Positions 1-64,000 of a stretch of DNA of 64,000 bases are shown here, one piece after another (position 1 is the first letter of the stretch; each line of letters opens with the position of its first letter). Both the position numbers and the translations under genes were made by a program. Location: contig PADB01000011.1 in the NCBI GenBank assembly GCA_002700365.1, forward strand, positions 62,001 to 126,000, written 5' to 3'. The notes under the pieces are model-generated. The model worked only from the letters and a program-made list of their open reading frames with translations, was not told the origin of the DNA and ran no database searches. The stretch comes from Kordiimonas sp. Lineage in GTDB: Bacteria; Pseudomonadota; Alphaproteobacteria; Sphingomonadales; Emcibacteraceae.

Positions 1-2150
1 TGCACCGTGTTCGCAACATCCGTCACGAGATCCGTCAGATCAAAATCTGAATATTCCAACGTCAAACCGCCTGCTTCGATCACTGTCAGGTCAAGGATAT
101 CATTGATTAAGCTTAATAAATGGTCCGACGCCTGCAATATATTGCTAACGTATTGATGTTGATCTTTATTCAACGGGCCCTGATATTCCTGCTGCATTAA
201 TTCCGCAAAGCCAATGACGCTATTTAACGGGTTACGCAACTCATATGACATATGAGCCAAGAATTCCGATTTGAGACGGTCTGTCGCTTCCAATGCCAGA
301 TTACGTTCACGCAATGCCGTTTCAATACGAATACTGTCCGTAACATCCAGATAGGTCATCAACGTCGCCCCGTCAGGCAAGGGTACCGCAGAAAAATCAA
401 TCACCGTTTCGTCAGGGCGGCGCAAACGGCCTGACGCTAATTTCCGTCCGGTGTCATCCCCCAAAACCTGACCCCACATTTCGTCACGTTCTGCCGGCGA
501 CGAAAACAAATCCTGGCATTGCAACAAAACATCTGAAATATGTGGCTGTTCTGCCAGAAAGTCTGGCGATAGTTTCCAGATATCGGCAAATGCCGGGTTA
601 TATAATTCCAACGTCCCGTCCACCGCATACACCGCAACGCCTTCATGCAGGTTATTAAGTGTTTCATGCTGAACGGCAAATAATGTGTTATAGGACCGTT
701 CCAACGCCAAACGGTCGGTAACGTCTTCAAACAAAAACAATAAGCCGCCCAAGGGATGCGGCTGGATAACCACACGCAAGGTTGTGTTATCCGGCAAATG
801 CCACATTTCCTCACGAGGCTCTAACAGTTCCGTGTAAAAGGTAAGCTGCTGCCGTTTCCAGGCTGGAAAGTCTGCTTGCTCCGGTAGTCTGCGGTTTTCA
901 CGCATCAACTCCAATAGCTCGGTATGCAATGGCTGACTGGACAACACACCCTCATCCAATCCCCATAACCGTGAAAAGGCACTATTATAAAAATTCAGCG
1001 TCTTATCTGGCCCAAAGATTGCCACCGCCGTAGACAGCTTATCCAGCGTCTCTGCATTGGCCTCATCGAAACGGGTCAATTGCGCGATCGCCTCTTCCAG
1101 GTCGGTAACATCTTCCGCATAACAAACCATGCCCAATGGCCTGTCATCATTAGGCGAGAACAGCGGCAAATTATGTACACGCACTGCGCGGCGTGAACCG
1201 CCGATCACCACAAAATGCTGCTCAACATATTCCTGACGGTTTTTAAGAGCGGCTTGTCCTCGCTCCCGCCCTTCGTTATTCAACATAGTGGGCACTAATT
1301 CTTGCCGGTGCCGTAACACGCTTTCTGTATTTCGTGCTTCCACAGCCTTTACATAGGCCTGGTTAACCCACGATAAATTAAGGTCCGCATCGCGCAGCCA
1401 AATCGGCAGGGAAATTTCGTCAGCAACCTGTTGTAAGTGGTCTTTTTCTGCTGCCATAACCGACAAACGGTCTTCCCGGCTGTCAACCACCTGTTTCTGT
1501 AAAGTCAGGTCTGTAAACCAGACGATATAATGTGCTGCCTCACTTCCCGCTACCCAGACCGTCTTTCCCGCCGCCTCGAAAACTTTTTTGCGGCTGTGGT
1601 CTTGTAACAGGTAACTAAAACTATGACCTTCACCTCTTAACCGACGCACGGCCCGGGCTAATTGTTCATAGCTTTTATGATCGAAGCCCGAAAGCGCATC
1701 CTGTCCTTTCAGGTCCGACAGGCGACCCACAGGCTTCGGCAATGACAGCCATTCCGCCAGCAAGGGACTGGCGGCCATATTGTCATTTTCATCCCAGAAC
1801 AAAAAGGCATTGTCCGATGATTTCATCAGGGCCAAAGCCGCCAAGATTTGCTGTTGCTGTGTTGAAAGGGTCTCAACCGCCTTTTGGCGCATCCGTAAAT
1901 GATAGAAGGCCAGCCCCAGACTACCAACGATAAGGCATAGTAAAATTATCAGGCCGACTTCATCCAGGAAATAGGCTGACCCGGCATCTGCTCCCGCACC
2001 ATGTGGGTATATTTCCGCACCCGTCACAGCGGCGAACGCCTGAAATGACCCTAACACCATAACCATTACCGCAGCCCATACTGTCATCATTATGGTTGTT
2101 AATCCGGCCGCAGAGATGATTTTAGTTTTTTTGAAGCCCGCCAATATCAT
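1..2150 (-). CDS. divL: DivL-type cell-cycle sensor kinase (3' end cut by window)
   Basis: An open frame runs leftward from an ATG at 2150 past the window edge, giving at least 716 residues. The N-terminus has two hydrophobic segments, then a long region with PAS-like character, then a HisKA dimerisation helix. The H-box reads S-Y-E-L-R-N-P-L, so the usual phospho-acceptor His is Tyr (codon 243-245, about residue 636). Tyr at this position is the hallmark of DivL, which in Caulobacter acts with CckA, DivK and CtrA to control division asymmetry. The catalytic ATPase domain lies outside the window. Location beside ahcY and the ptsH-chvI block fits divL in other alphaproteobacteria. The start is uncertain: no clear Shine-Dalgarno is present, and an ATG pair near 2078 is an alternative. 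Confidence 0.8.
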   Translation of the reverse strand, partial: MILAGFKKTKIISAAGLTTIMMTVWAAVMVMVLGSFQAFAAVTGAEIYPHGAGADAGSAYFLDEVGLIILLCLIVGSLGLAFYHLRMRQKAVETLSTQQQQILAALALMKSSDNAFLFWDENDNMAASPLLAEWLSLPKPVGRLSDLKGQDALSGFDHKSYEQLARAVRRLRGEGHSFSYLLQDHSRKKVFEAAGKTVWVAGSEAAHYIVWFTDLTLQKQVVDSREDRLSVMAAEKDHLQQVADEISLPIWLRDADLNLSWVNQAYVKAVEARNTESVLRHRQELVPTMLNNEGRERGQAALKNRQEYVEQHFVVIGGSRRAVRVHNLPLFSPNDDRPLGMVCYAEDVTDLEEAIAQLTRFDEANAETLDKLSTAVAIFGPDKTLNFYNSAFSRLWGLDEGVLSSQPLHTELLELMRENRRLPEQADFPAWKRQQLTFYTELLEPREEMWHLPDNTTLRVVIQPHPLGGLLFLFEDVTDRLALERSYNTLFAVQHETLNNLHEGVAVYAVDGTLELYNPAFADIWKLSPDFLAEQPHISDVLLQCQDLFSSPAERDEMWGQVLGDDTGRKLASGRLRRPDETVIDFSAVPLPDGATLMTYLDVTDSIRIETALRERNLALEATDRLKSEFLAHMSYELRNPLNSVIGFAELMQQEYQGPLNKDQHQYVSNILQASDHLLSLINDILDLTVIEAGGLTLEYSDFDLTDLVTDVANTV

Positions 2151-2255
2151 GGACAGTAAGGTAAAGCTTTCCCAACGCCTTGAAAAGAGCCGAGTAACAG
2201 AAAATCATAATCCTGCCTGTCCCGGCAGTCCGATATGCCCCGTCCACGGTAGGCG

Positions 2256-3551
2256 TTAATAACGATATTGATCCGCCTTGAACGGTCCTTGTGGGCTTAC
2301 CCCGATATAATCGGCTTGCTTTTCTGTCAGTGTCGTTAATTTCACGCCCAGCCGATCCAAATGCAACGCCGCCACTTTTTCATCCAGGTGTTTCGGCAAC
2401 ACATAAACCTTACGGTCGTATTGCTGATGGTTCTGCCATAGTTCGATCTGTGCCATGACCTGATTTGTGAAAGATGCGCTCATCACAAAACTTGGATGAC
2501 CTGTCGCGCAACCCAGATTAACCAGTCGCCCTTTCGCTAATACAATCAAACGTTTGTCATCAGGAAAGACTACCTCATCCACCTGCGGCTTTACTTCTTC
2601 CCAGACATAATTATCCAATGCGGCAATCTGAATTTCAGAATCAAAGTGACCAATATTACAGACAATGGCCCGGTCCTTCATATCCCGCATATGGTCCAGT
2701 GTAATCACGTCAACATTACCTGTCGCCGTGACAAAAACATCCCCTATCGGGGCGGCGTCTTCCATGGTTGTGACTTCATAACCTTCCATCGCCGCCTGTA
2801 AAGCACAGATCGGGTCGACTTCCGTGACCAGCACCCGCGCCCCTTGCCCGCGTAAGGATTCTGCACAGCCTTTACCTACGTCCCCGTAACCGGCGACAAC
2901 AGCAATCTTGCCCGCCAGCATGACATCCGTTGCCCTTTTAATACCATCCACAAGGCTTTCACGGCAGCCATACAGGTTATCGAATTTAGATTTCGTCACA
3001 GAATCATTGACGTTAAATGCCGGGCAATTCAAACGGCCTTCTTTTTCCATCTGATAAAGCCGTAACACACCAGTTGTTGTTTCTTCGGAAATGCCCCGCA
3101 CATTCTCCATCACCGCAGGATAACGATCATGCAAAATAGCCGTCAGATCACCACCATCATCCAAAACCATGTTGGGCGTCCATCCATCCGGGCCGGTAAT
3201 GGTCTGTTCAACACACCATTCATATTCTTCTTCTGTCTCCCCTTTCCAGGCAAACACAGGAACACCCGTCGCCGCAATTGCCGCAGCAGCCTGGTCCTGA
3301 GTAGAAAAAATATTACAGGAACTCCAGCGCACCTCTGCCCCCAGTGCCGTCAGGGTTTCAATTAACACCGCTGTTTGGATCGTCATATGCAAGCAACCCG
3401 CAATGCGCGCACCGGCAAGCGGCTGCGCCTCTGCATATTCTTCACGCAATGCCATCAGCCCAGGCATTTCCGTTTCAGCGATATTGATTTCCCGGCGGCC
3501 CCAATCCGCAAGATTAATATCCGCAACTTTATAATCTGTGTACTCAACCAT
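2256..3551 (-). CDS. ahcY: adenosylhomocysteinase (SAH hydrolase)
   Basis: This cytosolic enzyme splits S-adenosylhomocysteine into adenosine and homocysteine, which relieves product inhibition of methyltransferases and feeds the methionine cycle. The protein contains the family's NAD-binding loop G-Y-G-D-V-G-K-G, the [10 protein letters not shown] segment and the typical C-terminal K-A-D-Q-Y-R-Y end. The frame extends 26 codons upstream to a TTG. The ATG at 3551 (M-V-E-Y-T-D-Y-K-V) gives about 431 residues, the usual family length, and has a GGA-like site upstream, so I chose it. It is on the same strand as the pts genes and divL, as in many alphaproteobacteria. Confidence 0.95.
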
Positions 3552-3692
3552 ATTTTTTCCGTTCTCACACCGGTCATCATCAACGGCCATACAGGCATAA
3601 TTCCCAGATATAGGCACATTATGAGACAATAATAAATTTGGCTCCTGTATAGCAGCACGCCACTACACCATCAAGCATAAAGAAATCTTTAT

Positions 3693-3706
3693 ATCTATAT
3701 ATAGAT
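3693..3706. repeat. AT-rich perfect palindrome upstream of ahcY
   Basis: ATCTATATATAGAT is a perfect 14-bp palindrome between ptsH and ahcY, flanked by further A/T-rich inverted sequence (AAATCTTTAT). It could be an operator or part of a weak hairpin. There is no GC stem and no clean T-run, so it is not a convincing terminator. Confidence 0.3.
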
Positions 3707-3730
3707 TTACGGCACCCGGCTGAATTTGGA

Positions 3731-4009
3731 TTATTCTTCGCCGAATTTTTCCGCCACAAGCTCTTCCAAAGCCTCTATGGCTTCCCCATGTTGGCGACCC
3801 GTAGCCTTCAATGTGATTTTATCACCTGTTGCCGCCGCCAATAGCATCAACCCCATTATGGATGTGCCACTTACCTCGATACCGTCTTTTGAAACCTGTA
3901 TTTCTGCATCATAGCGACTAGCCACACCGACAAATTTTGCCGATGCCCGCGCATGTAGCCCACGTTTATTGCGAATTTCCACTAAACGCGTGATCGGTGC
4001 ACCGGTCAT
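3731..4009 (-). CDS. ptsH: HPr phosphocarrier of the regulatory PTS
   Basis: A 92-residue HPr-fold protein. It carries the active-site His in R-G-L-H-A-R-A-S-A-K-F (about residue 20) and a Ser in the S-I-M-G-L-M-L-L region, where HPr kinase phosphorylates the regulatory Ser. The start overlaps the stop of the upstream EIIA gene by one base (TAATG), which implies translational coupling. With EIIA, RapZ and HprK alongside and no sugar permease, this is the regulatory-only PTS typical of alphaproteobacteria rather than a sugar uptake system. Confidence 0.95.
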   Translation of the reverse strand: MTGAPITRLVEIRNKRGLHARASAKFVGVASRYDAEIQVSKDGIEVSGTSIMGLMLLAAATGDKITLKATGRQHGEAIEALEELVAEKFGEE

Positions 4010-4416
4010 TATTCCGTCTCACCCGACAAGACATGGGACGCAATGTTAATATATTTACGTCCTGAATCCTGTGCGGCTGCAACCGCTTCTTCCAGGCTCA
4101 GGCTTTCACGGACGCTGGCCAGTTTAATCAACATGGGAAGGTTAATACCTGCGATAACCTCTACCTTGTTATCATCCATGATGGAAATCGCCAGATTAGA
4201 AGGCGTCCCCCCGAACATATCGGTGAGCAAGATCACCCCATCGCCCTGATCAACGTCTTTCACGGCCGTTAAAATATCCTGACGCCGTTGTTCCATGTCA
4301 TCATCAGGCCCGATACAAATCGCACTGACCGCTTTTTGCGGACCAACCACATGTTCTGTCGCCTGAATAAATTCATCGGCCAGACGCCCATGTGTGACTA
4401 ATACCATTCCGATCAT
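4009..4416 (-). CDS. PTS EIIA, mannose/fructose family, regulatory
   Basis: A 135-residue EIIA-Man-type domain. The phosphorylatable His lies in V-T-H-G-R-L-A near residue 9, and the family signature L-L-T-D-M-F-G-G-T-P-S-N is present near residue 65. In this family EIIA receives phosphate from HPr. No EIIB, EIIC or EIID gene is present, so the role is probably signalling; in related bacteria EIIA-Man homologues act as regulators. It is coupled to ptsH by a one-base stop/start overlap and follows rapZ by about 30 bp. Confidence 0.92.
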   Translation of the reverse strand: MIGMVLVTHGRLADEFIQATEHVVGPQKAVSAICIGPDDDMEQRRQDILTAVKDVDQGDGVILLTDMFGGTPSNLAISIMDDNKVEVIAGINLPMLIKLASVRESLSLEEAVAAAQDSGRKYINIASHVLSGETE

Positions 4417-4446
4417 ACGCTTTGTCCCTCAAGCCCTATTTTTCGA

Positions 4447-5391
4447 CTAACTTTCAAATTTGTCCCGACTTACTTCCCGATGCAATATATTCACCCGATA
4501 TCCTTCATCCATCAAGAGGCGGGCTAGGTTTTCCGCAAGAAAAACAGAACGGTGTTTTCCCCCGGTACAACCGAAAGCAATTGTTAAATAAGACTTTCCT
4601 TCACGTTTATACAAAGGCAAGAGAGATAAAATCAAGTCACTGATTTTTTTCCAGAAATCCGCATAAGCCGGGTCTGCCTTCACATAATCACCCACCGCAG
4701 GCTCCAACCCCGTCAGGGGCTGCAAGCTGGGGTCATAATGCGGGTTACGTAAAAAACGCACATCGAAAACAAGGTCCGCATCGCGCGGCAATCCCTGTGG
4801 ATAACTGAAAGACGCCACACTCACTTGCAATCCACCACATTTGTCCCGTTCAAATTGTTGGCTGACCGCACGGCGCAATTCATGAATATTCAAATCCGAC
4901 GTATCAAAAATAAAATCCGCTTCTGCCCGCAGATTCTCCATCAATTGCCGCTCACGGATCAAACCATCCATGACCGGTCGGTCTTCGGCCAAAGGATGAC
5001 GACGACGTGTTTCCGTAAACCGTTTAGCCAATACCATATTGCTGGCATCAAAATATAAAATGGATAATTCCAGATCATTGCGCGCCCGCAATGCCTTGAG
5101 ATCACGGCGCAATCCATCACTGCGGAAAGATCGTGTGCGAACATCAATCCCCACCGCTAAGGCCGGGCTATATTTACGACGGCCGCCGCCCGCACCGTCT
5201 ACGTCTTCTACAATGTCCAGTAAATTAGGCAACAGGCTCAGCGGCAGATTGTCGACGGCCTCATAGCCGACATCTTCCAATGCTTTCAAGGCCGACGTCT
5301 TGCCCGCGCCCGACATTCCTGTCACTAACAGCACACGTATCTTTTTTGATGCCAGTCCCTGATCTACACCACCCTGTTCAGTTACCGTCAT
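4447..5391 (-). CDS. rapZ: RapZ family nucleotide-binding adaptor
   Basis: A 314-residue RapZ/YvcJ-family P-loop protein (formerly UPF0042). Walker A reads G-M-S-G-A-G-K-T about 25 residues in, followed by A-L-E-D-V-G-Y-E-A-V-D-N-L-P, and the C-terminal domain contains the family motif G-C-T-G-G-K-H-R-S-V. In enterobacteria RapZ is an RNase E adaptor controlling glucosamine-6-phosphate synthase. In alphaproteobacteria the target is not well defined, so only the family is certain. Its position between hprK and the EIIA gene is conserved and suggests a link to the PTS phosphorylation state. Confidence 0.92.
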   Translation of the reverse strand: MTVTEQGGVDQGLASKKIRVLLVTGMSGAGKTSALKALEDVGYEAVDNLPLSLLPNLLDIVEDVDGAGGGRRKYSPALAVGIDVRTRSFRSDGLRRDLKALRARNDLELSILYFDASNMVLAKRFTETRRRHPLAEDRPVMDGLIRERQLMENLRAEADFIFDTSDLNIHELRRAVSQQFERDKCGGLQVSVASFSYPQGLPRDADLVFDVRFLRNPHYDPSLQPLTGLEPAVGDYVKADPAYADFWKKISDLILSLLPLYKREGKSYLTIAFGCTGGKHRSVFLAENLARLLMDEGYRVNILHREVSRDKFES

Positions 5392-5593
5392 GGTTGTCTT
5401 TCATTACCAAAAGCCTCTGTTTCCATATTTAATGCCCGGGCAGCCCTATCACCCTGCAAGAGGATATCGCAGGTCGTTGTGCGCTTCAATCATAGAGAGA
5501 TGCCATCGATCAGTTTCCGGGATAAAATCTTCGCCACGGTCCCTTGCCTAAAGTGCGATCAATACCCCACCGCGCAAGACGAAACATCAGATA

Positions 5594-6061
5594 TCAAGGT
5601 CGCCTTTTTTTGCCAGCGCGACCCGCGTAATAAAGAACTGCGGCTTTCACCTTATCCACCGCAGAAGCCTCAAAAGGATAGAACGGCAGCAAGGGCACAT
5701 CAACACCTTGTAACTGCTGATATTGTGCTTCCGGCAAACGCTCCTCCGGGGCATTGCCTGGTGGGCGATCTGTCAATGCCAGCACCAAATCAACCTTTAT
5801 GGTGGATAGATAGGGAAAACGGACCAAGCCGACACCACGCACTTCGATCAATCCGGCGATGGCAGATGGTGTCATGGCCATTAATTCACCATTGAAATTT
5901 CCAATATGCACATAATCATCACTCACCAGCCGCCCTCCCGCTGCTATTAAGCGCAGGGCCAGGTCCGATTTCCCGCTACCCGATGGCCCCATGATAAGAA
6001 CACCATGGCCATTCACAGATACACAGGATGCATGTATGAGGTTTTTTTTCTGGTCCATCAT
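5594..6061 (-). CDS. hprK: HPr kinase/phosphorylase, short alphaproteobacterial form
   Basis: A 155-residue protein that matches only the C-terminal catalytic domain of HprK. It has the P-loop G-P-S-G-S-G-K-S near residue 26, the L-V-S-D-D-Y-V segment and the HprK signature around I-E-V-R-G-V-G-L-V. The N-terminal domain of Firmicute HprK (about 310 residues) is missing, which is normal in alphaproteobacteria and not a truncation. It should phosphorylate or dephosphorylate the Ser of HPr. It sits directly downstream of chvG, as is usual for this sensor/HprK pair. Confidence 0.92.
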   Translation of the reverse strand: MMDQKKNLIHASCVSVNGHGVLIMGPSGSGKSDLALRLIAAGGRLVSDDYVHIGNFNGELMAMTPSAIAGLIEVRGVGLVRFPYLSTIKVDLVLALTDRPPGNAPEERLPEAQYQQLQGVDVPLLPFYPFEASAVDKVKAAVLYYAGRAGKKRRP

Positions 6062-6163
6062 CCTGACTTTTCTACCCTCTTCCAGGCCTTCCCTACCTCA
6101 GGCCCTACTTCAGGCATCATGCCTTTCATATTCAAACCGCGACCCCTAACCCCTAAACCGGGT

Positions 6164-7852
6164 TTATCCAATGGGCGCGGCTTTGGGGGCTAATAACGTC
6201 GTCGCTAAAGGCAATTTTACCACAAAGCGCGCGCCTGTTCTGCCAATGCGGTTTTCCGCATATATATGGCCATGATGCGCCTTTACGATCTGCTTGCAAA
6301 TGCTCAACCCCAAACCGGAATGATGGCCAAAGGCTTCACCCGCTGGCCGTTCCGAATAAAAGCGGCCAAAAATATGAGATAGTTTGTCTTCCGGAATGCC
6401 CACACCTTCATCTTCAACGGCGATTTCTGCTTCTTGTTTTTCAATACGTAACCGAATAGCGACCGTCTTACCTGTTGGTGAAAACGACAACGCGTTATCT
6501 ATAAGGTTACGGAACACTTGCCCCAACGCCCCTTCCAGTCCATTGACAATGACATCTTCCGGTTTCTGGTCCACTGGATCTGTAACCAATTGCAATTCCA
6601 GACCAATATTGTTTTTTAATCCGGTCGCCAGATATGTATCATACAACATTTCCAGTACCCGCGTGATATTAACCGGCTCCATACGGGCGTGGGACATTTC
6701 CGCATCCACCCGGGAAGCGCGAGAAATATCAGTGATTAAGCGATCAAGACGGGTCACGTCTTGCATAATAACATTAGTTAATTTGTCCCGGGCAGCCTGA
6801 TCCTTCACGATATTCAATGTTTCTGCTGCACTGCGTAATGAGGTCAGAGGGTTTTTCAGCTCATGGGATACATCCGCGGCAAAAGCCGCCACACCATCCA
6901 GTTGACGTTCTAGCGTATCTGTCATGTCACGCAATGACAGGGACAAGTCGCCAATTTCATCCCCCCGTTCGGAAAAGTCGGGAATGGCTGCTTTCTGTCC
7001 CACATTCAATCGCACCCGGTCTGCTGCGCGCGCCAACATTCGTATTGGCCGCACAATGGTGTTGCCAAGAAAAATAGACAACATTAACGTCAAAATCAGC
7101 GTCACCGCAAAAAGCTTTAATATGGTAAAACGCGCCTCATGCACTGCCATGTCAATTTCACGTGTGTCAGCTGATAACAACAATGCCCCTAACACCCGAC
7201 GCAATCTTTGCACAGGCACAGCCACCGTTATGATGCGGCGATTTTCCCGTCCTTGCCATAATTGATGGGCGACCTCACCACCAAGGGCCGCCACAATTTC
7301 CGGATAGTGATCGGCTTTCTGCACCATATATTCCTTATATGCTGGCAGATCAGCACGTTGCTCCACCGCATCCAGAAAACGCGTCAATGCCCGGACAGCC
7401 TGTTCTTGTAATCCGGCCATCCCATTCAACGGTGGCAAAGGGGCCACTTTAATCGACTGGTCTACCGCCAAATGGCGACTATCCAAGAGCAGACGGCCAT
7501 CTGCAGAGAATAAGCGGGTACGGCGACCTGTTTCTCCCACCAGCCGCTGGACGATTTGCCGGGCCGGGACCAATTGCAGGTCTGTTGCTTCTGGTCCAAC
7601 GGTCGCGGCTTCTCCCAAGGCCCCGGCGATAATTTGTCCTTCCGTCACCATGGCATCCACATGGGACTGGATTAATGCCGCCCTGAATTGATCCAGATAT
7701 AACACCGCCCCGGCAAGGAATACCAATGCAAGAACATTCACCGCCAGAATACGTAAAGTCAGGGGCGAGATACGGCGATGCCGCCGCCCTATCGTGACGC
7801 CGTCCTGTTCATCCCTGTCGGGACCGTCAGCCGGGGGCCTGTCAGGATTCAC
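6164..7852 (-). CDS. chvG: ChvG-type membrane sensor histidine kinase
   Basis: A 562-residue sensor kinase. A cytoplasmic N-terminus is followed by one membrane helix (about residues 32-52), a long periplasmic domain, a second helix near 245-265, a HAMP linker, the H-box [10 protein letters not shown] and a full ATPase domain with G-L-G-L-S-I-C. ChvG/ExoS family kinases respond to acidity and envelope conditions and phosphorylate ChvI. The start overlaps the end of chvI by 11 bp, so the two are co-translated, and hprK follows. Gene order and domain layout make the assignment firm. Confidence 0.92.
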
Positions 7853-8552
7853 TATAGCGATACCCTACCCCATATAATGTTTCGATATTGCCAAAATCAT
7901 TATCAACCGCACGGAATTTTTTACGTAGCCGTTTGATATGACTGTCAATCGTACGATCATCCACATAGACATCATCATGATAGGCCACATCCATAAGCTG
8001 ATCGCGGCTTTTGACATGCCCCGGACGCTGACAAAGACTTTGTAATATCAAAAACTCTGTCACCGTAAGCTTCACATCCTGCCCATCCCAACTGCAACTA
8101 TGACGAAGCGTATCCAGTTGTAGGCGCCCGCGGATCATCAATTCTTCGTCCTGCACCTGCTCCTGACCGTTTTTAACTTTCAAACTGGCCTCACTGCGCC
8201 GCAGCACCGCACGGATCCGTTCGATCAATAATCGTTGTGAAAAAGGCTTCTTAATATAATCATCCGCCCCCATTTTCAGGCCCAGCATTTCGTCAATTTC
8301 ATCATCTTTCGATGTCAAAAAGATAACCGGGAAATCCACCACGGCCTTTAACCGACGCAGCAATTCCATACCATCCATTCGCGGCATTTTAATATCCAGC
8401 ACGGCCAGGTCCGGTGGTGCGTCCGTAAGCCCTTCTAAAGCACTGGCCCCATCCGTATAAATCCGCACAGTATAACCTTCCGCTTCCAATGCCATCTGCA
8501 CGGATGTCAGAATATTGCGGTCATCATCCACAAGCGCAATTGTCACAGACAT
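7842..8552 (-). CDS. chvI: ChvI-type OmpR-family response regulator
   Basis: A receiver domain (acidic D-D-D near residue 9, phospho-acceptor Asp in A-V-L-D-I-K-M-P, Lys in Y-I-K-K-P-F) is followed by a winged-helix DNA-binding domain. The open frame extends 22 codons further upstream. The ATG at 8552 has AAGGATT just upstream and gives the expected length of 236 residues, so I chose it. It is the partner of ChvG. It is divergent from pckA across about 290 bp, an arrangement conserved in alphaproteobacteria and suggestive of shared control. Confidence 0.93.
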
Positions 8553-8797
8553 GATAATCCTTTTTGTCTCGTCCCTCTCCCACTGCCTTAAGATGCGGAA
8601 TCTTCGCCGATTTATCAAGAAATGCCTTATGATGTTTATAGTTTTTCAATGCTTTTTAGGGAAAATCTGTTCTTTATCGTTGTTTATGTCACCAATTAGC
8701 CCGTCTATGCGGCCTTTCGCCATATTGACTCTGCTAGGTGACTAAGTTACGACCGAAATATACACCATGCGTACAACTTATCGCATTTTTGCCATAA

Positions 8798-8814
8798 CAG
8801 TATAAATTATACTG
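8798..8814. promoter_or_regulatory. 17-bp inverted repeat just upstream of pckA
   Basis: CAGTATAA-A-TTATACTG is a perfect inverted repeat with 8-bp arms and a one-base spacer, 32 bp before the pckA start codon. Position and symmetry suggest a dimeric operator overlapping the pckA promoter or 5' leader. I do not recognise the binding protein. Confidence 0.45.
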
Positions 8815-8846
8815 AAGACCAATTAGGGAGGGTCAGAGGACATATC

Positions 8847-10454
8847 ATGGAAAACAAAGGCGCGCACATCAGCAAGCATGGTCTGGGTCAACAAGGAATT
8901 CAAAATGCGGATACCGTTTATTGGAATCTCGGTGCAGAAGCCCTTTACGAACATACCTTGAACGCAGGACTGGCCACACTTGCCAAAGGGGGGGCCTTAG
9001 TCGTGGACACCGGCCACCATACGGGCCGTTCTGCAAATGATAAATTCATGGTGCAGGAACCCTCTTCCCGCGATAATATCTGGTGGGGAGACGTTAACCG
9101 CCCTATTTCAGAAGAGAATTTCGACAAAATCCACGCGAAAATTCTAGCCTATTACCAGAACCGCGACCTTTACGTACAAGATCTTTGGGGCGGGGCTGAC
9201 CCGGCCTATCGCCTGCCTGTGCGTATTGTCTCCCCCTCTCCATGGCATAGCCTGTTTATTCAAAATCTTCTGATCGAAGCGTCCGGTGATGAATTAGAAA
9301 ACTTTGCGCCAGACTTTACTATTCTGCATGCGCCCGAATTTTGCGCCACCCCTGAACAAGACGGCACCAATAGCGAAACCGTTATTACCATTAACATTGC
9401 AAAGAAAACCGTATTAATCGCGGGCACATCTTATGCCGGAGAGATTAAAAAGTCGGTTTTTTCTATTTTGAATTATCTCCTGCCGGAAAAGGGGGTCATG
9501 CCGATGCATTGCTCTGCCAATATCGGCAAAAAAGGGGACACGGCTATTTTCTTTGGTTTATCCGGCACCGGCAAAACAACACTGTCTGCTGATCCGGAAC
9601 GTGTTTTGATCGGTGATGATGAACATGGCTGGTCCGATACTTCCGTGTTTAATTTCGAAGGTGGCTGTTATGCAAAAATGATCCGTCTGTCGGCTGAGGC
9701 AGAACCGGAAATCTACGCCACCACGAAACGTTTTGGGACTATTCTGGAAAATGTCACCATTGATCCCCACAGCCGGAAACTGGATCTGAATGACGGCAGT
9801 AAAACGGAAAATACGCGTGGGGCCTATCCGATTTCCTTTATTCCCAATACATCAGAAAGCGGCATGGGCGGTCACCCGGAAAATATCATCCTGTTGACGG
9901 CGGATGCCTTTGGTGTGATGCCCCCTATCGCGCGGCTCACGCCGGAGCAAGCCATGTACCATTTCCTCTCCGGTTATACAGCAAAAGTCGCCGGCACAGA
10001 AAAAGGACTAGGCAAGGAACCACAGGCCACCTTCTCGACCTGTTTCGGGGCCCCGTTCATGCCACGCCACCCTTCCGTTTACGGTAATCTGTTACGTGAA
10101 AAGATTGCGAAACATAATGTTAAATGCTGGCTGGTGAATACAGGTTGGACCGGGGGTGTTTACGGTACCGGCCAACGTATGTCTATCGCGCATACCCGCG
10201 CCTTATTAAATGCCGCACTGGATGGTGAACTGGACACCGTTGAATTCCGCACCGACCCGAATTTTGGTTTTGACGTACCGACAAGCTGCGCGGGTGTACC
10301 TGCCGCTATTCTCGACCCCCGCAGTACGTGGGATGACGGTGCCGCCTACGATGCCAAGGCCCAGCATCTGGTCAACCTCTTTATTAACAACTTTGCCCAA
10401 TTCGAAAATTATGTCGATGATACGGTCAAGGCGGCCGCACCGCGCGCAGCCTGA
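8847..10454 (+). CDS. pckA: phosphoenolpyruvate carboxykinase (ATP)
   Basis: A 535-residue ATP-dependent PEP carboxykinase that converts oxaloacetate and ATP to PEP, the first committed step of gluconeogenesis. It has the nucleotide-binding loop [11 protein letters not shown] near residue 240, the M-H-C-S-A-N-I-G segment before it, and the metal and substrate region I-G-D-D-E-H-G-W. A good ribosome site (AGAGGA) lies upstream. It is divergent from chvI, preceded by a perfect inverted repeat and followed by a strong terminator, so it is monocistronic. PckA implies growth on organic acids. Confidence 0.96.
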
Positions 10455-10516
10455 TAAAAGACGCAGCGTCCCTGCAATACAGCCTGTCTGTTATCTTCAC
10501 ATTATTCAGTAATGTT

Positions 10517-10541
10517 AAAGCCCGGTCAGACCGGGCTTTTT
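10517..10541 (+). terminator. Rho-independent terminator after pckA
   Basis: The stem AAAGCCCGG / CCGGGCTTT has a five-base loop and is followed by TTTTT. It ends pckA and lies between convergent genes. The stem core resembles the terminator at 16118-16148. Confidence 0.85.
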
Positions 10542-10595
10542 CAATTCTTATCTGATGGCTTCTATCTGCGCTTATTCTTGCGCTTAGGCCTGCCC

Positions 10596-11681
10596 TTATG
10601 TCTGCGGAAATGCCAAACCATACATACGGCGGAACAAGGCCCCGACTCTATCCCGTCGCAATGCCGACCCCGGTCGCGTTTGTTGCGGCGAACCTTGCAA
10701 ATTCAGATCCCGTCCCACCATGGCCCGCAAACCGAACAGTCCTTCATCCCGCTCCACTGGTAAGCCATAACGCATGTCACGAAAAATAACTTCATAACCG
10801 CCCGCACCGTCTGCGCGAACGAACTTATAATTCTTTTCACTGGCAAACCAGTCTGCAATGCGCCCTTCACGTGTCTGTTCCACCACACCGATCGCCGGAT
10901 GATCCCCTTGTGGGTAATGGCGCCACTGGATAGGGCCCGGGGCCCAGCGGGTATAATATCCTACCAAATAGCCCGCTGACTGTTGCACGACAATACGGCG
11001 GTAGGCCCCCTGAAAAAGGGTGGCATGGGCATCCAGGCGGCTGTACGTCACGCCTTCATTCGCCAACTGGTCCGCCGCATAAGCCTCTGCGGACAGTTTC
11101 AACCAACTACAATAACCGATATAAGCCGTAGACAACACCAGCATCGCCACCGCCATTTTGCGGTGCAGTTGCCGCCAGGGTAACAGCCCAACCACAACGG
11201 CCAATAATAATGGAATGGTATATACCGGATCCACGATGCTCATCGCATCAAAAGCAAAGCGATAATCACTGAAAGGGGCCAATAACTGCGTACCATACGT
11301 TGTCAACGCATCTAGCAATGCATGTGTAAACAACGCCAATACCCAAAGGATCGTCCATGACCATCGTTTATCCGCATCTCCCAATCCCAAGGGGGTTTTT
11401 CCGCGGGCAACACGACGACGGTCACGCCACGCATAATATCGCCAGGTTATATGACCCAGCAGGGTCCCCACAACAGGCCCAAAAAATAATGAATGCGTGA
11501 TCCCGCGATGATGCACCCATTGATCGAAGGCATCACCATCGAACAAATTAATGACCACACCATCTAGGTCTGGCAAAGTGCCTGCCACCACACCAAAAAC
11601 AAGCGCACGCCGCCCCAATGACCGCGCCGCAACAGATTGACCGACCACCGCCCCCAAGGCGGCCTGTGTAATACTATCCAT
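10596..11681 (-). CDS. YdjM-like membrane metal-dependent hydrolase family protein
   Basis: A 361-residue integral membrane protein of the DUF457/YdjM family. The N-terminal signature M-D-S-I-T-Q-A-A-L-G-A is followed by G-T-L-P-D-L-D and H-H-R-G-I-T-H-S, whose conserved Asp and His residues are the basis of the name 'membrane-bound metal-dependent hydrolase'. Four to five membrane helices fill the first 200 residues, and a soluble C-terminal domain of about 150 residues follows. The biochemical function of the family is poorly established. It is convergent with pckA and probably monocistronic. Confidence 0.8.
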   Translation of the reverse strand: MDSITQAALGAVVGQSVAARSLGRRALVFGVVAGTLPDLDGVVINLFDGDAFDQWVHHRGITHSLFFGPVVGTLLGHITWRYYAWRDRRRVARGKTPLGLGDADKRWSWTILWVLALFTHALLDALTTYGTQLLAPFSDYRFAFDAMSIVDPVYTIPLLLAVVVGLLPWRQLHRKMAVAMLVLSTAYIGYCSWLKLSAEAYAADQLANEGVTYSRLDAHATLFQGAYRRIVVQQSAGYLVGYYTRWAPGPIQWRHYPQGDHPAIGVVEQTREGRIADWFASEKNYKFVRADGAGGYEVIFRDMRYGLPVERDEGLFGLRAMVGRDLNLQGSPQQTRPGSALRRDRVGALFRRMYGLAFPQT

Positions 11682-11879
11682 AGGAAATGCGCCTGTTATT
11701 GCAGTTGATCTTATTCTCTATTTTCACCATATTAAGAAAATAATGTCAGACTATAGACTCTTCAATATGCATCACTTTATATGACGGCTCTCTAGCAAAC
11801 GGGAAAGACGGGTTTTGCCGGATCATTGCACACCATAAATGACCGCGCACAATTAACGACAAGGGACTGAATTTCACAA

Positions 11880-12407
11880 ATGTCACAATCTAAAAGCTGG
11901 GGATTTCCAAGATGGGGCGCGTATGGGTTTGAAACAGATCCGACAACCGTCCGGCTTTGCGATTTTCAGGGGTGTCAGAAAAAGGGGGAATTTCCGGCCC
12001 CAAAGTCCCCTAATTCCTCAGAAAAGTGGTGGTTTTGCCAAACACATGCGGGGGAATTTAACCGTAATTGGGATTATTTTCAGGGTCTAAGCAAGGAAGA
12101 AGCCCGCCGCCGCGAGGAAGAAGAGCTACGCCGTGGTGCTGGTTACCGCACCAGCGGCGCCTATAATCAAGGCCCCAGCTCCTACGGACAAGAAGCCGCC
12201 CGTAATGACGCGTTAGATATATTGGGGCTTGATGACGGTGCCAGTGCCGAAGAAATTAAATCAGCTTTCCGGCAATTGGCAAAGCAGTACCATCCCGATA
12301 CCAACCCCGATGATGAAGAAGCCGCTTTGAAATTCCGTCAGGTTACTCTGGCCTATGACACCTTAAAAGACGATATAAGATCGTCTCACAACAAGACGGG
12401 ATCATGA
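11880..12407 (+). CDS. J-domain (DnaJ-like) protein with N-terminal Cys motif
   Basis: A 175-residue protein. The N-terminal part has a possible metal site (C-x4-C, then C-x2-H about 30 residues later). A charged helix rich in Arg and Glu follows, and the C-terminal 60 residues form a J domain with the H-P-D tripeptide in Q-Y-H-P-D-T-N. J domains stimulate Hsp70 ATPase. It lacks the Gly/Phe and zinc-finger regions of DnaJ itself, so it is a specialised co-chaperone. Its stop overlaps the start of the MFS gene (ATGA), which indicates coupling. Confidence 0.85.
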   Translation: MSQSKSWGFPRWGAYGFETDPTTVRLCDFQGCQKKGEFPAPKSPNSSEKWWFCQTHAGEFNRNWDYFQGLSKEEARRREEEELRRGAGYRTSGAYNQGPSSYGQEAARNDALDILGLDDGASAEEIKSAFRQLAKQYHPDTNPDDEEAALKFRQVTLAYDTLKDDIRSSHNKTGS

Positions 12408-13630
12408 ATAAGACACTGCTGATTCTGGCAGGGATCATCTGCTTCAGCTTCACTGGCTTCAGTCTGGCCTATCCGGTCTTCACACCGATGTTTTTAGAAC
12501 ATGACATTCTGACCGGGCATCTCTCCCCTGAGAAGCGCACCATTCTACTGGGAACCGCACTGGCACTTTACCCTTTGGGACAATTTATATTCAGCCCTGT
12601 TTTAGGCCGCATCGCTGACCGACAAGGCCGCAAGAAAATATTGCTCGCTAGCCTGGCATCATCCTTCTTTTGTTATATCCTCATGGCCATCAGCATCAAA
12701 TATGGCCAACTTTGGTTACTTCTGGCCAGCCGTTTTGCCTTAGGGGTCAGCGGTGCTAATCTGGCGATCGCACAATCCATGGCCGCGGACCTGTCAACAC
12801 CGGCCACAAAGGCCCGTCATTTTGCCCTACTGGCCATTGCGACAAATCTTGCCTGGGGGATAGGGCCGCTGATGGGCGGTATGTTAGCGGATCCGACGTT
12901 AATAAACTGGTTTAGCTATGATATCCCTTTTTGGACCGGGGCGGGACTGGCGGCATTATGCGTCATACTCGTCTTTCTTTTTCTGCCGGAAACCAGGCCT
13001 AAAACCGCCACATCTCTCGCCACAGCAAAGCCAATATTGGCTTTGCTACGCGATAAAAAACTCCGCTGGCTGTATGGCATCAGCTTTGCCAGTTTTTGCG
13101 CCATTTTCCTATTTTTCAGTTTTTTTGCGCTTTATATGGTGGAAACCTTCCAGACCTCCCCCGCCATGCTGGGATATTATGTTGCCTGCATTGCGATCCC
13201 CATGGTCCTGTCTAATTACCTGGCTCCCGTCATTGAAAAGCGGTTAGGCCTGCGCCTTACTGGCATTATCGGCCACATATTCATATTAGCGGGTGTCCTT
13301 TGGTTTTTATGGCCGGAAACGGCCTATTGGGTCTTGCTGCCAACGGCGCTGGCGGGTGTGGGGATCACAATTTCAGAATTAGCCACGTCCCTCGCTGTCT
13401 CTAATCAGGCCAATCACGACCAACAGGCGCAGGCCATGGGCATCTATAGTTCAATTACGGTGGCCGCAGAAATGTTGGCTGCGCAAATTGGGGGGATGCT
13501 GGCCGCGCAGGATTTACTTATTCCTTTTTTCGCATCCGCTATATTAGCCGCTGGCTGTATTTGCGGATTTTCCCTCTATCGTGTGCAACGCCCCCCGTCC
13601 TATTTGCACTTCGATACCCAAGATAAATAG
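12404..13630 (+). CDS. MFS transporter, drug-efflux-like
   Basis: A 408-residue Major Facilitator with about 12 hydrophobic helices. The loop between helices 2 and 3 carries motif A as G-R-I-A-D-R-Q-G-R-K-K, and a central hydrophilic loop separates two six-helix halves. It resembles TetA/Bcr-type proton-coupled exporters, but the substrate cannot be read from sequence. The start codon lies inside the last codons of the J-domain gene, an unusual pairing of a co-chaperone with an exporter. Confidence 0.85.
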   Translation: MNKTLLILAGIICFSFTGFSLAYPVFTPMFLEHDILTGHLSPEKRTILLGTALALYPLGQFIFSPVLGRIADRQGRKKILLASLASSFFCYILMAISIKYGQLWLLLASRFALGVSGANLAIAQSMAADLSTPATKARHFALLAIATNLAWGIGPLMGGMLADPTLINWFSYDIPFWTGAGLAALCVILVFLFLPETRPKTATSLATAKPILALLRDKKLRWLYGISFASFCAIFLFFSFFALYMVETFQTSPAMLGYYVACIAIPMVLSNYLAPVIEKRLGLRLTGIIGHIFILAGVLWFLWPETAYWVLLPTALAGVGITISELATSLAVSNQANHDQQAQAMGIYSSITVAAEMLAAQIGGMLAAQDLLIPFFASAILAAGCICGFSLYRVQRPPSYLHFDTQDK

Positions 13631-13764
13631 CCCCCACGGCAACTGTTACAGTCTGATGAAATTGTAACAAAAAAGACCTGTTATTCAGTGTTTCCCTGCG
13701 TTTATAATCTGCACCAAATTTAAAGTATTCACGTTGCAGATAAAGGCTGACGTCAAAAATAAAC

Positions 13765-15342
13765 ATGCGCTATTTACTCGACCACGATATAGACTTGGCC
13801 GCGTTCGCCCAAGATCTATGTAAAAAACGTTCACTCACCGCCTTATCGCCACTTAACATCCAACGCCAATTCATGGATAGTTTTGACTGGCGTCTCTATA
13901 AGGCGAATGTTGCTCTTGAGCTAGAGCTGGCCCCGGGCCACCGCAAATTGCTCTGGAAATTAACGGACAACAGCAGTCCGGACCTTGTCTTCCCTGTTCC
14001 GCGTGCAAAACTCGGCTTTGCCGCCGACCTACGAGAAGGTCCGCTTAAAGACCGTCTGGCTCCATTATTAGAGATGCGCAAACTCATCGCGCAGCTTACC
14101 ATCACCACACATCGCCAGCCCCTGTGTCTGCGCGACCAGGAAGGCAAAACCCTACTGACCCTGAATCTGGAACATCATCAGTTACAAGACGCCGATGGGC
14201 AAAAAGTGGAGCCGCTCCCCCCATGCCTCACTGTCGAAGCGGTGCGTGGCTATGATAATGCTTTTGCTGTATGCATTGATTATTTAGAAAACAAATTACA
14301 GCTCAGCCCCAGTGATACCTCCTTGTTTCAAGATGGTCTTGTACGACTGGGGCGCTACGCAGGCGACTATAGTTCAAAGGTTAAATTAGTCCTAGAACCC
14401 AGCTTACCCGCCGCAGAAACAACACGCACAATATTACGCACGCTATATACAACGATGTTGCGTAACGAATCCGGGACCATACAGGACATTGACAGTGAAT
14501 TCCTGCATGATTTCCGCGTTGCCGGACGCCGCACCCGTTCAGCCTTAAGCCAGATTAAGAATGTGCTTCCACAGACCGAGGTCGATATTTTTAAAAGTGA
14601 ATTTGCCTGGTTAGGACAAATTACTGGCCCGACACGGGATATGGATGTCTATTTGCTGGATTTTGAAAAATACCGCAATTTACTGCCCGAACTTCTTAAA
14701 CCCGCCCTTGACCCATTGAAAACCTTTTTGACCCGTCATCAACGCTCCGAACAACAAAAAATGGTGCGGGCCTTACGCAGCAAACGTTATCGGGACTTGA
14801 AGAAAAATTATACCGCCTTCCTGGAACAGGAAACGCCAGACAGCGAGCCACCCGCCAAGGCCCAACAACCAACAAAAAAAACCGCTGACCAGCGTATATG
14901 GAAAACCTATTGCCGTCTGGTCGAGGAAGGACGGGCAATTCATCCTGAAAGCCCCGCAGAAGATTTGCATGAGCTGCGCAAAACCGGGAAAAAATTGCGT
15001 TATTTAATGGAATTTTTCCAAAGTCTCTATCCCGCGGAGGATATTAAAGCCCTTATCAAAAGCCTGAAACTCTTACAGGAAAATTTGGGGAACTTTCAAG
15101 ACCTGGAAGTTCAAACCCACGCCTTGCAGGGGTTTGCTAATCAAATGCAGCAAGAAAAAATTGGGTCAGTAGACACGTTTCTCGCCATGGGGGCCTTATG
15201 TCTGCACCTTAATGAACAACAACAACAGGCCCGCACAGAATTTGCTGAACGCTTTGCGGCCTTCGATGACGATATAAACAGGGATGCCTTTCAACAGCTC
15301 TTTCATAAAACGTCACGCTCTTCCATGAAATCAAAAGGATAA
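13765..15342 (+). CDS. CHAD domain protein with degenerate CYTH-like N-terminus
   Basis: A 525-residue protein. Residues from about 215 to 500 form a CHAD domain, a helical module with conserved His and basic residues (H-D-F-R-V-A-G-R-R-T-R-S near 250, L-H-E-L-R-K-T-G-K-K-L-R-Y near 400). CHAD proteins bind polyphosphate and localise to polyphosphate granules. The first 200 residues contain F-D-W-R-L-Y-K-A-N-V-A-L, reminiscent of the CYTH fold but without its N-terminal E-x-E-x-K, so it is probably inactive. The stop is two bases before the ParA-like gene, so the two are co-translated. Confidence 0.85.
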   Translation: MRYLLDHDIDLAAFAQDLCKKRSLTALSPLNIQRQFMDSFDWRLYKANVALELELAPGHRKLLWKLTDNSSPDLVFPVPRAKLGFAADLREGPLKDRLAPLLEMRKLIAQLTITTHRQPLCLRDQEGKTLLTLNLEHHQLQDADGQKVEPLPPCLTVEAVRGYDNAFAVCIDYLENKLQLSPSDTSLFQDGLVRLGRYAGDYSSKVKLVLEPSLPAAETTRTILRTLYTTMLRNESGTIQDIDSEFLHDFRVAGRRTRSALSQIKNVLPQTEVDIFKSEFAWLGQITGPTRDMDVYLLDFEKYRNLLPELLKPALDPLKTFLTRHQRSEQQKMVRALRSKRYRDLKKNYTAFLEQETPDSEPPAKAQQPTKKTADQRIWKTYCRLVEEGRAIHPESPAEDLHELRKTGKKLRYLMEFFQSLYPAEDIKALIKSLKLLQENLGNFQDLEVQTHALQGFANQMQQEKIGSVDTFLAMGALCLHLNEQQQQARTEFAERFAAFDDDINRDAFQQLFHKTSRSSMKSKG

Positions 15343-15344
15343 TA

Positions 15345-16091
15345 ATGAAGACCCTTGCTATTTATAATATCAAAGGCGGCGTTGGAAAAACCGCTACAGC
15401 CGTCAATATGGCTTACCTTGCCGCACGTGAGGGACAACGCGTATTGTTCTGGGATCTCGATCCACAGGGATCATCAACCTATTATTTCCGTATCCAGCCT
15501 AAGGTAAAGGGCGGCAGCAAAGGGCTTTTCAGCGCCAAGCATAAATTGCTAGAGAGTATCAAGGGCACAGATTATCCTAATCTGGATTTACTGCCCGCAG
15601 ATTTTTCTTACCGCAAACTTGACCACACCCTGATGGGGGCAAAAAAAAGGAACAGTCTGCGGCAAGTATTGAAACCATTAAGAGATGAATATGATCTGGT
15701 CATATTGGATTGCCCGCCTAGTATTTCAGTATTATCAGAAAATGTGTTTACAGCCAGCGATGCCCTGATGGTCCCCCTGATCCCCACGACACTGTCCTTA
15801 CGTACCTTCGAACAGTTATTGAAGTTTTTCCGGGATAAGAAACTCGACCTAGATCGCATCTGGCCTTTTTTCTCTATGGTTGACCGTCGCAAAAAGCTCC
15901 ATCGCGATATTGTCGAAATTTTCCCTGGCGAATATCCCGGCACCATGGATTACGCGATCCCCAACTCTACACATGTGGAACTGATGGGATTAAAACGTAG
16001 CCCCGTCCACAGTTTTGCCCCACGTTGCCCCGCAGCTATTGCCTATGATGGCCTTTGGACGGAGTTACGCGAACGGCTGGAAAACCTCTAA
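15345..16091 (+). CDS. ParA/MinD-family ATPase coupled to CHAD protein
   Basis: A 248-residue deviant Walker A ATPase with K-G-G-V-G-K-T at about residues 9-15, the D-x-D-P-Q-G switch segment near 40 and a Walker B at L-V-I-L-D-C-P-P. It has no N-terminal DNA-binding region and no ParB gene next to it, so it is an orphan ParA rather than chromosome-partition ParA. Direct coupling to a polyphosphate-binding CHAD gene suggests a role in positioning polyphosphate granules; this is an inference. AAGG lies in the end of the CHAD gene, 8 bp before the start. A terminator follows. Confidence 0.88.
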   Translation: MKTLAIYNIKGGVGKTATAVNMAYLAAREGQRVLFWDLDPQGSSTYYFRIQPKVKGGSKGLFSAKHKLLESIKGTDYPNLDLLPADFSYRKLDHTLMGAKKRNSLRQVLKPLRDEYDLVILDCPPSISVLSENVFTASDALMVPLIPTTLSLRTFEQLLKFFRDKKLDLDRIWPFFSMVDRRKKLHRDIVEIFPGEYPGTMDYAIPNSTHVELMGLKRSPVHSFAPRCPAAIAYDGLWTELRERLENL

Positions 16092-16117
16092 TACGGCGGC
16101 CTTTAAACAAACACAAA

Positions 16118-16148
16118 AAAGCCCGGTCAGGATAATTTACCGGGCTTT
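16118..16148. terminator. Bidirectional terminator between ParA-like and CYTH genes
   Basis: The stem AAAGCCCGGT / ACCGGGCTTT has an 11-base loop and lies between two convergent genes. An A-run precedes and a T-rich stretch follows, so it can serve both strands. Confidence 0.8.
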
Positions 16149-16203
16149 CCTTCCATTCTGGACTTCAAACAACGTGCTGGTCTGCAACTAACCTGCGCTT
16201 TAC

Positions 16204-16728
16204 TCAATCGTCATTGTCTGCGGACTGGAATTGCACAAGCAATTCATCATAGGTGACGTTCCAATCTTCAAAAGGATGGGAATACAATGCCGCATTCGCA
16301 AAGCGCGGATCACCGGTTACTTCAGGACCAACCCAATCGGGAAGGCGCACAACAGCATTTTCTTCCTGCAATTCTACTTCAGCGACATACAAACCATCAT
16401 TCTGTCCGGCAAACACATCAACTTCCCATAGATATTCACCATCCTGAATCAACAGACGTACTTTTTCGATAGCCGGGGCTGAACAGGCCACATCAAACAT
16501 AAGTTCGCCGTCAGACGATGGCACATCATATTCAAACTCATAGCGGCTTGCTTTGCTACGGTTTGCTTTAATGGTCAAAATATAACGATCGTTTTTTTGG
16601 CGGATACGGACAGACGTCCCATTTTCACGCGCCATATATCCCTGACGGATAAAGTGTTTTTTTTGCGCCGCCGGCAGGCGATCCGCATACACAAGGAACT
16701 TACGTTCAATCTCAACTGAATCTGGCAT
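16204..16728 (-). CDS. CYTH domain protein (triphosphate tunnel family)
   Basis: A 174-residue CYTH protein that begins with the diagnostic V-E-I-E-R-K-F-L motif (E-x-E-x-K). Further charged strands follow (S-V-R-I-R-Q-K, L-T-I-K, Y-E-F-E-Y-D-V, W-E-V-D-V-F, A-E-V-E-L), as expected for the triphosphate tunnel. Known activities in the family are tripolyphosphatase, thiamine triphosphatase and adenylate cyclase. The short bacterial form is most like the inorganic tripolyphosphatases. It is convergent with the CHAD-ParA pair, which strengthens a polyphosphate theme. Confidence 0.9.
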   Translation of the reverse strand: MPDSVEIERKFLVYADRLPAAQKKHFIRQGYMARENGTSVRIRQKNDRYILTIKANRSKASRYEFEYDVPSSDGELMFDVACSAPAIEKVRLLIQDGEYLWEVDVFAGQNDGLYVAEVELQEENAVVRLPDWVGPEVTGDPRFANAALYSHPFEDWNVTYDELLVQFQSADNDD

Positions 16729-16818
16729 TTATACTTCTATGTTATGGGGTATTGCTGTTCAAAAATCTCCGCCCGCTCAAACTGTTCATGCATATTTACA
16801 AGCACGCAAAGAACAACG

Positions 16819-17247
16819 CTACGAACTCAGTTTTTTTACCACAGCCTGCTTGTAAATATCCAGCATATAGAGACGCTTAAGGTCTTCTATCCCGAAAAAA
16901 TCGGCGGCGATATGTTCATCGCTGATTTGAACATCCGACAAGCGCATCAAATCTGCTTTACAATCAAAAATCGCCACACAAATATCGCTGCGGTCCAGAC
17001 GCGGCCGCATAGATACATCAATTAACCTGGGCGCAGATAACCTAAGCCCGGTTTCTTCTTTTACTTCTCTTTTTAAGGCTTTCAGCACGCTTTCGCCGGG
17101 GTCGATCTTACCGCCGGGCAGTTCCCATTCCCCATCCGGTTCCTGCAACAGCAGAACCTTATGATCATGCACAAGCAACGCCTTCAAGGAAATCGGCAGA
17201 CCTTGTGCAACTTTAAAAATCTTTTTTGCCGGATTGTACTGGGTCAT
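16819..17247 (-). CDS. Nudix hydrolase
   Basis: A 142-residue Nudix protein with a full box: G-G-K-I-D-P-G-E-S followed by R-E-V-K-E-E-T-G-L. It should hydrolyse a nucleoside diphosphate linked to another moiety, but the substrate cannot be told from the box alone. It lies upstream of the CYTH gene on the same strand with about 90 bp between them, so co-transcription is possible. A GTG directly before the chosen ATG is an alternative start. Confidence 0.88.
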   Translation of the reverse strand: MTQYNPAKKIFKVAQGLPISLKALLVHDHKVLLLQEPDGEWELPGGKIDPGESVLKALKREVKEETGLRLSAPRLIDVSMRPRLDRSDICVAIFDCKADLMRLSDVQISDEHIAADFFGIEDLKRLYMLDIYKQAVVKKLSS

Positions 17248-17353
17248 CACTATTCTCGCTCCCGTGGTGATGTCGTCCCTACCTGCCTGCTGACCAATCG
17301 CTTTTGTGCGGATATTCTTGCGTTAACATTATCGTTAACAAATTAATAATTCG

Positions 17354-17839
17354 TTATTTCTTTTTGGCTTTTTTCTTCGTCGCCTTTTTTGTCTTTTTAG
17401 TTTTTGCGTCAGCCTTTTTAGCCGTTTTTTTATCGTCTTTCTTCTTAGCCTTCACCGCTGCTTTTTTAGCAGACTTCTTTTTGTCAGCAGCTTTTTTGTC
17501 TTTTTTAGCTGAAGACTTTTTCGCCGCTTTGTCTTTAGGCTTGCTACTTTTTTTGTTTTTCTTTGCCTTGGCCGCCTCTTTCTTTTCGGCGACTACTGCT
17601 TCCTTAGCGGGGGACGGTTTTTGCAGTGCTACTGTAGAGATTTTTGTGTCTTTACGTGTAAGAAGCATATTCGCGGCTTCAATCACACGGGCCGCACGCA
17701 CGACACTAAACCCACGTACGACGGCTAATTCCTCAGGTGTGGACTTGGCTAAAGCGGCCACAGTCCCAAATCCTGCCGCCTGTAATATAGCGGCCGTTGC
17801 CTCGCCAATGCCGTTCACATCCGTAAGTTGCTTTGTCAT
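17354..17839 (-). CDS. Helix-hairpin-helix protein with lysine-rich histone H1-like tail
   Basis: About 161 residues in two parts. Residues 1-60 form a helix-hairpin-helix/SAM-like domain (V-N-G-I-G-E-A-T-A-A-I-L then V-R-G-F-S-V-V-R-A-A-R-V-I). From about 75 to the end the protein is almost entirely Lys and Ala with a few Asp, Ser and Thr, like bacterial histone H1-type tails. A sequence-independent DNA-binding, nucleoid-associated role is likely. The frame opens at an ATG at 17854, but GAGAGGGACA stands directly before the next ATG at 17839, so I chose that. It is divergent from the XRE regulator. Confidence 0.75.
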   Translation of the reverse strand: MTKQLTDVNGIGEATAAILQAAGFGTVAALAKSTPEELAVVRGFSVVRAARVIEAANMLLTRKDTKISTVALQKPSPAKEAVVAEKKEAAKAKKNKKSSKPKDKAAKKSSAKKDKKAADKKKSAKKAAVKAKKKDDKKTAKKADAKTKKTKKATKKKAKKK

Positions 17840-17969
17840 TGTCCCTCTCTCCATAAAGACATTGTCATCGTGACTCTCGCTATATTTTTAATGTTTTATT
17901 TGATATTTTTCAATGATTTTTTGATTTTTTTACGATATAACAGTGAAAACTGTCATAAGGAGCGTAAAA

Positions 17970-18173
17970 ATGCCCATAATTGTGAACCTTGATGTGGAAA
18001 TGGCGAAGAAAAAAGTCAAATCCAAAGAACTGGCGGAACACGTTGGGATCAGTAAGCAAAACCTGTCACTTTTAAAAAACGGCAAGGTTAAAGGCTTACG
18101 CTTTAAAACACTGGAAAAAATATGTGCGTATCTGGACTGTCAACCAGGCGATATCCTGCAATATAAGCCTTAA
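17970..18173 (+). CDS. Small XRE/Cro-type HTH regulator
   Basis: A 67-residue stand-alone helix-turn-helix protein (S-K-E-L-A-E-H-V-G-I-S-K-Q-N-L-S-L-L-K-N-G-K motif, ending in C-Q-P-G-D-I-L-Q-Y). It is like the YozG/Cro family regulators. The frame opens at a GTG at 17943, but AAGGAG lies seven bases before the ATG at 17970, so that is the start. It is divergent from the H1-like gene across about 130 bp of very AT-rich DNA and may regulate it. Confidence 0.88.
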   Translation: MPIIVNLDVEMAKKKVKSKELAEHVGISKQNLSLLKNGKVKGLRFKTLEKICAYLDCQPGDILQYKP

Positions 18174-18293
18174 AACCCCGAAATGAGGGAGGATACGTTA
18201 TAAGCAGGTAAATTCACTTACCTCCTTCTTCACTTTCCGGCCCGGCCCCTACACGACCTTGACAGTCATCTCTTAACCACCCACCATAACGGT

Positions 18294-19322
18294 ATGAGCT
18301 CGCCTTACACTTCTTATGTTCCCAAAGCATCAATGCTGAGCCTGTCTTGTGCTTCCGTTGTATTACGCGTCATATGCCTCGTTATTGTTTCTCTTGGCCT
18401 ATGGAGCACAAAACAAATACCGGTGCTCGCCGCGCCGATAGCATCGCCCCCACTGGCTGATAAAATTTGGCATGTCCCCAGCCAGTCTTTTGTCACCTTT
18501 TCTCAAATGGTTCAGGTGATGCAAAAGGCCGACATTATCCTATTAGGGGAAATCCACGATAACCCGCAACATCATCTTCGCCAGGCCCGCATCCTCAAGC
18601 AGTTCTCACGCGGGCGTGAAATCGCCGTACTCTTTGAAATGGTGAGCCGCGATTATGATAATGCCTTTCACATCTACCGACAGCGCTTCCCCACATCCCA
18701 GCCTCCTGATCGGGCCGATGGATTGGATATGCTGTTAAAGTGGAATGAGAACGGTTGGCCAGACTGGTCCTTATATGAACCCGTGTTTCGCCAGGCCCTT
18801 CAAAAAGACATGTCCCTGTTTGGGGCCGGGCTTCCTGTGGGTGTCATAGCCTCGCTACACAAAGAAGGACGTGCAGGACTTTCCCCCGCATTGCATAATG
18901 CCCTGACACCTTACCTGCAAAGAACTTTACCACCCGCATTATCAGCACGACAAAGACAGGACATCGCGCGCGGCCATTGTGATCTTTTGCCCGCAGCTCT
19001 GTTGCCGCGCTTTTCCGATATACAAACAATCCGCAATGCTGCCTTTGCCCAGCGCATTGAAACCATCGGACCCGACAGCAAAAAACGCATTCTGATAACG
19101 GGGAACGAACACGCCCGCCGGGATCTGGGTGTTGTTCACTATCTGTCTTCACAACAAAAAGTCATCAGCATGGGACAAATTCCTGTGCAACTGGGCCATG
19201 ACAACCCTACAGATTATACCGCCCGATACGGACGCCAAAGGCTACCCTTTGATTTTGTCTGGTTTTCCCCCTCACAAAACAGGACAATGGACCCCTGCGC
19301 GGGTCTGAGGGATAAGTGGTAA
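18294..19322 (+). CDS. ChaN/PF04187-type exported protein
   Basis: A 342-residue protein with a long hydrophobic N-terminal segment (about residues 20-46) ending in alanine-rich sequence, consistent with a signal peptide or anchor. The motif I-L-L-G-E-I-H-D-N-P-Q-H-H opens the domain, and a late I-T-G-N-E-H-A-R-R-D segment matches the ChaN-like iron-regulated protein family. In Campylobacter ChaN binds heme; the enzymatic role of the wider family is unclear. The nearby truncated globin would fit heme biology, but they are on opposite strands. No lipobox is obvious. Confidence 0.75.
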   Translation: MSSPYTSYVPKASMLSLSCASVVLRVICLVIVSLGLWSTKQIPVLAAPIASPPLADKIWHVPSQSFVTFSQMVQVMQKADIILLGEIHDNPQHHLRQARILKQFSRGREIAVLFEMVSRDYDNAFHIYRQRFPTSQPPDRADGLDMLLKWNENGWPDWSLYEPVFRQALQKDMSLFGAGLPVGVIASLHKEGRAGLSPALHNALTPYLQRTLPPALSARQRQDIARGHCDLLPAALLPRFSDIQTIRNAAFAQRIETIGPDSKKRILITGNEHARRDLGVVHYLSSQQKVISMGQIPVQLGHDNPTDYTARYGRQRLPFDFVWFSPSQNRTMDPCAGLRDKW

Positions 19323-19400
19323 GGAAATCAATCTCTGTCAGCAGTCAGGGCCGCAAAGCCCCAGAGAACAGAAGAGAGCTAAACCTCTCGGAGGTCCCCT

Positions 19401-19802
19401 TTAATCCTGTGGGGCTGCTTCCGTATCCTCACGTCCCAATACCGTAAATAATAAATGCTGGAAATTGTCCGCAATCATATGACTGCGTTTAATAAATTCA
19501 TGCGCCGGCGTTTCTTCAAAAACGCTATGGGCAGTCGTCTGAAATAAATCAAGCCACCGGGCAAAATGTGTTTTTCTGATCTCGCTTATTTGGGCATGTG
19601 CAGGAAAAGGGCGGCCTTCATAACGCGTTGTTTTCAACATCACCCCTGACCAAAAGTCGACCATTTTTGCCAGATGTGTATCCCAATCTTTAATACGCGC
19701 CTGAAAAATCGGCCCGATCAGGTCATCTTCTCTCACCTGTGCATAGAATTGATGCACCAGGTCACGGATACTGTCCTCGCTGATGGTTGCATGTTTGCTC
19801 AT
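19401..19802 (-). CDS. Group III truncated hemoglobin
   Basis: About 133 residues with the group III (Ctb-like) pattern: L-V-H-Q-F-Y-A-Q-V near the start, a central M-V-D-F-W-S-G-V-M-L, then Y-E-G-R-P-F-P-A-H and H-F-A-R-W-L-D-L-F. These globins bind O2 or NO and are linked to microaerobic or nitrosative stress defence. The frame opens further upstream inside the end of sufE. The ATG at 19802 begins M-S-K-H, has a G-rich site ahead of it and lies 16 bp after the sufE stop, so it is preferred. Probably co-transcribed with sufE. Confidence 0.88.
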   Translation of the reverse strand: MSKHATISEDSIRDLVHQFYAQVREDDLIGPIFQARIKDWDTHLAKMVDFWSGVMLKTTRYEGRPFPAHAQISEIRKTHFARWLDLFQTTAHSVFEETPAHEFIKRSHMIADNFQHLLFTVLGREDTEAAPQD

Positions 19803-19818
19803 CCTGCCCCCGTCTGTT

Positions 19819-20223
19819 TTAATTTTTATAGGTCGCGGCAATCGATTTTATTTTTTCCATCATGGAAAATAAGCCATTGGTCCGCATGGGAGAAAGATGC
19901 TTTTCCAGCCCCAGCTGATTTAAGATCGCCTTGGCATCCGTAGATATAATTTCATCCGGTGTTTTATCAGAATAAATCATCAGCAATAAACTGACTAATC
20001 CACGAACAATATGCGCATCACTTTCACCGTTGAAGATCACCTGACCGTCTTTCATGTGGTGTGTCAGCCACACCCGGCTGGTACATCCATGCACACGGTT
20101 TTCTTCGATTTTATCAGCCCCATCCATTTCCGGAAGTTTACGACCCAAATCAATAAGGTATTTATAGCGTTCTTCCCAGTCATCCAGAAATTCAAAAGTA
20201 TCAAGAACGTCGCTAATGGACAT
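19819..20223 (-). CDS. sufE: SufE-family sulfur acceptor
   Basis: A 134-residue SufE/CsdE-fold protein. The sulfur-accepting Cys lies in R-V-H-G-C-T-S-R-V-W (about residue 47), followed by the family pattern I-V-R-G-L-V-S-L-L-L. It takes persulfide sulfur from a SufS/CsdA cysteine desulfurase and passes it to Fe-S cluster assembly. No desulfurase gene is in the window. The truncated globin follows closely on the same strand. Confidence 0.9.
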   Translation of the reverse strand: MSISDVLDTFEFLDDWEERYKYLIDLGRKLPEMDGADKIEENRVHGCTSRVWLTHHMKDGQVIFNGESDAHIVRGLVSLLLMIYSDKTPDEIISTDAKAILNQLGLEKHLSPMRTNGLFSMMEKIKSIAATYKN

Positions 20224-20289
20224 AATATGTGCTTCCTTAAACTACGACCATGATGTGGCCACTTAATTTTTTAACGCAGACCGCTGCTT

Positions 20290-20607
20290 TTAATCGCCCT
20301 GATGTCCCGCAACAGGCTGTCCTTTACGAATCTTAAAATACAGCGTCTCATCCTCTTGGTACTGTTCTAGGATCATATGGCCCGCCTGATGACAAAAATG
20401 AGTTAAATCCAGTTGTGCCATCGGGTCTGTTGCCACCACCGTTAACACATCCCCTATCGCCAGGCCTTCCAGTTGTCGCCGACAACGCAACACCGGTATC
20501 GGGCAGGCCAAGCCTGTGACATCCAGTACCAGCGTTTCGGCGGGGGATGGCTCACATGACCCGGGCCGTAACGTACGACGCTGCGATGTGTCAGCTTTCG
20601 ATGTCAC
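20290..20607 (-). CDS. TusA/SirA-family sulfur carrier
   Basis: A 105-residue protein. After a variable N-terminal extension of about 25 residues it has the TusA core L-D-V-T-G-L-A-C-P-I-P-V-L-R, with the sulfur-carrying Cys in the C-P-x-P motif, and the later D-P-M-A-Q-L-D-L region. TusA relays sulfur for tRNA thiolation and other pathways. It lies next to sufE, and mnmC, whose product acts on the thiolated tRNA wobble uridine, is only 4 kb away. The extension makes it a TusA-like member rather than canonical TusA. Confidence 0.85.
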   Translation of the reverse strand: MTSKADTSQRRTLRPGSCEPSPAETLVLDVTGLACPIPVLRCRRQLEGLAIGDVLTVVATDPMAQLDLTHFCHQAGHMILEQYQEDETLYFKIRKGQPVAGHQGD

Positions 20608-20763
20608 TTTTGCTTCACCTTATAGATAATATTCTTTTGCTCAATAACACCCCGTCTTTAGCAAATATAAACCAAAAGACAAAGGGGCCATTAACCCGAC
20701 TTTAAGAGGTCCGGCCTATAGTCCTCTCTGTATATACCTCAGTGACAACAGGACGCAAAACCG

Positions 20764-23040
20764 ATGCGGGCTCTTATGACATCTGCAATGAACCACTCTG
20801 ACGCACAGACACTTTCCCCCGAAAGTGTCTTTGATGCGTTAAGTGAAGCGGTTCTCGTCTTTGACAATCGACTGACCTTATCGGCATGGAATCACTCAAG
20901 CACAGTCCTGCTCGCGCAATATGTACAGCCCTCCACTGATTTAACGCTGGGGACATTACTGAAACAACTGCCCGCCATCACACCGCTACGAAGCCCCAAC
21001 AGCTTTTCCCCCCAGCCACAAAGACCCAAATCCCAGCCGCCACAAACTTTGCAGGATATGCACGACAGTTTAAAAGCGGGAGACGTTTTACCGTCTTTTA
21101 CTGGTGAATGCCATCTGGGTAAGGGCATCTGGCTGGAAGTCACCCTGCACCCGCAGGAAGATCATAGTTTCTTACTGTCATTACATAATATTTCCCGCTT
21201 TAAGGAATCACTACGTTATTTAGAACGTTCTGCGGAGGCCATGACCCAACAGCTTCTCGAAATTCAGCATCATCGGGAATTTATGGAAGAACAAGCCGCC
21301 AAAATGGTTGGTATGGCAGAAGAACTGGCCATCGCCCAACAGGCCGCCGAGGATACAACTGCCCGTCTGCAATCCACCCTGAACACCATGGCGGATGGCC
21401 TGGTCACGCTGGATATGGACGGCCATATCCAAACCCATAATCACGCTATGAAAAAGATTTTTGGGTATAACAGTGATGAACTATTACAAAGCCATATCCA
21501 GGTACTGATCTCTACAGTCAGTCATAATGGCGAAACTATCACCGATTTTACCGACTTTCTTCAATCCCTGCCGGAAAATGCACAAGGGCAGTCGCTGGCG
21601 GGGATGGCACTGCGTAAAGACGATCAACGTTTTCCCGTTGAACTCGCGATTACCGAACTGCATATGGGCGGGCAAAAACTATTTACTGTCCTGATGCGGG
21701 ATGTCACCGAACGCTATGAGGCGGAAAAACGCATACGTGATATGGCCCTGCAGGACAGCCTAACCGGGCTTGCCAATCGTAATCTGTTCCACCGCCGCCT
21801 GGAAGATGCGCTAAAAAGTGCTAAACGCATGGGAACGAATGTTGCCGTCCTCTTTTTGGATCTCGATAAATTCAAACCTGTGAATGACACTTACGGTCAC
21901 GGCGTCGGCGATGAATTATTGAAAGTCGTGGCCCGCAGACTGGGCTTCTGCTGCCGTGAAGTAGACACCGTAGCCCGTTTAGGCGGGGATGAATTTGCCA
22001 TTGTATTAACCCATATCGTCGACCCCAATGATATTGATAAAGTGGCAAAACGTATTCTTGAGGCCCTGACCCAGTCCATTTGCGTTGAAGACCATAATTT
22101 GCACGTTGGCACAAGCATCGGCGTGAGCTTTTTCCCCGCAGACGCAGACGATCCTGATGAATTGATCCGCATGGCCGATGTCGCCCTGTATCAGGCCAAA
22201 GACGATGGCCGCGGCGTTTACCGTTTATACAACCCCGCCATGGATACCAAGGCCCGCGATAGCAAGGCAATGGAAGAAGAACTGGAGCATGCGCTGTTAA
22301 ATGATGAATTTGCATTGGTCTATCAGCCGCAGGTCGATGCCATGGATGGCCATGTGATCGGCGTCGAAGCACTAATCCGTTGGCAACACCCGGAAAAAGG
22401 CGTTATCCCGCCATTGACCTTTATTCCAAAGGCAGAAGACACCGGCCTGATTTTACCGTTGGGTAAATGGGTACTCCGCACCGCCTGTAAACAGGCGCAA
22501 CGATGGCAGGCGATGGGACTGCCCCCCATGCGCATATGTGTCAATATTTCCGCCCGCCAATTCGAAGCCGATGATTTTATCACTACCGTTGAAAATATTC
22601 TGGCGGAAACGGGGCTTGACCCGCAATGGCTGGAACTGGAAATCACCGAAGGCATGGTCATCGACAAAGTGGAACAGGTGGTCAAACGTCTGCAACGGTT
22701 ATCCCAATTGGGTATCCGGCTGGCCATTGATGATTTTGGCACTGGATATAGCTCACTGTCTTATCTGAAACGGTTTGCCGTCCACGCCCTTAAAATCGAC
22801 CGTTCCTTTATCCGCGACATTACCGAAGACCATGATGATGAAGCGATCACGGACGCCATTATCCGACTGGGCCATAGTCTGGGACTGGAGATCATCGCCG
22901 AAGGCGTGGAAACAGACGATCATGTCCGTCTTCTGCGGCAAAAAGGCTGTGATATCTTCCAAGGTTTCCATTTCAGCAAACCGCTTGCGACGGGTGAAGT
23001 CGAAAGCTGGATCACAGCATATAATAAAGAACGTCACTAA
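20764..23040 (+). CDS. PAS-GGDEF-EAL cyclic-di-GMP enzyme
   Basis: A 758-residue soluble protein with no membrane segments. An N-terminal PAS-like region and a coiled coil (about 150-200) are followed by a second PAS domain (about 205-320), a GGDEF domain with intact R-L-G-G-D-E-F near 405, and an EAL domain with G-V-E-A-L-I-R-W near 533 plus D-D-F-G-T-G-Y-S-S-L. Both catalytic signatures are complete, so it could both make and degrade c-di-GMP, with the PAS input deciding the balance. It is monocistronic. An ATG four codons further in is an alternative start. Confidence 0.92.
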   Translation: MRALMTSAMNHSDAQTLSPESVFDALSEAVLVFDNRLTLSAWNHSSTVLLAQYVQPSTDLTLGTLLKQLPAITPLRSPNSFSPQPQRPKSQPPQTLQDMHDSLKAGDVLPSFTGECHLGKGIWLEVTLHPQEDHSFLLSLHNISRFKESLRYLERSAEAMTQQLLEIQHHREFMEEQAAKMVGMAEELAIAQQAAEDTTARLQSTLNTMADGLVTLDMDGHIQTHNHAMKKIFGYNSDELLQSHIQVLISTVSHNGETITDFTDFLQSLPENAQGQSLAGMALRKDDQRFPVELAITELHMGGQKLFTVLMRDVTERYEAEKRIRDMALQDSLTGLANRNLFHRRLEDALKSAKRMGTNVAVLFLDLDKFKPVNDTYGHGVGDELLKVVARRLGFCCREVDTVARLGGDEFAIVLTHIVDPNDIDKVAKRILEALTQSICVEDHNLHVGTSIGVSFFPADADDPDELIRMADVALYQAKDDGRGVYRLYNPAMDTKARDSKAMEEELEHALLNDEFALVYQPQVDAMDGHVIGVEALIRWQHPEKGVIPPLTFIPKAEDTGLILPLGKWVLRTACKQAQRWQAMGLPPMRICVNISARQFEADDFITTVENILAETGLDPQWLELEITEGMVIDKVEQVVKRLQRLSQLGIRLAIDDFGTGYSSLSYLKRFAVHALKIDRSFIRDITEDHDDEAITDAIIRLGHSLGLEIIAEGVETDDHVRLLRQKGCDIFQGFHFSKPLATGEVESWITAYNKERH

Positions 23041-23230
23041 CGCCTTCTGCACCCGGTCATTTTATATCAATCACCACTGAAATGTCATTCTTCGGCCAGA
23101 TAACAAAGTAATATCTGTGCGTTGATCCAATGGGCTATGCCCTAATGATCGCATGACCTCGTGAGGCGGGTCTTGCTCTGTCTTTCCCGGCGCGGTACAA
23201 AACAGTATCTTCGCAGAAAGGCTAAAACAC

Positions 23231-24460
23231 ATGTCTGACCCGTCTCCCCCCAGCACCCAAACCACACCAACAGCAGATCAGTGCGGCCCTCTGAAAGGTA
23301 TTCGTGTCATTGAAATGGGCCAATTGATTGCCGGGCCCTTTTGCGGCCAACTGCTCGGTGATATGGGTGCGGATGTCATCAAGGTTGAACCGCCGGGAAA
23401 AGGGGATCCTATGCGCGAATGGGGACGCGGCAGTGCCAGTTTATGGTGGTCCGTTATTGCGCGAAACAAAAAGTCAATTACGCTTAATCTGCGGTCCCAT
23501 GAAGGGCAGGATTTGTTAAAACGGCTCGCCCAGGATACGGATATTCTGATTGAAAATTTTCGCCCCGGCACCATGGAAAAATGGGGGCTTGGTTATGATA
23601 TCTTGCGTGAACTTAACCCCGGATTGATTATGGTACGGGTCTCCGGTTATGGACAGACAGGGCCTTATGCCAAACGCGCCGGCTATGGCAGTATTGGCGA
23701 AGCCATGGGGGGACTGCGATATCAATTAGGTTATCCGGACCGCCCGGCCTGCCGGGTCGGTATCAGCATTGGAGATTCCCTCGCCGGGACTTATGCCTGC
23801 ATGGGGGCGCTGGCGGCTTTGCAGCACCGCCATAATACCGGACGCGGGCAAATGGTAGACACGGCCATTTATGAGGCCGTCCTCGCCATGATGGAAGCCA
23901 CTGTGCCGGAATACAGCGAAGGAGGGTTTGTCCGTGAACGCACGGGTTCAATCCTGCCCAAGGTAGCCCCTTCCAATGTGTATCCCTGTCAGGATGGCGA
24001 ATTGCTCATCGGTGCTAATCAGGATACCGTTTTTGCGCGATTGGCCACCGCCATGCACCGCCCGGACCTGGCAGAAGATCCGCGTTATGCCACCCACCTT
24101 GCCCGCGGGGAGCATCAAGCGGAACTAGACGATATCATTGCCCAATGGACTGCACAGAAAACGGTCGCGGAAGTAGAAGCATGCATGGAACAACACGGCG
24201 TTCCTGCCGGACGCCTCTTTAAGGCATCGGATATGTTGGAAGACCCCCATTATCGTGCGCGCGACACCATTGTCGATGTACCCCATCCGGAATTTGACCA
24301 TCTCAAAATGCAAAATGTCTTCCCGCGCCTGTCCGAAAGCCCCGGTACTATTCGCTGGCCCGGCCCGGATCTGGGCGCACATAATGCTGATATTTTTCAG
24401 GACTTGTTAGGGCTTGATGAAGCCGACATCATCGCCTTACGTGAAAAGGGAGTGATTTAA
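23231..24460 (+). CDS. CaiB/BaiF family CoA transferase (class III)
   Basis: A 409-residue family III CoA transferase. The N-terminal G-I-R-V-I-E-M-G-Q-L-I-A-G-P-F segment and G-A-D-V-I-K-V-E-P-P are typical, as is the later V-S-G-Y-G-Q-T-G-P. These enzymes move CoA between acyl groups (formyl-, carnitinyl-, succinyl- or aryl-propionyl-CoA); the substrate here cannot be told. It ends 5 bp before mnmC, so the two are likely co-transcribed, though no functional link is evident. Confidence 0.9.
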   Translation: MSDPSPPSTQTTPTADQCGPLKGIRVIEMGQLIAGPFCGQLLGDMGADVIKVEPPGKGDPMREWGRGSASLWWSVIARNKKSITLNLRSHEGQDLLKRLAQDTDILIENFRPGTMEKWGLGYDILRELNPGLIMVRVSGYGQTGPYAKRAGYGSIGEAMGGLRYQLGYPDRPACRVGISIGDSLAGTYACMGALAALQHRHNTGRGQMVDTAIYEAVLAMMEATVPEYSEGGFVRERTGSILPKVAPSNVYPCQDGELLIGANQDTVFARLATAMHRPDLAEDPRYATHLARGEHQAELDDIIAQWTAQKTVAEVEACMEQHGVPAGRLFKASDMLEDPHYRARDTIVDVPHPEFDHLKMQNVFPRLSESPGTIRWPGPDLGAHNADIFQDLLGLDEADIIALREKGVI

Positions 24461-24465
24461 CCCCT

Positions 24466-26676
24466 ATGTCATCAGATTCTGATAGGGACAAAAGGGGTGT
24501 CTCCGCGGTCCCACCATCCCCTCACATAAACTGGCGCGATAATAATGTGCCGGAATCAGTGCTGTATGGCGATATATACTATGCACCTGAGAATGGGCTG
24601 GCCGAAAGCCAGCATGTCTTTTTAGAAGGGATCGGTGCCCCTGGCATCTGGACTGACAGAGACCATATCACCATTGGCGAGACCGGGTTTGGTACAGGGC
24701 TCAATTTTCTTGCCACCTGGCATTTATGGCGTAAAACTGCTCAAAAAGATTCCTGCCTGCATTATATCTCCACTGAAAAACACCCTCTGCATCGCACAGA
24801 GATCACACGCGCCTTAAGCCCATGGCAAAGCCTGGAAGACGAAATCCGCACACTGTTAAGCCACTACCCCGATAACCCATTGCAGGAACTTCAGGGCTAT
24901 CAGCGTTTTCAATTTGACGAAGGCCGCGTCACCCTAACCTTATGCGTAGGGGATTGTGCCTCACAATTGTCCCGGCTCACGTCACAGACAGGATGCGTGG
25001 ACGCCTGGTATCTGGATGGCTTTTCCCCCGCTAAAAATCCCGACATGTGGTGTGATGCTGTCTATCAGCAGCTTGGGCGCCTGTCTGCACCCTATGCGCG
25101 GCTCGCAACATTTACGGCAGCGGGCCACGTGCGCCGCGGCCTGACCGCAGCTGGGTTCCACATGGAAAAGTCCCCCGGTTACGGACGCAAACGGGAAAGA
25201 TTGATTGGTCGTTACCAACCGAATGTCACCTCCATAACCGATAATATCAACCCCGCCGATAGTAACAGACGCACCACCCCTATTCATGCCAAAAGACGTT
25301 ATAGCCATAGTGAAAAACCGTGGTTTCATCTTTCATCACCGCTAAAGTCAGGGGCCCGGATTGCGGTTATCGGTGCCGGAATCGCGGGGCTAACTGTAGC
25401 CCACCGGCTTAAACAACAAGGTTTCCACCCTGAAGTCTATGACCAGCATGATCATGTTATGTCGACCGGTTCCGGCAATCCTGCAGGTATGCTGGACCTG
25501 TATCTTACCGCAGGCGACAGCCTGGGACGCAAATTTGGATTGCGCGCCTATTTATATGCTCTGCGTCACTACGGCCAGCTTGCCCAACACAATAAAGGAG
25601 AGGAAATCTTCCGTCGTTGCGGGCTGGTCAAAATACCGAAAGATGAAAAACAGGCAGATATTCTGGGTCGTGTATTGCAACAAAACCTGCTGCCGCCAAC
25701 CCACCTTCAACAGGCCAACGCCACCCACATTCAACAAGCCGGAGGACCGGAGACTCCCCCTTTTGATCCAGTCCTTTACCTCCCGCAGGCCGGCATGCTC
25801 TTTCCGCATAACATTGGCGCGCTTCTTTCCACCGACATTCCCGTGAAATTGAAAAATCGCATCACAATGTTGCAAGAGATGACCCTAAACAGCGACTGCA
25901 GTGATGATGTAAATCTAGCGGGCAACAATACTGATAATGAAAATAAGCAATGGCAATTAATAGATGATAGCGGAACAGTCATCTCATGCGTTGACGCCGT
26001 CATTCTTACTGCCGGGGCCGAAGCGATTGACCTGACGCAGGCAGAACATTTGCCCGTACGCATCAGCCGGGGTCAAATTTGTATCATTCCAGCATCACAG
26101 AGCAAACCAGATCAGCAGCATATATTAAGTGGCAAGGGCTATGTCCTCCCTCCCCTGAATAATAATGATCGCGATATGCCCTATCAGGTTGTCGGGGCCA
26201 CATATGACAAATTACCGGACCACCCCCGCCCTTTACCAACAGAGGTCACAAAAACAGGCCAGACCGATATCGCCAGCCGCCTAAGGAACATCGCGCCGCA
26301 TATTCACTTTCCCCCCAGCCCAAGTGCAGTGGATAAAGAAACGGCCGGGGCAACCATAGCTGGCCGCACTTCTGTGCGCGCATATCTGCCGGACCATATG
26401 CCAATTTGTGGCCCATTGCCTATTAAAGCTGCTTATCAACAAGCCTATGCTGCACTCATCGACGGCAAAAAAGGCCCCGTATATCCTTCTGCACCTTATT
26501 ATAAAGGCTTGTATGTGATGGCCGGGTTGAGCGCCCGCGGCCTGACCACAGCGCCATTGCTTGCAGAGATCCTCACCAGCCTGATTTTCGGCACACCGCC
26601 CCCCGTGGAAGATGATATTGTGCAGGCCCTACATCCCGCCCGTTTCCTGATACGTGACATCCGCCGGGGAAGATAA
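24466..26676 (+). CDS. mnmC: Bifunctional tRNA wobble-uridine modification enzyme MnmC
   Basis: A 736-residue fusion, slightly longer than the E. coli enzyme. The N-terminal methyltransferase half has the SAM loop G-E-T-G-F-G-T-G-L-N-F near residue 67 and the catalytic-site region W-Y-L-D-G-F-S-P-A-K-N-P. The C-terminal half begins with an FAD Rossmann motif G-A-G-I-A-G-L near 300. The protein converts cmnm5s2U34 to nm5 and then mnm5 in certain tRNAs. Both halves look intact. It follows the CoA transferase gene with a 5-bp gap. Confidence 0.93.
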   Translation: MSSDSDRDKRGVSAVPPSPHINWRDNNVPESVLYGDIYYAPENGLAESQHVFLEGIGAPGIWTDRDHITIGETGFGTGLNFLATWHLWRKTAQKDSCLHYISTEKHPLHRTEITRALSPWQSLEDEIRTLLSHYPDNPLQELQGYQRFQFDEGRVTLTLCVGDCASQLSRLTSQTGCVDAWYLDGFSPAKNPDMWCDAVYQQLGRLSAPYARLATFTAAGHVRRGLTAAGFHMEKSPGYGRKRERLIGRYQPNVTSITDNINPADSNRRTTPIHAKRRYSHSEKPWFHLSSPLKSGARIAVIGAGIAGLTVAHRLKQQGFHPEVYDQHDHVMSTGSGNPAGMLDLYLTAGDSLGRKFGLRAYLYALRHYGQLAQHNKGEEIFRRCGLVKIPKDEKQADILGRVLQQNLLPPTHLQQANATHIQQAGGPETPPFDPVLYLPQAGMLFPHNIGALLSTDIPVKLKNRITMLQEMTLNSDCSDDVNLAGNNTDNENKQWQLIDDSGTVISCVDAVILTAGAEAIDLTQAEHLPVRISRGQICIIPASQSKPDQQHILSGKGYVLPPLNNNDRDMPYQVVGATYDKLPDHPRPLPTEVTKTGQTDIASRLRNIAPHIHFPPSPSAVDKETAGATIAGRTSVRAYLPDHMPICGPLPIKAAYQQAYAALIDGKKGPVYPSAPYYKGLYVMAGLSARGLTTAPLLAEILTSLIFGTPPPVEDDIVQALHPARFLIRDIRRGR

Positions 26677-26764
26677 TTGCCTTTTGACGCACCGATTTTA
26701 CTGTAAAGTATCACCCTACCTCTGTTATTCTTCTGCTGAAGGAATTTAGTGCAGGAGTAATAAT

Positions 26765-27313
26765 ATGGTTGATATCCCCGGTATCGCAGATGACGCGGAT
26801 ATGATGGATGTTTTCGCACAATATCCAGCCTATCTTCCACCACTCATGCAAGTCTTCGATCATATTCTGCGTAATAAAAAAAGCCAGCTATCCTCTGGGC
26901 AACTGGAATTGATGGCGGCCTATGTCAGTGGCCTTAATAATTGCCTTTATTGTCAGGAAATTCACAACTACGTTGCCAATGCTTTTGGGGTCGATCTGGG
27001 CGTAACGCAGGCCTTACTCGATGATCTGGACACAGCCCCAATTTCCGCAAACCTGAAACCGTTATTTGCCTATCTGCGCAAATTAACTCATGATCCCTCT
27101 TCCTTAGAGCAAGGCGATGTTGACAGCATTTTACAGGCAGGATGGGATGATAAAACAATTTTTGATATTGTTTCTGTCTGCGCGTTGAGCAATTTCATTA
27201 ATCGTTTTGTCGAAGGTATGGGCATTACCCGCACCCCAGGAAGAACGACATTACTGCCGAAAGAGATTATGCGGGAAGATTACACAACACTCATTGACCT
27301 GGTCCTGGATTAA
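26765..27313 (+). CDS. AhpD-like peroxidase-related / carboxymuconolactone decarboxylase family protein
   Basis: A 182-residue alpha-helical protein of the AhpD superfamily. The core motif N-C-L-Y-C-Q-E-I-H (C-x2-C-x3-H) near residues 57-65 is the redox and proton-relay site of AhpD-type alkylhydroperoxidases. CAGGAG precedes the ATG. It points toward the end of the phenol hydroxylase operon (convergent). It might detoxify peroxides produced by uncoupled oxygenase turnover, but nothing in the sequence proves the link. Confidence 0.85.
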   Translation: MVDIPGIADDADMMDVFAQYPAYLPPLMQVFDHILRNKKSQLSSGQLELMAAYVSGLNNCLYCQEIHNYVANAFGVDLGVTQALLDDLDTAPISANLKPLFAYLRKLTHDPSSLEQGDVDSILQAGWDDKTIFDIVSVCALSNFINRFVEGMGITRTPGRTTLLPKEIMREDYTTLIDLVLD

Positions 27314-27469
27314 AAGACATCAGCTCAATTCACGGGGCCCAATAGCAACGACAACTTCTGCAGCCATTACAGAACAAGCAAAAGCTTTCCTAGCCCTGTT
27401 GACCAGGCACCAAGCCTTTGCAGAAATCATGCTTTCCAGCACCCATAGGGGAGCGTTGACAGAAATAGA

Positions 27470-27781
27470 TTATTTCTGCTGAGATTTATAAAATTTTCCT
27501 TGTGGATCAATTAACAAGTCACCCTCAGGGAACACCTTACAGGCCAACACCACGCCCGCCGCTTCGTCCGCCTCGCTGACATGGGCCCTGCTCATTTTAC
27601 CCACATGATATTGGCCAGAAACCACCCGAACCTTACAAACTCCACAGCCACCTGCCCGGCACCCTACGGGGATTTTGCTTAATCCTGCCCGGTGCATCGC
27701 CACGAGGACGGACACGCCTTCCGGGCAGGATATTTCTGTTTCCCCATCAGTCAGGGAAATCTTGTGAGACGCTTTATTCAT
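27470..27781 (-). CDS. dmpQ: Phenol hydroxylase accessory [2Fe-2S] ferredoxin
   Basis: A 103-residue plant-type ferredoxin with cluster ligands Cys41, Cys46, Cys49 and Cys81 (C-x4-C-x2-C, then a distal Cys in V-L-A-C-K). It is the last gene of the operon, in the dmpQ/xylT-like position. In pseudomonads XylT-type ferredoxins reactivate catechol 2,3-dioxygenase by reducing its iron. No such dioxygenase gene is in the window, so its partner is either elsewhere or it serves the hydroxylase. Confidence 0.85.
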   Translation of the reverse strand: MNKASHKISLTDGETEISCPEGVSVLVAMHRAGLSKIPVGCRAGGCGVCKVRVVSGQYHVGKMSRAHVSEADEAAGVVLACKVFPEGDLLIDPQGKFYKSQQK

Positions 27782-27798
27782 ATGGCGTAATGCCTGTG

Positions 27799-28863
27799 CT
27801 AAATCCTTTTAAACAAAGGACTACGCGCTAATGCTGCTTCGCCATCGCCTTGTGATACGAATTTCTCAGTGAAGATATCTTTTTCAAACAACCGGCCCTT
27901 CATCAAAGTGCGAATGCACGCTTCAATCATAGGTGGCGGCCCACAAAGATAAGCCTGATTGCCTTTGAACTGGCCCTCAAAATGGCGTTCGGCTACTTCA
28001 TTGATAAATCCAACTTCCCCATCCCAGTTGTCACCCTCTTTCATTTCGGATAACGCGGGCACATAGATAAAGTTATCATACTTTGCGTCCAGGTCGCGGA
28101 AGAGATCTTCGTAGTACAGATCAGCTTTAGAGCGTACTCCATGGAAAAGCACAATATCATCTGTGCAGCCCTCTTCAAGCAATTCCTGCACCATTGATTT
28201 TGGACTGGATAGCCCCGAACCACCGGCAATAAACAACATCGGCATTTTTTGCGATTTGCGTACGAAGAAACGACCGTAAGGACCAGACAATTTCACATTG
28301 TCCCCCACCGCCAGTTTTTGATGGATATGGGTGGTCATCGCCCCATCGGGCACCAGTCTGATGTGTAATTCAATAATCTTTTCACTGGGGCCATTGGCAA
28401 TGGAAAAGGCGCGGGCGCCATCAATACCGTCAATTTCTAACTGAATATATTGACCGGCCTGAAATTCCATCTCTGCATCATCATCTAATGTCAGAAAGAC
28501 ACCCTTGATATCCGGGGACAAATCCTTCAGGTCACTGACCGTTGCCTGATAATCTTCCACTGGCAAATAGCGGGCGTCTTCGTCCTCTTCGATTTCAGCT
28601 TCAATTGTGGTGTCGTCTTCCAGCGTTGCACAGCATGCCAGAGCCTTACCTTCATCACGCTCAAAATCCATCAGCGCGAAAGGCGATGCTTCACCATGAT
28701 CGATTTCGCCCTCCAGAATATCTACTTTGCACGAACTGCAAAGCCCGTGACAGCACTGATAGGGGATATAGATGCCCGCCCGCAAGCAGGCATCCAGTAT
28801 CGTCTGGCCGTCCTCGACTTCGATGGTCTCCCCGATCGGCTCGATGGTCAGCTCGTACGTCAT
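27799..28863 (-). CDS. dmpP: Phenol hydroxylase reductase (P5)
   Basis: A 354-residue FAD/[2Fe-2S] oxidoreductase. The N-terminal ferredoxin domain has Cys37, Cys42, Cys45 and Cys77. The FAD domain has R-A-F-S-I-A-N, and the NAD domain has G-G-S-G-L-S-S and the terminal C-G-P-P-P-M. It passes electrons from NADH to the diiron hydroxylase. Length equals that of DmpP (353). The start overlaps the dmpO stop by one base (TAATG). Confidence 0.95.
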   Translation of the reverse strand: MTYELTIEPIGETIEVEDGQTILDACLRAGIYIPYQCCHGLCSSCKVDILEGEIDHGEASPFALMDFERDEGKALACCATLEDDTTIEAEIEEDEDARYLPVEDYQATVSDLKDLSPDIKGVFLTLDDDAEMEFQAGQYIQLEIDGIDGARAFSIANGPSEKIIELHIRLVPDGAMTTHIHQKLAVGDNVKLSGPYGRFFVRKSQKMPMLFIAGGSGLSSPKSMVQELLEEGCTDDIVLFHGVRSKADLYYEDLFRDLDAKYDNFIYVPALSEMKEGDNWDGEVGFINEVAERHFEGQFKGNQAYLCGPPPMIEACIRTLMKGRLFEKDIFTEKFVSQGDGEAALARSPLFKRI

Positions 28864-29222
28864 TAGCTTGCAACTCCGCCAATACCGTTCAGGCCCGGGG
28901 TTGTAAACCGGAACAGTGATTTATGGTGTGCCCCTAAATCTTCTAATGTCTGGTCCGGCTCTGGGGAGATCGGCTTATGGTCCAATGTCCATTCCACCGC
29001 ATCCCAATCAATTTTCTCAAATTCAGGATGGGCACTGTACACATTAGGCAATAATTCCGACACCAACGCCCCAAACGGCATGTCCGGCGATAACGGTACA
29101 CATACTGGCGCACAGAACATCAAATGCTTTTCCCAGTTAATGTAAATCAGGATGTTGCCATGAAAGTTTTCACGTTTATCCAGCGGTTCAAATTTATATT
29201 CACCAATTGAGGTTACAGGCAT
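28863..29222 (-). CDS. dmpO: Phenol hydroxylase gamma subunit (P4)
   Basis: About 119 residues, the same length as DmpO. It contains F-H-G-N-I-L-I-Y-I-N-W and the W-D-A-V-E-W-T-L-D region typical of the small hydroxylase subunit, which packs against the alpha-beta core. The frame opens four codons earlier, but GGAGG lies just before the ATG at 29222 (M-P-V-T-S-I-G), so that is the start. Confidence 0.92.
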   Translation of the reverse strand: MPVTSIGEYKFEPLDKRENFHGNILIYINWEKHLMFCAPVCVPLSPDMPFGALVSELLPNVYSAHPEFEKIDWDAVEWTLDHKPISPEPDQTLEDLGAHHKSLFRFTTPGLNGIGGVAS

Positions 29223-29301
29223 TATCGCCTCCATCTTCTCATAACATCATTAAACACGGTTCGGGCGACGGAGTATCAGGCCGCCGCCCTCCTGCATGGA
29301 T

Positions 29302-30825
29302 TTAGCTCGCCGCCTTGGCACGGTCAGCCTGCCACTGTTCCCACAATTTCTGGTCTGGGGAACCGTCATAATCCATATTATCAACACTTTTGTTGAGCTT
29401 GTACCATTCCAGTACGTCCTCAACACTGGCCCCACCACAGTTGCCCTGATAAATCTGGTGTACGGGCAACCAGGCCTGTACGTATTTTTCAGGCTCGTGG
29501 TCAAAAATGTTCTTACAACCATCAGAACAGAAGTGATATGTCTCGCCATTGTGTTCCGAACTACGGAAGCATATGGTGGTCGGATCATCCGGTTCGGTAA
29601 AGCCCATGGGAATCTGACATGTCTGACACAACATCGGCAGTGTCTGGTTATAGAAACGGTTACCCGCATCTTTTTCTGCCTGCCAATGGTCATAACGTGG
29701 ACGATAATACTTGTTAAAGGTGTCCGGATATTTGCTATCCAGCCATTGCATTTCGTCTTCGTTCGGCACCCATGTATGGAACGCCGCCGCATGGGTATAG
29801 TTATAGAAAATAGACCATACTTCATGAGAAAGACGATCTTTTTCCTTAGCCGGAATGTCATGGAATTTAGGCAGCTTAATACCATAACGGCCCAGATCTT
29901 CGAAGAGAGAGGTCCCTGCATCTTCGAAATAGATTTCCCACGCCTCTTTCCAGGACATAATCCGTTTAGGCAGCATGTAATCCATCATCATGGCCACAAG
30001 ACTTAAGAAGCGGTAACCACGCCAGAACCATTTATCAATCCAGTGCTGCACAATCGGCACATTGCGTTCATCCTGTTCCAGCATGAATTTAATCACACCA
30101 AGACCCAGAGTCATGTGACGGGCTTCATCGGACTGCGCTGAGAAGCCAAAGGTCACTGTGGCCATATCACCATTAAAAGCGGCCCCTGACATAAACGGCA
30201 CAAACAGCAAATTCGTCAGCACATATTCAAATGAGAATGAAATGGCCGTCAGGAACTCAAAAGGCCCCGCGGTCATGGCATCGTCAAAGAAGGATTTCGG
30301 CACGGACAGATACCATACACGGTCATGCATATGGCCACGGTTATGCAGTCCATCGAAATATTTATTGTAATGGCTCATGGAATGAAGCTGCGTTTGCACG
30401 TGGCGGAGCTCATCAATGGCCTGCATTTGACACGCCACCCGCGCACCGACGCCTCCAAAATGACGACCCACATGGGTAAAGCCCCGTGCGGCGGCATATT
30501 CCAGCGGGCTAACACCTGTCAGGAAGATCTTAATGGCGTTGATGTAACGCGCATCTGTGATCCCCAAGTGACCATTATTCTGCGCAAAACTGTCAATCAC
30601 GGCATACAGTTTACGCTCTTTTTCCGCCTGAAACTTCCAGTAGGCATCCATCGTCAGGCGGAACGGGTCTTCCCATTCATCCCAGTCGTGAATAATAATG
30701 CCCTCATATTTGTCGTAAGGATATACCTTCTCTTCCGGCTGATAGGTGGTATCCCACCCAAGCCCGCGGGTCAGCAAAGAATACCGTTCTTTAATACCCA
30801 TGCGTTTTTTCTTGTTTACGGCCAT
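29302..30825 (-). CDS. dmpN: Phenol hydroxylase alpha subunit, diiron (P3)
   Basis: A 507-residue catalytic subunit of the soluble diiron monooxygenase family. The expected ligands are all present: Glu109, Glu139-x2-His142 (D-E-L-R-H), Glu200 and Glu234-x2-His237 (D-E-A-R-H). A C-terminal YHS-type Cys cluster (C-x2-C and later C-x3-C, about 398-440) is also typical of DmpN. With DmpL and DmpO it forms the hydroxylase that inserts one oxygen atom into phenol or related aromatics to give catechols. There is no sign of damage. Confidence 0.95.
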   Translation of the reverse strand: MAVNKKKRMGIKERYSLLTRGLGWDTTYQPEEKVYPYDKYEGIIIHDWDEWEDPFRLTMDAYWKFQAEKERKLYAVIDSFAQNNGHLGITDARYINAIKIFLTGVSPLEYAAARGFTHVGRHFGGVGARVACQMQAIDELRHVQTQLHSMSHYNKYFDGLHNRGHMHDRVWYLSVPKSFFDDAMTAGPFEFLTAISFSFEYVLTNLLFVPFMSGAAFNGDMATVTFGFSAQSDEARHMTLGLGVIKFMLEQDERNVPIVQHWIDKWFWRGYRFLSLVAMMMDYMLPKRIMSWKEAWEIYFEDAGTSLFEDLGRYGIKLPKFHDIPAKEKDRLSHEVWSIFYNYTHAAAFHTWVPNEDEMQWLDSKYPDTFNKYYRPRYDHWQAEKDAGNRFYNQTLPMLCQTCQIPMGFTEPDDPTTICFRSSEHNGETYHFCSDGCKNIFDHEPEKYVQAWLPVHQIYQGNCGGASVEDVLEWYKLNKSVDNMDYDGSPDQKLWEQWQADRAKAAS

Positions 30826-30898
30826 TTTATATCTCCGTTCATCAAACTCTTAGATTTATGCTCTGCTACAGCACACTTCCCGGTTCATCTTTTCTGGG

Positions 30899-31171
30899 TC
30901 AGGCTCCCCAGCTCAACTCAAAATAGTCGTCTTCTTCATCGACGTTGCCCGCCAGACTGATGACGCTCAGGTGAATTTCCTGAACATCCCAATCGCGGCC
31001 CAGTTTTTCTTCGACTGTTTCCTGTTTAACGATCAATTTACCGGGACAATCGATTTTAACCATCGCCGGATATTGATTAACGACAGCTTCCGGATTGTCT
31101 TCGGCAATCGCCTCAATAATTAAGCGGGCGTCATCGTTATTTTGTAGAGTGATAGAAACATTACGGGTCAT
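30899..31171 (-). CDS. dmpM: Phenol hydroxylase activator/coupling protein (P2)
   Basis: The frame is open for 122 codons, but the ATG at 31171 (M-T-R-N-V-S-I-T-L-Q-N) gives 90 residues, exactly the size of DmpM, lies 13 bp after the dmpL stop, and has AAGGAG upstream. It is a cofactorless effector protein that binds the hydroxylase and tunes substrate access and electron flow, with typical W-D-V-Q-E-I-H-L-S and acidic C-terminal segments. Confidence 0.93.
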   Translation of the reverse strand: MTRNVSITLQNNDDARLIIEAIAEDNPEAVVNQYPAMVKIDCPGKLIVKQETVEEKLGRDWDVQEIHLSVISLAGNVDEEDDYFELSWGA

Positions 31172-31184
31172 CGCGTGACACTCC

Positions 31185-32186
31185 TTATAGCTCAAGGCCG
31201 GCCTTTTTGGCCCGCTTGTCAAGATCAGCATTAATGGCTTCAAACGCTGCAGCCGCAGCTTCTTCACCCAGTGTTTTCTGTGCCAGCGGCGTAAAGGCTT
31301 CTTCTGCCTGTGCCCGCCATTTTTTTACCCAATCGGAAATGAGAGCTTTGTTCTCATCGCTTTCCGCCGCACAGACTTTCAACAGGTTATCCGCCCATTT
31401 CTTTTCTTCAGCGTACCAGTCCACCATGAATTCATTCAGCATGGACAGAGCCGCCCCGTTATGGGCGGCAATCGCCGCATCAAAGGCGTCATAAGTCAGG
31501 CCGTAAACAATGGCATCCATGCAAAAATTCTGGGCGATATGTAGTTCAAACCAATCGTCCAACACAAAGCTGTCTTCCACCATTTTCCGGATCGGCTGCC
31601 AGGCTTCATCTTCCAGCCAATAGTCTTTGGCTTTGGTGAGTGACGTCCCGCTGTTACCGTCCAGCAGTAGACCAACGCGGCTGATAATTTGCGCAATGCC
31701 CAAACGGTCCATAGCCGCAAAGATACCTACCTGACTGACCGAAGCACCATAAGAACGATCAGAAAAATCTGAATTGTTCATGTTCGCGCCCCACTCGTAA
31801 TGACGCAGCGGCAGGAAAAAATACCCGACTTTCTCTTTCCATTCATCGCTAATGCTGTCCAACAGGTTCCGCTTTTCAACAAAGCTGAAATTCTTTTCCT
31901 GTGCTTCCATCATGCGAGAACGGGCGATGGTGTAAGTCCCATAGTAATATTGGCGCGGGTCACGATAGCTGTACCAATCTTCCATTTTGATTTTGGTCAG
32001 ATTTTTGTCATACAGCTCACGACTGGAATCCCAGGTCGGACGAAAATGGAAATTGTCCGTAGGCTGGATATCGAATGTACCCTCTTCATAACGGGTCGCT
32101 GGCTTATCTGCACCCAAACGTTCCGCAACATTAGCATATGTGTTCCGCCGTGGCTGAAGAACCGATGTTTTAATCTCTAGACTCAC
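31185..32186 (-). CDS. dmpL: Phenol hydroxylase beta subunit (P1)
   Basis: A 333-residue ferritin-fold structural subunit, close to the 331 residues of DmpL. The N-terminal region has P-R-R-N-T-Y-A-N-V and Y-S-Y-R-D-P-R-Q-Y-Y-Y-G-T-Y, highly characteristic of the beta subunits of phenol and toluene monooxygenases. It lacks the diiron ligand pairs, as it should. Confidence 0.95.
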   Translation of the reverse strand: MSLEIKTSVLQPRRNTYANVAERLGADKPATRYEEGTFDIQPTDNFHFRPTWDSSRELYDKNLTKIKMEDWYSYRDPRQYYYGTYTIARSRMMEAQEKNFSFVEKRNLLDSISDEWKEKVGYFFLPLRHYEWGANMNNSDFSDRSYGASVSQVGIFAAMDRLGIAQIISRVGLLLDGNSGTSLTKAKDYWLEDEAWQPIRKMVEDSFVLDDWFELHIAQNFCMDAIVYGLTYDAFDAAIAAHNGAALSMLNEFMVDWYAEEKKWADNLLKVCAAESDENKALISDWVKKWRAQAEEAFTPLAQKTLGEEAAAAAFEAINADLDKRAKKAGLEL

Positions 32187-32223
32187 CTATCGTCTCCTGT
32201 TTTCCGCTATTTTAATACTATTG

Positions 32224-32487
32224 TCAGTCCCGTGACGGCTTCTGGTGACGCCACTTTAACTGCTCGAAATCTTTTTCGATGTCGCTTTTTATTTCTGTAA
32301 TTCTGGCATTGTTTAACGCACAGAATTCTTCAAACGCCGGGAAAGGCATCACAAGCTCTACGGTCAGAATTTCTTCACCTACCGTAAAATCAAATTCCAC
32401 ATAAAGGTTGCGTCGCACACCAGTGACGACAATGGTTTTATCATAATCTGACAAACGGTCCTGTGCGGACTGAAATCCTTGTGACAT
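32224..32487 (-). CDS. dmpK: Phenol hydroxylase assembly protein (P0)
   Basis: About 87 residues. It is the first gene of the operon, in the position of DmpK, whose role in Pseudomonas is assembly or iron insertion of the hydroxylase. The core V-T-G-V-R-R-N-L-Y-V-E-F-D-F and P-F-P-A-F-E-E-F-C fits the family. The frame opens at 32502, but GGGAG lies just before the ATG at 32487, so that is preferred. The sigma-54 promoter lies about 95 bp upstream. Confidence 0.9.
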   Translation of the reverse strand: MSQGFQSAQDRLSDYDKTIVVTGVRRNLYVEFDFTVGEEILTVELVMPFPAFEEFCALNNARITEIKSDIEKDFEQLKWRHQKPSRD

Positions 32488-32590
32488 GAAAATTTCTCCC
32501 AAAATCTCCCGCAGTCATAAGAAACGTGATCTCTCTATCGTTTACAATTCTTCGACATCACGAAACGCCTATACTGCTATAATTATAAAC

Positions 32591-32606
32591 AGCAAGTGTT
32601 ATGCCA
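32591..32606 (-). promoter_or_regulatory. Sigma-54 promoter of the phenol hydroxylase operon
   Basis: Read on the minus strand the site is TGGCATAACACTTGCT. It matches the -24/-12 consensus TGGCAC-N5-TTGCW at all positions but one, with the invariant GG and GC exactly ten bases apart. The start point would be near 32580, giving a leader of about 90 bases to dmpK. This is the promoter class used by dmp operons. Confidence 0.85.
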
Positions 32607-32751
32607 ACTTTATAACCCCCACAGCGACGGCATGTTTAACTGATTGTTTTTTCATTATATTTGAATTCTTATCCACTTAAATGCCACCCGGATATTTGCT
32701 CTCAACATCTCCGTTATCGCCATAACACCTCACGCAAAAGCTCTATTTTTT

Positions 32752-32797
32752 ATCATTTAATGAATACCGAGCATCGTGAAATTTGATCATTTAATAA
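32752..32797 (-). promoter_or_regulatory. Paired upstream activator elements of the dmp operon
   Basis: Two copies of ATCATTTAATRA lie at 32752-32763 and 32786-32797, in direct orientation 34 bp apart, about 170-215 bp upstream of the predicted start. The second sits in TTGATCATTTAATAA, which resembles one half of the XylR/DmpR operator (TTGATCAATTGATCAA). Distance and pairing fit enhancer sites for a sigma-54 activator. They overlap the end of the isomerase-like gene. Confidence 0.5.
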
Positions 32798-32799
32798 CT

Positions 32800-33393
32800 T
32801 TATGACCGCGCCAAACGTAATTCGCGTAAATAATCAAACAAAAAATTGAGCCGATCATTCCCCCAGAATATTTGGTCATCAATGATAAAACTGGGCACCC
32901 CGAAGACCCCATCTGTCTGCGCCGTCTGCCAATTCTGCTCTAGCTGCACACCCAGATCTTCATCCTCCAGACCACGCAGCACATCCCCCCGACTAAGGCC
33001 CACATCTTCGCCCACTTGCAACAACACCTCTACATCACCGATATCTGCGCCATTTGCCCAAGCCGCCTGCATCACCTTTTGAATATAAGGCTGTAATACC
33101 CCTTCGTTCTCCGCCACTAAAGACAAGATCGCGGCTTTTGTTGGGTCGGTCCCGGCGGGAGGGGGTTGAAATCGTATCCCCATTTTACGGCAATGGCGCT
33201 CCACATCCTGCCGTGAAACGCGCTGTTTAATTTTTGCCTGCGCTGCGGACGCCCGCCCATGGTATCCGCCCAAGGGACGCCAAACCATCCGCGCATAAAA
33301 ATCATCAAAAATTGTAAAAAGCGACTTAGACGCCAAATAACAGTAAGGACAGCGAAAATTAAAATAAACCTGCACATCAATATTGTCGGTCAT
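32800..33393 (-). CDS. 2-hydroxychromene-2-carboxylate isomerase-like / DsbA-fold protein
   Basis: A 197-residue thioredoxin/GST-kappa fold protein. The N-terminus reads Y-F-N-F-R-C-P-Y-C-Y-L-A and the C-terminus G-V-P-S-F-I-I-D-D-Q-I-F-W-G-N-D-R-L, the latter typical of HCCA isomerases (NahD). NahD-type enzymes usually have Ser where this protein has the first Cys, so a C-P-Y-C disulfide motif is retained. It could be an isomerase in aromatic degradation or a FrnE/DsbA-type redox protein. It sits between the two sigma-54 operons with a terminator upstream of it. Confidence 0.8.
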   Translation of the reverse strand: MTDNIDVQVYFNFRCPYCYLASKSLFTIFDDFYARMVWRPLGGYHGRASAAQAKIKQRVSRQDVERHCRKMGIRFQPPPAGTDPTKAAILSLVAENEGVLQPYIQKVMQAAWANGADIGDVEVLLQVGEDVGLSRGDVLRGLEDEDLGVQLEQNWQTAQTDGVFGVPSFIIDDQIFWGNDRLNFLFDYLRELRLARS

Positions 33394-33462
33394 TATCGCC
33401 TCCCACGTCTAAAATTTATGTCCTTTACACATTCTGGAATAACAACAGAACTGCAGAAAAGA

Positions 33463-33493
33463 AAAAGCGGGCAACATAACGCTGCCCGCTTTT
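33463..33493 (-). terminator. Terminator of the YCF48-DUF1329 operon
   Basis: The stem AAAAGCGGGCA / TGCCCGCTTTT has a nine-base loop. On the minus strand it is followed by a T-rich run (TTTTTCTTTT). It lies directly after the DUF1329 stop and before the isomerase-like gene. Confidence 0.85.
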
Positions 33494-33503
33494 ATTTCGT
33501 CAA

Positions 33504-34826
33504 TTATTTACCGGTCACACGCATATTCTGCACGGTAAATTTCTTCGGTGGGGCCATAGATGGATCTAACTGCCCTTTGAACTGACCTGTTGTGCAATGT
33601 TTGGACTGCACATCCAGCATCATAAAGGAGTCATCAATAGACACCCCGGACCCTTTGTTCTTTTCCAGATGGTGATCTGGATGGGTTTGACCAATGATAA
33701 AGGAACGCCATGGCTCACCCTTACGGTCATACTGTGTTGTCCGCGGGATCGTAAATGTTTCCGCATCAACATAATGTACCCGCCGGCTTAAGGGGTGGTT
33801 CTTATCCACTGGCACACTTTCCAGGATATGGGCTTTACGAAGCTGCCATGTAATCTGAGGGAAACAACCCCCCTGACCACCAAACTCGACAAACTGGTAA
33901 CCGTCGGCCTCTTTGTGGTCTTCGGATAGTTCCAGTTCATTATGCTTATAGAATGGCAGCATCACCATACGTGTGCCTTTATAGTTCCAATTCATATCGG
34001 AAATCCGGCCGTTATAGCCTTCGAAATCTTCAATCATCAAATCAGAACCCAGGAATGAATCCGTAACCTGCCCTGTTGCCAGACGCCGCACCCGACGCTG
34101 GAACCCAAGATACAACCACGCATTATCCCGCTTCAGGTCATTTTCAAACCGATGGATCAACAGCTGGGTGTTTTTCACGTCAAACGGTTCCAACACCTGC
34201 ACATAAATGCCCCTGAATAACTGACTTGGGTTATTGGGCAGATCCGGTTTCGGCTCATCGTTGATCCGATGTTTATAGTTCAGGAAGTGGAAACTGAATT
34301 TCAATGTCCGCTCAACCTTACCGGATTTGAAATCACGGAACTTCCAATAGAACGGAGAGATTGTGGCACTGTCGCCCCAGTTCAGTCCATATTTATAGTT
34401 CCACGCCAGCTTCTCCCCCGCACGCGGGTCATCGGCTTTGGGCTCTTCGGGAAACGGGCGGCCGGCTACAAAACCATTAATAGACCCGACCTTATCACCC
34501 AAAGTCACTTTATTCAGCCCATCATAAGTGGCCTGAATATAATTTTTGTTCAGCTCAAAAGGGATCGTTTCTGCAACGGTCATTTCCGTCCAGCCGTTCT
34601 TGATGAAGCTATACATTTCATCATCAAGAATTTCTTTGAACTGTTCCACATTTCCCTGATTAATTTTCATCCCGGCCGACAGCCCCTCATAAGTAGGCGT
34701 GCTGTTTTTATAGGGATAAAAACTGTTCTCCACATCAGCTTCCGAGGCGGCATGGGCATTAAAGCCCATACTACCCATGCTGATGGTAATGGCGGCCGCA
34801 GCCGTTAAGATATGTTTTTTCATCAT
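33504..34826 (-). CDS. DUF1329 outer-membrane lipoprotein-sorting-like protein
   Basis: About 440 residues with a signal peptide (M-M-K-K-H-I-L-T-A-A-A-A-I then A-H-A-A). The mature part has the DUF1329 look: rich in Tyr and Trp, with R-R-V-R-R-L and F-L-G-S-D-L-M-I-E-D-F-E-G-Y-N-G motifs. DUF1329 proteins have a LolA/LolB-like beta fold and occur with DUF1302, YCF48 and RND genes in clusters handling hydrophobic compounds. The transport role is inferred. AAAGG six bases upstream favours the second ATG. The gene is intact, unlike its two upstream neighbours. Confidence 0.85.
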   Translation of the reverse strand: MMKKHILTAAAAITISMGSMGFNAHAASEADVENSFYPYKNSTPTYEGLSAGMKINQGNVEQFKEILDDEMYSFIKNGWTEMTVAETIPFELNKNYIQATYDGLNKVTLGDKVGSINGFVAGRPFPEEPKADDPRAGEKLAWNYKYGLNWGDSATISPFYWKFRDFKSGKVERTLKFSFHFLNYKHRINDEPKPDLPNNPSQLFRGIYVQVLEPFDVKNTQLLIHRFENDLKRDNAWLYLGFQRRVRRLATGQVTDSFLGSDLMIEDFEGYNGRISDMNWNYKGTRMVMLPFYKHNELELSEDHKEADGYQFVEFGGQGGCFPQITWQLRKAHILESVPVDKNHPLSRRVHYVDAETFTIPRTTQYDRKGEPWRSFIIGQTHPDHHLEKNKGSGVSIDDSFMMLDVQSKHCTTGQFKGQLDPSMAPPKKFTVQNMRVTGK

Positions 34827-34841
34827 TCTCATCCTTTGCGA

Positions 34842-35800
34842 TTAGAAACGATAACGCAATGTGACCTGGATCTCGTCTTCGGCCTGCGCCATGCCGAGAG
34901 GGCCAGAGCGGAAACGTCCAAGAGGTTCAAACCCACCTAAACCAAGTGTATAGCCCGGTGCATGCCCCGGAAATGCTTCTGTAAATGGTGGATATGGGTT
35001 ACAGCTCCGACAATCATCAAAGCTACGCGCCCCTTTACCGACTTTGAAATTCGCCCCGACAATGAGACGCCAGTTATCGTTAATCAACCAGTCAACCTGT
35101 GGCGCCAATGTCACGGCACTCGCCCGCACGTCATACGCAGAAATAATCTGTGCAGACAGGCGGTTTTGCATCCACCAGCCCTTGATCAGGAAAGTCGCAA
35201 TCCAGTTGTCTTTCCAATCCGGCATTCCCGCCAGACCGGCTGGTCGCATTTCTTTTTCATGATCCAGCAGGTGTTGGCCGAATAGCTGTGCCGATAACAG
35301 GAACGCCTTGGTTTCATTCAGGAACGGGATAAAAGTATCACGGTCCCAACCGATCACATAACGCACCACATCAGATTCTGAATACAGACGTGGGTCCAGT
35401 GTATTGGCGAATTCCTCACCCGTGGTGTAGGCCAATTCAATACGGAACACAGATTTGATGCTATCCGCATAAATATCCATAGACCCGCCAAACAGATGAA
35501 TACGCGGGAATTCCACATCAAAGGCAATCAGGTAAGGGGTACCCGTTGGGTCTGTGACGCCCGTAAACGGATTAACAGAAGGAGGTCCATCAGTTCCCCC
35601 GTGCAGTGACGGCAACTGGCTCAGATACGTCAGGTAGTTAACAGAAAACCCAACGCTTTTATAGACACCTTCGACTTTACCACCGATCTGGGTATTATCC
35701 AGTTCCCAGTCCGGCAGGTTGACATTGCGGATACCAATTTGGTTTGGACCGAAATCTGTCGCGGCAACACCGTTAGCAACATCGGCACCATGATAAGCAC
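34842..35800 (-). pseudogene. DUF1302 outer-membrane protein, 5' part deleted
   Basis: The reading frame is open from about 35805 to the stop at 34842, and its sequence (G-P-N-Q-I-G-I-R-N-V-N-L-P-D then L-D-N-T-Q-I-G-G-K-V-E-G-V) is that of the middle and C-terminal part of a DUF1302 beta-barrel-like protein, ending in Q-V-T-L-R-Y-R-F as outer-membrane proteins do. The signal peptide and first half are absent. Upstream of about 35780 the DNA instead encodes the RND protein in another frame. No plausible start or ribosome site exists, so only a 257-codon internal frame from a Met at 35615 could be translated. Full-length family members are near 600 residues. Confidence 0.8.
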
Positions 35801-36928
35801 ATTAACAATGACGCAAATAGCCCACAGCGATGCATAGTAAGACAGTTTGGTATTAATCGGCACAGACCCCAATGAAATCAGCAATAAGCCGATCGCGTCT
35901 GACACAACGCCCAATGATCCCGGCCGGAACAGGCTGTCAAAAGTTTGTCGTGCAGCCTTTTTACTATCTTTGACGACTTCCAGCTCACTGTAATATCGTT
36001 CCACCAGCTGAATACCGTGGGACATGGCCCGCGCTGCAATCAGGAAGGGGATCACCATGGTGAGCGGGTCGAGGTTATATCCCAATAGCCCCAGAATACC
36101 GATCCCCCATATGGAAGAAATCGCAATGCCCGTCAGGGGAATAACCACGCCGTAAAGCCGGCGGAAATACACCACCAGCAACCCGAGCATCACAAGAAGT
36201 GTAAACGCAAAAATCTGGAAAACCTGTTCCTTGTAGGTATAGATCCAGCCCACAAGCATCGGTTGCCCCGTCACATAGATACGCGTCCCTTCGCGGGCTT
36301 CTTCCGCGCGGAATTGTTGAATTTGACGGAATGTTTCTTCGTAATCCAGCTCCCCTTCGTTTAAGGTACCCTTAATCACGGCGGCCTTCATATCGGGGGA
36401 AACCTGCAAACCGTAAACCCGTGGATTTGCCCGCACATCATTGCGCATGGCCACCAATTCTTCCGGGTCCAACACCGCCTTTTTTGACGGATCGTAATAG
36501 GGCTCCGATACAATGGCCCCCATTTCCGATAACCAAACCTTACGTGTGGTCCGGTGGGTCAGTGACGTTACCAGGTTATGGTTGATCCCCGGCAGATTAT
36601 CCACTTTCTGTGTTAGCCGGTGAATAGTCGCCAGAGTGTCATTATTAAAAATATCTCCTTCATCCACCTCTACACTGACGATGACAACATTAGCCCCGCC
36701 AAAAGTGTCACGAATGGAATTGTGGAGTTGAATATATGGATGCTCCTGCGGTAGCAGGTCGGCAAAATCGGAATACATCCGCACGCCGGGAATCTGCATC
36801 GCAAAGAAAATAGTAATCGCAAGAATAAGCCCTAAAAAGACTTTTGGATAAGCAAATAAGTGATCGTCTGCATCACGGAGGAAGTGGGTAAACCTTGACA
36901 TGACCCCTGTCCTTTCCCTTTCTGCCAA
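35630..36928 (-). pseudogene. RND/MMPL-family exporter, 3' half deleted
   Basis: The first about 395 codons encode the N-terminal half of an RND superfamily transporter: a helix near 25-45, the D-F-A-D-L-L-P-Q-E-H-P-Y periplasmic entry, then helices from about 240 to 395 ending in M-V-P-M-L-L-T-V-L-P. After that the frame runs on for about 37 codons out of frame through DUF1302 sequence and stops at 35630. Full-length relatives have close to 800 residues. The gene has lost its second half by deletion and cannot form a normal pump. It lies 34 bp after the YCF48 gene. Confidence 0.82.
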
Positions 36929-36962
36929 AGGCGGCGATATCTGCGCACGCTTTGGAAATAAA

Positions 36963-37940
36963 TTAATTCAGCTCAACGACGTGAAGGCTTCCACCACCAC
37001 CCGCAACCAGCATTTTCCCATTAGGTAGGGCCGTAATACCCCGCAAGTATCCATAATGCTGGATATCGCCAAAATTTTGCCACTGCCCGCCATTCAGGCG
37101 CATTAACGTATTGTTGTTACCCACGGCAAAAACCTGGCCATGGATTTCTGCAACGTTGTAAATAGGCGCATTTGTGGACGTGTCCTGATATTGCCAGCTC
37201 TGGCCGCCATCAGAAGTATGTAATATTCTCCCCTGAAGGCCGACAACCCACCCTTCTTCGGGGGTACGGAAATAACCGGATTGAGAATAGAATTCATTGG
37301 GGACCGGCTCACGGGCTTCCCAGGTCTCACCACCATCGCTTGTGGCATAGACGAAACCAAACTCCCCCACTATGACCGCATTTTGCGCATCCAGAAACTG
37401 TATCCGGGTAAACATGGCATCATCCATCACCGACAAGTCCTGCCAGTTGGCACCATCATCATCCGTCATGGTAATAAGGGTAAAACTCCCCACCACCCAG
37501 ACACGATTGGACGGGTCACAGGTCAGATCAAGGACTTCCTCTTCCGTGGCTATCGGCATAGCCGACCAATTCTGGGCGTTCTGATCGGAAAACCAGATGC
37601 GCCGAGCGACATCCAGCGCAACAAAACGCTGATCGGGACAGGCGGCCACATCAATAAACAGCGGATGCTTTGTCAGACTGCCATCCCCAACATAGCTGCG
37701 CTGCCATTGGCCACCATTATCTTCAGAAACAAGAATTGTGCCCCCTGCACCCACAACAACAGTATGGGTTAATGATTGGGCAACAGATTGAAATTGATCA
37801 AAACGTACGGTCGTGGCTTTCTTCTCCGCCTCAACCTTTTCCAGATCCAGCTTTGCTTCGCAGGCTGACAGCAATAATGCTGAACATACAGCCACGATAT
37901 ATAAGACGGACCTCCCCTTCAAAATTCTCTTAAACAACAC
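36963..37940 (-). CDS. YCF48-like beta-propeller lipoprotein
   Basis: A 325-residue protein with a lipobox L-L-L-S-A-C (Cys near 27), then repeated blades with the Asp-box pattern (S-E-D-N-G-G-Q-W, T-D-D-D-G-A-N-W, T-S-D-G-G-E-T-W, T-S-D-G-G-Q-S-W). This is the YCF48/HCF136 propeller, named from photosystem II assembly but common in non-photosynthetic bacteria beside RND, DUF1302 and DUF1329 genes. It is the first gene of the damaged operon and is itself intact. Confidence 0.88.
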   Translation of the reverse strand: MLFKRILKGRSVLYIVAVCSALLLSACEAKLDLEKVEAEKKATTVRFDQFQSVAQSLTHTVVVGAGGTILVSEDNGGQWQRSYVGDGSLTKHPLFIDVAACPDQRFVALDVARRIWFSDQNAQNWSAMPIATEEEVLDLTCDPSNRVWVVGSFTLITMTDDDGANWQDLSVMDDAMFTRIQFLDAQNAVIVGEFGFVYATSDGGETWEAREPVPNEFYSQSGYFRTPEEGWVVGLQGRILHTSDGGQSWQYQDTSTNAPIYNVAEIHGQVFAVGNNNTLMRLNGGQWQNFGDIQHYGYLRGITALPNGKMLVAGGGGSLHVVELN

Positions 37941-38230
37941 TTCGCGCTCCCTTTGAACAACCTGGCGTTATTGATTAACGCTCTATATTGGTTGCTACAT
38001 TAAAGTGTACCGATTAGTACACTTGATAATCAACGACATCATTCAAGAAAACTTCGTTTCCCGCCGGTAAACTTAAATATTCAGATACACCGATACATCA
38101 TGGCTGTTGATTATCCTCCCAAACCCCACGACATTGGTGAACTCCCACCTATCACCAAAATCAAAGGGCAATAAATCCGCCAAAATCACAATTTATTTTT
38201 TATTTGTTTATTTTGACGTAAGCAGAACTG

Positions 38231-38246
38231 TGCAAGCCCTATGCCA
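38231..38246 (-). promoter_or_regulatory. Sigma-54 promoter of the YCF48-RND-DUF1302-DUF1329 operon
   Basis: On the minus strand it reads TGGCATAGGGCTTGCA, matching TGGCAC-N5-TTGCW at all but one position with correct GG-to-GC spacing. It faces the YCF48 gene, leaving a long leader of about 280 bases. The same TGGCAT variant is used at the dmp promoter and at 49021-49036. Confidence 0.8.
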
Positions 38247-38427
38247 GAGTGTAGAAAAGCCCCCAAATAATATCCCGCTCGTCTTAAGTCCGTCAGGAAA
38301 ACTCTTAGCATTTCATGAGTATAATGAATTTTAACAAAAAACTAACCATAAACCGCAATGCATGCTATCTGCATATACACCAACACCCCAAAAGTTATCC
38401 ATATGGTCATTTCTATTGTCATTTAGC

Positions 38428-38443
38428 CCGATCAATTGATGAT
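38428..38443. promoter_or_regulatory. XylR/DmpR-like operator (UAS)
   Basis: CCGATCAATTGATGAT matches 12 of 16 positions of TTGATCAATTGATCAA, the operator of XylR/DmpR-type activators as I recall it. It lies about 210 bp upstream of the predicted sigma-54 start and 125 bp before the divergent regulator gene, so it could serve both activation of the operon and autoregulation. Confidence 0.55.
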
Positions 38444-38567
38444 ATGGTGAAATACTATCTTTGTAGAAACGACAACCTATATTAAACTATTCAGTACGGA
38501 TGATCGTAGAATCATCATTCAAGCGTAATTGTGATGACAATAAAGTGAGCCTATAGCCGAGAACATT

Positions 38568-40343
38568 ATGGTAAAAACGCCCTTCTCACGTGATGAAGAT
38601 ACCGTCAATCTGTTGCCGGAATTACCGGACTTTTCTGACCTCTCTTCACAGTTAAAGTTTTCACCGAAAACCGGGCGCATCTGGCTAGATGAGCAACGGA
38701 TGATGCTCCTGCATGGCGGGTCACTGGGGGCATTACGCAATGAATTGATCGAAACTTTGGGCGTGGATATGGCACGGGCACTGTTGACCCGTATGGGCTA
38801 CACTTCCGGAGCTTTTGATGCAGAATTGGCAGCAAAAATTCGTCCCATCAAAGATTTCTTTGATGTTTTTGCCGTAGGTCCGCAACTTCATTCCCTGGAA
38901 GGTGTCGCCTCAGTAGAGCCCGTCCGCCTGGAAGCCGATGTCGCGAAAGGGGCATATTACGGGGAATTTATCTGGCACGACTCCATTGAAGATGAAATCC
39001 ATATTAATAAGTACGGACTAGGTGCCGATCCGGTCTGCTGGATGCAGATCGGTTATGCCTGTGGTTATACATCCGTCTTTATGGGGCGGCCAATTTTCTA
39101 TCGCGAGGTCGAATGTCGCGCAACGGGTCATTCTGCCTGTCGTATTATTGGCAAACCCCAAGAAGAATGGGGAAGCGAGATTGAAGAAGAACTCGCTTAC
39201 CTGCCACCGCAATCCTTTACGCAAGCCACAGGCAAAGCCCAAACCCCCATTAAAAAGCCGGCACCAGTACCCACAGACTTCACCAGCACTGATACCCCTC
39301 CCCATACGCCAGCAAGAATCCGTACCGATATGGTAGGGGCGTCAACGGCCTTCAATATTGCCTGCCATATGCTCGATAAGGTTTCCCTCACCGATGCAAC
39401 TGTCTTATTTCAGGGGGAATCCGGCGTTGGTAAAGAAATGTTCGCCCGCACTTTACACCAAATTGGCAAACGGGCAGACAATCCCTTTATTGCCGTCAAT
39501 TGTGCGGCACTACCGGAGAACCTTGTCGAAGCTGAACTTTTCGGTGTTTAAAAAGGAGCCTTTACCGGGGCCGTGGAAACCCGGCCCGGCCGTTTTGAGC
39601 GCGCCGATACAGGCACCATCTTTCTTGATGAAGTCGCGACCTTATCTCTATCCGCACAAGGAAAACTGCTCCGGGTCCTGCAGGAACAGGAACTGGAACG
39701 GGTCGGCGGAAAAAAACTGCATCATATAGATGTCCGCGTGATCGCCGCCACAAACGAAGATCTGCGCACCGCCGTCGATAAAGGCGCGTTCCGGGAAGAT
39801 TTATATTTTCGCCTGAATGTCTTCCCTACTCATATTCCACCTTTGCGGGAACGTAGCGCGGATATTCCTTTATTGATGAATCATTTTCTCAATAAGTTCC
39901 GTAGCCGTTATGAGAAAGACATTACTGGCTTTACCAGCCGCGCCATTGATGGCTTTATTCAATATCATTGGCCCGGCAATATCCGTGAATTAGAAAACCT
40001 TGTTGAACGCGGCGTCATCCTCGCCCCTGATGGTGGGGCCATTGACCTGTCCCATTTGTTCACCTTTGGTGAAACAGTACAAAGCCCCATACTGGGGATA
40101 GGTAAAGACGGCATGCTGGATACATCAACATCGACATCCGATGATCGCCACCATCACAGTGCCGACAGCGCGGAAAATATGATAGATCGCCTGTTGCATG
40201 ACAATATCTCTTTAGAGAAACTAGAACATGACCTACTGACAAAGGCCGTAGAAAAAGCCGACGGAAACCTATCCGCCGCGGCCCGTCATTTAGGCATCAC
40301 CCGGCCACAACTGGCCTATCGCTTAAAGAAAATATCACCATAA
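38568..40343 (+). pseudogene. dmpR: DmpR/XylR-family sigma-54 activator interrupted by a stop codon
   Basis: The full frame spans 591 sense and stop codons. The N-terminal aromatic-sensing region (XylR_N, about 20-130) is followed by a V4R domain (about 130-205, with [10 protein letters not shown]), a linker, an AAA+ domain with Walker A G-E-S-G-V-G-K-E near 285, and a C-terminal Fis-type helix-turn-helix ([16 protein letters not shown]). At codon 328 (39549-39551) the normal Glu of L-F-G-V-E-K-G-A-F-T-G-A is TAA, one G-to-T change from GAA. Everything after it remains in frame and well conserved. The predicted product lacks the sigma-54 contact loop and DNA-binding domain. Confidence 0.9.
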
Positions 40344-40425
40344 CCAATATTCCCACTGCAGAAGAAACCACAATGATGCATAAAAATCATTGCAGTTTAT
40401 CTATTAAGTGATTAATGTCCGATTC

Positions 40426-40600
40426 GATGGTGTCCGATAATAAGGACAAAAGGGAATACAGTACCGCCGGCCGGAAGTGATCGGCGCATTCTGTAGCTGC
40501 CCCCGCAACTGTAAACGGCGAGCAACCATTCATATCCACTGGGGTAACCTGGGAAGGGAATGGACGCGACGACCCGCAAGCCAGGAAACCTGCCATCGCT
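40426..40600 (+). ncRNA. Cobalamin riboswitch upstream of btuB
   Basis: The conserved pieces occur in order: GATGGTGTCC and AAAAGGGAA, then GCTGCCCCCGCAACTGTAA, then CCACTGGGGTAACCTGGGAAGG, and finally the B12 box around GACCCGCAAGCCAGGAAACC. Together they form the adenosylcobalamin-type riboswitch that represses downstream expression when B12 is plentiful. It lies 160-330 bp before btuB. Boundaries are approximate. Confidence 0.92.
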
Positions 40601-40756
40601 GTCGTCCTTCCATGGACCGGGGTTGGTCTATGGTGCGGTTTCTCCGATGTGACGGCGTTATCTGTCCGGATAATGGTCTGTCATGTGGATACCTTTTCGT
40701 TCCCTTGCATACCGTTTTCCAGACAAACATAAAAAATAATATGGAGAAATAAGGGT

Positions 40757-42598
40757 ATGTCGATCACATATTCATCTACATCACGCTTTGCACTGGCCTT
40801 GGCCACCGCAGCAATACTTTGTACCACGACGGCCAACGCTGTTGACCGTCCCGTCAACGACGAAACAATTGTGACATCCACCAAAACCAATCGCCCCCTT
40901 TACAAAGTAGGTAATACGGTTTCCGTATTAACCGCAGACGATCTGGAAAAACGTCAGGCACGTTCCGCCATTGATATTTTGCGTGAATTGCCCGGCGTAA
41001 CGGTCGGACGTAACGGCGCATTCGGGGCGGTTTCTACCGTACGTTTACGCGGGGCCAACAGCCGCGATACCATGGTGATTATTGACGGTGTTGTCGTCTC
41101 GGACCCCAGTTCCACGCAAACAGCTTATGATTTCGGGCATTTACGCACGTCCGATATTAAAAGCATCGAGGTCTTGCGTGGTTCACAAAGCACGCTTTAT
41201 GGTTCCGAAGCCATCGGCGGGGTCATTAATATCACGACGAAGTCCGGCACAGAAGAGCTGAGCAATACGGCATCTGTGGAATATGGCAGCTACCAAAGCC
41301 TGCAAGCCACATATGGACTGCGCGGCGCATTAGCCCAAAAAGTCAATTTTGCCGTTAACGCAGAATATTATGACACTGATGGTTTTTCATCACGGGACAC
41401 CAACACCGAAGATGACGGTTATGAAAACATCACCCTTTCCGGAAAAGTAGATCTGCAGGCCACAGACCATTTGGCCTTCGGGTTTAATCTTCGTCATATT
41501 GACACCGATGCAGAATATGACAACTGCAGCTGGCCCTCTACAAATGACTGCGACAGCAAATATAAACAAACCACGGGCCGTGCCGATGCGGACCTGACTT
41601 TATTTGATGGTAGCTTCTCGCAAAATATTGGCCTGGCCTTTTCCGATACGGACCGTGACTATTATGCCAATGGTGCTTTTGATTTTGCCTCACAAGGCTC
41701 ACGGGTCACCCTGGCCTATCAGGGGACAATCCGCTTTAATGAGGCCAATACATTGGTATTCGGGTATGAGCATGAAGAAGAAGAATTTTCAGGCACCTGG
41801 AACCCTAGCGAGGATGTGAATACAGACAGCCTGTTCGGTCTTTATGAAATCGACGTGTTAAACAGCCTGTTTTTAACAGCTGGCCTGCGATTAGACGACC
41901 ATCAGAACTTCGGTTCCTTCGAAACCTTCAAATTCTCTGCTGCCTATCAGGTTCCGAATACGATGACCCGCCTGAAAGCCAGCTATGACGAAGGCTTCCG
42001 CGCACCATCACTTTATGAATTGTTCTCTTTCTATGGCGACCCGATGTTGCAACCGGAAGAAAGCAAAAGTTATGACCTGGGCGTTGAACAAGACCTGTTG
42101 GGGGGCGACCTGTCTTTAGGGCTGACATATTTCTATTTGAAAACCACAAACTTGATTGATTTTGACTTCTTGCTTGGCGGTTACATACAAATTCCGGGTA
42201 AGACCACATCCGAAGGGGTGGAAAGCAGTGTGACCTATAATGGCATCGAAAATCTGACTTTATCCGCCAATTACACCTATAATAAAACCAACGATGTGAA
42301 TGGTGACCCATTAGTGAGACGGCCAAAGCATGAAGCCAACCTGAACGCCAATCTTGTCTTTCTGGATGGCCAGGCAAATGTGAACGCCAACATTCACTTT
42401 GCAGATGGGGCTGTCGATAACTTTAATGTTGATCTGGACAGCTATGTACTGGTTGATATAGCCGCATCCTTGGCGGTCACAGAAAATGTCGAAATTTATG
42501 GCCGCGTTGAAAACCTGCTGGATGAAAACTATCAGGTCGTCAATGGCTTTAATACCCCGGGGCTATCTGCTTATGCGGGGGCGCGCTTAACGTTCTAA
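40757..42598 (+). CDS. btuB: TonB-dependent vitamin B12 receptor
   Basis: A 613-residue outer-membrane receptor with a signal peptide ending A-N-A. The TonB box region (E-T-I-V-T-S-T-K) is followed by a plug domain (I-D-I-L-R-E-L-P-G-V-T-V, L-R-G-S-Q-S-T-L-Y-G-S-E-A-I-G-G-V-I-N-I) and a 22-strand barrel ending in G-A-R-L-T-F. Length matches BtuB. The riboswitch upstream makes cobalamin uptake the likely role. No BtuC/D/F genes follow, so the inner-membrane transporter is elsewhere. A terminator closes the unit. Confidence 0.92.
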   Translation: MSITYSSTSRFALALATAAILCTTTANAVDRPVNDETIVTSTKTNRPLYKVGNTVSVLTADDLEKRQARSAIDILRELPGVTVGRNGAFGAVSTVRLRGANSRDTMVIIDGVVVSDPSSTQTAYDFGHLRTSDIKSIEVLRGSQSTLYGSEAIGGVINITTKSGTEELSNTASVEYGSYQSLQATYGLRGALAQKVNFAVNAEYYDTDGFSSRDTNTEDDGYENITLSGKVDLQATDHLAFGFNLRHIDTDAEYDNCSWPSTNDCDSKYKQTTGRADADLTLFDGSFSQNIGLAFSDTDRDYYANGAFDFASQGSRVTLAYQGTIRFNEANTLVFGYEHEEEEFSGTWNPSEDVNTDSLFGLYEIDVLNSLFLTAGLRLDDHQNFGSFETFKFSAAYQVPNTMTRLKASYDEGFRAPSLYELFSFYGDPMLQPEESKSYDLGVEQDLLGGDLSLGLTYFYLKTTNLIDFDFLLGGYIQIPGKTTSEGVESSVTYNGIENLTLSANYTYNKTNDVNGDPLVRRPKHEANLNANLVFLDGQANVNANIHFADGAVDNFNVDLDSYVLVDIAASLAVTENVEIYGRVENLLDENYQVVNGFNTPGLSAYAGARLTF

Positions 42599-42635
42599 TA
42601 CCTCTCTCTCATTACGGTATACACGTGACGACATT

Positions 42636-42668
42636 AAAAAGGCAGGGGATATTCCCTGCCTTTTCTTT
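42636..42668 (+). terminator. Terminator after btuB
   Basis: The stem AAAAGGCAGGG / CCCTGCCTTTT has a six-base loop, followed by CTTTTTT. It lies between convergent btuB and msrA. Confidence 0.88.
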
Positions 42669-42731
42669 TTTGCTTCAATAATAATGCCCATCCCCGGACG
42701 ACCGCACGGCTAATCTGTTTCCCTGTTCAAC

Positions 42732-43211
42732 CTAATGACAGGCAATATCAATCCCGCGTTTTTCCAAATATCGCTGATGATAGTCTTCAGCTCGCCAGAA
42801 CGTTTGTGCCGGGCTGATTTCTGTCACGATCGCAGACAAAAAACGTCCTGATGTGTTTGCCGCGGCTTTGGCCCGTTCCGCGGCCTGTTGCTGTGTCACA
42901 GAATGATAGAAAATCACCGAACGATATTGTGTGCCCACATCCGGGCCCTGGCGATTTAATGTTGTCGGGTCATGGATCGACCAAAAAACCTCTAATAATT
43001 CATCATAACTGACAATTTGCGGATCAAAATCTATTTCCACCACTTCGGCATGGCCGGTCTGGCCCGTACACACCTGTTGATAGGTAACATGGTCCACATG
43101 CCCGCCTTCGTACCCAACCGCCACATCAATAACGCCCTTGATCCGGCGAAATTGTAATTCCACGCCCCAAAAACACCCGGCACCAAAAGTTGCTTTTTCA
43201 ATTGTGGCCAT
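42732..43211 (-). CDS. msrA: Peptide methionine sulfoxide reductase A
   Basis: A 159-residue MsrA with the catalytic G-A-G-C-F-W-G-V-E near residue 13, plus G-Y-E-G-G and Y-R-S-V-I-F-Y. It reduces the S-form of methionine sulfoxide. Only one further Cys near the C-terminus (I-A-C-H) is available for resolution. msrB lies 3.4 kb away in a separate unit. Confidence 0.94.
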
Positions 43212-43271
43212 CTGTTGTCCTTCATCATGTTGTCATCAGCAGGGAACAGTTACGCTAAGCTTTTCTCACGT

Positions 43272-44324
43272 CTATGGGGCCGGGTTAGGGTTTTCCATAT
43301 GAATAGCTTTCACCCCGTCTTCCATTTCCTGCGTCCATTCCAGCTCAATAGCGGCAATATTCTCCGCCAGTTGATCCAATGTCGTCGCACCAATAATCGT
43401 GGACGTTGTAAAGTCACGGCTATCACAGAATTTTAACGCCATCGCCGTCAAACTCACGCCCAGACGTTCTGCCAGTTGGGCGTATTTTTCCACAGCCGGC
43501 ACAACACCCGGGCGGCGATAACGGGAATTAAAATTCGGGAATGTGGCAAAACGGCTGTTATCCGGTAGCGCACCATGACGATACTTCCCGGTCAAATATC
43601 CCATTGCCAAAGGTGAATAAGCCAGCAGCCCTGCATTTTCCCGTAATGAGACTTCTGATAGCCCCTGTTCGTAAGTCCTGTTTAACAGGTGGAAAGAATT
43701 CTGGACGGATTGCACCCGTGGCAATCCTAATTCACGTGACTTCTGCAGGCAGGTCATCAACCCCCAGGGCGTTTCATTGGAGAGGCCGATATGACGAATT
43801 TTTCCGTCTTTCACCAAATCGGCCAATACAGATAATGTTTCTTGCAACGATGTTTCATCTTCAGCAATCTGATGAACATATTCCGGGCCGGTCCCGAAGA
43901 TCGGCAACAAACGATCTGGCCAATGCAATTGATATAAATCCACATAATCGGTTTGCAGCCGTTTCAGGCTTCTTTCCAACGCAAAGGTAATATGCGCCCG
44001 GTTCAGGCATGGCCCCTCATCCCCCGGGCGATATCCCGCCCGGTCTGAACGGCCCATAACCTTTGTTGCCAGTACGATTTTATCGCGGCTCCCTCGTGCT
44101 GTCAGCCAGTTACCGATATAATCTTCTGTGCGGCCCTGTGTTTCTGGCCGCGGAGGCACCGGGTAGAGTTCCGCAGCATCAAAGAAATTCACCCCGGCCG
44201 CGACAGCCGCATCCATCTGTGCAAATGCCTCATCCTGGCTGTTCTGTTCACCCCAGGTCATCGTGCCTAAACAAATTTGCGACACCTTCAGACCACTGGT
44301 GCCTAACGGACGATATTCCATAAT
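43272..44324 (-). CDS. tas: Tas-like aldo/keto reductase
   Basis: The ATG at 44324 (M-E-Y-R-P-L-G-T-S-G-L) gives 350 residues, the usual length for this family, and is preceded by GAGGGG. The open frame extends 53 codons upstream without family similarity. The Tas hallmark Y-P-V-P-P-R-P-E-T-Q-G is present, with catalytic Tyr in the A-E-L-Y-P segment and Q-L-H-W-P. Aldo/keto reductases use NADPH to reduce carbonyls; the physiological substrate of Tas is unknown. It is upstream of msrA on the same strand. Confidence 0.9.
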   Translation of the reverse strand: MMEYRPLGTSGLKVSQICLGTMTWGEQNSQDEAFAQMDAAVAAGVNFFDAAELYPVPPRPETQGRTEDYIGNWLTARGSRDKIVLATKVMGRSDRAGYRPGDEGPCLNRAHITFALERSLKRLQTDYVDLYQLHWPDRLLPIFGTGPEYVHQIAEDETSLQETLSVLADLVKDGKIRHIGLSNETPWGLMTCLQKSRELGLPRVQSVQNSFHLLNRTYEQGLSEVSLRENAGLLAYSPLAMGYLTGKYRHGALPDNSRFATFPNFNSRYRRPGVVPAVEKYAQLAERLGVSLTAMALKFCDSRDFTTSTIIGATTLDQLAENIAAIELEWTQEMEDGVKAIHMENPNPAP

Positions 44325-44481
44325 TACTAACCCCTCACCGCATGTATTTTCAGTGCTGTTCTTCACACTGTTATGGCGTATCCTAACCATCCCGCACAAA
44401 AAAGGAAAGAAAACCGCTGATATCATGATAAAAGCTGTTGTTATCACTTCTCTATCATGTCTAAGGACACCGTAATTTCCC

Positions 44482-45447
44482 ATGCCTCTTGACCGTACTG
44501 GCCATTATGACACACCGGATATTCTGTCCCTGCAGCGGGATCTGGACTGGATTCAACAAAGCCCTTTTTTATATCAGTCTGCGACAGTTAACCCCGCCCC
44601 CGCAACGCGGCTTTCCCGCCTCGGCGCAGTTTGCGCCAACAATCCCGCCCCGTTGCAGAATTTATTATCCGATGCCCTGAAACGTCCCCGTTTGGGATAT
44701 TACTACGAACAATTGCTGGGCTTTCTGCTGACATCCGCCCCGGAAATTGACAGCGTGTTGCAAAATATACCTGTGCAAGGGGAGGCGCGGACCTTGGGCG
44801 AGTTTGATATTTTATTACGGTCTGCAACATCCTTACAATGTCAGCATTGGGAAGTCGCCATTAAATATTATTTAGGCATACCTCCATGCGATCATGAATA
44901 TCACTGGGTGGGTCCCGGATTGCGCGACCGTCTGGATATTAAACTGGACCGCTTACGCCATCACCAAATGCGTCTTGCCCAAACCGAAGAAGGAAAACGC
45001 GTTCTGATTGATTGCGGTTTCTGGCCTATATCCTCTGCCGTACTGGTGAAAGGCTATCTTTTCCATCCGCTGCCCCAATGGTATGACAACAAAACAATCA
45101 CAGCTGGCACTATTAATCCTGCTCATTTGAAAGGCTGGTGGGCGACCATAACGCAATGGCAGGATCATTTTTTGCATTCTACGTCTGCGCAAGATGGCAT
45201 ACGGTGGGTCGTCCTGCATAAACCTTGTTGGTTAGCCCCTGCACATCAATCTGAAGCGTATTGCCTGTCCGCAGAACGGCTGTATAAGGAAATTGCCGCT
45301 GCGGCGGAAAAACAACCCGTCATGGTTGCCGCCTTACAGCCTGCAAAGAATGCGCACATGACCGAAATACACCGTGGTTTTATTGTCCCGGACCTATGGC
45401 CAACGCAGGCCAAACAGATTGCCAACCCGGCCCCGCTTAACGCATAG
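44482..45447 (+). CDS. DUF1853 family protein
   Basis: A 321-residue soluble protein of the DUF1853 family (R-L-G-Y-Y-Y-E-Q-L-L, G-E-F-D-I-L-L, H-W-E-V-A-I-K-Y-Y-L, D-R-L-D-I-K-L-D-R-L). The order of Glu near 75, Asp near 108 and E-x3-K near 127 recalls a PD-(D/E)XK nuclease core, but this is only a pattern and no activity is established. It lies head to head with tas and tail to tail with the DUF389 gene (1 bp between stops). Confidence 0.75.
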   Translation: MPLDRTGHYDTPDILSLQRDLDWIQQSPFLYQSATVNPAPATRLSRLGAVCANNPAPLQNLLSDALKRPRLGYYYEQLLGFLLTSAPEIDSVLQNIPVQGEARTLGEFDILLRSATSLQCQHWEVAIKYYLGIPPCDHEYHWVGPGLRDRLDIKLDRLRHHQMRLAQTEEGKRVLIDCGFWPISSAVLVKGYLFHPLPQWYDNKTITAGTINPAHLKGWWATITQWQDHFLHSTSAQDGIRWVVLHKPCWLAPAHQSEAYCLSAERLYKEIAAAAEKQPVMVAALQPAKNAHMTEIHRGFIVPDLWPTQAKQIANPAPLNA

Positions 45448-45448
45448 T

Positions 45449-46492
45449 CTATGATGTCATTGGTATAAAGGCTGGTAACAGACCGCTGCGCCGCATAATG
45501 ACAACCGACAGCACCCCTAGCGTCAAAATCCAGAACAACAGGTATAGCCCCATGGCTTTCCGGGCTTTCTGTTTGTCATACCATTCCAAAGGCTGCACAC
45601 CTTTGAGCAAGAACGTCACTTTTGCCGCCAAATTAACGCAAACAACGTTCACCGCCAGTAATAATCCCGCCCCTTCAGCCAAAGGATAATTTCCCGCCCC
45701 GAGAAAAATACCCAATGTGGTTGCCGGCGGCAACAATGCCACCGCCACCATCACCCCGACAAGAACGCTGGACGTGCCGGACGCCAATGACAAAACCGCC
45801 GCCGCCCCGGATACCAGGGCCAGCGCAATCCCATCAAAGCCTACATCCGTACGACTGATAAGTTCTGGACTATCTAGGGGCCCGACCCAAAACGCCCCGA
45901 TACCAAAGGACAGCAGCAAACTGAGGCCCACCCCTAATAAATTTGTTTTCACCGCCCGCATCATTAACCCCACATCCCCAAGTGCCGTTGCCAATGCCAA
46001 GGCAATATTAGGCCCTAATAGCGGGGCAATCACCATCGCCCCGATCACAACTGCAATATTATCTTCGATCAGGCCGATGCTGGCGACAATAGTCGAAAAA
46101 ATCACTAATAAAAAAAACGTGCGGGTAATGGTTGCCCCTTGCACCACGTCTTCCAGCAATTCATCCCGGCTTAACCCTTCAAAGATACCCTTCGGTTTAA
46201 CCTGTCGTCCTTCATGATCGCTGACTTCCAGGTCTTTTTTCTTCAGATCCGGCGGTTTGGGGATCACCGCTTCTACAGGGAGCACCACCAACCGCCGCAT
46301 TTGTGCGGCGGAATAGATTGTCTGCAATTTATCCGTTACGGACTGGACATGCTTGGTGCGGACCAACAAAGACCAGTCCCGGTTATCATCACCCACGGGC
46401 CAATAATCTATCACCCGTTGCATACGGGCAAATCGCAGCGCATTTCGGGAAGCGGTCCGTGATAAATGAATCTGGATAACACGGTGAGTCAT
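45449..46492 (-). CDS. DUF389 / TIGR00341 membrane protein
   Basis: A 347-residue protein. A soluble N-terminal domain of about 115 residues precedes six to seven membrane helices. The signature V-I-G-A-M-V-I-A-P-L-L-G-P and V-A-L-L-P-P-A-T are diagnostic of DUF389. The function of the family is not known. It is divergent from msrB across about 105 bp. Confidence 0.85.
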   Translation of the reverse strand: MTHRVIQIHLSRTASRNALRFARMQRVIDYWPVGDDNRDWSLLVRTKHVQSVTDKLQTIYSAAQMRRLVVLPVEAVIPKPPDLKKKDLEVSDHEGRQVKPKGIFEGLSRDELLEDVVQGATITRTFFLLVIFSTIVASIGLIEDNIAVVIGAMVIAPLLGPNIALALATALGDVGLMMRAVKTNLLGVGLSLLLSFGIGAFWVGPLDSPELISRTDVGFDGIALALVSGAAAVLSLASGTSSVLVGVMVAVALLPPATTLGIFLGAGNYPLAEGAGLLLAVNVVCVNLAAKVTFLLKGVQPLEWYDKQKARKAMGLYLLFWILTLGVLSVVIMRRSGLLPAFIPMTS

Positions 46493-46597
46493 TTTAAATA
46501 TCAGCCCATTATTACGTTCTGCAATATCGTAATCCTATGGTTCATGGTATAGAATATCAACCAGGATCAATGGACTTCTGACCAACTTGGTATAGAC

Positions 46598-47002
46598 ATG
46601 ACATCTCATAAAACAAAAACAGACCAGGAATGGCGCGCCGAGCTTTCCCCGGAAGAATACAGAATTACACGCGAAGCGGGCACAGAGCGTGCCTTCACCG
46701 GCCGCTATTGGGACCATAAAGACGTTGGGCAATATTGCTGTGTCTGTTGCGGGACACCGTTATTTTCATCAGACACAAAATACGATTCCGGATCGGGTTG
46801 GCCCAGCTATTGGTCACCGATTTCGCCGGACGTCCTCACAGTAAATCGTGATACCTCCCACGGCATGATCCGTGAAGAAGTTGTCTGCCGCCAATGCGAC
46901 GCGCATTTAGGCCATGTTTTTCCCGATGGGCCGGATCCCACCGGTTTGCGTTATTGTATTAACTCTGCCTCATTGTCCTTTAAGGCCGAAACGGACGATT
47001 AA
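46598..47002 (+). CDS. msrB: Peptide methionine-R-sulfoxide reductase B
   Basis: A 134-residue MsrB. Two C-x2-C pairs form the zinc site (C-V-C-C and C-R-Q-C), G-S-G-W-P-S-Y-W precedes, and the catalytic Cys is in R-Y-C-I-N-S-A-S-L. It reduces the R-form of methionine sulfoxide and complements MsrA encoded 3.4 kb upstream on the other strand. Confidence 0.95.
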
Positions 47003-47107
47003 CGGCAAGCCACAACCATAGCATTGGGATCATTCTATGGCCCATCATGATAAAAAGCGGTCCGTTGTGCCGCTTTCATTGTTATGACTGACAAAGTGAC
47101 GCTTAGG

Positions 47108-47890
47108 TCACCTGCCGCTGGCATCACAATAATTGGGGCGGCGGCGCAATACCATTGCGATCATCACACCACAGCCGACCAAACCCAAAGTGGCCGGGGC
47201 ATCCACCCGTGACCCAATCCCCGCCGTCATATTGGCAACCCCTTCGATGACATCATTACCGCAGCTCATGGTCCAGTGCAGGGCAATCTGCGTTCCCGAT
47301 CGCAACAAATCCGTCCCGGCAATATCAAACACAAAACTGAGGTAATCGTCTTTTTCCACAGACCATTGGCCCGTGCCCAACGCGGTCGTCACGCCATGCC
47401 GTCCCTCTTCCTTTACAGAAACGATATGATTCCGCCGATCCGTTGAATAATTAAATTGCTTTTTGTATGCGTTACCATTGCCCTGGCGGTCGTGCAAATC
47501 ATAAACAGTGCCCTGACCGCCCTGATTATTTCTCTTATTATCCAGGACAAAGGCATATTCCCAAACCGTTGATGTTTTTTTCGCATCATCACCAGAATAC
47601 GGGGCCGCACCATAGGGGGACCACTGATGTCCCAACAACAAATCCCCATAGGTAATCCCGTGCTGCCCGGAATATCCCGCAAAGTTCGTATAAACATCAA
47701 CGCTTAATAACGTACCTGATAAACGCACATCCATTTTCTGTACGTCATATCGGCTTCCCCCCAGAACATCGGCGGATGCCCCCCGGCCGATATATTGATC
47801 CCAGATCACGTCACCGGCCCGCGCCGGGGCCAGCCCAATACAAAGCAGGGCACACAAAAGAAAGGAAATACGCAGATAATATCGGTGCAT
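47108..47890 (-). CDS. Exported protein with PEP-CTERM-like tail (paralog 1)
   Basis: A 260-residue secreted protein: a signal peptide (A-P-A-R-A-G), a beta-rich body, and a C-terminus of D-A-P-A followed by a hydrophobic helix and R-R-R-P. That is the layout of PEP-CTERM/VPxPA-type sorting signals recognised by exosortases. It shares the repeated pattern Y-I-G-x-G, G-G-S-x-Y, W-x-P-Y-G-A-A-P-Y, W-E-Y-A and the terminal A-x-x-W-x-M-x-C-x-N-D-V-I-E-G-V-A with its neighbour at 48114-48905, so the two are diverged duplicates. The sorting motif is atypical and about 10 extra residues follow the Arg cluster. Confidence 0.75.
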   Translation of the reverse strand: MHRYYLRISFLLCALLCIGLAPARAGDVIWDQYIGRGASADVLGGSRYDVQKMDVRLSGTLLSVDVYTNFAGYSGQHGITYGDLLLGHQWSPYGAAPYSGDDAKKTSTVWEYAFVLDNKRNNQGGQGTVYDLHDRQGNGNAYKKQFNYSTDRRNHIVSVKEEGRHGVTTALGTGQWSVEKDDYLSFVFDIAGTDLLRSGTQIALHWTMSCGNDVIEGVANMTAGIGSRVDAPATLGLVGCGVMIAMVLRRRPNYCDASGR

Positions 47891-48041
47891 TTTATAACCT
47901 TAAAACGTTATGGGGCGCGGTAGGCCCGCCCATAAATCCAGATTTATTCTGCACCAACCCTAGCCAATACCTCTTAAAAAAACTGAAACAGAGATGGTTA
48001 ATAATATACAAACATCGGCGCGGCCTTTCTCCCGACAATCA

Positions 48042-48075
48042 CGTAAAAAGGCGGCCATAATGGCCGCCTTTACGT
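48042..48075 (-). terminator. Terminator between the two PEP-CTERM-like genes
   Basis: The stem CGTAAA-AGGCGGCCAT / ATGGCCGCCT-TTACG has a short loop. On the minus strand the second arm carries a TTTTT run. It follows the gene at 48114-48905 and so separates it from its paralog downstream. Confidence 0.8.
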
Positions 48076-48113
48076 GTGCCCTCAGTAGAAGGCGAATGTC
48101 TGTATGTCGCGGG

Positions 48114-48905
48114 TTATGCGACCTTCTTCCGGCGGCGCATCGCTCCCAGACCTGTCAAACCAACAAGCGTTAGGGCTGCTACCGCTGGCTCTGATACTGA
48201 ACTGCCGAAATGCGCCACACCTTCGATAATATCGTTGGCACATGTCATTTGCCAACGAAACGCAATCTGGCTGGCGGTGGCCAAGGACGTCCCGCTCACA
48301 TCAAAGACCATTTTCAGATAATCGTCTGATGTATTCGCCTGTACCTGATGGGTTTTATTCGCATTAAGCACCGTACCGCTGCGCACCATAATGATTTGCT
48401 TACCACTGCGTGCACTGCCAAAACTAAAGCTGCTGCTACTATCCGGGTTGGTCACCTGCACCAGTCGGGCACTGCTATTATCGGTGAAAGACCCGCGGTC
48501 ATTGCGCGCCCCATTCAGGTCATAGGCGTATTCCCATGTCGTAGAACTTGACTTGTAGAAATGGTCATATTTATAGGGCGCCGAACCATAAGGCGTCCAT
48601 GCCGCGCTATCACCGCTGGACTTCACGCTCATGAACAAATCGCCGTAATCATGATAATTCCCGGTGCTACGGTTATTATGATCGACAAAATTTGTATAAA
48701 TCTTCACCGTCATCAATGACCCTGTGCGGTTCACGGTCATATTGTGAATATTGTAATTACTACCGCCGATAGAATCCCGCGGGTTGGAACCGTCCCAACC
48801 GCCAATATAATTATCAGCAATATTCACTGTACCTGCTTGCGCGGATCCGGTCGCCAACCCCATGGCCACAACACCCAGTCCCAATACTTTTTTCCAACAA
48901 TGCAT
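48114..48905 (-). CDS. Exported protein with PEP-CTERM sorting tail (paralog 2)
   Basis: A 263-residue secreted protein. The signal peptide ends A-Q-A-G, the body is rich in Ser, Asn, Tyr and Asp, and the C-terminus has S-E-P-A, a 16-residue hydrophobic helix and R-R-R-K-K, a good PEP-CTERM domain. Such proteins are processed by exosortase and are often linked to exopolysaccharide. A near-perfect sigma-54 promoter lies about 115 bp upstream, as reported for PEP-CTERM genes controlled by PrsK/PrsR. It is homologous to the gene at 47108-47890. Confidence 0.82.
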   Translation of the reverse strand: MHCWKKVLGLGVVAMGLATGSAQAGTVNIADNYIGGWDGSNPRDSIGGSNYNIHNMTVNRTGSLMTVKIYTNFVDHNNRSTGNYHDYGDLFMSVKSSGDSAAWTPYGSAPYKYDHFYKSSSTTWEYAYDLNGARNDRGSFTDNSSARLVQVTNPDSSSSFSFGSARSGKQIIMVRSGTVLNANKTHQVQANTSDDYLKMVFDVSGTSLATASQIAFRWQMTCANDIIEGVAHFGSSVSEPAVAALTLVGLTGLGAMRRRKKVA

Positions 48906-49328
48906 CGCACTTCGCCTCTGTAAATTTTTTAATTTTCATCAGCATTTAGTCTCAAAATCTGAAGCATGGACCTCTGCTGATCAGCGGCACGAACCGCTAT
49001 AAATACACAGCCTCTGGTTTAGCAATTCATATGCCAATCTTATTTATTGTTTTTTATCAATGCGTTGCCATATTTTACATTTACGCGCACATCCTAAATG
49101 TAAAGAGTCCTGACTCAATGTCCCCATCCATCACCCGCATTGTCCCAAATCGGGACAGCTTTAACCGCCACAACCTCATTAGAAAAATCGTAACCACTTT
49201 GTGATAAGGCTATGGGCTGAAGAAAAATAGCCCGGCAAGAGACAGTAACAACTGTGAAAGGGCGCATATTCAAAGCCACAAATTTACGGCCAGACAACGA
49301 GATAATAAAGACAAAGGGTCACATCAGC
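48906..49328. other. Divergent intergenic region between PEP-CTERM gene and prsT-like gene
   Basis: About 420 bp with no supported gene. It contains the sigma-54 promoter facing left (49021-49036). No matching sigma-54 site facing the prsT-like gene was found. An imperfect repeat TTTACATTTACGCG ... AAATGTAAAG lies near 49073-49106. Confidence 0.55.
49021..49036 (-). promoter_or_regulatory. Sigma-54 promoter of the PEP-CTERM gene
   Basis: On the minus strand it reads TGGCATATGAATTGCT. This matches TGGCAC-N5-TTGCW at all but one position with exact spacing. The predicted start is near 49010, about 105 bases before the ATG at 48905. Confidence 0.8.
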
Positions 49329-52184
49329 ATGATACACTTTATTTCCCCTTCAACCTGGCGTCAGGGAATGGGGTTTTCCTGTCTGGCCAGTCTATTTGCC
49401 CTGCTGTTTATGACCCACGTCATTATCTCTCCCGCACAGGCGGCAATTGGTGACGGGGCCGCCAACAGCATCTATGAAGATGCGCTAAAGCGTTATCACA
49501 ACGGGGATGTTGATGATGCCATTATTTTCTTAAAAAATGCGCTGAAGGAAAATAGTCAGCATTTGCCATCGCGTATTCTTATGGCGGAAATCCTGATTGC
49601 CAAAGGTGATGGGGCTGCGGCTGAAATTGAGCTGAATTTCGTGCAAAAACGCGGTGCGGACCTAGACCGTCTGGTCGTTTTATTTGGTCACAGCTACCTG
49701 TTACAACAAAAATACGATGAACTATTGGAAAAAGTCCGCCCCGGCACCCGCAGCCGCAGTGTCGAAGCGGAAATTGCCTTATTGCGGGGACAATCCTATC
49801 TGGCCAAAAAGAGTATGGCCAATGCCGACAGCAGTTTCCGTGATGCCCTGCTGCAACAGCCCGGCATGGAAAAAGCATTATTGGGTCGCGCACAGGTCGC
49901 CGCTGCCCGCAAAGAATTTACACAGGCCATGGCCCATGTAGATGAGGCCCTACAGAGTTTCAGCCCCAGCCCCAGTGCCTGGATTATGAAAGCAAAACTG
50001 CTTAAGATCCAAGGATACAGCCAAGAGGCTATTGCCAGCATTAATGAAGCATTACGCCTGAATGATCGTCATGTATTGGCGTTGCTGACACGGGCCGGAC
50101 TTTATATTGACGAAAAACGTCTGGATGAGGCCGAAGCGGATCTGGATGGAATTCTCGCCCAAATTCCCAATGAACCGCAGGCCAAATACCTCAAAGCCAT
50201 TATCCATGCCGCGCGTGGGGATGCGGGCCAATCCGCAGAAAAAATAAACGAAATTATTGCGACATTGCGGTCCATTCCGCCAGAGGTGATGAAAACAACA
50301 CCCACCTATTTCTATCTGGCCGGGCTGGTCAATTACCAATTCGGGCATTTGGATGAAGCCCGTGGATATCTGAATAATTACCTGCGTATTCAAAAAAACG
50401 ATTTAACCGCGATGCGGCTATTGGGGGCACTGGAATTACAGGCCGGCGACCCAGTGACGGCAAATTTAATCCTGACAAATGCTCACCGGCTGCAACCAGA
50501 TAATCCCACTATTATGACGTTACTGGGATTTACCTATCTTGATATCGGCAGCATCCATAAAGCCAACCGTTATTTTGAACGGGTCGTCAATTTGCTCCCA
50601 GACAACAGTCAGGGGCTGGCCAATCTGGCAAGGGGCAAAATGGCCGCGGGCTCCATTGAAGATGCCATCGCCAATCTGATCCGCGCGGAAAAACATGATT
50701 TTGATGACCTTGATATCAAGGTTCTGCTGTCCCAGGCATACCAGCGGGCCGGGGCCCCGGATAAGGCCGTGGCGATTTTACAGAAATTAATCCGGGATGT
50801 GCCGGGCGATGCCCGCCTGCATCAATTACTGGCCACGGCACACGGCCTGAACGGTCAACATGGCCTGGCCCGCACCCATTACCAGAAATCATTAGACTAT
50901 GACAAAGATAACCTGGAGGCCATAACCCACCTTTCCCGCATGGACGTCATTGAGGAAAAGTGGGGTACGGCCCTGGACCGGTTACAAAAGGCGTTAACAG
51001 AACACCCCAATCAACCCCGCCTCATGCTGGAAATCGGTGATATTTATCTACTGCAGCAAGATCGCATCAATGCCCGCTTCTGGTATCAGAAAGCCTATAG
51101 CCTTGACAGTAACTCTTTTGATGCCCTGACCAAACAAATCGACCTTTATGTTCAGGAAGGTGTATTAGATAAGGCTATTCACCTCGCCAGTGAGTTTTCA
51201 ACACGCGCCCCGGAGGACGACAGCGTCCATACCCTGATCGGCCAATTGTATCTACAAGATAACAATCCCAGCAAAGCCATAGAAGCTTTCAAACTGGCGG
51301 CGAAATATGCCGTCAATCGCGGACAGGCTTTATTGACCCTCGCCGATGCGCGCCTGCTGATTAATGACCGCGCAGGGGCCGCAGCGGATCTACGAAAAGC
51401 CATTGCCTGGGATAATAGTCTGACGGACGCCTATGTCATGCTTATAAAAATGGCGATTGCGGGGCGCGAAGAACGCGAAGGCCTCCAGCTTTTAAAAGAA
51501 CTGAGATCCCTCCTTCCCGATAACCCCGCCAGCGACTTGCTCGCCGGGGAGCTATATATGGCCGTGCAAAATTACCCGAAAGCCGAAGTAGCCTATCATC
51601 AGGCCCGCCAAATACAGGATCATCCTTTAGCGGCGCTTGGCCTATATCAGGTTTATCGCCAGACAAACCGTTCTGATATGGCGCGGCAATTATTGGAAAA
51701 CTGGCATCATAAACACCCCAACGACCTCTTGGTGGCGCTGACGTTGGGCCATGATTATAAAATAACTGGCGAAATTACAAAAGCCGCCCAATTCCACAAC
51801 CGTCTGGAAACGCTTTTCTCCGATCATCCATTGGTTCTCAATAATGCCGCCAACATCTATTTCGAAAATGGTCAACAGGACCATGCCGTTAAAATTGCCG
51901 AAAAGGCTTTAAGCCTTTCACCGGACAATGTCGAAATTATGGATACGCTAGGCTGGATTTTAAGCCGCACCGGTAAACCCGAAGCCGCCCTGCCTTATTT
52001 CCGTAAGGCATTGGTCAGGGATTTCCAAAAGCCGGCCATTCACTACCATTTGGCTTTAACGTTATATGCTTTGGACCGAAAACGCGAAGCTATTGCCTCT
52101 CTGCGTCAGGCCCTGGGAATGCCCGAAGCGTTTGTTGAAAAAGAAACAGCCGGTGAATTGTTAAGGAAATGGCAGGAAGAATAA
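49329..52184 (+). CDS. prsT: PrsT-like TPR-repeat protein of PEP-CTERM systems
   Basis: About 951 residues: a signal peptide (hydrophobic stretch then P-A-Q-A-A), followed by more than 20 TPR-type repeats to the end. The opening repeat (Y-E-D-A-L-K-R-Y-H-N-G-D-V-D-D-A-I-I) and the R-x-L-x-A-E-I-L-I-A-K-G-D-G-A-A-A-E-I-E-L block match the PrsT family of large TPR proteins found with PEP-CTERM/exosortase loci. There is no lipobox. The frame opens at a GTG at 49254, but the ATG at 49329 directly precedes the signal peptide. Its adjacency to two PEP-CTERM-like proteins supports the call. Confidence 0.85.
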   Translation: MIHFISPSTWRQGMGFSCLASLFALLFMTHVIISPAQAAIGDGAANSIYEDALKRYHNGDVDDAIIFLKNALKENSQHLPSRILMAEILIAKGDGAAAEIELNFVQKRGADLDRLVVLFGHSYLLQQKYDELLEKVRPGTRSRSVEAEIALLRGQSYLAKKSMANADSSFRDALLQQPGMEKALLGRAQVAAARKEFTQAMAHVDEALQSFSPSPSAWIMKAKLLKIQGYSQEAIASINEALRLNDRHVLALLTRAGLYIDEKRLDEAEADLDGILAQIPNEPQAKYLKAIIHAARGDAGQSAEKINEIIATLRSIPPEVMKTTPTYFYLAGLVNYQFGHLDEARGYLNNYLRIQKNDLTAMRLLGALELQAGDPVTANLILTNAHRLQPDNPTIMTLLGFTYLDIGSIHKANRYFERVVNLLPDNSQGLANLARGKMAAGSIEDAIANLIRAEKHDFDDLDIKVLLSQAYQRAGAPDKAVAILQKLIRDVPGDARLHQLLATAHGLNGQHGLARTHYQKSLDYDKDNLEAITHLSRMDVIEEKWGTALDRLQKALTEHPNQPRLMLEIGDIYLLQQDRINARFWYQKAYSLDSNSFDALTKQIDLYVQEGVLDKAIHLASEFSTRAPEDDSVHTLIGQLYLQDNNPSKAIEAFKLAAKYAVNRGQALLTLADARLLINDRAGAAADLRKAIAWDNSLTDAYVMLIKMAIAGREEREGLQLLKELRSLLPDNPASDLLAGELYMAVQNYPKAEVAYHQARQIQDHPLAALGLYQVYRQTNRSDMARQLLENWHHKHPNDLLVALTLGHDYKITGEITKAAQFHNRLETLFSDHPLVLNNAANIYFENGQQDHAVKIAEKALSLSPDNVEIMDTLGWILSRTGKPEAALPYFRKALVRDFQKPAIHYHLALTLYALDRKREAIASLRQALGMPEAFVEKETAGELLRKWQEE

Positions 52185-52196
52185 CCTTCCTGCCAT
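52169..52196 (+). terminator. Stem-loop spanning the prsT-like stop codon
   Basis: A perfect 11-bp stem (ATGGCAGGAAG / CTTCCTGCCAT) has a six-base loop that includes the stop codon. No T-run follows, so it may be a weak terminator or an mRNA 3' protecting structure. Confidence 0.45.
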
Positions 52197-52293
52197 CATT
52201 TAAGAGGTTACTGCCCGGCCCGCTGTCGCAATTCAGATGACCGCCTTACCAATAGCCAGAAATCTTATCTCCCCGGGAGGCTCTCATAAAAAA

Positions 52294-52548
52294 TCACATC
52301 CCGGCTTGGCGCAATTGGCCTAACATTTTATCTGACACCACGGCCCGTTGTTGACGTGCCAAACGCGATGCCGTGCCGAAAACCGGCGTGCCAATATGAG
52401 ACATCGTTGCAGAATCTGTCACATTATTTGACAATTTTACCCGTTCTTCGCGGCCACCCGACAAGCGCCCCATACATATCGAAATTGAAAAACCCAATAA
52501 AATACTGATACTTAACCAGATCATCATGACAATCAAAGCGGTCTGCAT
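52294..52548 (-). CDS. Small single-pass membrane protein, unknown function
   Basis: About 84 residues. A single hydrophobic helix (about residues 4-26) is followed by a polar tail (G-G-R-E-E-R-V-K-L-S-N-N-V then R-L-A-R-Q-Q-R-A). AAGGAG lies seven bases before the ATG at 52548 and supports this start over the upstream Met at 52599. I do not recognise a family. It lies downstream of nrdB, beyond a terminator, so it is probably a separate unit. Confidence 0.6.
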   Translation of the reverse strand: MQTALIVMMIWLSISILLGFSISICMGRLSGGREERVKLSNNVTDSATMSHIGTPVFGTASRLARQQRAVVSDKMLGQLRQAGM

Positions 52549-52628
52549 TTTGTGTCTCCTTCGTCCATTTGCCTCATATAGACGCAAAGGACATGCCATT
52601 TTTCAATACTACCGGGAAAGGCCATAAA

Positions 52629-52651
52629 AAAAGAGGGCACAGCCCCCTTTT
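52629..52651 (-). terminator. Terminator after nrdB
   Basis: Minus-strand stem AAAAGGGGGC / GCCCTCTTTT (one mismatch) with a three-base loop and a following T-run, just past the nrdB stop. Confidence 0.75.
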
Positions 52652-52682
52652 CAATCACAACACTAGAAACCATCGACATCTT

Positions 52683-53642
52683 TTATTCAAAAGCTTCTTC
52701 CCATGTTCCTTTGGTAGAGGCCTTGGAATATTCTGTTGACCGGTTTTCGAAGAAATTCGTGTGTTCAATACCGTTCAAAATTTCATCCATCCATGGCAAA
52801 GGGTTGTTACCGACAAAATAAACAGGTGCCAGGCCCAACTGCGTCAAGCGACGATCCGCAATATAGCGGATATAATTTTTGACTTCCTGAGGTGTCAGCC
52901 CTTCTACTTCGCCTAGCTCGAACGCCAGATCAATAAAGGCATCTTCGTGCTCAACAATGGTTTTACAGGCGTTTGTCAGATCTTCTTGCAGTTCGTCCGT
53001 CCATATTTCCGGGTTTTCTTTCACGAATGTATGAAACAACTGCACAATAGAATTGGTATGTAACGTTTCATCGCGCACAGACCAGGTGACAATCTGCCCC
53101 ATGCCCTTCATTTTATTGAAACGCGGAAAATTCATTAAAATCGCGAAAGACGCAAAAAGCTGCAGTCCTTCGGTGAACCCGCCAAAAACAGCCAATGTTT
53201 TCGCAATATCTTCCTTTGTCTCCACGCCCCAAACCTGCATGAAGTCATACTTATCTTTCATTTGTTGATATTTCAAAAAGGCTTCATATTCACTTTCAGG
53301 AATGCCGATGGTATCCAGCAAATGGGAATACGCCGCCACATGCACCGTTTCCATATTGGAAAAAGCCGCCAGCATCATCTGGACTTCGGTCGGTTTGAAC
53401 ACCCGGGTATAATGACGCATATAGCAGTTATTCACTTCCACATCCGCCTGTGTGAAAAAGCGGAAAATCTGCATCAGCAGATTACGCTCGCTTTCTGACA
53501 ATTTCAGGTTCCAGTCCTTCACATCGTCTGCCATTGGCACTTCTTCAGGAAGCCAATGTAACCGTTGCTGTGTCAGCCAGGCATCATAAGCCCATGGATA
53601 CTGAAACGGTTTATAGACAATTCGTTCTTCAAGCAAAGACAT
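52683..53642 (-). CDS. nrdB: Ribonucleotide reductase class I, beta subunit
   Basis: A 319-residue R2 protein. The radical Tyr is in M-E-T-V-H-V-A-A-Y-S-H (E-x2-H-x3-Y, about residues 97-104), and further diiron ligands lie in Q-A-D-V-E-V, in E-G-L-Q-L-F and in R-D-E-T-L-H. It forms the diferric-tyrosyl cofactor that initiates nucleotide reduction in NrdA. It lies about 70 bp downstream of nrdA on the same strand. The C-terminal T-K-G-T-W-E-E-A-F tail is the expected NrdA-binding peptide. Confidence 0.95.
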   Translation of the reverse strand: MSLLEERIVYKPFQYPWAYDAWLTQQRLHWLPEEVPMADDVKDWNLKLSESERNLLMQIFRFFTQADVEVNNCYMRHYTRVFKPTEVQMMLAAFSNMETVHVAAYSHLLDTIGIPESEYEAFLKYQQMKDKYDFMQVWGVETKEDIAKTLAVFGGFTEGLQLFASFAILMNFPRFNKMKGMGQIVTWSVRDETLHTNSIVQLFHTFVKENPEIWTDELQEDLTNACKTIVEHEDAFIDLAFELGEVEGLTPQEVKNYIRYIADRRLTQLGLAPVYFVGNNPLPWMDEILNGIEHTNFFENRSTEYSKASTKGTWEEAFE

Positions 53643-53713
53643 GGAAATTCCTCACGCCGGTTAAATCACTTCTATATCAGAAAACTACGCCTTCTGGCTG
53701 TTGCAACGCACAG

Positions 53714-55579
53714 CTATTGGCAAGACAGGCACTCTTCGTAATTAGCCACTTCCTGTACTTTGACCAATTCATCTTCCTGTGCTTTACGTTTTGACGCTGT
53801 CGTAGAGGCTTCGGAACTTTCAGCACGCTGAATAGACAGTGACCGGCAGTAATACAGGCTCTTCAGGCCCTTCTTCCATGCCTGGAAATGCACTTGGTGC
53901 AGGTCGCGCTTATGCACATCTGCGGGCAGGAAAACATTAATCGACTGCGCTTGGTCCACAAAAGGCGCCCGGTCGGCACCATGTTCGACAACCCAGCGCT
54001 GATCTAATTCAAATGCGGTCTTAAACACATCTTTTTCATCATCACTCAGGAATTCCAGATGTTGCACAGAGCCCCCGTTCACGGTGATCGAAGACCATGT
54101 TTCCTGATCGTTGCGCCCTTTTTCATCTAACAAACGGGTCAAGGCCTTGTTACGAACATTAAAAGAACCGGACAATGTCTTTTGCGTAAAGCTATTGGCC
54201 GCAATGGGTTCCACCCCGGGGCTGGCCCCGCCACAAATGATGGAGATAGAAGCCGTAGGCGCAATTGCCGTTTTATTGGAAAAGCGTTCTTTAATCCCGT
54301 AATCCGCAGCATCCGGACAGGCCCCACGCTCTTCCGCCAATTCACGCGAAGCACTATTGACACCCTTGTGAATATGTTCAAAGACCTTCTTATTCCAAAC
54401 CTTTGCCATCACGGATTCAAACGGGATCATGCGATCCTGTAAGAAAGAATGGAATCCCATCACCCCAAGGCCTACACTGCGCTCACGCATGGCGGAATAT
54501 TTCGCCCGCGCCATGGTATCCGGGGCCCGGTCAATAAAGTCCTGTAATACATTATCCAGAAAACGCATCACATCCTTGATAAACTGGTCATTATCTTTCC
54601 AGCTGTCATATTCTTCCATATTCAGGGACGACAGGCAGCATACGGCCGTGCGGTTATTCCCCAAATGGTCAATACCCGTGGGCAATGTAATTTCACTACA
54701 CAGGTTAGACGTCTTAACGCTCAGGCCTGCAAGCTTATGATGTTCCGGCAAGGCCCGGTTCACATGGTCACCATAAACGATATAAGGCTCACCTGTTTCC
54801 ACCCGCGCGGTCAGAATACGTATCCATAAACTACGCGCCGAAACCCGTTTGATAACGGATTTATCATGGGGGCTGAGCAACGCCCATTCCTCGTCATTTT
54901 CCACCGCACGCATAAAGGCGTCAGAAACAAACAAGCCATGATGCAAATTCAACGCCTTACGGTTTGGGTCACCCCCGGTTGGACGACGAATTTCAATAAA
55001 TTCTTCAACTTCGGGATGGTCAATGGGCAGGTAAACCGCCGCTGACCCGCGCCGCAGGGAACCTTGAGAAATTGCCAGGGTCTGGCTATCCATCACCCGA
55101 ATGAACGGAACAATCCCTGATGTTTTACCATTGGATCCGACTTTTTCACCAATAGAGCGCAAATTCCCCCAATAACTGCCGATACCGCCGCCCTTGGACG
55201 CCAGCCAGACATTTTCATTCCATAGCTCTACAATCCCGTTCAGACTGTCATCCGCTTCATTCAGGAAACAGGAAATCGGCAAGCCACGTTTTGTCCCGCC
55301 ATTGCTGAGCACTGGTGTCGCCGGCATAAACCATAATTGACTGATATAATCGTAAACACGCTGGGCATGTTCATCATCATCGCCGTAAAAACTGGCAACG
55401 CGTGCAAATAAGTCCTGATAACTTTCACCGGGTAATAAATAGCGATCCGATAATGTCGCCTTACCAAATTCCGTCAGGAGGTCATCGCGTTCCGGCTTTG
55501 TAATAACCTTTGCGCGACTTTTTAGCTGTACTGTCCGAACCGCTTCTTTTAACCCCGTCACCATTCTGCTCCGTTGCAT
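53714..55579 (-). CDS. nrdA: Ribonucleotide reductase class I, alpha subunit
   Basis: A 621-residue R1 protein. The active-site loop S-N-L-C-S-E-I-T-L-P (N-x-C-x-E), a Cys in L-P-I-S-C-F-L-N, and the C-terminal redox pair N-Y-E-E-C-L-S-C-Q are all present. At this length it has no N-terminal ATP-cone, so overall activity control by dATP through a cone is absent here and in the short NrdB as well. It reduces ribonucleoside diphosphates for DNA synthesis. It forms an operon with nrdB. Confidence 0.95.
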   Translation of the reverse strand: MQRSRMVTGLKEAVRTVQLKSRAKVITKPERDDLLTEFGKATLSDRYLLPGESYQDLFARVASFYGDDDEHAQRVYDYISQLWFMPATPVLSNGGTKRGLPISCFLNEADDSLNGIVELWNENVWLASKGGGIGSYWGNLRSIGEKVGSNGKTSGIVPFIRVMDSQTLAISQGSLRRGSAAVYLPIDHPEVEEFIEIRRPTGGDPNRKALNLHHGLFVSDAFMRAVENDEEWALLSPHDKSVIKRVSARSLWIRILTARVETGEPYIVYGDHVNRALPEHHKLAGLSVKTSNLCSEITLPTGIDHLGNNRTAVCCLSSLNMEEYDSWKDNDQFIKDVMRFLDNVLQDFIDRAPDTMARAKYSAMRERSVGLGVMGFHSFLQDRMIPFESVMAKVWNKKVFEHIHKGVNSASRELAEERGACPDAADYGIKERFSNKTAIAPTASISIICGGASPGVEPIAANSFTQKTLSGSFNVRNKALTRLLDEKGRNDQETWSSITVNGGSVQHLEFLSDDEKDVFKTAFELDQRWVVEHGADRAPFVDQAQSINVFLPADVHKRDLHQVHFQAWKKGLKSLYYCRSLSIQRAESSEASTTASKRKAQEDELVKVQEVANYEECLSCQ

Positions 55580-55789
55580 ATATTGTTTCAGCCCACATTG
55601 TTAAAAGGCCCCGCCACTCCCATAGCTTGTCCTCAAACGCCGAAACGACCCCTACCTAATTTTGTTCTCTTGCCTGACAGTATGAACGAAGAAATATTCG
55701 CAATTAACATTCTCTGATTTGCGACTCAATCACCGCAACCTAAGGAAAAAAGCCACTTCTACGCTATCTACCCCTAGTCCACACCCTAA

Positions 55790-55805
55790 GCACAAGATAT
55801 GGTAT
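55790..55805. promoter_or_regulatory. Possible NrdR box upstream of nrdA
   Basis: GCACAAGATATGGTAT matches 12 of 16 positions of the NrdR box consensus (acaCwAtATaTwGtgt), about 210 bp upstream of nrdA. A weaker similar segment follows at 55825-55840, but the spacing of 35 bp is not the usual 31-32, so the pair is uncertain. nrdR itself is not in the window. Confidence 0.35.
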
Positions 55806-55892
55806 TTGCGCCCTATGTTAATGTCAACAAGTTGTAGTCTATTCTTTTACATTGACATTGAAATTACAGGGAAATTACAGATTTTTTTCATT

Positions 55893-58631
55893 TTAAAGAC
55901 GGCTTTTTGTTCGCCGTGTCGGGGCTATGGAAAAGGGATCTTCGGGCCAATGATGCTTTGGATACCGCCCTCTCATTTCCGCTCTGACGCCGGGATAACT
56001 GTTATGCCAGAAGCCTTTAAGGTCCTGAGTGATCTGCAAAGGTCGTCCTGCTGGTGAGAGCAAATGAATCACTAACGCTATTTTTCCGCCCACCACTGTC
56101 GGCGTTGTCTCTGCACCAAACATTTCCTGCAGCCTCACTTTTAGAACGGGTGGCGATTGCCCATAATCAATCGGCAGGCGTGATCCGCTGGGGACGGTAA
56201 TATGTTCTGGTGCCAGAACGTCCAGCATTTGTTGTTGTTCCCACGTCAGTTGTTGACGCAATATATCTGTCAGTGACAACTTCTGTAATTGTTCCAGACG
56301 TGTCAAACCAGTGACATACGGCTCTAACCACTCTTCCAGCCCGTCATACAAGGTCGCTTCCCGTAGGTCCGGCCAATCATCGCTGTCATCACCATGCTGA
56401 TATAAAAATTCTATACGTTGCTGAAAGGCCTTGGCCCTCTTGTCCCATGACAAACAGGCCAACCCCTCTGCCCGCACACCCTGCAGCAGTGCTTCTTGCG
56501 CGGCTTCGGCAGATGGCGTTGTGGCTTCTTCCCGCAGTCTGATCTGCCCTAACCGCTGCACATTCTGCGCTCTGACTGCTTTGCGGTCTTTGTCCCAGAC
56601 GACCTCTTCCGTGTCCTCAATCAGGGTATCAAAATACGTTTCCAACGCCACACGGTCCAACGGTGCCGCCAGAAAGACACGACTATTGGCAGATGTTGCC
56701 AACGCACCCGGTCGCCCCCCTGCACTGCCTAAACGCGCTACTGCCAGATATTCACATGCGCTCAACGGGTCATCAGTTGGAAGTGCCGCACCTTGTCCGC
56801 CACTGGTTAAATAAACGCCATCCCGGCCAGACCGGCGTCGCGCCAACCGATCTGGATAAGCCCAGCCCACCAAAACACCTGGCAAAATTGATGGTGATAT
56901 CTCCTCACCGTCCCCTTTGCGTCCCCCTTTATGTTCCGGATTTGCCTTATCAGTGGCCGGATATGCCGGTTCAGCACCCACCTCATGGCCCCGTGCTGAA
57001 CTCTTGTCATGGCCCAATGTCACATCACCTTCCCGCAACATTGGCAACAGCATACGGTGCCAGCGCTTCGCTTGTTGCATCACCTGCTGCAGGGCCGGAC
57101 GGTCAATATAGCGGGGTAACTTTTCCACCGTTCCGCCTCGCCATGACTGACAGACGATTTGAAAGCGTTCTGTGACATCTCTGCCCGCCGCGTCACCGCT
57201 TTCCCGCCGAACAATATCCCGTTCAGACAGCAATGCCGCCATGGCACAGCCTTCCAGCGCATATCCTGCCTGCCCGGCCTCCAAGATCATATGCGACAAT
57301 CGCGGATGGACGCCGAAACGTGCCATCTGACGGCCATGTGTCGTTAAGTCCCCCACCTCTGATAAGGCCCCTAATTCGATCAATAGGTATCGCGCCTGCT
57401 CTACTTTACTCTTCTCCGGTGGGGTCAACCAACGTAACTGATCCACCTCTCTGACCCCCCAACACGCCATTTCTAGAACGATTGGCGCCAGATCCCCTTG
57501 CAGGATTTCCGGATTTGTCTGTGCCGACAGACCGTTATGCGAGGCCTCACTCCACAGGCGATAGCATGCCCCCGGTGCCAAACGTCCCGCCCGTCCTGCC
57601 CGCTGTTCCGCGGCCGCCTTTGTCACCTTCACCGTCTCCAGTCCCGACATACCCGTGCGGGGATCGAAAAATGATTGGCGCATCTGTCCCCCATCAACAA
57701 CAACCGTGATTCCGTCGATCGTCAGACTTGTTTCAGCAATGGCTGTTGCCAACACGACCTTCCTTTTACCCGCTGGGGGCGGGGCAATCGCCTTATCCTG
57801 GGCCTCTAGCGATAATTGACCATATAACGGACAAACAAGGATATCCGCCACATGACGGCCTTGAACATCCTGAAAAGCACCTTCACCTTGAAGGGTCATC
57901 TCCTTCAGGGCGCGTTCCATCCGACGGATTTCCTGCTGTCCCGGCAAAAACACGAGGATATTGCCCTGGTGCATCACCAGGGCTTCTTTAATCACACTTA
58001 GCATATGCTGTTCGCGCTGGCGTTGCCCGCTATCCGGCCCGGAAGATCGCACGGAAGGTAGGGGGCGCCAGTATTGTGTAACCGGAAAACGACGGCCTTC
58101 ACTGGTCACCACAGGCGCATCCCCTAAAAAGGCGGAGATTTCCCCCCCGTCCAAGGTGGCCGACATGATAATGAGACGTAAATCTTCCCGCAGGGCCGCC
58201 TGACTATCCAGACAAAGGGTCAAGGCTAAATCCGCCTCCAGTGAACGTTCATGAAATTCATCAAAAATCACCGCCGCAATGCCGGGCAGCTCAGGATCCT
58301 GCTGCAACATTCGTATCAGGATGGCTTCGGTAATGACTTCAATGCGTGTTGTCGGCCCCACTTTATGATCTAGGCGCACTCTGTAGCCAACCGTCTGACC
58401 GACCTTTTCGCCCAACCCGCGCGCCATATAAGAAGCCGCCGCCCGCGCCGCCAGACGTCGTGGTTCCAACATCAATATCTTGCCCGCCGCCCATGGCTCT
58501 TTATATAACGCCAAAGGGACGCGGGTTGTCTTACCAGCCCCGGGCGGGGCCTGAAGGACGACGTTCATATGATGCGTACATGCCACCTTCAGGTCGGCCA
58601 GAACAGCCTCTATCGGCAAAGAAGATTCCAT
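55893..58631 (-). CDS. hrpB: ATP-dependent helicase HrpB
   Basis: A 912-residue DExH helicase, longer than the usual roughly 820. Motif I is P-P-G-A-G-K-T-T near 30, motif II D-E-F-H, motif III S-A-T, and motif VI Q-R-A-G-R-A-G-R. The helicase-associated and HrpB-specific C-terminal domains follow, ending in P-K-H-H-W-P-E-D-P. The extra length includes a charged, low-complexity insertion at about 545-600 (rich in Gly, Lys and Glu). The RNA target of HrpB is not well defined. It is transcribed toward nrdA with about 310 bp between. Confidence 0.92.
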   Translation of the reverse strand: MESSLPIEAVLADLKVACTHHMNVVLQAPPGAGKTTRVPLALYKEPWAAGKILMLEPRRLAARAAASYMARGLGEKVGQTVGYRVRLDHKVGPTTRIEVITEAILIRMLQQDPELPGIAAVIFDEFHERSLEADLALTLCLDSQAALREDLRLIIMSATLDGGEISAFLGDAPVVTSEGRRFPVTQYWRPLPSVRSSGPDSGQRQREQHMLSVIKEALVMHQGNILVFLPGQQEIRRMERALKEMTLQGEGAFQDVQGRHVADILVCPLYGQLSLEAQDKAIAPPPAGKRKVVLATAIAETSLTIDGITVVVDGGQMRQSFFDPRTGMSGLETVKVTKAAAEQRAGRAGRLAPGACYRLWSEASHNGLSAQTNPEILQGDLAPIVLEMACWGVREVDQLRWLTPPEKSKVEQARYLLIELGALSEVGDLTTHGRQMARFGVHPRLSHMILEAGQAGYALEGCAMAALLSERDIVRRESGDAAGRDVTERFQIVCQSWRGGTVEKLPRYIDRPALQQVMQQAKRWHRMLLPMLREGDVTLGHDKSSARGHEVGAEPAYPATDKANPEHKGGRKGDGEEISPSILPGVLVGWAYPDRLARRRSGRDGVYLTSGGQGAALPTDDPLSACEYLAVARLGSAGGRPGALATSANSRVFLAAPLDRVALETYFDTLIEDTEEVVWDKDRKAVRAQNVQRLGQIRLREEATTPSAEAAQEALLQGVRAEGLACLSWDKRAKAFQQRIEFLYQHGDDSDDWPDLREATLYDGLEEWLEPYVTGLTRLEQLQKLSLTDILRQQLTWEQQQMLDVLAPEHITVPSGSRLPIDYGQSPPVLKVRLQEMFGAETTPTVVGGKIALVIHLLSPAGRPLQITQDLKGFWHNSYPGVRAEMRGRYPKHHWPEDPFSIAPTRRTKSRL

Positions 58632-59215
58632 GATATCAGCCTATCAGCAAGTCCAATAAAAGCAAAACCGCCGCTTCCCTTATAAAAAAACAACATATCA
58701 GCGCACCATATCTTACGAATCATAGGTAAGTAATGGTGACGTTTCTATGACTTTTGCCGAAACTGCATAAAAATCAATTCCTTAAAAAGAATCTACTGCA
58801 TTGATAGACCGGAAATATGCGTCTCTCACCCCCCTTTATGGACCTACAACACGCCAGAACGCGGCTATTCTTAATATTGGAGTCTCATGGGAAAAGTGAG
58901 GAATTCAGCCCTTTTGTATCATTTTACCGTGGTTTTGCACAAACATCCCCTTGCCTTCAGCGTATGTTATATACTAGGTATGTTGCCATATTAAGGGTTT
59001 GACTACGGATCGTCGCACATCACAATATGCGTCCGTAGACACCATAAAAGCTGGAAGCCATCGTCGCACTTACAAGAGGGGTATAGTGCAACGGTACTTT
59101 TTGCCCGTTGTAAGGTCGATGGCAAACAGAAAACATCACGGCAACTTTGGGATCAATCTCCCGGAGTCATTCCATGTTTATGGGACTGCCGTATTAATCT
59201 GGAGACGGTTAGAGT
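58632..59215. other. Intergenic region between hrpB and gltB
   Basis: About 580 bp between divergent genes. It should hold promoters for hrpB and gltB, but I find no clear consensus sigma-70 or sigma-54 site. Short open frames in it lack ribosome sites and family features. A small inverted repeat CTTAC-N8-GTAAG lies at 58712-58729. Confidence 0.5.
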
Positions 59216-62200
59216 ATGAATCAGCACGTGCCTTTAAACCATAAGGGTCTTCCTTCCGAACAGGGGGCATATAACCCGGATAACGAGCATGATTCCTGCG
59301 GCATTGGTATGGCCGTAAATATCAAAGGAAAAAAGAGCCACAGCATCATTGAACGTGGCCTGAAAATTCTTGAAAATCTGGAACATCGCGGCGCGGTGGG
59401 CGCAGACCCCAAAGCCGGCGATGGCGCGGGTATTCTAATTCAGATGCCTGACGATTTTATGCGCCAGAAAGCCGCAGAATGCAGCATTACCCTTCCAGAC
59501 GCCGGTCATTATGGCGTTGGCATGCTGTTCCTGCCACGGGACGCTGACCTGCGCGTCAAAATCGAAGCGAAGCTCGTTGAATTGACAGTCGAAGAAGGCC
59601 AGGATTTCCTTGGCTGGCGCGATGTGCCTACAGATAATAGCGATCTGGGTCATAGTGTTCTGCCCACAGAACCTATCATACGTCAGGCTTTTGTCGGTCG
59701 TGGTGAAACAACCCCGGCCGAAGCATTTGAATTAAAACTGCTGGTGATCCGTAAGCAATTATCCGCTTTTGCTACCAGCTTAGGCGAAGAAAGCAGAGAT
59801 TATTATTTCAGCTCTTTTTCAAGCAAGACCGTTCTGTATAAAGGCATGTTGCTGGCCGACCAGGTCGGGACATATTACGCTGACCTGAAGGACGAAAGCA
59901 TGGTTTCGGCCATCGCCCTGGTTCACCAGCGTTTCTCCACTAATACGTTCCCCACATGGAGTCTGGCACAACCTTTCCGTATGGTGTGTCATAATGGTGA
60001 GATCAATACTGTACGCGGCAACGTCAACTGGATGAATGCCCGTCGTCAGGCGCTTGAATCAAAAATCATCGGCGATGATCTGGAAAAACTCTGGCCGCTG
60101 ATCCCTGAAGGCACATCGGATACGGCCTCTTTTGATAATGCCCTGGAATTGCTGGTGGCGGGTGGATATTCCATTGTCCATGCCATGATGATGTTAATTC
60201 CGGAAGCCTGGGCCGGTAATCCATTGATGGATGAAGACCGTAAGGCGTTTTATGAATATCATGCTGCCCTGATGGAACCTTGGGACGGTCCGGCCGCCGT
60301 TGCTTTTACTGATGGTAAAATCGTCGGGGCCACTTTGGACCGGAATGGCCTGCGTCCGGCACGCTATCTTGTCACCGATGACGATATGGTGATTTTGGCC
60401 TCTGAAATGGGCGTGCTGCCCGTTGAGGAAGAGCGCATCGTCCAGAAATGGCGACTGCAGCCCGGTCGTATGCTGGTCATTGATACTGAAGAAGGCCGCA
60501 TTATTTCTGATGAAGAAGTCAAAGCGCAGCTTGCGTCTTTACATGATTATAAAGCCATTTTGGCCCGCACCCAGATCAAACTAGAAGATCTGCCAGCGGA
60601 ACCCGCACCAGCGGATACCAGTGGCGTCAGCCTATTGGATCGACAACAGGCATTTGGCTATACGCAGGAAGACTTGAAATTCCTGATTGCGCCGATGGCC
60701 GCCACGGGTCAGGAAGGCATCGGGTCCATGGGAACGGATACCCCAATTCCCGCACTGTCCGCAAAATCAAAACTGCTTTATAATTATTTCCAGCAAAACT
60801 TTGCACAGGTGACAAATCCACCTATCGACCCTATCCGTGAAGAAGCCGTAATGTCGTTGGTGTCCTTTATCGGGCCACGGCCAAATCTGCTGGATCTTGA
60901 TGGCGTGGGAACAATCAAACGTCTCGAAGTCCGGCAGCCAATTCTGACCAACGAAGATCTGGAAAAAATCCGTGCCATCGGCGATATCCCGGATAATAAC
61001 TTCCGCACGGTCACGCTGGACATCACCTATGACGCGGCCGCAGGCGCAGAAGGCATGCAGGACGCCATTGAAAAAGTCTGTCTGCTGGCAGAAGTTTCGG
61101 TCTCCGAAGGCGATAACATTATTATTCTCTCAGACCGTAAAATCAGTGATGAGCGCATTGCTATCCCGGCCCTGCTGGCGACCTCTGCAGTTCACCATCA
61201 CCTGATCCGTAATGGTTTACGGACATCGGTCGGCCTGGTCGTTGAAACAGGCGAAGCCCGTGAAGTTCATCATTTATGCGTCTTGGCTGGTTACGGTGCA
61301 GAGGCCATTAATCCTTATCTGGCTTTCGACACGATCCGTGAATTATTACCGACATTCCCTGATGAAATTGATTATGACACAGCCGTCCAGCGCTTTATAA
61401 AGGCCGCAGACAAAGGCATGTTAAAAGTCATGTCAAAAATGGGAATCTCCACCTATCAATCCTATTGCGGCGCGCAGATTTTTGACGCTGTTGGTCTGTC
61501 TTCTGAATTTGTGGCGCAATATTTCACGGGGACCCGCGGCCTGATCGAAGGGGTGGGTATTAAAGAAGTCTCCCGCGAAACAGCCATGCGGCACAAAGAC
61601 GCATTTGGTGACGCGCCGATCTATCGCCATGCCCTTGATGTCGGCGGTGAATACGCCGTACGCATGCGGGGTGAAGATCACATGTGGACGTCAGAATCTG
61701 TCGCTGATCTGCAGCATGCCGTCCGCGGTAACAACGCCGAAAAATACGAAGATTTTGCAAAACGCATTAACGATCAGAACGAACGTCTGTTAACGCCCAG
61801 AGGCCTGTTTAAAATCAAAACTGCCGCAAAGCCTATCGCCCTCGATGAGGTGGAACCTGCGGCCGAAATCGTTAAACGGTTTGCGACCGGGGCCATGTCC
61901 TTTGGGTCAATCAGCCGTGAAGCGCATACCAATCTGGCCATTGCCATGAACCGTATTGGCGGTAAATCCAATACCGGTGAAGGCGGGGAAGAACCTGATC
62001 GCTTTACACCTGATGCCAACGGTGATAGCCGTCGCAGTGCTATTAAACAGGTGGCGTCCGGTCGTTTCGGTGTAACCACTGAATATCTGGTCAATGCCGA
62101 TGACATTCAGATTAAAATGGCCCAAGGGGCGAAGCCCGGCGAAGGCGGACAGCTTCCTGGCCATAAGGTCGATCCGGTCATTGCCAAAGTGCGTCACTCC

Positions 62201-63859
62201 ACGCCAGGTGTCGGGCTGATTTCGCCCCCACCTCACCACGATATTTATTCTATCGAAGATCTGGCACAGCTGATTTACGATCTGAAAAACGTCAATCCTA
62301 CATCACGTGTCAGTGTTAAGCTGGTGTCTGAAATTGGTGTTGGTACTGTTGCTGCGGGTGTCTCCAAGGCCAAGGCAGACCATGTCACGATTTCCGGCTT
62401 TGATGGCGGCACCGGGGCTAGCCCGCTGACCTCAATCAAGCATGCAGGCTCCCCGTGGGAGCTGGGCCTTGCAGAAACACAACAGACATTGGTACTGAAC
62501 CGCCTGCGTGACCGTATTGCCGTGCAAGTTGACGGCGGCCTTAAAACAGGGCGCGACGTCATTATCGGGGCACTGTTAGGGGCCGACGAATTTGGTTTTG
62601 CCACCGCCCCGCTGATTGCCAGCGGCTGTATTATGATGCGCAAATGTCATCTGAATACCTGCCCTGTGGGTGTAGCGACACAAGACCCCGAATTACGTAA
62701 AAAATTCACCGGCAAACCGGAACATGTGGTCAATTACTTCTTCTTTGTCGCGGAAGAAGTCCGCAAAATCTTAGCGGAAATGGGCTTTACCCGTCTTGAA
62801 CAGCTTATCGGTCGGTCCGATTTGCTGGAAAAAGAAGCTGCCATTCAACATTGGAAGGCCAATGGGCTGGACTTTACTAAACTGTTCCATAAGCCTGAGC
62901 CCGCCGAAGGAGACGCCATCTTTAATACAACTGAGCAGGAACATAACCTGTCTGTATTGGACTATAAGCTGATCGAAGAGGCCAAACCGGCACTGGAAAA
63001 TGGTACCCCCGTCCAGATTACAACCGCCATAGGCAATACCGACCGCACAGCAGGAACGATGTTATCCGGCGAAGTTGCCAAGCGTTACGGTCATAAAGGC
63101 CTTCCCGATGACACCATCAGCGTAAAGCTGAAAGGTACAGCAGGGCAAAGCTTCGGCGCCTTTTTAGCACGCGGTGTTTCCTTTGAATTGGAAGGGGAAG
63201 GTAACGATTATGTCGGGAAGGGTCTAAGCGGCGGACGTATCGCCATCTACCCCCCGGCGGAAAGTAAAATCGTGCCTGAAGAAAGCATCATTGTCGGCAA
63301 TACTGTCATGTATGGGGCCATCGAAGGCGAAGGATATTTCCGCGGTGTTGGCGGGGAACGCTTTGCTGTCCGTAACTCAGGGGCAATTGCCGTTGTCGAA
63401 GGCGTTGGCGATCATGGTTGTGAATATATGACCGGTGGCTGCGTTGTCGTCATCGGGCCTACCGGGCGTAACTTTGCCGCCGGGATGAGTGGCGGTGTAG
63501 CCTACGTTCTGGACATGGATGGAAGCTTTGAAAAACGTTGCAACCTTTCGATGGTTGATTTGGAACCGATCCCGGCTGAAGACGCCGCGGCGGGTCACAA
63601 CCACGAAGATGGTGAGCTTGAAAATCATGGCGTTGTCGATCTCATGCGGGATATGACCAGCAACGATGCCAACCGCATCAAAACTCTGCTGGAAAATCAC
63701 GCGCGTTATACCAACAGTGCCCGCGCACAGGAAATTCTGGCTAATTTTGCGACATATCTGCCAAGATTTGTCAAAGTCATGCCGGTTGATTACCGCCGCG
63801 CTCTGGAACAAATGCAAAAAGCGCAGTCAGGCAATACTTCACTGCGCCACGGAGGATAA
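59216..63859 (+). CDS. gltB: Glutamate synthase (NADPH), large subunit
   Basis: A 1547-residue protein. After a short propeptide the N-terminal nucleophile amidotransferase begins at Cys (D-S-C-G-I-G-M-A). The central and FMN-binding synthase domains follow (E-G-G-E-E-P-D-R-F, A-K-P-G-E-G-G-Q-L-P-G-H-K-V, S-G-F-D-G-G-T-G-A-S-P). The iron-sulfur Cys ligands are in R-K-C-H-L-N-T-C-P-V-G, and the C-terminal GXGXG helix domain has several G-x-x-x-G repeats. It makes glutamate from glutamine and 2-oxoglutarate, taking electrons through GltD, whose gene follows after 5 bp. Confidence 0.96.
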   Translation: MNQHVPLNHKGLPSEQGAYNPDNEHDSCGIGMAVNIKGKKSHSIIERGLKILENLEHRGAVGADPKAGDGAGILIQMPDDFMRQKAAECSITLPDAGHYGVGMLFLPRDADLRVKIEAKLVELTVEEGQDFLGWRDVPTDNSDLGHSVLPTEPIIRQAFVGRGETTPAEAFELKLLVIRKQLSAFATSLGEESRDYYFSSFSSKTVLYKGMLLADQVGTYYADLKDESMVSAIALVHQRFSTNTFPTWSLAQPFRMVCHNGEINTVRGNVNWMNARRQALESKIIGDDLEKLWPLIPEGTSDTASFDNALELLVAGGYSIVHAMMMLIPEAWAGNPLMDEDRKAFYEYHAALMEPWDGPAAVAFTDGKIVGATLDRNGLRPARYLVTDDDMVILASEMGVLPVEEERIVQKWRLQPGRMLVIDTEEGRIISDEEVKAQLASLHDYKAILARTQIKLEDLPAEPAPADTSGVSLLDRQQAFGYTQEDLKFLIAPMAATGQEGIGSMGTDTPIPALSAKSKLLYNYFQQNFAQVTNPPIDPIREEAVMSLVSFIGPRPNLLDLDGVGTIKRLEVRQPILTNEDLEKIRAIGDIPDNNFRTVTLDITYDAAAGAEGMQDAIEKVCLLAEVSVSEGDNIIILSDRKISDERIAIPALLATSAVHHHLIRNGLRTSVGLVVETGEAREVHHLCVLAGYGAEAINPYLAFDTIRELLPTFPDEIDYDTAVQRFIKAADKGMLKVMSKMGISTYQSYCGAQIFDAVGLSSEFVAQYFTGTRGLIEGVGIKEVSRETAMRHKDAFGDAPIYRHALDVGGEYAVRMRGEDHMWTSESVADLQHAVRGNNAEKYEDFAKRINDQNERLLTPRGLFKIKTAAKPIALDEVEPAAEIVKRFATGAMSFGSISREAHTNLAIAMNRIGGKSNTGEGGEEPDRFTPDANGDSRRSAIKQVASGRFGVTTEYLVNADDIQIKMAQGAKPGEGGQLPGHKVDPVIAKVRHSTPGVGLISPPPHHDIYSIEDLAQLIYDLKNVNPTSRVSVKLVSEIGVGTVAAGVSKAKADHVTISGFDGGTGASPLTSIKHAGSPWELGLAETQQTLVLNRLRDRIAVQVDGGLKTGRDVIIGALLGADEFGFATAPLIASGCIMMRKCHLNTCPVGVATQDPELRKKFTGKPEHVVNYFFFVAEEVRKILAEMGFTRLEQLIGRSDLLEKEAAIQHWKANGLDFTKLFHKPEPAEGDAIFNTTEQEHNLSVLDYKLIEEAKPALENGTPVQITTAIGNTDRTAGTMLSGEVAKRYGHKGLPDDTISVKLKGTAGQSFGAFLARGVSFELEGEGNDYVGKGLSGGRIAIYPPAESKIVPEESIIVGNTVMYGAIEGEGYFRGVGGERFAVRNSGAIAVVEGVGDHGCEYMTGGCVVVIGPTGRNFAAGMSGGVAYVLDMDGSFEKRCNLSMVDLEPIPAEDAAAGHNHEDGELENHGVVDLMRDMTSNDANRIKTLLENHARYTNSARAQEILANFATYLPRFVKVMPVDYRRALEQMQKAQSGNTSLRHGG

Positions 63860-63864
63860 GACCA

Positions 63865-64000
63865 ATGGGTAAACCTACCGGCTTTATGGAAATCCCGAAA
63901 CAGGACCGCACCTATTCCCCGGCTTCTGACCGTGTACGGCATTACAATGAATTCGTCCTGCCCATGCCGGAAGACGAAGTGGTGCGCCAAGGCGGACGCT
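63865..64000 (+). CDS. gltD: Glutamate synthase small subunit, 5' part only
   Basis: The window ends 45 codons into this gene. GGAGG precedes the ATG. The N-terminus M-G-K-P-T-G-F-M-E-I-P-K-Q-D-R is typical of GltD, the FAD/[4Fe-4S] subunit that passes NADPH electrons to GltB. The operon order gltB-gltD is standard. Confidence 0.92.
   Translation, partial: MGKPTGFMEIPKQDRTYSPASDRVRHYNEFVLPMPEDEVVRQGGR

Follow-up and report, generated by a model that had tools for sequence, protein, structure and literature searches.

A short-repeat deletion probably truncated adjacent RND and DUF1302 transport genes beside a phenol hydroxylase operon in Kordiimonas sp.

The stretch of Kordiimonas sp. DNA analysed here (64,000 nucleotides, referred to as the window) contains an RND exporter gene and a DUF1302 outer-membrane protein gene that are each reduced to one half and joined to one another, next to an intact phenol hydroxylase operon. 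We consider it likely, with a probability of roughly 0.8, that a spontaneous deletion between short repeats turned both genes into pseudogenes and that, together with a nonsense codon truncating the neighboring activator, it marks the ongoing loss of an inducible four-part transport system, which relatives keep beside their phenol hydroxylase. In this reading, replication slippage or single-strand annealing most likely removed about 2.34 kb flanked by a pair of 7-bp direct repeats, and with it the second half of the AmeD-like RND gene together with the first half of its AmeA-like DUF1302 neighbor.

The truncated RND gene (MMPL family, AmeD-like; 35630–36928, minus strand), identified by alignment, Pfam and NCBIfam, encodes the first ~380 of ~797 residues, followed by ~43 out-of-frame residues up to a stop at 35630. 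Its reading frame tracks intact homologues as far as the sequence ...MLLTVLP, with 72–77% identity to relatives before the joint, and MMPL is matched over residues 142–388. The best NCBIfam model is TIGR00921 (HAE3), yet its cut-off of 351.9 is reached neither by the half in the window (70 bits) nor by an intact relative (141.4 bits). A complete RND exporter has two periplasmic loops and 12 transmembrane helices; the window gene comprises the first half only and lacks the second periplasmic domain and the later helices. As replacement for the missing half, the genome offers only distant paralogues, the best at 22% identity. Judged from its sequence, the RND gene is thus presumably a pseudogene encoding half a transporter with an out-of-frame tail.

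The DUF1302 gene (AmeA-like) is represented by its C-terminal half (34842–35767, minus strand; alignment and Pfam), the original start and signal peptide being absent. Its frame is open from 35801, aligns with homologues from G-V-A-A-T-D-F onward and reaches the normal end at 34842, covering model positions 252–528/255–541 only. PF06980 is matched with 66.4 bits, which is above the cut-off, but over positions 255–541 alone, so that the remnant does not amount to a full protein; an intact relative scores 176 bits over positions 73–525. There is no second DUF1302 copy in the genome, where the truncated remnant is the sole match. We take the remnant to be a pseudogene as well, and loss of function of both RND and DUF1302 would follow from what the two frames retain. 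In addition, around position 35225 (minus strand) eight residues present in all relatives (around SLAG.PGF.KAG) are absent from the DUF1302 remnant, an in-frame loss.

Aligning both parts with full-length homologues, the check proposed in a preliminary description of this DNA for finding the breakpoint and any microhomology, places the switch from the RND to the DUF1302 frame at 35761–35767 (minus strand), inside the interval 35630–35805 in which that description had already noticed a change of gene and frame. The joint consists of TTGCCGC (35761–35767), a 7-bp overlap fitting both genes. Split into RND codons, the sequence across it is GTG TTG CCG CGA CAG; split into DUF1302 codons, it is GTT GCC GCG ACA. 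Of the two adjoining bases, the left one agrees with the valine codon of RND and disagrees with the leucine codon that most DUF1302 relatives have, and the right one agrees with DUF1302 and disagrees with RND; the widest zone of ambiguity is GGTGTTGCCGC (35761–35771). Because the RND and DUF1302 frames mismatch, the fusion of the two genes that had been proposed holds only at the DNA level and yields no fusion protein.

Among eight distinct relatives in which both break sites are readable (L017 and L029 being one contig), the break positions lie 2,308–2,360 bp apart in the register of the window, which bears out the earlier estimate of a loss of roughly 2 kb. Measured against these relatives, the missing DNA comprises, as first proposed, the second half of RND and the first half of DUF1302, the latter with its signal peptide. 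In one of the eight, L019, both break positions, that in RND and that in DUF1302, show TTGCCGC in register; in the remaining relatives the two positions have 2–4 bp in common. Because of this exact 7-bp repeat in one of eight relatives, a deletion between short direct repeats would be the simplest origin of the joint. For E. coli, RecA-independent deletion between short direct repeats is documented (PMC5426353), and the present joint resembles such events in that the intervening DNA is gone and one repeat copy is left; it differs in that the ancestral repeat copies are here deduced from a relative (L019).

The joint is clean at both ends and without inserted DNA, which would suit an excision that is programmed or site-specific, carried out by a recombinase or a mobile element, and 'specific excision' was indeed the term first applied to it. 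We regard this as extremely unlikely, and the term is not upheld. No direct or inverted repeats of at least 16 bp occur in 33400–38600, in agreement with the initial statement that no insertion sequence or long repeat marks the joint (the 7-bp microhomology is present), and neither a recombinase site nor a mobile element is present at the joint. Furthermore, the lost segment is plain coding sequence of two genes in relatives rather than an element, every relative compared is unexcised, the breaks fit a chance 7-bp direct repeat, and the activator carries a second, independent lesion. The deletion thus looks like an ordinary event, and with the activator stop it makes two lesions in a catabolic locus whose parts for transport and control are being lost.

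Amplification chimeras also give microhomology joints. The main rival of a true deletion is an assembly artefact, in which both genes are whole in the organism and an assembler or amplification chimera joined parts 2.3 kb apart; to this we assign a small but appreciable chance. A single assembly stands behind the joint, and in another RND gene of this genome the frame breaks at nine consecutive G, maybe through a base-calling indel. Against an artefact speak that no repeat of assembler k-mer length lies near the joint, that the regulator of the same cluster bears an independent base-substitution lesion, and that the assembly, in 12 contigs, has a listed completeness of 100% and contamination of 0%. 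A search of the other contigs found no copy of the missing 2.3 kb, which further lowers the likelihood of mis-assembly. Although the joint is read from this one assembly, we infer that the deletion is real in the organism.

Relatives from the same family and order have a locus that runs from a divergent activator through YCF48, RND, DUF1302, DUF1329 and a DsbA-like gene to the phenol hydroxylase genes. Their RND frames measure 791–800 aa, contig permitting (in L021 there is an upstream stop, yet RND is full length on direct translation), their DUF1302 frames 646–681 aa, and the gap between the two genes is 3–78 bp. The four cassette genes sit side by side in each of the eight relatives with a locus that spans all of them; the window likewise has all four, recognizable and adjacent, with two of them truncated. 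The flanking genes, described as intact at the outset, are both full length by Pfam and comparison with relatives: a YCF48/BNR-repeat protein (AmeC-like; 36963–37940, minus strand) and a DUF1329/LolA-like protein (AmeB-like; 33504–34832, minus strand). Also intact is a DsbA-fold protein (PF01323; 32800–33393, minus strand), found at the same place in relatives, and among those other open reading frames of the window that were run against Pfam, no further obvious truncation came to light.

This arrangement recalls AmeABCD of Castellaniella defragrans 65Phen, a four-part cassette described by Puentes-Cala and Harder (PMC6394551) and composed of AmeA (DUF1302), AmeB (DUF1329/LolA-like), AmeC (YCF48-type, COG4447) and AmeD, an HAE3-type RND protein forming a distinct lineage within HAE3; its deletion lowers monoterpene tolerance and raises Nile Red accumulation (PMC6394551). 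The same four protein types occur in both cases within a catabolic island for toxic hydrophobic substrates, and by composition and adjacency the intact cassette of the relatives fits the AmeABCD type. The window cassette differs in that it adjoins a phenol hydroxylase, whereas AmeABCD adjoins monoterpene genes, and in that the AmeD-like and AmeA-like genes are broken in the Kordiimonas genome.

With regard to the age of the loss, we looked for faster divergence of the remnants compared to their intact neighbors and found none. Unique changes at otherwise invariant sites amount to 9/132 in DUF1302 and 7/179 in RND, compared to 14/213 in the intact DUF1329, and codon-position differences are alike in remnants and intact neighbors; divergence at synonymous sites is too high for dN/dS to be informative. 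Since the remnants diverge no faster than their neighbors, the deletion looks recent when set against the divergence from known relatives. Recency explains the lack of excess change equally well as the supposition that the half-size RND (first periplasmic domain and following membrane helices) is kept as a working half-transporter whose outer-membrane partner is dispensable. The latter could also draw on the cut lying directly after a hydrophobic helix (residues 361–379 of a 797-aa intact homologue). Nonetheless, we judge it very unlikely: the product ends in ~43 out-of-frame residues, the gene is full length in every relative compared, contig permitting, and the activator of the cluster is broken too.

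This activator gene (38568–40343, plus strand) is of the XylR/DmpR type acting with sigma-54, with XylR_N, V4R, AAA+ and HTH_8 domains and MobR as best NCBIfam match. An in-frame TAA (39549–39551), directly before the GAFTGA motif, splits it, so that the domains of a functional activator are not found together in one uninterrupted frame; at this position all ten distinct relatives compared have an acidic residue. The same frame resumes after the stop, and as both open reading frames share it, a frameshift is ruled out in favor of a nonsense codon. A sigma-54 (-24/-12) promoter-like site, TGGCATAGGGCTTGCA (38231–38246, minus strand; one mismatch), lies upstream of YCF48 and hence of the transport operon, with a counterpart in nine of ten distinct relatives scanned, weaker in two of the nine. 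Another one, TGGCATAACACTTGCT (32591–32606, minus strand; one mismatch), lies upstream of the hydroxylase operon and has a counterpart in 7/8 relatives scanned. Across the window as a whole, matches of this kind occur no more often than expected by chance, and the weight of these two rests on position and conservation. Because the sites are positioned and conserved at both operons, transport and hydroxylase operons are probably both targets of the activator described here. With its own promoter-like site, the hydroxylase need not be silenced by the deletion. It is conceivable, if rather unlikely, that the locus has been adaptively rewired, with the intact hydroxylase and its kept sigma-54 site being driven in trans, on a substrate not needing the transporter, by another XylR_N activator; the genome has two others, on contigs C11 and C1.

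The hydroxylase operon itself (27799–32502, minus strand; Pfam) is intact and encodes DmpK-, L-, M-, N-, O- and P-like proteins: all six components are present (PF06099, PF02332 twice, PF02406, PF04663 and reductase domains), and the DmpN-like subunit has kept both iron-ligand E-x-x-H motifs. By component families and motifs it qualifies as a multicomponent phenol hydroxylase (DmpKLMNOP), with phenol as the predicted substrate. It shares with dmpKLMNOP and its XylR/DmpR/MobR-type activator the six hydroxylase components, the activator domains and the -24/-12 sites. The hydroxylase of relatives is directly followed by catechol 2,3-dioxygenase and meta-cleavage genes. The Kordiimonas genome differs in that the activator is interrupted, contig C11 carries the catechol 2,3-dioxygenase gene, with an intact XylR-type activator next to it, and contig C3 carries the gene for 4-hydroxy-2-oxovalerate aldolase. 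With these two genes present on other contigs, a complete loss of the meta-cleavage pathway was rejected.

Of 60 genomes sampled, 13 match the window DUF1302 (its own genome counted), and each of these also carries the hydroxylase large subunit; one more genome of the 60, which is 67% complete, has a strong but partial hydroxylase match and no DUF1302 match. The co-occurrence of the AmeABCD-like cassette with phenol hydroxylase in Emcibacteraceae, each operon with its own conserved sigma-54 promoter-like site, suggests that the cassette handles phenols or their products. This provides a testable link for the poorly characterized DUF1302, DUF1329 and YCF48-type proteins; searches of the literature yielded nothing on Emcibacteraceae with phenol hydroxylase, nor on YCF48 with DUF1302. 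The locus also offers a clean example of the erosion of a catabolic cluster, where transport module and regulator go and the enzyme genes stay.

Further observations concern other parts of the genome and window. On contig C11, five genes in a row (L053:12455–18546, minus strand of the locus) encode similar proteins of 343–392 aa with the motifs MGFF.G... and LTKWLMP...NDYNGLGRKD, the first of them matching a 4Fe-4S domain; they form a tandem gene family near the catechol 2,3-dioxygenase gene and a TonB receptor, beside aromatic catabolism genes. On contig C1 (~611630–613869; loci L026, L050 and L058), a second RND/MMPL exporter lies in two frames of ~400 aa each, split near the nine-G run, with best matches in relatives of one frame and 773–850 aa; possible readings are a phase-variable tract, a pseudogene and a base-calling indel. 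Finally, a cobalamin riboswitch (RF00174, 108 bits; 40412–40611, plus strand) lies directly upstream of a BtuB-like TonB-dependent receptor (40757–42598), which for this reason probably functions in B12 uptake, outside the phenol cluster.
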